Assembly (NCBI GenBank): GCA_009379825.1
Contig: WHTA01000062.1
Location: 1-33,473 of the forward strand
DNA length: 33,473 nt
Origin: Streptosporangiales bacterium
GTDB taxonomy: Bacteria > Actinomycetota > Actinomycetes > Streptosporangiales > WHST01
Direction: 5' to 3'
The position numbers and the translations under genes are program-made. Positions 1-33,473 of the stretch are shown one piece after another (within the stretch, counting starts at the first letter, position 1; each line of letters begins with the position of its first letter). A model generated the notes under the pieces. That model did not search any database. It saw nothing but the letters and a program-made list of their open reading frames with translations, and was not told where the DNA came from.

Positions 1-248
1 TGGCGATGGCGTTCCGGTCGAGTGCCCGTGCCCGGTGGCGATGGCGTTCCGGTCGAGTGCCCGTGCCCGGTGGCGATGGCGTTCCGGTCGAGTGCCCGTG
101 CCCGGTGGCGATGGCGTTCCGGTCGAGTGCCCGTGCCCGGCGGCGGTCCGTTCCTGGCCTGAGTGCCCGTGCCCGGCGGCGGTCCGTTCCTGGCCTGAGT
201 GCCCGTGCCCGGCGGCGGTCCGTTCCTGGCCTGAGTGCCCGTGCCCGG
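1..248. repeat. Tandem array: four 35-bp units then three 36-bp units
   Basis: Four essentially identical 35-bp units start at 1, 36, 71 and 106. Three identical 36-bp units start at 141, 177 and 213. The two unit types share the 3' half GAGTGCCCGTGCCCGG and differ in the 5' half (GGCGATGGCGTTCCGGTC against CGGCGGTCCGTTCCTGGC). Neither the array nor the mixed 35/36 spacing keeps one reading frame, so the long open frames running through it are an effect of high GC and the repeat. The array starts at the first base of the window, so its true length is unknown. Confidence 0.95.
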
Positions 249-727
249 CGGCGATCGCGTTCCGGTCGAGTGCTGGCGTCGCGGCGGCGGTCCGTTCCCG
301 GCCCGTGTGCTCGCACCCCCGCGCCGGCGGCGATCGCACTCTGGCCCAACGTCTGCGCGCCGGCTGCGGCCCGAGCGCCTGCACCCCCGGCCGGCGGTCG
401 CACTCCGGTCGAGCCTGGCGCCCCGCATACCAGCGGCAGGTCTGCGGCAGCCGAGCGCCCGCGACCCGTATGCCTGCGGCGGGCTCCGTCCCGACCGAGC
501 ACGGGTTTGGTCCGATCGAGCGCGGCCGTCAGCATGCCCGCCCCGCCCGTACCCGCGCCCCGACGACGACTGGCCCCGCCTCCCGGTCGAGCGAGTGCTC
601 TTCGAACCCAGGTCCGTACCCGGTCGCCAGCTACCCACACTTCCCGGTCGAACAGCGGCGCCACCCACCCCGATCCCTTCGTCCACAATTCCGCTCCCGC
701 CCCTACGGATCACCCCGCCTGCCGCCG
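249..727. repeat. Decayed continuation of the left tandem array, no gene seen
   Basis: Downstream of the perfect copies the same words recur with growing divergence: CGGCGATCGCG near 249, CGGCGATCGCACTC near 329, CGGTCGCACTCCGGTCGAGC near 393, then CCCGGTCGAGCGAGTGC near 583 and CCCGGTCGAACAGC near 640. Spacing becomes irregular. I see no gene with a family resemblance on either strand; all open frames are proline-, arginine- and alanine-rich. This 480-bp stretch appears to be an old repeat tract leading up to the yraN start. Confidence 0.6.
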
Positions 728-751
728 ATGCTTCAGGGCGGAGGTGATCGC

Positions 752-1111
752 ATGGCGGTAACGGAAGAGCTCGGTGCCCGCGGTGAACAGCTGGCCGTCG
801 ACTTCCTGGTGCGCAACGGCTTCGTCGTCCTGGCCCGCAACTGGCGCTGTCCGGTGGGGGAGATCGACATCGTGGCCCGCGAAGCCGAGACGGTCGTGGT
901 GTGCGAGGTGAAGACCAGGACCAGCGGTAGCTACGGCTCCCCGTTCGAGGCCGTGACACCGGGCAAGCGTCAACGCCTGCGCCTGCTCGCCCTGGAGTGG
1001 CTGAAGGCGTGGGACCACCCCTACGACGACCTCCGTATCGACCTGGTCGGTGTGTCGTGCCTGCCGACCGGCGGCGGCTACGCCATCGAACACCTGCGCG
1101 GGGTTGCGTGA
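752..1111 (+). CDS. yraN: YraN/UPF0102 family endonuclease-like protein
   Basis: The 119-residue product matches the UPF0102 (YraN) family in length and motifs. It has an N-terminal helix (GARGEQLAVDFL), the GEIDIVAREAETVVVCEVKTR core typical of the restriction-endonuclease-like fold (E-x-D ... E-V-K), and GKRQRLRLLALEWL. The E, D and E-V-K residues would bind the metal; the biological role in bacteria is not settled. A GGAGG at 740-744 lies 7 nt before the ATG at 752, so I prefer it to the in-frame ATG at 728. The stop overlaps the next start (TGATG at 1109-1113), so the gene is coupled to comM. A yraN - comM - dprA order is common in actinobacteria and fits a DNA-processing operon. Confidence 0.93.
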   Translation: MAVTEELGARGEQLAVDFLVRNGFVVLARNWRCPVGEIDIVAREAETVVVCEVKTRTSGSYGSPFEAVTPGKRQRLRLLALEWLKAWDHPYDDLRIDLVGVSCLPTGGGYAIEHLRGVA

Positions 1112-2679
1112 TGGCCGTCGCACGCGCGTGGTCGGTGGCAGTGCTCGGCGTCGAGGGCAGGGTCGTGGAGGTGGAGTCCGACGTCGGCCAGGGAGTGCCC
1201 GGTGTCCACCTGGTGGGCCTGCCGGACACGGCTGTGCACGAGGCCCGCGACCGCGCCCGCGCAGCGGTGGTGAACAGCGGGGAGTCGTGGCCGAACCGGC
1301 GCGTCACCGTCAACCTGTCGCCCGCGGGGCTACGCAAGCAAGGCACGGGATTCGACCTGGCCCTGGCCGCGAGCGTGCTCGCCGGCGCCGACGCGCTCCC
1401 GAAGACGCCGCTGGAGAAGCTGGTGCTGCTCGGCGAGCTCGGGTTGGACGGCTCGGTCCGCCCGGTGTCCGGCGTGCTGCCGGCCGTCCTCGCCGCAGTC
1501 GCCGAGGGGTTCACGGGCTTCGTCGTGCCGCACGCCAACGCCGCCGAGGCACGGCTGGTCCCGGAAGTCGACGTCCTCGCCGTGTGGTGCCTGCGGCAGT
1601 TGCTCTACGACCTGCGCGGTGAACCGTGGGAGGAGTCGGCGCACCCGCCACAGGCCACGGTCGAACCGCAGGAAGGCCGTGCGGCCGTGTCATCGGGCCG
1701 GCTGTCCGTGGCGACCGACAGAGACCTGGCGGACGTGGCGGGCCAGGTCGACGCCAGGCTCGCCGTAGAGGTGAGCGCCGCAGGCGGCCACCACCTGTTC
1801 CTGCACGGTAGCCCCGGCACCGGCAAGACCATGCTCGCGGAACGGCTACCCGGCCTGTTGCCGCCGCTGGAACGTACCGAGGCGCTCGAGGTGACGACCA
1901 TCCACTCGGTGGCAGGTGCGCTGCTTGGCGACTATGCGTTGGTAGAGCGGCCACCGTTCTGTGCACCGCACCACACCGCAACGGTGCCCGCGGTGGTCGG
2001 CGGCGGCAGCCATCGCATCCGGCCGGGTGCAGCGTCACTTGCCCACCGCGGCGTGCTCTTCCTCGACGAGGCACCCGAGTTCGCCGCCAGCGTGCTCGAT
2101 GCGTTGCGGCAACCGTTGGAGTCGGGTCAGCTGGTGATCAGCCGGCAGCGCGAGAGCGTACGGTTCCCGGCCCGCTTCAGCTTGGTCATGGCGGCGAACC
2201 CGTGCCCGTGCGCCGTCGCCGAGGACGATGCCAGCCGTTGTACTTGCAGCGCAGTCACTCGCCGACGCTATCTGAGCAAGCTGTCCGGTCCGTTGCTCGA
2301 CCGGGTCGACCTGAGCGTGTCGATGCGCCCGCTGTCGCGGCTCGACCTCGCCTACGGCGCCGCCCACGCCGAGAGCACAGCGGCGGTGGCCGAACGCGTC
2401 GCAGCGGCGCGGGCGCGGATGGCCGCACGGTTCGCCGGCGAGGGCTGGCGCACCAACGTCGAACTGCCGGCCAAGCTGCTGCGTACCAGATTCCGCCCCG
2501 AACCCGAGGCAGCCGCCGTAGTGGAAGCCGAGTTCGGCAAGGGGCGACTGACCGCACGCGGGATGGATCGCGTGCTGCGAGTGGCCTGGTCGCTGGCTGA
2601 TCTCGCCGACCATCCGAGGCCGACGGCGGACGACGTCGCGACCGCGTTGTCACTGAAGCTGGGGGTGCTGTCGCGATGA
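1111..2679 (+). CDS. comM: YifB/ComM family Mg-chelatase-like AAA+ ATPase
   Basis: A 522-residue protein of the YifB/ComM family, whose characterised Vibrio member is a hexameric helicase that helps branch migration during natural transformation. The N-terminal 200 residues form the Lon-protease-like ChlI fold, including a VNLSPAGLRKQG stretch. The AAA+ core follows, with Walker A GSPGTGKT near residue 233 and Walker B GVLFLDEAPEF near 314. A cysteine-rich insert (NPCPCA ... CTC) and a C-terminal ChlI-type helical domain complete it. The ATG at 1111 overlaps the yraN stop and gives a standard N-terminus (MAVARAWSVAVLGVEG). Its stop overlaps the dprA ATG (ATGA at 2676-2679). I see no missing motif. 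Confidence 0.95.
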   Translation: MAVARAWSVAVLGVEGRVVEVESDVGQGVPGVHLVGLPDTAVHEARDRARAAVVNSGESWPNRRVTVNLSPAGLRKQGTGFDLALAASVLAGADALPKTPLEKLVLLGELGLDGSVRPVSGVLPAVLAAVAEGFTGFVVPHANAAEARLVPEVDVLAVWCLRQLLYDLRGEPWEESAHPPQATVEPQEGRAAVSSGRLSVATDRDLADVAGQVDARLAVEVSAAGGHHLFLHGSPGTGKTMLAERLPGLLPPLERTEALEVTTIHSVAGALLGDYALVERPPFCAPHHTATVPAVVGGGSHRIRPGAASLAHRGVLFLDEAPEFAASVLDALRQPLESGQLVISRQRESVRFPARFSLVMAANPCPCAVAEDDASRCTCSAVTRRRYLSKLSGPLLDRVDLSVSMRPLSRLDLAYGAAHAESTAAVAERVAAARARMAARFAGEGWRTNVELPAKLLRTRFRPEPEAAAVVEAEFGKGRLTARGMDRVLRVAWSLADLADHPRPTADDVATALSLKLGVLSR

Positions 2680-3836
2680 CGACACTGGTGCAGTCCGACG
2701 AAGCCGAGCGACTGGCGCGGGTCGCATTGAGCAGGATCGTCGAACCCGGCGACCAGCGGGTCGGCAAGCTCGTCACGGAGACCTCGGCACACGAGGTGTG
2801 GGCCGCACTGCAGAGCGACGAGCTCCAGGTGCGCGGCGTCGACGGCTACCGTCTCCGGCTGCCGGATGCCGATCCGGCCCGCGACCTGGAGCACGCAACC
2901 AAGGCAGGAGTCCGGGTGGTGGTGCCGGGTGATCCCGAGTGGCCGCCGGCACTCGACGCGTTCCAGGTCAAGCGTCCGCTGCTGCTGTGGGTCAAGGGCG
3001 AGGCGGACCTGCGGTCGCTGACCGACCGGGCGGTGGCCGTGGTCGGAGCCCGCGCGGCGACGGACTACGGCGCCTACGTCGCGGCCGAGCTGGCCTCGTC
3101 GCTGGCCGACCGGTCGTGGACAGTCGTCTCCGGCGGCGCCTACGGCATCGACGGGCGGGCGCACCGCGGTGCGCTTGCCGCCAGTGGACCGACGATCGCC
3201 GTACTGCCGTGTGGCTTGGACGTGTGCTACCCGCGGGGCCATGACGGCCTGTTCCGCGAAATCGCGGCGAATGGCGTGCTGGTCGGTGAGTTCCCGCCCG
3301 GCAGCGAGCCGACCCGCTACCGGTTCCTCGAACGCAACCGGGTGATCGCCGGCCTGGCCGCCGGGGTGGTGGTCGTGGAGGCGGCGCTACGGTCGGGGGC
3401 GAGCAATACGGCGCGGTGGGCGGAGAAGCTGGGGCGTCCGGTGATGGCCGTGCCCGGACCGGTGACATCGACGATGTCCGCAGGGTGCCACCAGCTCCTG
3501 CAGTCGCACGTGGCGGAGTGCGTCACCGACGCCAACGACGTAGTGGAGATGGTGGGGCGGCTAGGCGCAGACCTGGCTCCGCAACGGCAGGGGTCCAGCC
3601 GGCCGCGGGATGCCTTGGACCACGATGCCGGCCTGGTCCTCGAGGCGTTCGGCGCTCGTGGTGAGTTCTCCGCCGACGAGCTGGCCAGGCGCGCCGGGCT
3701 CGCTCCTCGCCGGGTGCTGCGTGCCCTCGGCAACCTGTTGACGGCCGGTTGGATCGAGCGGGGCGCGACCGGCTGGTCGTTGGGCGAGCAGGCGAAGGTG
3801 CCGGAACCGCGCGACACCCCGGAAGGAGGTGCTTGA
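2676..3836 (+). CDS. dprA: DNA processing protein DprA
   Basis: A 386-residue DprA/Smf. In transformable bacteria DprA protects incoming single-stranded DNA and loads RecA. The Rossmann core shows VVGARAATDYG and the DprA signature VVSGGAYGIDGRAHRGAL, followed by AVLPCGLDVCYPRGH and the FLERNRVIAGLAAGVVVVEA segment. An N-terminal SAM/HhH-like region (residues 1-90) and a C-terminal winged-helix-like region (about 310-365, ADELARRAGLAPRRVLRALGNL) flank it. The start overlaps comM by 4 nt. A strong AAGGAGGT at 3823-3830, inside the end of the gene, may serve the next gene. Many actinobacteria carry dprA without known competence, so the role here is inferred only from the family. Confidence 0.95.
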   Translation: MTTLVQSDEAERLARVALSRIVEPGDQRVGKLVTETSAHEVWAALQSDELQVRGVDGYRLRLPDADPARDLEHATKAGVRVVVPGDPEWPPALDAFQVKRPLLLWVKGEADLRSLTDRAVAVVGARAATDYGAYVAAELASSLADRSWTVVSGGAYGIDGRAHRGALAASGPTIAVLPCGLDVCYPRGHDGLFREIAANGVLVGEFPPGSEPTRYRFLERNRVIAGLAAGVVVVEAALRSGASNTARWAEKLGRPVMAVPGPVTSTMSAGCHQLLQSHVAECVTDANDVVEMVGRLGADLAPQRQGSSRPRDALDHDAGLVLEAFGARGEFSADELARRAGLAPRRVLRALGNLLTAGWIERGATGWSLGEQAKVPEPRDTPEGGA

Positions 3837-3850
3837 CGTGGCCGCGCCTG

Positions 3851-4792
3851 ATGCGGAGCGTGTCGGGTGTGACCGATACGCCGCTGCCCGACGAGTTCGA
3901 GGATTCCCTCAGCGAGTTCATGCGGCATCTCACTTCCGAGCGTGGCCTCTCCGTGCACACCGTCCGTGCGTACTCCGGCGACATTCGCGCGCTGCTGAGC
4001 TACGCCGTGGAGTGCGAGATCACCGAGTTGGCCGCCATCGACCTCCGCCTGCTGCGGGGATGGCTGGGCCAGCTCGATGCGGCCGGCCGCGCCCGCACCA
4101 CGCTGGCCAGGCGGGCTGCAGCGGCGCGGGCGTTCACCAGCTACGCGGCCCGCCGTGGGTGGATCCCGACCGATCCAGGGGCGGCACTGGCCTCCCCGAA
4201 GGCACACCGGCCGTTGCCCGGCATCCTGGGCAAGGATGAGGTGTCGGCGCTCTTGGCGAGCATCGCCGACGCAGACGAAGGCAGCGCGCTCGGACTTCGC
4301 GATCGAGCGATGCTCGAGGTGCTGTACGCCACCGGGATCCGGGTGAGTGAGCTGTGCGGCCTCGATGTCGACGACCTGGACCGGGACCGACGCGTCGTGC
4401 GTGTCGTCGGCAAGGGCAACAAGGAGCGCAGCGTGCCGGTGGGTGTGCCGGCGGCCAGAGCTGTCGACGAGTGGTGTCACCGTGGTCGTCCGCAGCTGTG
4501 CAGCCCGCGCAGCGGCCACGCGTTGTTCGTCGGTGCCCGTGGCGGACGGGTGGACCAACGCACCGTGCGGCGCGTCGTCCACGAGCGACTCGCCGGCGTC
4601 GAGGACGTTGCCGACCTCGGGCCGCACGGCATCCGACACACGGCGGCCACCCACCTGCTCGAGGGCGGTGCCGACCTGCGCAGCGTGCAGGAGCTGCTCG
4701 GGCATGCCACGTTGGCGACCACTCAGATCTACACGCACGTCAGTGTCGAGCGACTGCGGAAGGCCTATGAGCAAGCGCATCCCCGAGCCTGA
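3851..4792 (+). CDS. xerC: Tyrosine recombinase XerC-like
   Basis: About 313 residues, normal for XerC/XerD, which resolve chromosome dimers at dif together with FtsK. The N-terminal SAM-like core-binding domain contains FMRHLTSERGLSVHTVRAYSGD. The catalytic domain has Arg in TGIRVSELCGL, Lys in GKGNKERSVPV, H-x-x-R in HGIRHTAATHLL, the later His in LLGHATLATTQ and Tyr in IYTHVS, so the active-site set is complete. The start is uncertain: ATG 3851 is chosen, but the good Shine-Dalgarno at 3823-3830 sits 20 nt upstream, and TTG 3833 (too close) or GTG at 3860 or 3869 are possible. The 3' end overlaps whiG by 26 nt. Confidence 0.92.
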   Translation: MRSVSGVTDTPLPDEFEDSLSEFMRHLTSERGLSVHTVRAYSGDIRALLSYAVECEITELAAIDLRLLRGWLGQLDAAGRARTTLARRAAAARAFTSYAARRGWIPTDPGAALASPKAHRPLPGILGKDEVSALLASIADADEGSALGLRDRAMLEVLYATGIRVSELCGLDVDDLDRDRRVVRVVGKGNKERSVPVGVPAARAVDEWCHRGRPQLCSPRSGHALFVGARGGRVDQRTVRRVVHERLAGVEDVADLGPHGIRHTAATHLLEGGADLRSVQELLGHATLATTQIYTHVSVERLRKAYEQAHPRA

Positions 4793-5540
4793 TGGTCCCG
4801 CTCCCACGGTGTCGACGGGAGCGGGAGTCAGCGGAGATGCGCAACTGACGGCGTACGCACGGGACAGGGATCCTGTCCTGCGCGATGAGCTCGTCCTCAA
4901 GTACCGGCCGTTGGTGCTGCGGGTCGCAGCACGTGTCGGCGGCCGGCTGCCTGATCACGTGGAGCGCGCCGACCTGGTCTCGGTGGGCATGCTCGGGTTG
5001 TTCGAGGCGCTCGAGCGGTTCGACCCGGACCGTGGCAGGCCGTTCGAGAGGTACGCGATCGCCCGCATCAAGGGCGCGATCCTCGACGAGCTGCGTGCCT
5101 GCGGTGGCATGCCCCGGTCGTACTGGGTCCGGCGTCGCACGGTGAGCAAGGTCGCGGCGAGCCTGGGGCACACCCTCGGCCGGCAACCTGCTCCCGGTGA
5201 AGTGTCGGCGGCCAGCGGCATGTCGGTGTCGGAGGTGCGGGAAGCGTCCTTGGGGCCGGTCGCGGACCCGGCCGTGCTCGACGGCCTCAGCTGTGACGAC
5301 GCGGCACGACTCGGTCTGCCCGCACCAGGCGACCCGGAACAGAGCGCGGTCGACGCCGACGCACGGCACCGGCTGCTGGTTGCCGTGGATCGCCTCCCCG
5401 ACCGGATCCACCGGGTCATCGACTGGCACTACCGCGAGGAGCTGACGTTCGCGCAGATCGCCGAGCGCCTCGGGGTGACCGAGACCCGAGTGAGCCAACT
5501 GCACGCCGCCGCCCTCCGCGAACTACGCCGACGCCTATGA
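4767..5540 (+). CDS. whiG: RNA polymerase sigma factor, FliA/WhiG family
   Basis: A 257-residue sigma factor of the FliA/WhiG (sigma28) class. WhiG commits aerial hyphae to sporulation in Streptomyces, whereas FliA drives flagellar genes. Region 2 is seen in LVLKYRPLVLRVAARV and RADLVSVGMLGLFEALERFD, with RPFERYAIARIKGAILDELR. Region 3 is PRSYWVRRRTVSKV, a WhiG-like motif. Region 4 ends with FAQIAERLGVTETRVSQLH and AALRELRRRL. The neighbourhood (dprA, xerC before; M23 peptidase and rpsB after) argues for whiG rather than a flagellar sigma, and no flagellar genes are present. ATG 4767 lies inside xerC, so the two are coupled. Streptomyces WhiG is about 20 residues longer. Confidence 0.9.
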   Translation: MSKRIPEPDGPAPTVSTGAGVSGDAQLTAYARDRDPVLRDELVLKYRPLVLRVAARVGGRLPDHVERADLVSVGMLGLFEALERFDPDRGRPFERYAIARIKGAILDELRACGGMPRSYWVRRRTVSKVAASLGHTLGRQPAPGEVSAASGMSVSEVREASLGPVADPAVLDGLSCDDAARLGLPAPGDPEQSAVDADARHRLLVAVDRLPDRIHRVIDWHYREELTFAQIAERLGVTETRVSQLHAAALRELRRRL

Positions 5541-5620
5541 CCGTGCCTTGCTCACACCCAATCCCACTGCCCCAGGTGCCGGGACATAACCACGGCTCCC
5601 AGCGGCACGCCCACACACCG

Positions 5621-6122
5621 CAGGAACGGTCCGGTCGACCACCACACCCACCGGTGCTGCGCCGGTCGCACTTGCCCGCGCACCCAGGAAGCTGCGCAGG
5701 CCTCCGCACCGTTCGTCTCCGTGCTGCGTGGGTCCCGGGAAGTTGCGCTGGTCTCCGTGTCGCTCGTCTCTGTGTTGCGCGGGTCCGGGAGATTGCGCTG
5801 GTTCCCGTGCCGGTCGTCTCCGTGCCGCGGGTCCGGAAGTTGCGCTGCTCTCCGTGTTGCGCGGGTCCCCCGGGAGTTGCGCTGGCTTCCGTGTCGGTTG
5901 TCTCCGTGCTGCGGTCTGGGAAGTTGCGCTGGCTTCCGTGTCGGTTGTCTCCGTGCTGCGGTCTGGGAAGTTGCGCTGGTTCCCGTGGCGGTGGTCTCGT
6001 GCCGTGGGGCCGGGAAGTTGCGCTGGTCTCCGTGTCGGTTGTCTCCGTGCTGCGGTCTGGGAAGTTGCGCTGCTCGGTGTCGGTCGTCTCCATGCACCAT
6101 CCAGGAAAGGTCCGGGTCGACC
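5621..6122. repeat. Degenerate ~47-bp minisatellite with GGAAGTTGCGCTGG core
   Basis: The word GGAAGTTGCG, or a one- or two-base variant, starts at 5687, 5738, 5788, 5835, 5873, 5919, 5966, 6013 and 6060. Spacing is 51, 50, 47, 38, 46, 47, 47 and 47 bp. The rest of each unit reads roughly CTGGCTTCCGTGTCGGTTGT then CTCCGTGCTGCGGTCTG. A related pair of 20-21-bp sequences, CAGGAACGGTCCGGTCGACC at 5621 and a near copy at 6102-6122, brackets the array. 47 is not a multiple of 3, and the same unit is read in different frames along the open frames that cross it, so it is unlikely to encode a protein. 5541-5620 holds nothing recognisable. Confidence 0.92.
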
Positions 6123-6286
6123 GGCCCGGGGTGCCTAACAGCTGCGTCTCCGCATGCTGCAGAAGTGGCGGCGCCGTTCGCACGTGAGCCACCACCATTT
6201 CTCCCCGATCTGGCCGGTGTCGGTGAGGCCGAACATCGCGAGCCTGGTGGCGTTGTCCCGTTCGGTTGGGCTGCGCGGGCCAGGCA

Positions 6287-7208
6287 CTACAGATACCGCG
6301 CGGCAGCGTGGATGGTTCCCGCATCCACTTCGGCGCGGAGCTCGTCGAGAGTGCATCGGTCGGCCAGCGGCTCGGTGAGCTTCGCGGCGGCGACCTCGCT
6401 ACCCCGGTCTTCGCCGTGACAGGCGTGCCGCCCGGGGGAAGGTCCGGGCCGGCCACGAAGCGGTGTAGCTCGTCCAGCCAGACGATGAGGCGCTGCGGCA
6501 ACCGCCGGTGCCGGGTCAGCGCGTTGACGGCGTCGCCGTCGCCACGATCGGGTGCCAGTACGGAGAAGCCGGCCAGCTCGGTGCGTGCGGTCTCGTACCG
6601 TAGGCGGGTCTTCCCCACACGAGTCCCCGACGATCAGGAGGAGTCCGCCGTCGGTGCGGGCGGCCTTCAGCCATTCGCGGACGTCGCCCTCCATCTCGCG
6701 GGCGACGAAGTGCGGCAGCGTGGTCGACTCCGTGCCGGCGTAGTCACGGTGCGGCCGCGCCGGGTGGACGCCGAGGGCCAACACGCGCGCCGACCCGTCA
6801 CCGATCACCGGGAGACGGGTACGTCGCCCGGCAGGTCGCGTCCCGACGTCGCCCGGCCCGCCGGCGGCTGCACCGCTGCCCGTAGCCGACGAGCTACGAG
6901 CTTGCCGCCGCCTCGCCACCACCGCTGCGGAGATCGCGAGGCCCACGATGCCGACGAACATGCTGACGACACCCGCGACGGCGGCCTGGGTCCGCCGCCG
7001 CCGAGGCGCTGTACGAGACGTCGCGTCCGGCCTCGCTCAGCGCAGCGGCTGGCGGAAGTACGCCACGAGCGCGAGCAGGGTGCCGAGTACTGCGGCGTTG
7101 GTCCCGGAACCGAGGATCGCCCAGCCCACGCGGGGCCCTGCGAGAAGGGCGGGTGCGCAGCGGGCGGTCTGACATCTGGCGTCCCTCGTCACCTGTTACA
7201 TTGCTCAT
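6287..7208 (-). pseudogene. Decayed membrane-linked P-loop NTPase
   Basis: Read on the minus strand, fragments in alternating frames line up as one protein. It starts MSNVTGDEGRQMSDRP (ATG 7208), then a first hydrophobic segment (VGWAILGSGTNAAVLGTLLA), LSEAGRDVSYSASAA, and a second (SMFVGIVGLAISAAVVARRR). Next come ALGVHPARPHRDYAG and LPHFVAREMEGDVREWLK, then LLLIVGDS broken just before VGKTR (Walker A), LPQRLIVWLDELHRFVAGP (Walker B-like), and DELRAEVDAGTIHAAARYL before a stop. Frame changes fall near 7150, 7050, 6990, 6622 and 6415. The layout (two membrane segments, then a GDSxxGKTR P-loop) resembles actinobacterial NTPases of unknown function, from memory only. At least five disruptions make a functional product very unlikely. 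The stretch 6135-6290 holds one more coding-like fragment (RLAMFGLTDTGQIGEKWWW) that I cannot place. Confidence 0.75.
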
Positions 7209-7456
7209 ACTATGCCACATTGTCACGTGCCGTGGGGACACCGTGACGTAGCGACGCGCTCACCAGATGTGTTGTACCGGCGTCCGTAACGAACTGATCG
7301 ACATCCGCGCGTCGCGGCCGGCGGCGGGTATCCTGCAGGTGGCGGCGGAGGTAGCCGCCGATCAGCGTGGTCGCGCCCAGCCGAGGCATGTCCTGCCGAT
7401 TGCGGTGTGGCCCGCTTCGAACGCTTCCGGCCACCCGGTAGGACCATGGGGGACAG

Positions 7457-8623
7457 ATGAGGACTGCGCGGGCGCTGGCTGTCGCCGCGTGTCTCGTGCT
7501 TGCAGTGGGATGCACGCAGACGTCCGACGATCCGAGCGATCGGTCGACCAAGCAAGCACAGACGGCATCACCGAAGCAGACCGGGCCGATCTCGGTGAAG
7601 ATCACTCCGGCGGACGGCACCCAGGAGGTGGCGCCGAACAAGCCAGTGCAAGTGACCGTCAGCGGCGGCGAGGTCGTGTCGGTGGAGGTCAAGGGCAAGG
7701 GCAACGTCACCGGCGAGACCTTGTCCGACGGCACCAGCTGGAAGAGCGCGGGCACCCTGCACCCGGCGTCGTCGTACCGGGTCAAGGTGCGGGCGAAGAA
7801 CGAGGGCGGTGACAAGTCGACCACCGCGAAGTTCACCACCATGCCGGTGTCGAACACGGTGAAGGCGTCCGTCGCTCCGCTGGACGGGTCCGTCGTCGGG
7901 ATCGGTCAGCCGGTCGCCGTCTACCTGTCCCAGCCGGTGAAGAACCGGGCAGCCGTCGAGCGTGCGCTCGAGGTGAAGACGGACAAGAAGATCGAAGGAT
8001 CCTGGCGCTGGTTCAGCGACGACGAGCTGCACTTCCGTCCGAAGGAGTACTGGCCCGCGCACACGAAGGTCGTACTCAACGCCGACCTGGCCGGCGTGAA
8101 GGCCGCCCCCGGCCTGTGGGGTGTCGAAGACCGCAAGATCAAGTTCACCATCGGCAAGAAGCAGACCAGCGTGGTGAACACGAAGAAGCACACGATGGCC
8201 ATCAAGGTCAACGACAAGGTCGTCAAGCGGATGCCGGTGTCCACGGGCAGCGCGAAGTACCCGACGAAGAGCGGCATCCACGTGGTGATGGGCAAGGCGG
8301 ACCCGTACGAGATGGACTCCACCACCGCCGGCATCACCGGCAGTGACGCCTACCTGACGACGGTCCGCTACGCGGTACGCATCTCGAACTCGGGTGAGTT
8401 CGTGCACGCCGCCCCGTGGTCGGCGAGCAGTCAGGGGAGACGGAACGTCTCGCACGGTTGCGTGAACGTCACCACCGAACGAGCGCTGTGGTTCTACAAC
8501 TTCTCCCAGGTCGGCGACATCGTCGACGTGGTGGGCACGGATGTGCAGATCGAGCCAACGAACGGCTTCGGCGACTGGAACCTGTCCTGGGAGGAATGGC
8601 AGAAGGGCTCCGCGCTCGACTGA
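7457..8623 (+). CDS. Lipoprotein L,D-transpeptidase (YkuD) with Ig-like domains
   Basis: A 388-residue exported enzyme expected to form 3-3 crosslinks in peptidoglycan. A signal peptide ends in the lipobox LAVGC (Cys19), so it should be anchored outside the membrane. Residues about 44-130 and 135-232 look like the two Ig-like domains of mycobacterial LdtMt2-type enzymes. The YkuD domain follows from about 238, with His317 (FVHAAPWS) and the catalytic motif NVSHGCVNV (His333, Cys335). The C-terminal extension FGDWNLSWEEWQKGSALD fits this class. ATG 7457 has a GGGGGA 5-8 nt upstream. It stands alone: the pseudogene upstream is divergent and the next gene convergent. Coding sequence is markedly lysine-rich for this window. 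Confidence 0.95.
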   Translation: MRTARALAVAACLVLAVGCTQTSDDPSDRSTKQAQTASPKQTGPISVKITPADGTQEVAPNKPVQVTVSGGEVVSVEVKGKGNVTGETLSDGTSWKSAGTLHPASSYRVKVRAKNEGGDKSTTAKFTTMPVSNTVKASVAPLDGSVVGIGQPVAVYLSQPVKNRAAVERALEVKTDKKIEGSWRWFSDDELHFRPKEYWPAHTKVVLNADLAGVKAAPGLWGVEDRKIKFTIGKKQTSVVNTKKHTMAIKVNDKVVKRMPVSTGSAKYPTKSGIHVVMGKADPYEMDSTTAGITGSDAYLTTVRYAVRISNSGEFVHAAPWSASSQGRRNVSHGCVNVTTERALWFYNFSQVGDIVDVVGTDVQIEPTNGFGDWNLSWEEWQKGSALD

Positions 8624-8632
8624 CGCCAGCCG

Positions 8633-8658
8633 CCCGACGCATTCGATTCGGTGTCGGG
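8633..8658 (+). terminator. Possible hairpin after the L,D-transpeptidase gene
   Basis: CCCGAC at 8633-8638 pairs with GTCGGG at 8653-8658 around a 14-nt loop, 10 nt after the stop codon. There is no T tract. The remaining 160 bp up to the convergent sigma factor gene hold only two loose copies of TTCGATTCGGTG (8642 and 8696). Confidence 0.35.
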
Positions 8659-8818
8659 TGTGGGCTGCTCGCGGCATGGTTCCAGGTCACCCGGTTCGAT
8701 TCGGTGCTGAGCGTGGGCGGCTCACCGCACGTCCGGTCACCCGCCGGCGAAGCGCGGCGACCGGCGGTTGCTTCGGTAACCGCAGGACGCTGCCGGAGTC
8801 GGCGACCATGCCGGCCGC

Positions 8819-10045
8819 TCAGCCGAGCTCGGTGCGATGGCGGCGTAGGTAGTCGACCTCCGCGGCGTTCTCCGTGCGAGCCATCGCGGCGTCGTACGCG
8901 GCTGCCGCCTCGTCGGCGCGCCCCAGCCGGCGGAGCAGGTCGGCGCGGATGGCGTAGTACAGGTAGTAGTCGTCGAGGTCCAGGTCGTCGACGAGGGCTA
9001 GAGCCGTTTCCGCACCGGCTACCTCGGCCACCGCCACCGCGCGGTTCAGTGCGGCCACCGGGGTCGGCGCGATGGCCAGCAGTTGGTCGTAGAGCAGCAG
9101 GATCTGCCGCCAGTCGGTGTCCGAAGCGGTCGCCGCGTCGCTGTGTACGGCGTTGATGGCCGCCTGGATCTGGTACGGCCCCGGCTGGTTGCGTCGCAGA
9201 CACGCTCTGACGATGTCCTGTCCCTCGGCAACGAGCGTCGCGTCCCACCGGCGGCGGTCCTGGTCCGGCAGGCGCACCAGGGAGCCGTCGGCCGCCGTGC
9301 GGGTCGGGCGGCGCGCCTCGGTGAGCAGCATCAGGGCGAGCAGTCCCTGGGCTTCGGCCTCGTCCGGCATCAACTCGGCTACCAGCCGGCCCAGCCGCAG
9401 CGCCTCCGTGCACAGCTCGGCCCGTACGAGCTGGTCACCCGACGTCGCCGCGTAGCCCTCGTTGAAGATCAGGTAGATCACCGCGAGCACGGCGCGTACC
9501 CGGTCAGGTAGGTCCGCGTCGTACGGCACCCGGTACGGGATCTTGGCGTCGCGGATCTTGCCCTTGGCGCGCACGATGCACTGCGCCATCGTCGACTCGC
9601 TCACCAGGAACGCGCGTGCGATCTCGGCCGTGGTGAGGCCACCGAGCAGGCGCAGCGTCAGTGCGACCTGGGCGCGGGCCGCGAGCGCGGGATGGCAGCA
9701 GGTGAAGATGAGGCGCAGTCGGTCGTCACGCACGACGCCCTCCTCGATGGGCTCCTGCTGTGCATGCAGTAGCGCAGCCTGCGCATGGCGGTCCTCGCGG
9801 GTAGCTTCCCTGCGGAGCTTGTCGATCGCCTTGTTGCGTGCGGTCGTGATGATCCACCCGGCCGGGCTCGGCGGCAGACCCTCCGCCGGCCAGCGCTGTG
9901 TGGCGACGGTGAACGCTTCTTGCACGGCGTCCTCGGCGACATCGACGTCGCCGAAGACGCCGGTGAGCACCGAGACCGCTCGACCGTACTCGCCACGGAA
10001 GACCCGATCGATCTCGGTGGCGGGCAGTGGCTGCCCTTCCGGCAT
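8819..10045 (-). CDS. ECF42-type RNA polymerase sigma factor with C-terminal helical repeats
   Basis: A 408-residue sigma factor, twice the size of a classical ECF. The N-terminal 180 residues hold sigma2 ([38 protein letters not shown]) and sigma4 ([37 protein letters not shown]). A long helical C-terminus follows, with [15 protein letters not shown] and [17 protein letters not shown], typical of the SnoaL-free, TPR-like extension of group ECF42. ECF42 genes are known to sit beside DGPF/YCII proteins, as here. The ATG at 10045 shares one base with the YCII stop (TGATG), so the two are coupled; the longer open frame upstream lies inside the YCII gene. No anti-sigma factor is present, in line with ECF42. 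Confidence 0.93.
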
Positions 10046-10401
10046 CAGCCGCCGGTCTCGTCGTGGAACGGCCAGACCTCGATCGGGAGCAGCTCGATCG
10101 CCTCCGCGTACTTCCGCCCCCACGCAAGCGCGGCGTCGAGATCGGGCACGTCGATGATGGTGAAGCCGCCGATGTGCTCCTTGCCCTCCAGGTACGGACC
10201 GTCGGTGACGAGGACGCCGCCGTCCTTCTGGCGGAGCACCGTCGCGGTGCTGGGTGCGTGCAGACCGCCGGCGAACACCCAGACCCCCGCGTCCTGCATC
10301 TCCTGCTGGAGTGCGCCGAGCTTCGCCATGATCGGATCGAGGATCTCTGGTGGCGGCGGATCGCCCTCGGGCTGGTACATGCTCAGTAGGTAGCGGGTCA
10401 T
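10045..10401 (-). CDS. DGPF/YCII-domain protein, partner of the ECF42 sigma factor
   Basis: A 118-residue single-domain protein of the YCII-related (DGPF) family, with the start [13 protein letters not shown] and the hallmark [20 protein letters not shown] (here DGPY instead of DGPF). Family members are ferredoxin-like dimers whose biochemical role is unknown; those next to ECF42 sigma factors are reported to be among the sigma factor's targets. A strong GAGGAGGA lies 6 nt upstream of the ATG. A candidate ECF42 promoter lies about 50-80 nt upstream (10452-10479). The gene is therefore probably first in a two-gene, self-activated unit. Confidence 0.93.
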
Positions 10402-10451
10402 CTCATCCTCCTCGGTGTGCGCCGGCCCCGTGCCGGTCGTTCACCCTCCAC

Positions 10452-10479
10452 ACGAACGGCGGGGCGACCGGATCGACAC
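10452..10479 (-). promoter_or_regulatory. Candidate ECF42 promoter (TGTCGA - 18 nt - CGTG)
   Basis: On the minus strand TGTCGA (10479-10474) is followed after 18 nt by CGTG (10455-10452), and the YCII ATG lies 50 nt further on. As I recall, ECF42 promoters in Streptomyces venezuelae have TGTCGA at -35 and a CGA/TC-type -10; the -35 match is exact and the -10 is close. Placement before the partner gene supports autoregulation. A T7 run at 10501-10507 just beyond it (A-rich on the transcribed side) is unusual in this GC-rich sequence and may act as an upstream element. Confidence 0.55.
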
Positions 10480-10542
10480 CGACGCGACCAGGTGAGGGTA
10501 TTTTTTTCTGCCGGCCGGGAGCAACGCCACGGCCGGTGCGCG

Positions 10543-11245
10543 CTAGCCGAGGAGCTGCGCCAGCGCGCCGGCACCGTAGCGGATCAGCATTACGCCGACG
10601 ATGCCGACGATCCACTGCGCCGTCGCGCGGGAGCTCGCGACGACCTTCTCGTACCATCGCTGCAGCCGGCCGGATATCCGGTCACCGAGCAGCCCGTGGG
10701 CGAGCAGCAGGATTAGCGGCGGCAGGCTCATCACGCCGACGTAGCCGGCCAGCAACGGTAATCCGACGGTCACCGGCACGCCGTGGGCGGTCAGCGCGCC
10801 GATGGCCGCGAGGTACGGAGCCGCCGTCGCGAACTCGACTACGGTCACGACGGCACCGAGCGCGACGAGGGCGGCGAGACCGATGCGGCTGGACGCAGGT
10901 AGCCGGCTCTTCCGGCGCGAGGCGCGGGTCGGGTCCCGTTTCTCCAGGTGCCCGTCGACGAGGCTCCAGATGAGCATGGATGCTTCCGCGAGTGCGATCA
11001 GCGCACGGCTGACCGGGTGCGCGACAGCGGCCTCGAGCTGCTCGGTCAGGGCGTCCAGACCGAGCAGGAGGATCGCGCCGATGGCGAAATACGTCGTCGC
11101 CACGGTCGTCATGTAGGTCAGGACCTGCACCGCGCTGCGGCGTCCGTTGCCGGCGATCAGGAGATAGATGGTGACTGCGATGACCGACCGGGTTGAGGCT
11201 GTCGAGCGCCGCGCAGACGAGCAGCGTGCCCAGAACGGTGGTCAC
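10543..11245 (-). pseudogene. GAP family (Sap-like) membrane protein, frameshifted near its N-terminus
   Basis: The first frame (GTG 11245) gives VLGTLLVCAALDSLNPV, the typical GAP-family N-terminus. After an apparent extra base around 11181-11192 the other frame gives the expected continuation (VIAVTIYLLIAGNG, then VQVLTYMTTVATTYFAIGAIL) and runs intact to 10543. About six hydrophobic segments are visible, with EKRDPTRASRRKSRLP as a cytoplasmic loop. The family includes the mycobacterial Sap protein linked to lipid export; function here is unknown. A product starting at GTG 11130 would lack the first membrane segment. It may be a real mutation or a one-base sequence error. It follows the small membrane protein gene on the same strand. 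Confidence 0.65.
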
Positions 11246-11277
11246 CGGTTCACCTCATGCCCGCTGGGCTTCCGGTG

Positions 11278-11487
11278 TCATCGATCGTCCGTGCGCCGGG
11301 CGATGACGGCCCGGTAGACGACGGTGATGAGCGCGATGGTGCCGGCGATCGTCGCCGCGGTGGTGGCCGCGTTGACGGCCCAGTTGGCGTCGGGCGGCAG
11401 GAGCTGCTGCTTGCCGAGGTTCGCGCCGACGACGATGACGACGTACACCCACCACGGTGCCCACTTCTGCTGCGGCTGTTCGCTCAT
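11278..11487 (-). CDS. Small two-helix membrane protein, unknown
   Basis: 69 residues starting MSEQPQQKWAPWW. Two hydrophobic helices are visible (WVYVVIVVGANLG and ATIAGTIALITVVYRAVIA), with a basic tail ARRTDDR. The ATG at 11487 gives a natural N-terminus; longer open frames upstream are arginine-rich shadows. It ends 32 nt before the GAP-family start, so the two are probably one transcript. It is divergent from the histidine kinase (start 11598), and the 110-bp gap should hold both promoters, though I see no clear boxes. I do not recognise a family. Confidence 0.7.
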   Translation of the reverse strand: MSEQPQQKWAPWWVYVVIVVGANLGKQQLLPPDANWAVNAATTAATIAGTIALITVVYRAVIARRTDDR

Positions 11488-11597
11488 GTCGTCGATGTTC
11501 GCGTGGCGCGGGGGCCGTGGCCATCGGGAGCTCGGACGAGGGCGTGTCCGCCGTTCGGATGACCCGATGGCGTGCGCGGGTGTGCTCTCATGGTCCC

Positions 11598-12746
11598 GTG
11601 CGTGTCGGCTCCGTCGTCTCACCGACCCGCCGCGACGTATGGGTCGCGGGCGGCTGTCTCGTGCTCGGTGTGACGCTCTACCTGACCGGGTTCAACACCT
11701 TCTCTGGCGCCGACCCGGACATTGCGCTCGGGTGGCGGATCGCGGTGCTCGGGTTGGCTTGCGTAGGACAGCTGTGGCGGTCGACCAGGCCGCTGATGGC
11801 GCTCGGGATCGGTCTGGCCGCGGTGGCGATCGACGCATGGCATGGCCTGACGTTGCCGGTGCTGATCGTGCTCGCCGACCTGCTCTACACGGCAACTCTC
11901 TACGCGGGACGCCGCGCGAGCAGGTTGCTGGTCGGTGCGGTGGGTGCCGCCGTCGTGGTGCTTGCGGTGTCGACCGCGCTGCTCGAGCACGACTGGCGGT
12001 TCGCGATGGTGATGCTGCTACAGGTCGGGCTCGTGCTGCTGGTGCCGGTCTGGTGGGCGCGGAACGTGCGCCAGCAGCGGGAGCTGGCGGAGGTGCAGCG
12101 GGAGCGTGCCGATCAGGTGGCACGGATCGCCGAGCTGGACCGTCGGGCCGCGATCGCGGAAGAACGTTCGCGGATGGCGCGCGACCTGCATGACGTCGTC
12201 GCGGGCCAGCTGTCGGCGATCGCGATCCAGTCGGAAGCGTTGTTGTCCGGTGCAGCGGGCGGCGACACGCAGACGGTGTTGCGGTCGGTGCGGGAGAACA
12301 GCGTCGCCGCTCTCGCCGAGATGCGTGCCATGATCGACGTGCTCCGCGACGGCGACGACGAGGCGCGGACGGCGCCGCCGCGGCTGCGCGAGCTGGATGG
12401 TCTGGTGAGCTCGGCAAGCGCAAGTGGGGTGCCTGTCGTGGTCGACGCGTCCTCGCCGGAGCAGCTGCCCACACCGGTCGATCTGGCGGCCTATCGCATC
12501 GTGCAGGAGGCGCTGACGAACGTGACGAAGCACGCCCCGGGCGCCGCGACCACCGTGCGGGTCCACGGCGCCGCCCCGTTGGTCGTCGAGGTACACAACG
12601 AGTTTGACGGTGCCGCCGGCCCGCCGGGCACGGGCGTGGTGAGCATGCACGAGCGCGCGACCGCGGTCGGCGGCACGCTGACCGCAGGCCCGGACGAGGA
12701 CGGGTGGCAGGTGCGCGCCGAGTTGCCGGTGGGGGAGGCGTCGTGA
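11598..12746 (+). CDS. Two-component sensor histidine kinase (NarL/DesK type, HisKA_3)
   Basis: A 382-residue membrane kinase. Residues 10-155 hold five or so hydrophobic helices (WVAGGCLVLGVTLYLTGF, LMALGIGLAAVAIDAWHG, LLVGAVGAAVVVLAVSTAL, FAMVMLLQVGLVLLVPVWW) with almost no extracellular domain. A short coiled coil (RQQRELAEVQRERADQVARI) leads to the dimerisation box ERSRMARDLHDVVAGQLSAI, with His198 as phosphoacceptor. The ATPase domain has the N-box AYRIVQEALTNVTKHA and the glycine-rich GTGVVSMHERATAVGG. GTG 11598 is the likeliest start. Its stop overlaps the regulator's GTG (GTGA at 12743-12746). The partner regulator is frameshifted, so the kinase may have no functional partner. Confidence 0.93.
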   Translation: MRVGSVVSPTRRDVWVAGGCLVLGVTLYLTGFNTFSGADPDIALGWRIAVLGLACVGQLWRSTRPLMALGIGLAAVAIDAWHGLTLPVLIVLADLLYTATLYAGRRASRLLVGAVGAAVVVLAVSTALLEHDWRFAMVMLLQVGLVLLVPVWWARNVRQQRELAEVQRERADQVARIAELDRRAAIAEERSRMARDLHDVVAGQLSAIAIQSEALLSGAAGGDTQTVLRSVRENSVAALAEMRAMIDVLRDGDDEARTAPPRLRELDGLVSSASASGVPVVVDASSPEQLPTPVDLAAYRIVQEALTNVTKHAPGAATTVRVHGAAPLVVEVHNEFDGAAGPPGTGVVSMHERATAVGGTLTAGPDEDGWQVRAELPVGEAS

Positions 12747-13377
12747 TCAAGGTCCTGCTCGCGGACGACCACGCCGCCATCCGGGCCGGCCTGGCCATGA
12801 TCCTGAACGCTGCGGGACGACATCACCGTTGCCGGCGAGGCGGCGGACGGTGCGACCGCGGTGCGGATGGCGCGAGCCCTGGCCGTCGACGTCGTGCTGA
12901 TGGACGTCCGGATCGCCAGGAGTGGACGGCATCGAGGCGACCCGTCAACTGGTCGCCGCCGGCGACTGCGACGTGCTGGTGCTGACGACCTTCGACCTGG
13001 ACGAGTACGTCTACGCGTCGCTGCGGGCCGGCGCCGCGGGGTTCCTGCTGAAGTCGGTCGAGGGGTCGAGGCTGGTCGAGGCGGTGCGGCTGGTGGCGGC
13101 GGATGAAGGAGTGCTCGCCCCCGCCGTGACCCGGCGCCTGTTCGCAGAGTTCGCCGCGTCCGTGCCGGCGGAACGGCCACCCGGCGCTGACGAGCTGACC
13201 CAGCGCGAGCGCGAGGTGCTGGCCTGCCTCGGCGAGGGACTGTCGAACCAGCAGATCGCAGCCCGCCTGTACATCGGCGAGACGACGGTGAAGACCCACG
13301 TCTCCCGGGTCCTGTCGAAGCTACAGCTGCGCTCCCGCGTCCAGGCCGTAATCGTGGCGCGCGAGCTCCAGGCCTGA
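12743..13377 (+). pseudogene. LuxR/NarL-type response regulator broken by two frameshifts
   Basis: Three frames together give a complete 210-residue regulator. Frame one (GTG 12743): VLLADDHAAIRAGLAMILNAA. Frame two from about 12813: DDITVAGEAADGATAVRMAR and DVVLMDVR (phospho-Asp). Frame three from about 12921: VDGIEATRQL, VLVLTTFDLDEYVYASLRAG, GFLLKSVEG and the helix-turn-helix LTQREREVLACLGEGLSNQQ then IAARLYIGETTVKTHVSRVL. The total length (635 nt) is 3n+2, which fits two single-base insertions, in GCGGGACG (about 12811) and CCAGGAGTGG (about 12916). All key residues are otherwise kept, so the damage is recent, or is sequence error. Coupled to the kinase by a 4-nt overlap. Confidence 0.85.
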
Positions 13378-13434
13378 CGCAGGGGTAGCCGCCCCCAGGG
13401 CGATTCCCGACCGAGCGGTAGGACTGCCTCCCTC

Positions 13435-13460
13435 CTGGCAGCCTGCCTCCTGGCTGCCAG
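13435..13460 (+). terminator. Possible hairpin after the response regulator
   Basis: CTGGCAG (13435-13441) pairs with CTGCCAG (13454-13460) around a 12-nt loop, 58 nt after the regulator's stop. No T tract is present. Confidence 0.35.
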
Positions 13461-13465
13461 CCGGA

Positions 13466-13665
13466 GTGACGCGTGACCCAGCAGTACGGGCCGACGACGC
13501 GATACCCGGCGACCTGGCCGTGCGGTTGGCACAGACCTGGCTGCGACCGAGCTGCATCGCCGACGTGCCCGTGTCACCGAGGCGGCCGAGGGCAGGGCCG
13601 GAATTACCGCGGCCTGGCGTGAGTGGGTGAGGGCAGGCGCGCAGTGGCGGCTGGGAGGACTAGGT
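13466..13665 (+). other. Possible remnant of a small gene
   Basis: Two plus-strand frames look mildly protein-like and would join by one frame change near 13535: AIPGDLAVRLAQTWL and then ATELHRRRARVTEAAEG, GITAAWREWVRAGAQWRLGG. No family is recognised and the evidence is only amino-acid composition. Otherwise this gap between the regulator and the minus-strand small gene holds nothing I can name. Confidence 0.2.
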
Positions 13666-13842
13666 GGCGTGTGGATGGTCATGGCGTGGGTGTTCTCGGT
13701 GGACGAGGGTGACGATCTCGTCGATGGCGGCGTCCAGGCTGAGGTGTCTGCGGTCGTAGAGCTCCAGCACGGCCCGGATGCCGCCGATGGTGCCCTCGGA
13801 CAGCGGACCGCCGCGGCGGTGTCCGCGCGTGCCGGCGGTCAC
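13660..13842 (-). CDS. Small hypothetical protein coupled to the M23 gene
   Basis: 60 residues from a GTG that overlaps the M23 stop (GTGA at 13842-13839), a classic translational-coupling layout. The body is amphipathic and helical (SEGTIGGIRAVLELYDRRHL, SLDAAIDEIVTLVHREHP) and ends in a histidine-rich tail (RHDHPHAT). I do not recognise a family. Codon and amino-acid pattern look real compared with shadow frames. Dependence on M23 translation suggests an equimolar or accessory product. Confidence 0.6.
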   Translation of the reverse strand: MTAGTRGHRRGGPLSEGTIGGIRAVLELYDRRHLSLDAAIDEIVTLVHREHPRHDHPHAT

Positions 13843-15089
13843 CGGGTTCCTCGCGGGTTGCGGGGGAGCGGCAGGCGGTCGCGGCGGCGGAGGATGCCCC
13901 ACGCGCCGGCGATGGCGGCGGTCGCCGCGGTGGCGGCCACGACGGCGCCCGGCGTCGACCGGTCGGCTACGGGCGTCGAAGCGCCTTCGGCCGTGGGGCC
14001 GGGCCCTCCGCCGGCAGTCGCCGGCTCGGCCGAGCGCCGCGGTGGCATGGCGGGTCGCCCGGCAGAAGTGGCGCGGCTAGCTGTCGGCGACACGGAGACG
14101 CCTGCACCCGGTGAGATCCCCCAGACCGGGATGAGCCTGGCCGGTGCCCCACGAAGCAGGCTCATGGGGTCGAGGTACGTCTCCCCGTGCAGCAGGCCCC
14201 AGTGCAGGCAGCCTGGTGCACGGCAGTGCGGGTCCGTGGTCACCGTGCCGACGACGTCGCCTGCCGCGACCCTGTCGCCGCGCCGTACGGCGGGCCGCAC
14301 CGGGAGGTAGGTGGTGCGCAGCCGCCCGTGCTGCACACTCACGACACCGCGGCCGGCGACCCGGCCGGCGAAGCTGACCACGCCTGCACCCGCGGCGAGG
14401 ACGCGGGCGCCAGGCCGGGCGGTTAGGTCAACGCCGCGGTGTCCCGCCGACCACTTCCGCGCGGGCGGGTCGAACGGGCGCAGCACGGACGACTCCCCGG
14501 TGAGCGGGAGCTGCCACGCGCCGGGTTGCGCCGGCTCGGCGACGCCAGCGCCTCGGGCGGAACTGGTCGCCCTGGTGGCTCGGGCGTCTGTGGCATTGGC
14601 GACGTGGTTGTGCCGGCGGCCGGAATGCGCGGTGCTGGCGGTGCCGGCAGCTCGGGCTGGGCTGGTGGCTTGGGCCGGACGGGTGGCGCTGGTGGTCAGG
14701 GCGTCCAGGGCGGCGTGCGTCGCCTTGGCGATGGGGTGGGGCTGGCGGCCGGGATGGGCGGGGGTGGCAGGGCTGGCGGCTCGGGTGTCGGTGGCGGCAT
14801 CTGTGGCACTGGTGACCTGGTGCGGTCGGCGGCCGGAGTGGGCGGGGGTGGCGTCGCCGGCGGCTGGGGTGGTGTTGGTGGCGGTGGGGGCCGGGAGGTG
14901 CCACGGGGCAGGGTGACCCGGGTCCGGGGTGTCGGCGGCCCCGGTCGTTCGTGCCGGCTCGGTGGCGCGGCCGGCGTCGCCGGCGATGGTGGGTGCGGCG
15001 ACGAGCAGAGCGGAGGCGGTTGCGGCGAGGGCGGCGGCTTGGGCGGCGTGCTTGCGGCGCCGTATGCGGGAGCGGGCGTTGTCGGTCAT
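13839..15089 (-). CDS. M23-family envelope protein with repetitive linker and C-terminal anchor
   Basis: 416 residues. A basic N-terminus and hydrophobic stretch (AAALAATASALLVAAPTIAG) act as export signal. Residues 55-195 form an Ala/Thr/Pro/His linker with related blocks (PAHSGRRPHQVTSATDA, PAHPGRQPHPIAKATHA, TAHSGRRHNHVANATDA). The M23 domain spans about 200-312. Zinc ligands His217 and Asp221 (GHRGVDL) and His296 are present, but the usual H-x-H is C-L-H (Cys294), so the catalytic His is replaced. A C-terminal helix (AVVAATAATAAIAGAWGIL) and basic end anchor it. An M23 protein beside rpsB is common in actinomycetes. A sigma28-type -10 element directly precedes the ATG. Confidence 0.9.
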   Translation of the reverse strand: MTDNARSRIRRRKHAAQAAALAATASALLVAAPTIAGDAGRATEPARTTGAADTPDPGHPAPWHLPAPTATNTTPAAGDATPAHSGRRPHQVTSATDAATDTRAASPATPAHPGRQPHPIAKATHAALDALTTSATRPAQATSPARAAGTASTAHSGRRHNHVANATDARATRATSSARGAGVAEPAQPGAWQLPLTGESSVLRPFDPPARKWSAGHRGVDLTARPGARVLAAGAGVVSFAGRVAGRGVVSVQHGRLRTTYLPVRPAVRRGDRVAAGDVVGTVTTDPHCRAPGCLHWGLLHGETYLDPMSLLRGAPARLIPVWGISPGAGVSVSPTASRATSAGRPAMPPRRSAEPATAGGGPGPTAEGASTPVADRSTPGAVVAATAATAAIAGAWGILRRRDRLPLPRNPRGTR

Positions 15090-15096
15090 ACCCTCG

Positions 15097-15104
15097 TTAT
15101 CGGC
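15097..15104 (-). promoter_or_regulatory. Sigma28/WhiG-type -10 element GCCGATAA
   Basis: The minus strand reads GCCGATAA followed by CGAGGGT and the M23 ATG (15089). It is an exact match to the FliA/WhiG -10 consensus. Transcription would begin at or 1-3 nt before the start codon, giving a leaderless message. The expected -35 TAAA at about 15-nt spacing is absent (the stretch is CCCC/TTTC), so this rests on the -10 alone. whiG lies 9.5 kb away in the same window. Confidence 0.45.
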
Positions 15105-15109
15105 AGTGG

Positions 15110-15580
15110 GGCGGGTGGGGGAAAGCCCGATGGGTGAGGTTGTGGACGGTTCCGGCGCGGGATGCTGGAGTGCAGGTCATGGCGTCGACCCGGGTACTGG
15201 GTGTGGTGTCGCCCGGGGCGCTGGTCTGCGTGTGTCCCGCTACCCGGGTGTGTGTGGTCGTCGCATCGACCGAGCGTGGGTCGCCGCAGTCCGGGGCAAC
15301 GGTCCACGCGCCTCAACGGTGGCCGGGTCACCGCGCGGAGAGGCCGACCCGGGTGCGGGTCACCGCGGTAGTTGGGGTTCTGGTTGCGTGTGGTCGTCAC
15401 GTCGACAGGCTGCGGGTCGCCGCGTTGCGGATGCGGTTCTCGCGCACGTGGGCGGGCCACCACGCCGAACGTGGTTCACCGTGGTATTCGGGTCCAGGTC
15501 CGCGCGAGACCGGAGCGGGATCACCGTTCCGGCTGCTGGGTCCACCGCGATACCCGGGTGCAGGTCACCGGGGGGCTGAC
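15110..15580. repeat. Degenerate repeat block between the M23 gene and rpsB
   Basis: Loose copies of ACCCGGGTGCGGGTCACCG recur: ACCCGGGTACTGGGTGTGG at 15188, ACCCGGGTGTGTGTGGTCG at 15242, ACCCGGGTGCGGGTCACCG at 15347, ATTCGGGTCCAGGTCCGCG at 15486 and ATACCCGGGTGCAGGTCACC at 15550. The words GGTCACCGCG, GGTTCACCGTGG and GGATCACCGT lie between them. Spacing is irregular (54-140 bp). No gene is apparent on either strand. It looks like an old minisatellite of a different sequence from the two further left. Confidence 0.55.
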
Positions 15581-15581
15581 G

Positions 15582-15777
15582 TAAACTTGCGGGCAGCGGC
15601 CCCTCGTGGGTCGACTTCGCACGCCCGGTTACCGCCGCTTGTCTCGGCGGGCCGTCTGCTCGGTCCCGTGACCTCGTCGCGGGTCTCGGTCGGTCCGGGC
15701 GTCAGGCGCGATACGCACGCCGCTATCGCGAGAAACCGAGGACGCCCGCAGGGGCGCGGAAAGAGAGGTGCGCGGCC
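15582..15777 (+). promoter_or_regulatory. rpsB upstream/leader region with candidate -10 TAAACT
   Basis: TAAACT at 15582-15587 is the only good -10-like box before rpsB; no -35 is seen at 17-18 bp. If used, it would give a leader of roughly 180 nt, long enough for an S2 autoregulatory structure, but I cannot identify a specific fold. The ribosome-binding site is likely GAAAGAGAGGTG at 15760-15771, before ATG 15778. Confidence 0.35.
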
Positions 15778-16770
15778 ATGGCCGTCGTCACCATGCGGAA
15801 CCTGCTCGAGTCTGGGGTGCATTTCGGGCACCAGACTCGGCGCTGGGACCCCAAGATGAAGCGCTACATCTTCACCGAGCGCAACGGCATCTACATCATC
15901 GACCTGCAGCAGACGCTGACGTACATCGACGCTGCCTACACGTTCGTCAAGAGCACCGTCGCGCGCGGCGGCAACGTGCTCTTCATCGGGACGAAGAAGC
16001 AGGCGCAGGAGGCCGTCGAGGAGCAGGCCAAGCGCGTCGGCATGCCGTACGTGACGCACCGCTGGCTGGGCGGCATGCTCACCAACTTCCAGACGGTGCA
16101 CAAGCGGCTGCAGCGGCTGAAGGAGCTGGAGGAGATCGGCGCTGCCGGTGCGGAGAACAGCGTCCGCACCAAGAAGGAGCGGCTGATCCTCGACCGCGAG
16201 CGCAGCAAGCTGGAGCGGACGCTCGGCGGCATCCGCGACATGCAGCGGCTGCCGGACGCGGTGTGGGTGGTCGACACCAAGAAGGAGCACATCGCCGTCG
16301 ACGAGGCCAAGAAGCTGGGTATCCCGGTAGTGGCCATCCTCGACACGAACTGCGACCCGGACCTGGTCGACTACCCGATCCCCGGCAACGACGACGCCAT
16401 CAGGGCCGTCGGCCTGCTGACCAGGGTGGTCGCCGACGCGGTGGCCGAGGGCCTGATGGCCCGCTCGGCCGCGAGCGCGGGCGAGGAGCCGGCCGGCGAC
16501 GTCGCCGTCGACGAGCCGCTCGCCGAGTGGGAGCGCGAGCTGCTGCAGAGCGGCCAGCAGGAGACCGCCGACGTGGCCGCCGCGCCCGAGGCGGCCACCA
16601 CCGAGGCGGCCACCACCGAGGCGGCCACCACCGAGGCGGCCACCACCGAGGCGGCCACCACCGAGGCGGCCACCACCGAGGCCGAGGCTCAGCCGGCGCC
16701 GGCGGCGGAGGAAGCGGCCCCGGCCGCCGACGCGGGCAGTGCGCCCGAGGCGCCCGCCGACCAGGCCTGA
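15778..16770 (+). CDS. rpsB: 30S ribosomal protein S2 with long acidic C-terminal tail
   Basis: 330 residues. The first about 245 are a standard bacterial S2: [104 protein letters not shown]2 joins the small subunit late and is needed for S1 or start-site function. The tail is an acidic Ala/Thr/Glu stretch containing six perfect EAATT-type pentads and then an Ala/Pro/Glu end. Actinobacterial S2 proteins often have acidic tails, but this exact pentad array is unusual. ATG 15778 gives [10 protein letters not shown]. tsf follows after 104 nt. Confidence 0.97.
16591..16680 (+). repeat. Six perfect 15-bp tandem repeats inside rpsB
   Basis: GCGGCCACCACCGAG is repeated six times without a mismatch, encoding (AATTE)6 in frame. 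The 15-bp unit keeps the frame at any copy number, so length can change without breaking S2. Confidence 0.97.
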
Positions 16771-16823
16771 CGCGTTGCCGGTGACCCACCCCGGCGACCT
16801 GACCAACCAACAAGCCCGATCCC

Positions 16824-16849
16824 GGCCCGATCGCCTCGGCGGTCGGGCC
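16824..16849 (+). terminator. Hairpin between rpsB and tsf (attenuator or terminator)
   Basis: GGCCCGA (16824-16830) pairs with TCGGGCC (16843-16849) around a 12-nt loop, 53 nt after the rpsB stop and 25 nt before the tsf start. There is no T tract. It may tune tsf relative to rpsB. Confidence 0.4.
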
Positions 16850-16874
16850 GGCCACCGACAAGGACGAATAGGAC

Positions 16875-17714
16875 ATGGCGAACTTCACCGCGGCTGACAT
16901 CAAGCGGCTTCGTGAGCTCACCGCGGCCGGCATGATGGACACCAAGAAGGCGCTGGAAGAGGCCGACGGCGACTTCGACAAGGCGGTAGAGATCCTCCGG
17001 CTCAAGGGAGCCAAGGACGTCAACAAGCGGCAGGGCCGTACGGCCGGCAACGGGCTGGTCGCGGCGCGCCTCGAGGGCACCGCGTCCGGCGTGCTCGTCG
17101 AGCTGAACTGCGAGACCGACTTCGTGTCGAAGAACGAGCGGTTCCAGGAGCTCGGCGAGCAGCTCGCCGAGCACGTGGCCGCCACGGCGCCGGCCGACCG
17201 CGACGCGCTGCTGAGCTCGTCGCTGTCCGGCAAGCCGGTCTCCGAGCTGGTCGCGGAGGCGAGCGCCGTGCTCGGCGAGAAGCTCGAGGTGGGCCGGTTC
17301 GGCTCCCTCGGCGGCGACGGCAAGTACGTCTTCCTGTACCTGCACAAGACCGACCCGGACCTGCCGCCGCAGATCGGCGTGCTCGTCGAGCTGGACGCGG
17401 ACGCGCCCGAGGCCGGCAGGGACGTCGCGCAGCACGTCGCCGCGATGGCGCCGCGCTACCTGACCGCCGACGAGGTGCCGGCCGACGCGGTCGAGACCGA
17501 GCGCCGGTTGGCCGAGCAGATGGCCAAGGACGAGGGCAAGCCCGAGCAGGCGCTGCCGAAGATCGTCGAGGGCCGGGTGAACGCGTTCTACAAGGACACG
17601 GTGCTTGTCGACCAGCTGTTCGTGAAGGACGGCAAGAAGCCGGTGAAGTCGATCCTCGCCGAGGCGGGCGCGAACATCACCGGGTTCCTCCGGTTCCGCG
17701 TAGGCCAGGCCTGA
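16875..17714 (+). CDS. tsf: Elongation factor Ts
   Basis: 279 residues, normal for actinobacteria. EF-Ts is the nucleotide-exchange factor for EF-Tu. The UBA-like N-terminus is intact ([40 protein letters not shown]), including the L-R-x-x-T-G/A-x-G-M-M-D signature. The core carries [16 protein letters not shown], with the TDF motif that inserts into EF-Tu. The C-terminal dimer-like half ends [20 protein letters not shown]. Upstream AAGGACGAATAGGAC supplies a weak ribosome-binding site. It shares the rpsB transcription unit, which ends at the strong hairpin at 17723-17763. Confidence 0.97.
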
Positions 17715-17722
17715 CGGATCAC

Positions 17723-17763
17723 TACGGCACCGTGCCCTACCGCGAGTCGGGCACGGTGCCGTA
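17723..17763 (+). terminator. Strong terminator hairpin of rpsB-tsf
   Basis: A perfect 15-bp inverted repeat, TACGGCACCGTGCCC (17723-17737) and its complement (17749-17763), encloses an 11-nt loop, 8 nt after the tsf stop. No U tract follows, as usual for actinobacterial hairpin terminators. Confidence 0.85.
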
Positions 17764-17785
17764 CCCGTCTCCGCGGCCGGGTGAC

Positions 17786-17815
17786 TTGACCGTACGCCGC
17801 AACGTCGGTCAACAT
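17786..17815 (+). promoter_or_regulatory. Candidate promoter of the metal-resistance operon
   Basis: TTGACC (17786-17791) is separated by 18 nt from CAACAT (17810-17815). Transcription would start about 7 nt later, at the GTG of the sensor gene (17822), giving a leaderless message. The -35 is 5/6; the -10 is weak. Confidence 0.5.
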
Positions 17816-17821
17816 GCACAT

Positions 17822-18238
17822 GTGAGCAGTTATTCAGATGAGGTCGTCGCGCCGCCGGACGACTGTGTGGTGCGGGTCGTCGACCGCGACCGCGTGACGA
17901 CCGTGCTCGGCCGGATGCCGGTGGAGAGCGACCTGGCCGACACCGCCGACATCTTCGGCCTGCTCGCCGAGCCGAGCCGGCTGCGGCTGCTGCTCGCGCT
18001 GCTCGACGGCGAGCTGTGCGTCTGCGACCTCGCCGCCGTCACCGGGCTGACCGAGTCGGCCACCTCGCATGCACTGCGCCTGTTGCGCGCACACCGGGTC
18101 GTGTCCGTACGGCGCAGCGGTCGGATGGCGTACTACCGGCTGGACGACGCGCACGTGCGGCTGCTGCTCGACCTGGCGGTGGCGCACACCGAGCACACCG
18201 AGGCCATCCACCCCGAGCGTGGTGGTGCACCGGCATGA
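17822..18238 (+). CDS. ArsR/SmtB family metal sensor with alpha3N and alpha5 site motifs
   Basis: 138 residues from GTG 17822, with a winged-helix core (IFGLLAEPSRLRLLLALLDG, LTESATSHALRLLRAHRVVS, RRSGRMAYYRL). Two metal sites are visible. ELCVCDL in the recognition-helix region (Cys66, Cys68), with an N-terminal Cys15, is the alpha3N-type thiol site of CadC and ArsR. Asp109-x-His111-x10-His122-x-x-His125 is the alpha5 site of SmtB, CzrA and NmtR. Together with the CDF exporter downstream this points to Zn, Cd, Co or Pb sensing rather than arsenic. No ribosome-binding site precedes the GTG, and the promoter position predicts a leaderless message. Confidence 0.9.
   Translation: MSSYSDEVVAPPDDCVVRVVDRDRVTTVLGRMPVESDLADTADIFGLLAEPSRLRLLLALLDGELCVCDLAAVTGLTESATSHALRLLRAHRVVSVRRSGRMAYYRLDDAHVRLLLDLAVAHTEHTEAIHPERGGAPA
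17823..17836 (+). promoter_or_regulatory. SmtB-like operator overlapping the sensor's start codon
   Basis: TGAGCAGTTATTCA is a nearly palindromic AT-rich element in a GC-rich region and closely resembles the SmtB/ArsR-family operator core (TGAACAGTTATTCA, from memory). It lies across the predicted transcription start and first codons, where a bound repressor would block initiation. Confidence 0.55.
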
Positions 18239-18344
18239 CTGTGCACCCCGTCGACCTTCCGCGCTCCGCGCCTCGCTCACTTGCGGTGTATGCGCAGCCG
18301 ACGGTCGTGGTTCTCGCTGCCATGCTCACGCGGAAGGTCTCCGC

Positions 18345-19256
18345 ATGACCGGACACGCACACGGGCACGGCGTCGCCGAGCACGCGGGCGGGCGGCACCG
18401 GTGGCGGTTGGCGGTCGCATTCGGCCTGGTTCTCTCGTTCTTCGGCGTGGAGCTGGTCGCCGGCCTGCTCTCCGGGTCGCTCGCGCTGCTCACCGACGCG
18501 GGGCACCTGGCGTCGGACGTCGTGACGCTGGCGGCGGCGTTGCTTGCCACCCGGATCGCGGTGCGGCCGGACACCACCGGGCGCCGCACCTACGGCTCGT
18601 ACCGGGCGGAGGTGTTCGCGTCCGGCCTGGCCGTGCTGATGATGGTCGGCGTCGCGGTGTACGTGGTCGTCGAGGCGTTGCGCAGGTTCGGCGAGCCGGT
18701 GCAGGTGGCGACCACGCCGATGCTCGTGGTCGGCGGCATCGGCCTGGGGGTCAACGTGGTCGCGCTCATGCTGCTGCACGGCGGTGCCGGCGAGAGCCTG
18801 AACGTACGCGGCGCCTACCTCGAGGTGGTGGCGGACACCGCCGGGTCGGTGGGCGTGCTGGTCGCCGGCGTGCTCGTGCTGCTGACCGGGCAGGGGTTCT
18901 GGGACACCGTGGTCGCGTTCGCCATCGGTGTGTTCGTCGTGGTGCGTGCGGTCGGCCTCGGCCGCCAGGTCGTGGCCGTCCTCGGCCAGCACGCGCCCGC
19001 CGGCGTCGACCCGGACACGGTCGCCGGGGAGCTGGCCGGCGTCGACGGGGTGCAGGACGTGCACGACCTGCACCTGTGGACGCTGACCTCCGGCATGCAC
19101 GTGGCGACCGCGCACCTGGTGACTACGACGCACGCGGACGCGCACGCCGTGCTCGACCGGGCCGGCGACATCCTGCGGGAGCGGCACGGCATCGCGCACG
19201 CCACGCTGCAGGTCGAGCCGGCGGACCACCGGGCGTGCGACGAGCTGACCTGGTGA
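18345..19256 (+). CDS. Cation diffusion facilitator metal exporter (CzcD-like)
   Basis: 303 residues with six membrane helices. CDF proteins exchange Zn, Cd or Co for protons across the membrane. A short His-rich N-terminus (GHAHGHGVAEH) precedes TM1. TM2 has the metal site TDAGHLASD (His54, Asp58). In TM5 the matching motif is E160-VVA-D164, where most Zn members have His-xxx-Asp. The C-terminal cytoplasmic domain has VDGVQDVHDLHLWTLTSGMH, a typical metal-sensing ferredoxin-like fold. GGAAGG at 18332-18337 precedes ATG 18345. It is 106 nt downstream of the sensor gene, probably the same transcript, derepressed by metal. Confidence 0.93.
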   Translation: MTGHAHGHGVAEHAGGRHRWRLAVAFGLVLSFFGVELVAGLLSGSLALLTDAGHLASDVVTLAAALLATRIAVRPDTTGRRTYGSYRAEVFASGLAVLMMVGVAVYVVVEALRRFGEPVQVATTPMLVVGGIGLGVNVVALMLLHGGAGESLNVRGAYLEVVADTAGSVGVLVAGVLVLLTGQGFWDTVVAFAIGVFVVVRAVGLGRQVVAVLGQHAPAGVDPDTVAGELAGVDGVQDVHDLHLWTLTSGMHVATAHLVTTTHADAHAVLDRAGDILRERHGIAHATLQVEPADHRACDELTW

Positions 19257-19297
19257 ACGCGGCCGGGCGCCGCCGCACCGGCGCTACCTGGGACTCC

Positions 19298-19312
19298 TAT
19301 GATGGCCGCATG
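19298..19312 (+). promoter_or_regulatory. -10 box TATGAT and leaderless mini-ORF start before VKOR
   Basis: TATGAT (19298-19303) matches the -10 consensus at 5/6. An ATG at 19310 is placed where transcription would begin. That ATG opens a 19-residue frame that runs to 19369 and overlaps the VKOR start (19354) in another frame. No -35 match is seen at 17-18 bp. Confidence 0.4.
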
Positions 19313-19353
19313 AGGGGACATCGGTCGCGCGCGTACGCATCCGGGGGACTGGC

Positions 19354-20034
19354 ATGGCACGCTCGTTGAGCGACTCGGCCGACGAGGCCGTGCTGACCGC
19401 CACCGAGGACGAGGACGAGGACGTCGACACGGGATCCGGCCTGCCGGGCCCGTTCCCGCGGATGCTGCCCTGGCTGCTTGCCGTGGGCGGCGCCGTCGGC
19501 TGGGTGGCGGCCTTCGTGCTCATGATCGAGAAGATCGCGCTGCTGAACGACCCGAGCTACCAACCCAGCTGCAGCATCAACCCGGTGCTGTCGTGCGGCT
19601 CGGTGATGGACACGCCGCAGGCGGAGGCGTTCGGCTTCCCCAACCCGTTGCTCGGGGTCGCCGCGTTCGCCGTCGTGACGACGGTCGGCGCCGTGGTGCT
19701 TGCCGGCGCCCACCCGAAGCGGTGGTTCTGGCTGGGGCTGCAGGTCGGTGTCACGTTCGGCGTGGTGTTCGTGCACTGGCTGATTTTCCAGAGTCTTTAC
19801 CGGATCGGGGCGCTGTGCCCGTACTGCATGGTCGTGTGGGCGGTCACCGTGCCGATCTTCTGGTACGTGACGCTGCACAACCTCGACCAGCGGCACCTGC
19901 CGCTGCCCGCCGGCGCACGGCGGGCGGTGACGGCGGTGGTCGACTACCACAGCCTGGCCGTCATCGCCTGGGTCGTCGCGATCGTGGCGTTGATCGGCGT
20001 CCGGTTCTGGAGCTACTGGAGCACGTTCTTCTGA
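19354..20034 (+). CDS. Vitamin K epoxide reductase family protein (VKOR)
   Basis: 226 residues. Bacterial VKOR reoxidises DsbA-like proteins and passes electrons to menaquinone. An acidic N-terminal tail (TEDEDEDVDTG) precedes four or five helices. The catalytic pair is Cys155-PY-Cys158 (ALCPYCMVVW). The loop pair is Cys73 and Cys81 (PSCSINPVLSCGSVM). The conserved FGFPNPLLG and the short helical-bundle domain fit the family, and no thioredoxin domain is fused, so a separate partner is expected elsewhere. GGGGGA upstream of ATG 19354 is the ribosome-binding site. It stands between the CDF gene and pyrH with its own candidate promoter. Confidence 0.94.
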   Translation: MARSLSDSADEAVLTATEDEDEDVDTGSGLPGPFPRMLPWLLAVGGAVGWVAAFVLMIEKIALLNDPSYQPSCSINPVLSCGSVMDTPQAEAFGFPNPLLGVAAFAVVTTVGAVVLAGAHPKRWFWLGLQVGVTFGVVFVHWLIFQSLYRIGALCPYCMVVWAVTVPIFWYVTLHNLDQRHLPLPAGARRAVTAVVDYHSLAVIAWVVAIVALIGVRFWSYWSTFF

Positions 20035-20180
20035 TACCGGCACGTCCCGGACGCCTGTGCTGCACGCTGGTCGGCACGGCATACTGAGAGGTAGTGACAG
20101 CAAGGGGGTTGCTGACGCTACGCGGCGTGGTTACGGCAGACTGCCAGGGACCGTCACGACGAGCTGGAGGTACGCCGCCG

Positions 20181-20981
20181 GTGGAGAAGCCAGCCGATCC
20201 AGTACCGGCCGTGGACGAGGGCACGACGTTGAGTGCGCCGTACGCGGACTCCGAGCCGTCCCACACGGCGTGGCAACGCGTGTTGCTGAAGCTCTCCGGC
20301 GAGGCGTTCGCCGGACCAGACCCGCTCGGCATCGACCCGGCGACGGTCGAGTCGATCGCGGACGCCGTCGCGGAGGTCGTGCGCGACGGTGTGGAGACCG
20401 CCATCGTGGTCGGCGGCGGGAACATGTTCCGCGGTTCGCTGCTCGCGGCGCGCGGCATGGACCGCGGCCGGGCCGACTACATGGGCATGCTCGGTACGGT
20501 CATCAACTGCCTCGCGCTGCAGGACCAGCTGGAGAAGCGCCACATCGATACCCGGGTGCAGACCGCCATCACCATGGGTCAGGTGGCCGAGCCGTACATC
20601 CCGCGCCGGGCGATCAGGCACCTGGAGAAGGGCCGGGTCGTCATCTTCGGCGCCGGTCTCGGCGCCCCGTACTTCTCGACCGACACCTGTGCCGCCCAGC
20701 GCGCGCTCGAGGTGGGGGCACAGGCGGTGCTCAAGGGCACCCAGGTCGACGGCGTGTACGACGCCGACCCGTCGAAGAACCCGGACGCGGTGCGCTTCGA
20801 CCGGCTGGACTACACCGAGGTGCTGACCAGGAACCTGAGGGTGATGGACGCCACCGCGATCAGCCTCTGCATGGACAACGACTTGCCGATCGTCGTCTTC
20901 GACCTGATGGGTCCGGGCAACATCGCGCGTGCCGTGCGTGGTGAGAAGATCGGGACACTCGTCGCGCCGGCAGCCGGTTGA
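20181..20981 (+). CDS. pyrH: UMP kinase
   Basis: UMP kinase makes UDP from UMP in pyrimidine synthesis as a cytoplasmic hexamer. The amino-acid-kinase fold is clear: [26 protein letters not shown], the [17 protein letters not shown] block, VFGAG-type [30 protein letters not shown] and [21 protein letters not shown] chose GTG 20181 because GGAGG lies 10 nt upstream (266 residues). The frame stays open to GTG 20094, which lies 8 nt after a CATACT box (20080-20085), so a leaderless 295-residue form is possible. The first about 30 residues before WQRVLLK are not conserved in the family. frr follows after 38 nt. Confidence 0.95.
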
Positions 20982-21019
20982 CGGCGACGCGGGCAAGAGA
21001 CCAACGGATCGGAGCAGGT

Positions 21020-21577
21020 GTGATCGACGAGACGCTCCTCGAGGCCGAGGAGAAGATGGAGAAGGCCGTCGGCGTCGCGAAGGAGGACTTCGGCGCCATC
21101 CGTACCGGTCGGGCACATCCGGCGATGTTCAGCAAGATCACCGTCGAGTACTACGGTGCGCCGACTCCGCTGAACCAGCTTGCCTCGTTCCAGATCCCCG
21201 AGGCGCGGATGGTCATCGTGTCGCCGTACGACAAGTCGTCGCTGGACGCGATCGAGCGGGCCATCAGGAACAGCGACCTCGGGGTGAACCCGGGCAACGA
21301 CGGCAACATCATCCGCATCGTGCTGCCGGAGCTCACCCAGGAACGCCGCAAGGAATACATAAAGGTCGCCCGTAGCAAGGCCGAGGACGCCAAGGTCGCC
21401 ATCAGGAACGTGCGCCGGCATGCGAAGGACGCGCTGGAGAAGCTGGCCAAGGACGGCGACGCAGGCGAGGACGACGTGCACCGGGCGGAGAAGGAGCTCG
21501 AGGACGTCACCCACAAGTACGTCGCCCAGGTCGACGAGCTGCTCAAGCACAAGAAGGAGGAGCTCTCCGAGGTCTAG
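21020..21577 (+). CDS. frr: Ribosome recycling factor
   Basis: 185 residues, exactly the usual RRF length. RRF splits post-termination ribosomes together with EF-G. Helix 1 ([20 protein letters not shown]), [19 protein letters not shown], the domain II strands ([18 protein letters not shown]) and the long C-terminal helices ([20 protein letters not shown]) are all present. GTG 21020 gives the standard N-terminus and has GGAG 5-8 nt upstream. pyrH lies just upstream and cdsA starts 3 nt after the stop, as in many actinobacteria. Confidence 0.97.
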
Positions 21578-21580
21578 GAC

Positions 21581-22510
21581 GTGCCCCAGGACGTGTCAGG
21601 TACCTACATGGATCGCGAAAGCGAGGATGCGGAGCTGGACGGCTCGTCGCACGCGGCCGAGGGGGCAGGAGGAGCACCTGCCGTCGAGCCGACCGGGAAG
21701 ACAAGAAAAGGACGCAACTTCGCCGCCGGCGCTGGAGTTGGCGTCCTCTTCGGCGTGGTCGTGCTCCTCGTGCTCTACTTCGCCAAGCCGGTGTTCGTCA
21801 TCCTGATCGCCGGTTTCGGCGGCATCGGTGTCTGGGAGTTCACCCACGCGCTACGGCTGCGGGGGATCACCATCCCGCTGGTCCCGTTGCTCGGCATCGT
21901 GGTTGCGAACGTCGCAGCCGCGTACGTCTTCGGCCTGGCCGGCATCGCGATGGCGACCGCGGTCGGCGTGCTGCTCGTACTTACCTGGCGGCTGCGTGAC
22001 GGCGTGGACGGCTACATCAGGGACGCCACGGGTGCCGTGTGCGTCGCGGTGTACGTGCCGGTGCTGATGGCGTTCGTGTCGCTGCTGCTTCACCCGGCGG
22101 ACGGCGCGCACCGGGTGGTCGTCTTCATCGCGGTCGTGTTCGCCAGCGACACCGGTGGCCTACTGCTCGGCAGCCTGATCGGCCGGCACCAGATGACCCC
22201 GGTGATCAGCCCGAAGAAGTCCTGGGAGGGCCTGACCGGGTCCTTGCTCGGCGCCGCGGGCCTCGGTGCCTGGCTGGTGTCGTGGCTGCTCGACGCGCCG
22301 TGGTGGGTCGGCGTCATCCTGGGCGTCGTGGTGGCGGTGGTCGGCACGGTGGGCGACCTGGTGGTGTCGGCGATCAAACGCGACCTGGGCGTGAAGGACA
22401 TGTCGTCGCTGATCCCCGGACACGGCGGCATGATGGACCGCCTGGACTCGATTACCGCCGCCGCGCCCGCCGTGTGGGCGACGCTCGTCCTGCTCGTCCC
22501 GCCGAGTTGA
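21581..22510 (+). CDS. cdsA: Phosphatidate cytidylyltransferase
   Basis: 309 residues. CdsA makes CDP-diacylglycerol from phosphatidic acid and CTP, the precursor of phosphatidylglycerol, cardiolipin and phosphatidylinositol. An about 50-residue charged cytoplasmic leader (RESEDAELDGSS, TGKTRKGRNF) precedes eight or so hydrophobic helices. The CDP-DAG synthase signature is at the C-terminus: SAIKRDLGVKDMSSLIPGHG followed by GMMDRLDS. PVISPKKSWEGLTGSLLG is also typical. GTG 21581 is 3 nt from the frr stop; ATG 21608 is an alternative start. Confidence 0.96.
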   Translation: MPQDVSGTYMDRESEDAELDGSSHAAEGAGGAPAVEPTGKTRKGRNFAAGAGVGVLFGVVVLLVLYFAKPVFVILIAGFGGIGVWEFTHALRLRGITIPLVPLLGIVVANVAAAYVFGLAGIAMATAVGVLLVLTWRLRDGVDGYIRDATGAVCVAVYVPVLMAFVSLLLHPADGAHRVVVFIAVVFASDTGGLLLGSLIGRHQMTPVISPKKSWEGLTGSLLGAAGLGAWLVSWLLDAPWWVGVILGVVVAVVGTVGDLVVSAIKRDLGVKDMSSLIPGHGGMMDRLDSITAAAPAVWATLVLLVPPS

Positions 22511-22520
22511 GCTGGTTCCC

Positions 22521-23033
22521 TTGCTGACCGAACTGCACCTGGTGCGCCATGCCCGCCCGGACGCCGGCGGCGACGTGGCCGCGCTCGTCGCGGCCGGCGT
22601 GTTGCCGGCGTCCGCCCGCTGGTTCTCCTCGCCGGAACCTGCGGCGATGCAGACCGCGCGGCTGCTGACCACGGAGGCCGTCACCGTCTACGACGCGCTC
22701 GGCGAGGTGACGCGTCCGGCCGGTGCCGTCGACGACCTCGAGGACTGCGTACGACGCGGGTTCGCCGAGCCGGACCGCCCGAGTCCTGACTGGGAGACGT
22801 GTGCGGCGGCCGGGCAGCGGATCGGCCGCGGTGTGCGGAAGCTGCTCGCGGCGTACCCGGACGAACGGCTGGTCGTCGTCGGGCACGGCATCGCGTTGAC
22901 GCTGTTGGTGGCGGAGCTGACCGGCACGCCCCCGGACGCGGACGCCTGGGCGGGCATGACGTACCCCGACCACTGCGTGCTCGACGGCCCGGACGCCAGC
23001 CGTCTCGACCGCGGCTGGTCCAGCTGGCGATGA
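22521..23033 (+). CDS. Histidine phosphatase family protein
   Basis: 170 residues of the phosphoglycerate-mutase-like superfamily. The phosphohistidine motif is LHLVRHARPD. SSPEPAAMQTA supplies the S-S-P-x-x-R/A-type loop, and VVVGHGIALTLLV holds the second His. The usual Arg after SSP is not obvious, so substrate is open. It starts at TTG 22521, 10 nt after cdsA, with the same orientation, so it is likely the last gene of that unit. It is convergent with the hydrolase at 23041, 7 bp apart, and I see no terminator hairpin there. Confidence 0.88.
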   Translation: MLTELHLVRHARPDAGGDVAALVAAGVLPASARWFSSPEPAAMQTARLLTTEAVTVYDALGEVTRPAGAVDDLEDCVRRGFAEPDRPSPDWETCAAAGQRIGRGVRKLLAAYPDERLVVVGHGIALTLLVAELTGTPPDADAWAGMTYPDHCVLDGPDASRLDRGWSSWR

Positions 23034-23040
23034 CCGCCGG

Positions 23041-24540
23041 TCAGCGCGGACCGACGCGCCAGCTCTTGTCCACGTAGCGGTGGCCGTCGGCGAGCGAGAC
23101 CTGGACGGCGCTGCCGGTCCTCCCGTTGCCCGGCGGCGCGGTCAGCACACGCGTGGAGGTGCGGACGGTGGCGGGGGCCGGTCCGTCCTTCAGTGCTTCC
23201 TTCAGCACCCGGCCGTCGAGGGCAGGTTCCTCGCCGGTGGCCAGGGCCAGGATGGTGGGTGCCAGGTCGACGTTCCCTGCCGGTACGTGGCTGACCACGC
23301 CGCTCCTGAAGTCGGGTCCGCAGGCGATCATCGTGGTGGTGATGTCGTGGGGGCCGACGCCGCCGTGGCCGCTCACCGACTCGCTCGGGCCGGTCGGGCG
23401 GGTCGTCGCGCGGTACGAGGAGCCGCGGACGCCGAATGGGTTCGGTCGCGAGCTCCACGGGAACGTGACGAGGATGTCCGCGCCACGCACCGGGTGCGCC
23501 TGGTGGACGAGCTCGAGCGACAGCGTGCCTTCGACCCACCCGGTGGTCGGGTCACTGTCGTCCGGGCTGCGCGCCGCCGTGTACAACGCTCCCGCCCACT
23601 CTTGCCGTTGCAGGAACTCGGTAATCTCACGGATGCGCGCCGGGTCGCGGTCGCGTACGAACAGCAGGGCGCTGCCGGTGACCGCCACGACGACGTCGGA
23701 CGAGTCCGGCCCGGCCTTCAGCCCGGCGGCGACCAACTCATCGGCGAGGTTGACGCCGAACGTGGTGCGGGTGTGCCCGTGGTCGGACACCACGAAGACG
23801 TTGGTCCGGTCCGCCACCCCGAGCCGGTCGAGCCGGTCGAGGACCGTGCCGACGTCGTGGTCGGCGTCGCGCAGGCTGGCGACGGCCTCGGGCGAGCCGA
23901 CCCCGTACGGGTGCTGGCTGTGGTCGGGCTCCGACATCCAGAAGAACAACACGTCCGGCCCGAGCTCGGTGAGGACGTACTCGTCGACCACGGCCGTGCA
24001 GTAGTCGATCGCCTCGGTGGAGCTGCCGCCGGGAGGCGGGCCGAACCGGTCGCGGATCGTCTCGCCGACGGCTGCCGGGAAGGTGAGTGGCCCGTCCGGC
24101 CGGAGGTACGTGATCGACACGCCCGTCCCGTCCCGCGCGGTCGGGTTGACGAGGAACGGCCCGCCGCCGTTCGCGGCGCTCCCGATGACGACCAGCCGCT
24201 TCCCGTGCCGCTGCAGCCGTTCGCCGAGGGTCTCGGTCAGCAAGACGGGACCGCTCCTCGCCGCCAGCTCGAGCAGCGTGTACGGGTTGCCGGTGCCGAT
24301 GGCCGCGTTCTCGGCCATCGCGGGGACGTGGATCGCGTTGCCGACGAGGCCGTGCCGGCTCGGGTGCATCCCGGTGCCCCACGCCGCCGCGTTCACCCGG
24401 GTGGTCGTCGGCAGGTCCGCGTGTGCGCGCGCGAACGTGACGCCCTGCTGGCGCAGCCGGTGGATGTTCGGGGTGTCGGCAGGGTTGACCGAGTCCGGCC
24501 GCAGGCCGTCCAGCGCGAACACGACGTTCAACCCGGCCAC
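23041..24540 (-). CDS. Alkaline phosphatase superfamily hydrolase (phosphodiesterase/AP-like)
   Basis: 499 residues from GTG 24540 (start uncertain). The fold is the type I phosphodiesterase / alkaline phosphatase superfamily. VVFALDGLRPDSV has the first metal-binding Asp. LPTTTRVNAAAWGTG carries the nucleophile Thr. Further metal ligands are in FFWMSEPDHSQHPYG, VVSDHGHTRT and SGHGGVGPHDI. No secretion signal is evident. Substrate cannot be told; nucleotide pyrophosphatase-like and phosphonoacetate-hydrolase-like enzymes share this pattern. It follows a small broken frame and the SUFU-like gene on the same strand, probably one transcript. Confidence 0.88.
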   Translation of the reverse strand: MAGLNVVFALDGLRPDSVNPADTPNIHRLRQQGVTFARAHADLPTTTRVNAAAWGTGMHPSRHGLVGNAIHVPAMAENAAIGTGNPYTLLELAARSGPVLLTETLGERLQRHGKRLVVIGSAANGGGPFLVNPTARDGTGVSITYLRPDGPLTFPAAVGETIRDRFGPPPGGSSTEAIDYCTAVVDEYVLTELGPDVLFFWMSEPDHSQHPYGVGSPEAVASLRDADHDVGTVLDRLDRLGVADRTNVFVVSDHGHTRTTFGVNLADELVAAGLKAGPDSSDVVVAVTGSALLFVRDRDPARIREITEFLQRQEWAGALYTAARSPDDSDPTTGWVEGTLSLELVHQAHPVRGADILVTFPWSSRPNPFGVRGSSYRATTRPTGPSESVSGHGGVGPHDITTTMIACGPDFRSGVVSHVPAGNVDLAPTILALATGEEPALDGRVLKEALKDGPAPATVRTSTRVLTAPPGNGRTGSAVQVSLADGHRYVDKSWRVGPR

Positions 24541-24553
24541 CGGCAGCCGCTGC

Positions 24554-24758
24554 CTAGCCGCTGCGCGGTTCGTAGATGAGCTCGAGCCGGCTGTCGTCGA
24601 AGCCGCTGCGCCCCGGCACGATGCCGCCGCACTGCGCGGTGAGCTCGGCGTGCCCGTGGTCGACGTCGTCGCGCGCGTTGGCGTCAACCGCCGGCCACCC
24701 CGCCTGGCGTGGCGACGAAGCCATCCAGGCCGATCGTGGGCCGCGCGCGGACGAGCAT
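24554..24758 (-). pseudogene. Small unidentified gene, apparently frameshifted
   Basis: Two nucleotides after the SUFU-like gene's stop an ATG (24758) opens MLVRARPTIGLDGFVATPGG, which terminates at 24687. If one G of a GGGG run near 24703 is removed, the frame continues WPAVDANARDDVDHGHAELT, AQCGGIVPGRSGF and DDSRLELIYEPRSG to a stop at 24554, giving about 67 residues. The second part is alternatively a 56-residue ORF from ATG 24724. Composition looks genuinely protein-like. I do not recognise the family. The spacing to both neighbours (2 and 13 nt) is what an operon gene would show. Confidence 0.4.
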
Positions 24759-24760
24759 GG

Positions 24761-26326
24761 TCAGGACTGCTCGTCGCGCGTTTCGGCAGCCACGTCCGCG
24801 TCGTCGGCGCTGTCGGCGTGGCCGTCGAGTGCGTTGTCGGTGCCGTCGGCTGCCGCGGTGGTGTCGGCGTCGCTGCTGTCTGTGTCGCCGGTGACCCGGC
24901 TGCCGTTCGCGCTCTCGGCCACCGCGGGGTCGTCGGGTGCCGTGGTGGCGTCGTTGACCGGGTCGTCGTCGGGTGCCGTGGTGGTGTCGGCGTCGCCGCT
25001 GTCGGCGGTTGTGGTCTCGGCCGCCGCTTCGTCGGGTGCCGCCGCGCCGTCGTTGGCCGGGTCGTCGGTGGTCGGTGTGGCGTCCGTGGTCTCGGTCACC
25101 GTCGGGTCGCCGGCCGCCACGGCGTCGTCGCCGTCTGGGTTGTCGGTGGTCGGGGTGTCGGTCGTGGTCTCGGCTACCGTGGGGTCTTCCGCGTCGGGCG
25201 CGTCGTCGTCGGCCGGCTCCGGGGTGGGGGTGGCCTTGGCGGGCTTGCCCGCGTCGCCCGCGACCCAGGATCTGCCGGCCGCCCGCAGGCGGGCGAGCAG
25301 CCGGTCGCGGCCGTCGGTCTTCGCTACGGCCAGGTCGTCGTCGGTGATCGGGACCAGCCACAGGTAGCGCACCGGGTCGCCGAAGATCGCGTGCCCGCTG
25401 AGGTCGGGAGCGGGCGGGCCGGGCAGCAGCGTCGGATCGTCGAGCAGGAGCACGCCGGAGAACGGTGCCCCGGCGGGGAAGCCCTGCCCCGGCCACCGCA
25501 CGGTGTGCCCGTTGCCGATCCACGTCGCCGCCCGCCACGGGTGCCTGGCCAGCCACCGCAGCAGCACGAAGTCGGCGTTCTCGGCGCCGAGGCCGGCGAC
25601 CGCCAGCTCGATCCTGGCGTACGGGGTCGGGTCGTCGACGAACTGCTCCACCGCGGGCATCCGCTGCCCGCTCATCCCGACCGTGACGGCCAGGTGCTCG
25701 TCGGCGCTGCCGTGCCTCGCCGCGAGCACGAACGGATTGCCCTCGCCGAGCGGCACCGTCTGCTGTGCGGGCCCGAGCCGGCCGGTGAGGTGGTTCTGGG
25801 CGTCGTTCAGGTACTCCTGCCAGGCCTCCGGCCGGTTGCGCCAGGCCCAGTAGCCGCGGGCGCGCTCCACCCGCGGGCCGAACTGGTCGACCGCGTTGTG
25901 CAGCGGCGCAGCGGACGGGCTCGGCGCCACCGCCTCACGTGCGTACCCCGGCAGCGTCTCCGGGCCGGCCCAGCCGGGGAGGACGGCGAGTATGCCCTCG
26001 GTGTCGAAGAGCGCGACACCGTCGCCTTCCTCGAACCAGACCGCCTCCACGTGGCCGAACGGCGGCCGGCCACTGGGGTTCCTGGTTGCCTCGGGCGGGA
26101 CGGAGAGCTGGATGTCTGGTGCAGGGCCGCGATGCGCCGCCAGCCACAGGGCAGTGACCTGGCGGCCGCCGCCGTCGAACAGCTGCGCCCAGGTCTCCGT
26201 GCCGTTGGTAGCGACGAGGATGCGACGGCTGCCGTACGGGCTCGACTCGTCGAGCAGCGTGCGCGGGGCGTTGTCGGCCTCGGCCTGCTGCTGCTCGCGG
26301 TCGCGCCGCTTTCCGAAGATCGCCAT
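24761..26326 (-). CDS. SUFU-like domain protein with long acidic repetitive tail
   Basis: 521 residues. The start MAIFGKRRDREQQQ is followed by an N-terminal domain (about 25-160) containing RRILVATNGTETWAQLFDGG and HVEAVWFEEGDGVALFDTEG. Residues about 165-350 look like the bacterial suppressor-of-fused (SUFU/Imm-like) domain: WQEYLNDAQNHLTGRLG, RIELAVAGL, LLRWLARHPWRAATWIGNGH, FSGVLLLDD, VRYLWLVPITDDDLAVA. From about 360 the chain is an Asp/Thr/Ala tail with repeated DPTVAETTTDTPTTD-like blocks. No membrane segment or signal is visible. Function of such proteins is unknown; SUFU domains also occur as immunity proteins. It is divergent from rlmN. Confidence 0.75.
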   Translation of the reverse strand: MAIFGKRRDREQQQAEADNAPRTLLDESSPYGSRRILVATNGTETWAQLFDGGGRQVTALWLAAHRGPAPDIQLSVPPEATRNPSGRPPFGHVEAVWFEEGDGVALFDTEGILAVLPGWAGPETLPGYAREAVAPSPSAAPLHNAVDQFGPRVERARGYWAWRNRPEAWQEYLNDAQNHLTGRLGPAQQTVPLGEGNPFVLAARHGSADEHLAVTVGMSGQRMPAVEQFVDDPTPYARIELAVAGLGAENADFVLLRWLARHPWRAATWIGNGHTVRWPGQGFPAGAPFSGVLLLDDPTLLPGPPAPDLSGHAIFGDPVRYLWLVPITDDDLAVAKTDGRDRLLARLRAAGRSWVAGDAGKPAKATPTPEPADDDAPDAEDPTVAETTTDTPTTDNPDGDDAVAAGDPTVTETTDATPTTDDPANDGAAAPDEAAAETTTADSGDADTTTAPDDDPVNDATTAPDDPAVAESANGSRVTGDTDSSDADTTAAADGTDNALDGHADSADDADVAAETRDEQS

Positions 26327-26417
26327 AGCAGCAGGGTAGTGTCCTTGCGTAACCGCGTTGGTCATGGATCGCTCAACGTGCTCAGCTGCCGCCGATAGAC
26401 GGAGAGTTTTGGCCCGG

Positions 26418-27527
26418 ATGTCCGTTCCCCAGGAAATCGTGTTGCGTCCGCCGCGCCGGCCCAAGCCGCCGCGGCACCTCGCCGACCTGACGGCGGACGA
26501 GCGCCGGGCGCTCGCCGCTGAGCTGGGGGAACAGCCGTACCGGGCGGACCAGGTCGCGCGCCACTACTTCACCAGGCTGACCACCGACCCGGCGGCGATG
26601 ACCGATCTGCCCGCCGCGACCCGGGAACGGTTGCACGACGCGCTGTTACCGGACCTGCTGTACGTGCGTCGGCACCTCGACTGTGACGACGGTCGCACCC
26701 GCAAGACGCTGTGGAGCGCGTTCGACGGCACGATGATCGAGTCGGTGCTGATGCTGTACCCGGACCGGTCGACCGTCTGCGTGTCGTCGCAGGCGGGTTG
26801 TGGCATGGCCTGCCCGTTCTGCGCGACCGGCCAGATGGGTCTCACCCGCAACCTCTCGACCGGCGAGATCGTGGAACAGGTGGTCGCCGCGCTGCGCTGG
26901 TTGCGGGCCGGCGAGGTGCGTGGCCCGGTCGACCGGGTGAGCAACGTGGTGTTCATGGGCATGGGGGAGCCGCTCGCGAACTACCGCGCGGTGATCGCCG
27001 CCGTACGCCGGCTGACCGACCCCGCCCCGCATGGCCTCGGCATGTCGAGGCGCGGCATCACGGTGTCCACAGTCGGGCTCGTGCCGGCCATCAAACGGCT
27101 GACCGACGAGGACCTGCCGGTGACGCTGGCCGTCTCGCTGCACGCACCCGACGACGAGCTGCGCGACGAGCTGGTGCCGGTGAACCAGCGCTGGCCGGTC
27201 GCCGAGGTGCTCGACACCGCGTGGGCGTACGCGGACCGCACCGGGCGCCGGGTGTCCATCGAGTACGCGCTGATCCGTGACGTCAACGACCAGCCGTTCC
27301 GTGCCGACCTGCTCGGCGAGCTGCTGCAGGGCAAGCTGGTGCACGTCAACGTCATCCCGCTGAACCCGACGCCGGGCTCCAAGTGGACGGCGTCCGACCC
27401 CGAGGTGGAGCGCGAGTTCGTCCGCCGGGTCGCGGCGCACGGCGTGGCGGTGACTGTGCGCGACACCAGGGGACGGGAGATCGACGGCGCCTGCGGGCAG
27501 CTGGCCACCACCGGCGCCGCGGACTGA
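26418..27527 (+). CDS. rlmN: Dual-specificity rRNA/tRNA adenine-C2 methyltransferase RlmN
   Basis: 369 residues, a radical-SAM enzyme that methylates A2503 of 23S rRNA and A37 of some tRNAs. The 4Fe-4S cluster motif is Cys128-x3-Cys132-x2-Cys135 ([10 protein letters not shown]). The two mechanistic cysteines are Cys121 (STVCVSS) and Cys359 (IDGACGQL). [26 protein letters not shown] and [17 protein letters not shown] are all typical. ATG 26418 is chosen because it yields a normal N-terminus; upstream in-frame codons look non-coding. A GCCGATAG box lies 20 nt upstream (26391-26398). A hairpin directly follows the stop. Confidence 0.96.
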
Positions 27528-27528
27528 C

Positions 27529-27548
27529 CCGGACAGCACAGTGTCCGG
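27529..27548 (+). terminator. Terminator hairpin after rlmN
   Basis: CCGGACA (27529-27535) and TGTCCGG (27542-27548) form a perfect 7-bp stem with a 6-nt loop, 1 nt after the rlmN stop codon. Confidence 0.65.
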
Positions 27549-27717
27549 CCGCCCCCGAGCTGCGACCGGACACCTGGCTGGCTGCGGAATCCGCAGCAGC
27601 GGAGAACGATACGCGATCGCCGGTTACGTCCTTACCTGACCCCAGGTCACGATTTGATGCCATGGTGTTACCGGCTGGTTGTCCTGTAATCACCGCCCGG
27701 GTGTCGGCTCCGCTGCG

Positions 27718-27763
27718 TACATTGAGCTGCATGCGGGAGTGCGACGCGACGGGTGCGCGGTGA
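27718..27763 (+). promoter_or_regulatory. Candidate -10 TACATT with leaderless mini-ORF coupled to the next start
   Basis: TACATT (27718-27723) lies 7 nt before an ATG (27731) that opens a 10-codon frame (MRECDATGAR). Its TGA (27761-27763) overlaps the GTG start of the phosphatidyltransferase (GTGA at 27760-27763). No -35 match is seen. This would be a leaderless mini-ORF that delivers ribosomes to the main start, which has no clear ribosome-binding site. The rest of 27549-27717 holds nothing recognised. Confidence 0.4.
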
Positions 27764-28389
27764 CCGGCTCGCCGGTCGGCTGTACGCATCACGGGTGCTC
27801 CGGCGGCAAGCGCGACAGCTACCTCACCTGGCCGAACCTGGTGACGACCGTCCGTACGGTGGTGGCGGTGGGGTTGGTCCTCGCCGGGTTGGCCGCGGCG
27901 TCCACCGTGCTGCTGTTCGTGGGCCTGGCGGCGTACTGGCTCGGCGACGTCGCCGACGGCGTGCTGGCGCGCAGGACCGGTGCAGAGACGCGGACCGGCG
28001 CGGTGCTCGACGTGGTGGCCGACCGGCTGTGTGTCGCGGTGTTCTTCCTCAGCTACGCGTTCTGGCACCAGCAGCTGCTGGTGCCGGTCGCCGTCTTCCT
28101 GGTCACCTTCATGTTCGTGGACACCATGCTGTCCCTGTCGTTCCTGAACTGGCCGCTGCTGTCGACGAACTACTTCTACCTGGTGGACCGCCGGCTCTAC
28201 CTGCTCAACTGGTCGCCGGTGGCGAAGGCGCTCAACGGCGGGCTGCTGCTCGTGGTGATGGTGGTGACCGGCTCGCCGGTCGGCACGCTTGCGGTGGCGG
28301 TGGCCCAGCTGGCGGTGAAGACGTACTCGACGGTGCGTTTGGTGCGGCTGCGCCCGGTACGGGAGGGTGGCTGCGCCGGCCCGGCGTGA
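27760..28389 (+). CDS. CDP-alcohol phosphatidyltransferase family membrane protein
   Basis: 209 residues. These enzymes move a phosphatidyl group from CDP-diacylglycerol to an alcohol such as glycerol phosphate or inositol phosphate. The complete signature D-x2-D-G-x2-A-R-x8-G-x3-D-x3-D is seen in GDVADGVLARRTGAE and TRTGAVLDVVADR. YLTWPNLVTTVRTV before TM1 is also typical, and about six hydrophobic helices follow. The N-terminus has a CTHHGCSGGK stretch with two Cys and two His, which is unusual. The product cannot be told from sequence alone. GTG 27760 is chosen; GTG 27739 in the same frame is possible. Confidence 0.88.
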   Translation: MTGSPVGCTHHGCSGGKRDSYLTWPNLVTTVRTVVAVGLVLAGLAAASTVLLFVGLAAYWLGDVADGVLARRTGAETRTGAVLDVVADRLCVAVFFLSYAFWHQQLLVPVAVFLVTFMFVDTMLSLSFLNWPLLSTNYFYLVDRRLYLLNWSPVAKALNGGLLLVVMVVTGSPVGTLAVAVAQLAVKTYSTVRLVRLRPVREGGCAGPA

Positions 28390-28396
28390 CCGGCCG

Positions 28397-28837
28397 TCAC
28401 CGCTCCCAGAACGGCGGCCGCTGTTGTCCCGGGCGGTCGTCCCTGCGGTCGAAGGGCCGGCGCGGTTCCCGGACCGGTCGTGGCGTCGGGATCGGTCGTA
28501 TCGGCCTGATCGGCAGCATGCTCGGCCGGTCGGGGCGTTGCGGCGGCGACGCTGTCTGGTCGGCTCTGCGCAGCTCGTCCCGCATCGTCGTCAGCTGGTC
28601 GTGCCAGAACGTCGCCCGCCGGTGCATCCGGCGTAGGTCACCGTGCTGTCGCTCCAGCCGGCGGTACTTGTCCCACAGGGTCTGCTCGTCGTCGAACCGG
28701 CTGTCGACGCGGTACGTGATCTCCGGCCCTGCGTAGGCGCTCCTGGCCGACTCGTAAGGCCGAAGCTCCTCCTGTCGGTACTTCTCCAGCGCCGCGTCGT
28801 AGGCTTCGCGGTTTACCGGCTCCTGCGGCTCGGTCAT
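28397..28837 (-). CDS. Hypothetical protein with coiled coil and Pro/Arg-rich tail
   Basis: 146 residues. The first 95 are charged and helical (NREAYDAALEKYRQEELRPY, TLWDKYRRLERQHGDLRRMH, WHDQLTTMRDELRRADQ), suggesting a coiled coil. The end is Pro/Arg-rich with PIRPIRPIPTPRPVREPRRP. No membrane segment, signal or known motif is seen. It is convergent with the phosphatidyltransferase, 7 bp away. Composition argues for a true gene, but the family is not recognised. Confidence 0.6.
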   Translation of the reverse strand: MTEPQEPVNREAYDAALEKYRQEELRPYESARSAYAGPEITYRVDSRFDDEQTLWDKYRRLERQHGDLRRMHRRATFWHDQLTTMRDELRRADQTASPPQRPDRPSMLPIRPIRPIPTPRPVREPRRPFDRRDDRPGQQRPPFWER

Positions 28838-28887
28838 GCGGTCGGCTCTCTTCGGGCGGGCGGGGGACTCGAGCCATTGTGGCGTAC

Positions 28888-28934
28888 TCGACGCCCCCGC
28901 AGGGGCGGTGAATGCGCCCTGCGGGGGCTGTCGA
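28888..28934 (-). terminator. Long imperfect inverted repeat
   Basis: A left arm of 20 nt (28888-28907, starting TCGACGCCCCC) pairs with a right arm (28914-28934) around a 6-nt loop, with two small bulges. It lies just after the stop of the small minus-strand gene at 28943 and just before the start of the hypothetical gene (28837). It is the strongest hairpin in this part of the window. Confidence 0.7.
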
Positions 28935-28942
28935 GCGACCGG

Positions 28943-29137
28943 TCAGCCGCGGCCGGTGCCGTCCTCGCGGCCGGGGCGGTCCTCGGGCTCACGCTTCTTG
29001 GCCATCGCCTCGCGTGACCACGGGCCGCCGCCTCCGGGTCGCTCCCGCATCCGCTGGACGAACCGGTTGTGCGCGTCGCCCTCACGTTCCGACGGGTACT
29101 CGTCCTTCTTGCCGCTGTTGCGCTTGTTCCTGGCGAT
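28943..29137 (-). CDS. Small basic hydrophilic protein, apparent ATC start codon
   Basis: 64 residues, (M)ARNKRNSGKKDEYPSEREGD then AHNRFVQRMRERPGGGGPW and SREAMAKKREPEDRPGRED. It is highly charged, without hydrophobic segments. A perfect AGGAGG lies 8 nt before ATC at 29137-29135. No ATG, GTG or TTG exists in this frame until ATG 26 codons later. The ATC sits in ACCATCGCC, where ACCATGGCC would be an ordinary start, so a G-to-C change, a non-standard start or a base-call error are the choices. The strong hairpin downstream supports a real transcript. Family not recognised. Confidence 0.55.
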   Translation of the reverse strand: MARNKRNSGKKDEYPSEREGDAHNRFVQRMRERPGGGGPWSREAMAKKREPEDRPGREDGTGRG

Positions 29138-29294
29138 GGTTCCGTCCTCCTGTCGTCGGGCGGCCGGCGTCCGCGCGGCCGTGTTGGGGGTTCTCCGCTG
29201 CGATGCCGGCGGCGGCCCAACGGTTCGCGGGGGAGCGGTCCGACCTCCGGTACGGTGAGCGCGTGCGTTCGACCGGGGCGGCGGGTGAGGTCGC

Positions 29295-29747
29295 GTGAAG
29301 ACCTATCTCGCGACGTTCGGCTACTGCATCGTCTCGGCGTTGCTGCCGTTCGTGAACGCGGCGGTGGTCCGGCCGCCGAACGTCTGGGTGCTCGCGTTCG
29401 TCGCGGCTGCCGGGCAGATGGTGGGCAAGACGATCTACTACCACGCCGGCCGCGGCAGTCTGGAGCTGCCGAGGTTGATGCGGCGCAAGCAACAGCTGGG
29501 ACGGTGGGCCGCCAGGTTCGCCCGGTGGCGGGGCCGGGCCGAGGGCCGGCCGGTGTTCGCCGCCGGCCTGGTGCTGCTCAGTGCGTTCGCCGGCCTGCCG
29601 CCGTTCGCGGCGGTGTCGGTGCTCGCCGGGGTGGTGCGGCTGCCGCTCTGGGTGTTCGTACCGCTCGGCCTGCTCGGCCGGTACGGCCGCTTCCTCGTGT
29701 GCCTGCTGCTGCCCAGCGTGTGGCGCTACCTGAAGCTCGGCGGCTGA
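29295..29747 (+). CDS. Small membrane protein, possibly DedA/VTT-related
   Basis: 150 residues from GTG 29295, with GTGAGG 6 nt upstream. Four hydrophobic stretches are visible (YCIVSALLPFVNAAVV, WVLAFVAAAGQMVGKTIYYH, GLVLLSAFAGLPPFAAVSVL, WVFVPLGLLGRYGRFLVCLL). The pattern GQMVGKTIYYHAGRG followed by GLPPF resembles the membrane-transporter (SNARE-associated, DedA/YqaA) fold, but it is short and I am not certain. A basic cytoplasmic segment (MRRKQQLGRWAARFARWRGR) separates the halves. It is convergent with DoxX, 2 bp apart. Confidence 0.7.
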   Translation: MKTYLATFGYCIVSALLPFVNAAVVRPPNVWVLAFVAAAGQMVGKTIYYHAGRGSLELPRLMRRKQQLGRWAARFARWRGRAEGRPVFAAGLVLLSAFAGLPPFAAVSVLAGVVRLPLWVFVPLGLLGRYGRFLVCLLLPSVWRYLKLGG

Positions 29748-29749
29748 GC

Positions 29750-30286
29750 TCAGACCGCCCGGACGAGCAGCGCGAGCAGCCCGAGCGCGAGGCCCAGCCC
29801 GAACGCGGCGTACCTGAACTTGTCCTGCAGCCACGGCCGGCCGTGGTCGAGGGCGATCCGGCCCGGCCCGGTCAGCGCGAGCGCGAGGCCGGCGGCCGCC
29901 AACAGCAGCTCGTACTCCATCCCGCCGTCCGCCTTGAAGTACGCACCGCTGCCGGCCCAGACCGCCGCCGTCGCGCCGAACATGGTGGCCGCGATGCCCG
30001 CGCACGCGAGTGGGGTGAGCAGCCCGGCGACGAGTGCCAGCCCGCCGGCCACCTCGACCACACCGGCGACCGCTGCGATCGGCGCGCCCGGCGAGAAGCC
30101 CATGCCCTGGAACCCCTGACCGGTGCCGGCGATGCCGCCGCCGCCGAACCAGCCGAACAGCTTCTGCGTGCCGTGTGCCGCGAGGCCGAGGCCGAACACG
30201 ACGCGGAGCGGCAGCAGGCCGACGTCCGAGGCGGTGACCGGCGTGGTCTGCGTGGCTGCGCCGTGTCGGGAAGTCGTGGTGCTCAT
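29750..30286 (-). CDS. DoxX family membrane protein
   Basis: 178 residues with four or five hydrophobic helices. The DoxX signature is LLPLRVVFGLGLAAHGTQKL then FGWFGGGG, followed by FSPGAPIAAVAGVVEVAGGL. DoxX proteins are linked to thiol and oxidative-stress responses in mycobacteria; the role here is inferred from family only. The hydrophilic N-terminal tail is short. GAAGGGGGAA 5-14 nt upstream of ATG 30286 is a good ribosome-binding site. A palindromic element at 30309-30331 lies in its upstream region. Confidence 0.9.
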   Translation of the reverse strand: MSTTTSRHGAATQTTPVTASDVGLLPLRVVFGLGLAAHGTQKLFGWFGGGGIAGTGQGFQGMGFSPGAPIAAVAGVVEVAGGLALVAGLLTPLACAGIAATMFGATAAVWAGSGAYFKADGGMEYELLLAAAGLALALTGPGRIALDHGRPWLQDKFRYAAFGLGLALGLLALLVRAV

Positions 30287-30308
30287 GGATGTTCCCCCTT
30301 CACCTGGC

Positions 30309-30331
30309 TACGTACGGCTCGCGGGTACGTA
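30309..30331. promoter_or_regulatory. Inverted repeat TACGTAC-N9-GTACGTA upstream of doxX
   Basis: TACGTAC (30309-30315) and GTACGTA (30325-30331) are perfect arms, and each contains a palindromic GTAC core. The dyad lies 23-45 nt before the DoxX ATG, a usual position for a repressor operator (MarR or TetR size). No matching regulator gene is in the window. Confidence 0.5.
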
Positions 30332-30397
30332 CGCGCGGCGCGTGGCTGTCGTTCACCGTGTGGGTGAGGTCACATCCGGAACACGTGCGGTTGTCGG

Positions 30398-31483
30398 TCA
30401 GAGGAGCGCGGGGACCTCGTCGACGCTGTCGACCAGGTGGATGCGGTCGGCCATGCCGCGCCCGGACGCGAGCGCGCGGAGCAGTGGCCAGGCCGGCAGC
30501 CGCTCGGTCCAGTGCTCCCGGTCGACGAGGACGATCGGCGCGGCGTCGCCCGGCGCGTAGTAGCTCGGCGTCGCGGCTTGGAAGATCTCCTGTACGGTGC
30601 CCGCGGCGCCCGGCAGCACGACGACGCCCGCGTTGCTCCTGGCCAGCAGCCCGTCCTCGCGGATCGAGTTGGCGAAGTACTTGGCGATGTGGCTGGCGAA
30701 CACGTTCGGCGGTTCGTGGCCGTAGAAGAACGTGGGCACGCCGACGGTGACGCCGGCCCGCTGCGGCGCCAGCGTCTGCCGGATGTCGAACCCGGCGTCC
30801 GCCCACGACCCGACGTCGTCGGCGAAGCCGGGCACCCGGCCGAGCCTGGCCAGGCCCTCGTCGAGCGCGGCGTCGTCGGACGGGGCGAGGTACGCGCCGA
30901 GGTTCGCCGCCTCCATCGCGCCCGGGCCGCCGCCGGTGGCGACCACGAGCCCGTCCCTGGCGAGCGTGCGGCCGAGGTGCGCTGCCGCGGCGTACTCGGC
31001 GGTACCACGCGCGAGCTTGTGCCCGCCCATCACGCCGACGACGCGCCTGTCGTGGAGCAGCTCGGTGAGCGCGTCGCTCATCGCGTCGTCGTGGATCGCT
31101 CTGAGCAGGGTGTGGAAGACGTCGTGCTGTGCCTCCGCCCGCTGGTACCACTCGTACATGAGGGCGTCCGGCGTGCCGGCGTAGCCCTTCTCCGTCAGGC
31201 CCGCGTAGAGCTCGTCCGCGGTGTAGAGCGTGGGCCGGTACGGGTCGAACGGCACGCCGGGCACCGAGGGGAAGACCAGCCCGCCGGTCTCGTGGACGTG
31301 CAGCAGTGCGGCCGAGTCCATCGGGCAGCCGAGGAACACCATGCCGTCGGTGTCGAGGGAGAGCAGTGTGCCGGTGTGGTCGCGCAAGTCGATGGCCTGC
31401 ACGCGTACCCCGTGCAGGCTGTCGCGGCGCAGCGCGACCAGGTTCTCGAACTCGGCGAGCGTCTCGATCTCGATGATGGCCAT
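30398..31483 (-). CDS. LOG family protein with N-terminal extension
   Basis: 361 residues. LOG (lonely guy) proteins are Rossmann-fold enzymes that release cytokinin-type bases from nucleotides; many bacterial members are nucleotide hydrolases of unclear role. The C-terminal about 220 residues carry VVGVMGGHKLARGTAEY, LVVATGGGPGAMEAANLGAY and NAGVVVLPGAAGTVQEIFQ. The last corresponds to the PGGxGTxxE motif with PGAAGT in place of PGGxGT, which I believe is normal in this longer subfamily. Residues 1-140 form an extra domain of unknown role (LGCPMDSAALLHVHETGGLV). It is the last gene of an apparent operon after the methyltransferase (34 nt). Confidence 0.88.
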   Translation of the reverse strand: MAIIEIETLAEFENLVALRRDSLHGVRVQAIDLRDHTGTLLSLDTDGMVFLGCPMDSAALLHVHETGGLVFPSVPGVPFDPYRPTLYTADELYAGLTEKGYAGTPDALMYEWYQRAEAQHDVFHTLLRAIHDDAMSDALTELLHDRRVVGVMGGHKLARGTAEYAAAAHLGRTLARDGLVVATGGGPGAMEAANLGAYLAPSDDAALDEGLARLGRVPGFADDVGSWADAGFDIRQTLAPQRAGVTVGVPTFFYGHEPPNVFASHIAKYFANSIREDGLLARSNAGVVVLPGAAGTVQEIFQAATPSYYAPGDAAPIVLVDREHWTERLPAWPLLRALASGRGMADRIHLVDSVDEVPALL

Positions 31484-31517
31484 CCGAGCACGATAGGGCC
31501 CGCGGTGCGTGGCGGGG

Positions 31518-32126
31518 CTAGGCGGGCGAGTCGGCCAGCTTGACGACGATCTGCATGCCCTTCCCGACATGCAGCAGCTGTCGGTCGGTGCCGGGCTCCT
31601 GGTCGAGCAGCGCGACGAACGGTGCGAGCTCGTCGGCGGGCGAGGTCGCGTTGTCCAGCACGACGAGCCCGCCTGGCCGCACCACGCGCAACGGGTGCGG
31701 CCACCAGCCGGTGTACTCGGTGCGCTCGGCGTCCAGGAACAGCACGTCGACCGTTGCGGACGGCACGGTGCGCAGGTGCTCGCCCGCGTCGGCACACACC
31801 AGGCGGGCGTGCTCGGCGAGCCCGCAGGCGCGCAGATGTCCTGCCGCCTGCTCCTGGGCGGCTGCGTCGACGTCGACGGACGTCACGGCACCGCAGGTCC
31901 TGGTCATGGCGTCCGCCCACCACAGTGTCGAGTAGCCGTTGGAGGTGCCGATCTCGAGCACGTCGGTGGCGTTCGCCGTGAGCGCGATCGCCCAGAGCAG
32001 GTGCGCGGACTCCGGTTCCAGGTTGCGTTGTTTGCGTAACCGGTCCGGCTCGCCGGCGTCGTACGCGGCGCCGGCTGCGTGCGGGTCGGTGAGGTAGTCG
32101 CGCAGCGACTGCTCGGCCTCCGTCAT
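31518..32126 (-). CDS. O-methyltransferase family protein (SAM-dependent)
   Basis: 202 residues. Class I Rossmann methyltransferase of the COMT-like (methyltransferase_3/24) group. Motif I is VLEIGTSNGYSTLWWADA, motif II VTSVDVD, motif III DVLFLDAERTEY and the post-motif PGGLVVLDN. The Asp and Asn residues of the catecholate-metal site are plausibly present. The substrate is unknown. ATG 32126 lies 5 nt after the stop of the muramidase-like gene, and the LOG gene follows by 34 nt, so co-transcription is likely. Confidence 0.9.
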   Translation of the reverse strand: MTEAEQSLRDYLTDPHAAGAAYDAGEPDRLRKQRNLEPESAHLLWAIALTANATDVLEIGTSNGYSTLWWADAMTRTCGAVTSVDVDAAAQEQAAGHLRACGLAEHARLVCADAGEHLRTVPSATVDVLFLDAERTEYTGWWPHPLRVVRPGGLVVLDNATSPADELAPFVALLDQEPGTDRQLLHVGKGMQIVVKLADSPA

Positions 32127-32131
32127 GGTGC

Positions 32132-33415
32132 TCAACGGTAGAGCAGGTACGGTGCGCGCTGCTCCTCGAACTTCGTCAGGTCGGCCTGCCAGCTGGCGAC
32201 GATCTCGGCGACGGTGGCGCCGGCGTCGACCATCTTCCGCAGGCGTGGTGAGCCGGAGAGCTTGTCGATCCAGTACGGGCGGTCCGGGTCGTAGTCGTCG
32301 TAGCGCCAGGCGAACTCGTCGCGTTTGCTTGCCTCGACGAGCATGGCGACGGCGGCCGTGATGCCGTCGTACGCGTGCGGGTCGGTGACGTGCACCTGCA
32401 CGCCGGCGCACAGCTCGCCCTCGTGCTTGCTGAACGAGGGCGTGAAGTACGCCTCGCGGAACCGCACGCCCGGCAGCTCGTGCGTGTTCAGCCGGTCCGC
32501 CCAGCGATAGTCCAGCCACGGTGCGCCGATCCACTCGAACGGGCGGGTGCTGCCGCGGCCCTCGGAGAGGTTGGTGCCCTCGAAGTAACAGGTGCCGATG
32601 TACGTCGTCGCCGAGTCGGTGGTCGGGATGTTGGGGGAGGGCGGCACCCACGGCACGTCGATGTCGCCGGCCAGCTGGTGCCGCCGCCAGCCGGCCACCT
32701 CGACCACGGACAGCGCGTCGCCGAGGCGCGCGCCGGCGTCGTCGGGGAGGAGCTCCCCGTCGTAGAACCTCGCCAGCTCACCGACGGTCATGCCGTGCCG
32801 CTGCACGATCTCCTTCAGCCCGACGCCTGAGGTGTAGCCGGCTGTCATCATCGGGCCGCCTGCGGCACCGCCGATGGGGTTCGGCCGGTCGAGCACGACG
32901 AACCGCAGCCCCTCGGTGGCGGCGGCGTGCATGGCGTTGTAGAGCGTCCAGATGTACGTGTAGAAGCGCGCGCCGATGTCCTGGATGTCGAACACGACGG
33001 TCTCGACGTCCGCCTTGCGGTAGAGCTCGGCGAACTTCGCCGGGTCCGCACCGTACGCGTCGTAGACGGTCAGCCCGGTGCGTGGGTCGGTGGTCGTGCC
33101 CTCCGAGCCGCCGGCTTGCGCGCTGCCGCGGAAGCCGTGCTCGGGACCGAAGACGCCGCCGATGGTCAACTCGCCGCCGGCGTGCAGGGCGTCCACGAGG
33201 TGCCCGTAGTCGCGCAGCACACCGGTCGGGTTGCTGACGATGCCCAGCCGCTGGCCGCGCAGCATCGACCAGCTGCTCGCCGCCGCGACCTCGGCGCCGG
33301 TGCGTACCCGGGCGCGTGGCTCGGCGTGTGCGGTGCCCGCCGTGCCGAGCGCGGCACCGGAAGCCGCGGCGCCGGCGAGGAACGCCCGCCGGCCGAAGCC
33401 CGCCAGGCTCACCAC
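32132..33415 (-). CDS. namZ: NamZ-like exo-beta-N-acetylmuramidase (DUF1343), Tat-exported
   Basis: About 428 residues. Bacillus NamZ (YbbC) removes N-acetylmuramic acid from peptidoglycan fragments (GH171). The N-terminus has a Tat signal, FGRRAFLAGAAASG, with cleavage near TAHAEP. The DUF1343 domain shows LGIVSNPTGVLRDYGHLVD, GVFGPEHGFRG, VFDIQDIGARFYTYIWTLY, VVLDRPNPIGGAAGGPM, VPPSPNIPTTDSATTYIGT and EGTNLSEGRGSTRPFEWIG, all characteristic. GTG 33415 or 33412 are likely starts; the frame is open to 33448 but that part runs into the edge duplication. It heads the operon with the methyltransferase and LOG genes. Confidence 0.9.
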   Translation of the reverse strand: MVSLAGFGRRAFLAGAAASGAALGTAGTAHAEPRARVRTGAEVAAASSWSMLRGQRLGIVSNPTGVLRDYGHLVDALHAGGELTIGGVFGPEHGFRGSAQAGGSEGTTTDPRTGLTVYDAYGADPAKFAELYRKADVETVVFDIQDIGARFYTYIWTLYNAMHAAATEGLRFVVLDRPNPIGGAAGGPMMTAGYTSGVGLKEIVQRHGMTVGELARFYDGELLPDDAGARLGDALSVVEVAGWRRHQLAGDIDVPWVPPSPNIPTTDSATTYIGTCYFEGTNLSEGRGSTRPFEWIGAPWLDYRWADRLNTHELPGVRFREAYFTPSFSKHEGELCAGVQVHVTDPHAYDGITAAVAMLVEASKRDEFAWRYDDYDPDRPYWIDKLSGSPRLRKMVDAGATVAEIVASWQADLTKFEEQRAPYLLYR

Positions 33416-33473
33416 GTCAGACCGTGCCCGCCGTGCCGAGCGCGGCACCGGAAGCCGCGGCGCCGGCGAGGAA
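33333..33473. repeat. Two 50-bp direct repeats, the second ending at the window edge
   Basis: Bases 33333-33382 (inside the signal-peptide coding part of the muramidase-like gene) are repeated exactly at 33424-33473, the last 50 bases. The offset is 91 bp, not a multiple of 3. A copy that ends exactly at the sequence edge is typical of an assembly that stopped at, or looped on, a repeat. Confidence 0.9.

Follow-up and report, generated by a model that had tools for sequence, protein, structure and literature searches.

An array of nine tandem 47-bp units lies between two actinobacterial genes at positions 5687–6096 of the window (the whole 33,473-nucleotide stretch that was analysed, contig C62 of a 6.15-Mb draft genome). 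We consider it very probable that this array is an ageing, non-coding minisatellite that is neutral and without selected function, which was among the candidate roles named in the original prediction and is the one that our analysis supports. The features on which the argument draws are as follows.

4806–5540, + strand: FliA/WhiG-like sigma factor, upstream gene, start codon not settled (family match below the NCBIfam WhiG cut-off)
5621–5640, + strand: left copy of the bracketing repeat, CAGGAACGGTCCGGTCGACC (alignment of the array flanks)
5687–6096, + strand: 47-bp minisatellite of nine units (TRF, 14-mer matches, unit profile)
5738–5871, + strand: first unit block, of full, TTCCC-type and short units (unit alignment)
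5919–6096, + strand: second unit block, of full, TTCCC-type, full and short units (unit alignment)
6102–6122, + strand: right copy of the bracketing repeat, CAGGAAAGGTCCGGGTCGACC (alignment of the array flanks)
6418–6823, − strand: frameshifted, truncated gene remnant with a relative on contig C32 of congener G001 (match to that contig)
7457–8623, + strand: L,D-transpeptidase with a YkuD domain, downstream gene (family match, synteny with G001)

Structure of the array

Run on the window, TRF reported a period of 47 bp with 8.8 copies across 5687–6095 (score 312, 74% matches). The 14-mer GGAAGTTGCGCTGG matches the array with no more than two mismatches at 5687, 5738, 5788, 5835, 5872, 5919, 5966, 6013 and 6060, bearing out the nine cores originally described. 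The distances between these units are 51, 50, 47, 37, 47, 47, 47 and 47 bp, so that the predicted array stands while its range of spacings, given as 38–51 bp, becomes 37–51 bp. When up to three mismatches were allowed, the 14-mer had 13 matches in the whole window (4.4 expected), a number reached by none of 100 shuffles, and a unit-profile search of the window together with a 2.07-Mb sample of the genome returned the same nine units and no convincing tenth.

The relationships among the units are those of a sequence copied head to tail, with a unit length within the roughly 10–100 bp of minisatellites and with the near-identical units, variant units and block duplication that slippage or unequal exchange leaves behind. 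The consensus unit, GGAAGTTGCGCTGGTCTCCGTGTCGGTCGTCTCCGTGCTGCGGTCCG, contains two copies of TCTCCGTG, and for this reason the 47-bp unit itself looks assembled from shorter parts. The units at 5872, 5919 and 6013 are 94–98% identical to one another, indicating that the recent copying proposed in the original prediction applies to some of the units. A TTCCC variant is common to the units at 5788 and 5966, and the core ends in GCTGC at 5835 and 6060, both of them short units. In two places, 5738–5871 and 5919–6096, the units follow one another as full, TTCCC-type, (full), short, and this recurrence of a similar order in two blocks therefore points to block duplication. The + strand of the array is poor in A (5% A and 27% T, compared with 13% A in the window), which is the composition of one unit copied nine times.

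Conservation and confinement of the core

The property of the array that most invites a functional reading is the conservation of its core. As a candidate site of a regulator or nucleoid protein, the core could, through its repetition, raise occupancy between the two genes. In the aligned units (taken, for the conservation and permutation tests, without the short unit at 5835) GGAAGTTGCGCTGG is the most conserved stretch of 14 columns, differing from the consensus at 5 of 111 sites as compared with 34 of 253 in the spacer, roughly threefold fewer, and having a mean pairwise identity of 0.91 as compared with 0.78 for the remainder. If the core is taken as fixed, permutation gives values of 0.02–0.035. 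However, because the core was picked for being conserved, the fair test is one that allows any best stretch of 14 columns, and in column permutations of this kind the observed level was reached in 35% of trials with all aligned units and in 50% once near-identical units were removed. Moreover, a second motif, GTCTCCGTGC, in columns 29–38, is equally conserved (0.92). The conservation of the core thus neither requires selection nor excludes it, and the suggestion that the core stands out from a drifting spacer in a way that calls for selection was not confirmed.

Exact copies of GGAAGTTGCGCTGG occur in this array only, across the 6.15-Mb genome, as might be expected of a dedicated binding tract. 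The original prediction had asked whether the core is dispersed; we found it confined to the array, with weak matches elsewhere. There are five one-mismatch matches in the rest of the genome, compared with 11 for a reversed control pattern, and the best of the other matches of the 601-bp stretch containing the array in its own genome, at E = 0.006, is to a 15-bp repeat in apparent coding sequence. The multi-locus homologous units that are the hallmark of MIRU-like interspersed repeats were accordingly not found in this genome. A candidate dispersed family was set aside, as its matches, terminal on contigs C94 and C71, come from a 15-bp repeat whose translation looks like a proline/glycine-rich coding stretch. 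Extended by TCCGTG, the core is absent from 100 relatives, including two congeners; a short match in congener G002 was also rejected, since it sits in what reads as coding sequence.

The core has no palindromic symmetry, and a search for inverted repeats at the array found none. The array sits on the 3′ side of the sigma-factor gene, at a distance of well over 1 kb from the transpeptidase gene. Taken together with the permutation results, the lack of dispersed cores and the missing extended core in relatives, these observations make a protein-binding array, one of the roles originally suggested, very improbable, even if it fares best among the alternatives. The narrower proposal that the core is the putative site of a lineage-specific DNA-binding protein, with the array separating the sigma-factor and L,D-transpeptidase genes in a regulatory or insulating role, is slightly less probable still.

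The larger gap, the bracketing repeat and tests for RNA and coding

The upstream gene had been named whiG. It does encode a FliA/WhiG-like sigma factor, but a divergent one that falls under the NCBIfam cut-offs for both WhiG (179 bits, cut-off 343) and FliA_WhiG (170 bits, cut-off 190), and a scan of the genome contigs with the long open reading frame around it (several patterns upstream of the gene) returned distant sigma factors only. The gene order dprA–xerC–sigma factor–L,D-transpeptidase is common to congener G001, yet the gap between the last two genes is 1.9 kb here and 240 bp in G001. Part of this gap is occupied by the gene remnant at 6418–6823, whose relative on contig C32 of G001 is an open frame of 602 codons; here the match switches frame and ends early. 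It is more likely, if not proven, that the gap grew here than that it shrank in G001. In most of the genomes examined from more distant genera, dprA–xerC is directly followed by an M23-peptidase gene, with no match to the sigma factor or the transpeptidase between them, and because of this direct adjacency those genera cannot show the direction of the change. Further downstream, about 5.2 kb (8624–13838) separates the transpeptidase gene from that of the M23 peptidase, a pair that lies close together in G001, and the translations suggest that this interval may contain an ECF-like sigma factor and two-component genes.

A related sequence of about 20 bp had been noted on both sides of the array. 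It stands as an imperfect direct repeat with 19 of 21 columns identical, although its significance depends on the scoring: 2 of 5000 randomisations reached its score under strict scoring, while 101 of 2000 shuffled flank pairs scored as well under lax gapped scoring, where it is marginal. We regard this bracketing repeat as probably real. Its likeness to the array unit is no greater than that of many shuffles. Conceivably, the two copies bound the remnant of a small element, mobile or inserted, some 480 bp long, inside which the minisatellite expanded, an idea favored by the strict-scoring result and by a gap that as a whole exceeds that of G001. Nevertheless, neither a second genomic copy of the bracketed stretch nor an inverted repeat, terminal ones included, was found, and so there is no hint of a mobile element; with an element gene absent as well, and the repeat marginal under lax scoring, we consider such a remnant very unlikely.

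Given that the array begins approximately 150 bp 3′ of the sigma-factor gene and on the same strand, it might be imagined to specify a structured or stable RNA, either derived from the 3′ end of the sigma-factor mRNA or transcribed independently. This role, also on the original list, is hardly credible: folding of 5560–6140 was no more stable than that of shuffles (z of 0.51 on the + strand and 0.03 on the − strand), an Rfam search of the array gave no match, and no promoter-like or terminator-like site was found at the array. Just as hard to credit is a translated coding repeat, because, even though the frames at 5537–6187 (+) and 5416–6618 (−) are open across the entire array and the ATG of the former overlaps the sigma-factor stop codon (ATGA) in a way that could couple translation, open frames are expected at 70% GC, GC by codon position is flat in the array frames (0.71/0.63/0.71, compared with 0.78/0.51/0.84 in the sigma-factor gene), the units occupy all three reading phases and differ in length by non-multiples of three, and a protein-family search with these frames found no match, all in keeping with the earlier observation that no reading frame is preserved.

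Probable origin of the array and apparent turnover of repeats between species

We therefore return to a neutral minisatellite, for which we infer the following course. The DNA separating the sigma-factor and transpeptidase genes would have lengthened to 1.9 kb in this lineage, taking in a gene that has since decayed. In this unconstrained DNA a short G- and T-rich sequence may have been tandemly duplicated by replication slippage, unequal recombination or both, with some duplications including blocks of several units, and the copies would then have drifted apart through point mutations and small insertions and deletions. At most, the array would be a length-polymorphic (VNTR) locus. Three observations speak against neutrality, namely the threefold deficit of differences in the core, the A-poor + strand and the bracketing repeat, the last of which simple slippage does not account for.

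Among known systems, the array resembles bacterial minisatellites and VNTR loci in consisting of non-coding tandem copies of tens of bases with variant units and signs of block duplication, but its units are unusually worn (74% matches by TRF) and it is known here from one genome. The MIRU minisatellites of Mycobacterium tuberculosis are likewise mostly intergenic (PMC3635867), and the array can be likened to these actinobacterial repeats in kind; unlike MIRUs, which are interspersed over many loci, its unit occurs at a single locus.

Tandem arrays are nothing unusual in this genome. Using TRF to survey 2.07 Mb of it, or about one third, for arrays with a period of 20 or more, a length of 100 bp or more and no fewer than 2.7 copies, we identified 24 arrays, nine of which, including the present one, have a period not divisible by three; the other arrays share nothing with the present one beyond matches of 11–12 bases. 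A second minisatellite, with periods of 35 and 72 bp and up to 94% matches, occupies 1–310 of the window, where the contig begins; worn copies of it apparently reach to about 700, and the assembly probably breaks inside this array. On contig C81 (L075), a 35-bp minisatellite of nine copies (18930–19253) starts directly behind the apparent stop codon of the upstream gene, while at 16586–16682 of the window a perfect in-frame 15-bp repeat (6.5 copies) gives rise to a run of ATTEA close to the C-terminal end of ribosomal protein S2. In addition, 356 different 20-mers, GGTTGTCCCGGCGGTCGTAG for example, occur in at least four separate pieces of the genome sample.

Congener G001 carries a repeat of its own, the ~30-bp GACAGTGCTGGCTGCCTCCGGCGGTCTT, with 14 sites at up to three mismatches (none for a reversed control). 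It flanks the L,D-transpeptidase gene on both sides (L152 on G001:C21, 6095–6122 and 7588–7675) and is found on ten further contigs. Like the array, this repeat forms short tandem runs next to these genes, but it differs in sequence, is spread over eleven G001 contigs and is absent from the genome studied here.

The array thus provides an example of a GC-rich actinobacterial intergenic region gaining a minisatellite in a gap that holds a dying gene, and by itself it has little significance. Next to these genes, however, a congener has a dispersed repeat of another sequence, so that repeats in intergenic DNA seem to be gained and lost from one species to the next, and this contrast between congeners would be a better subject of study than the array itself.
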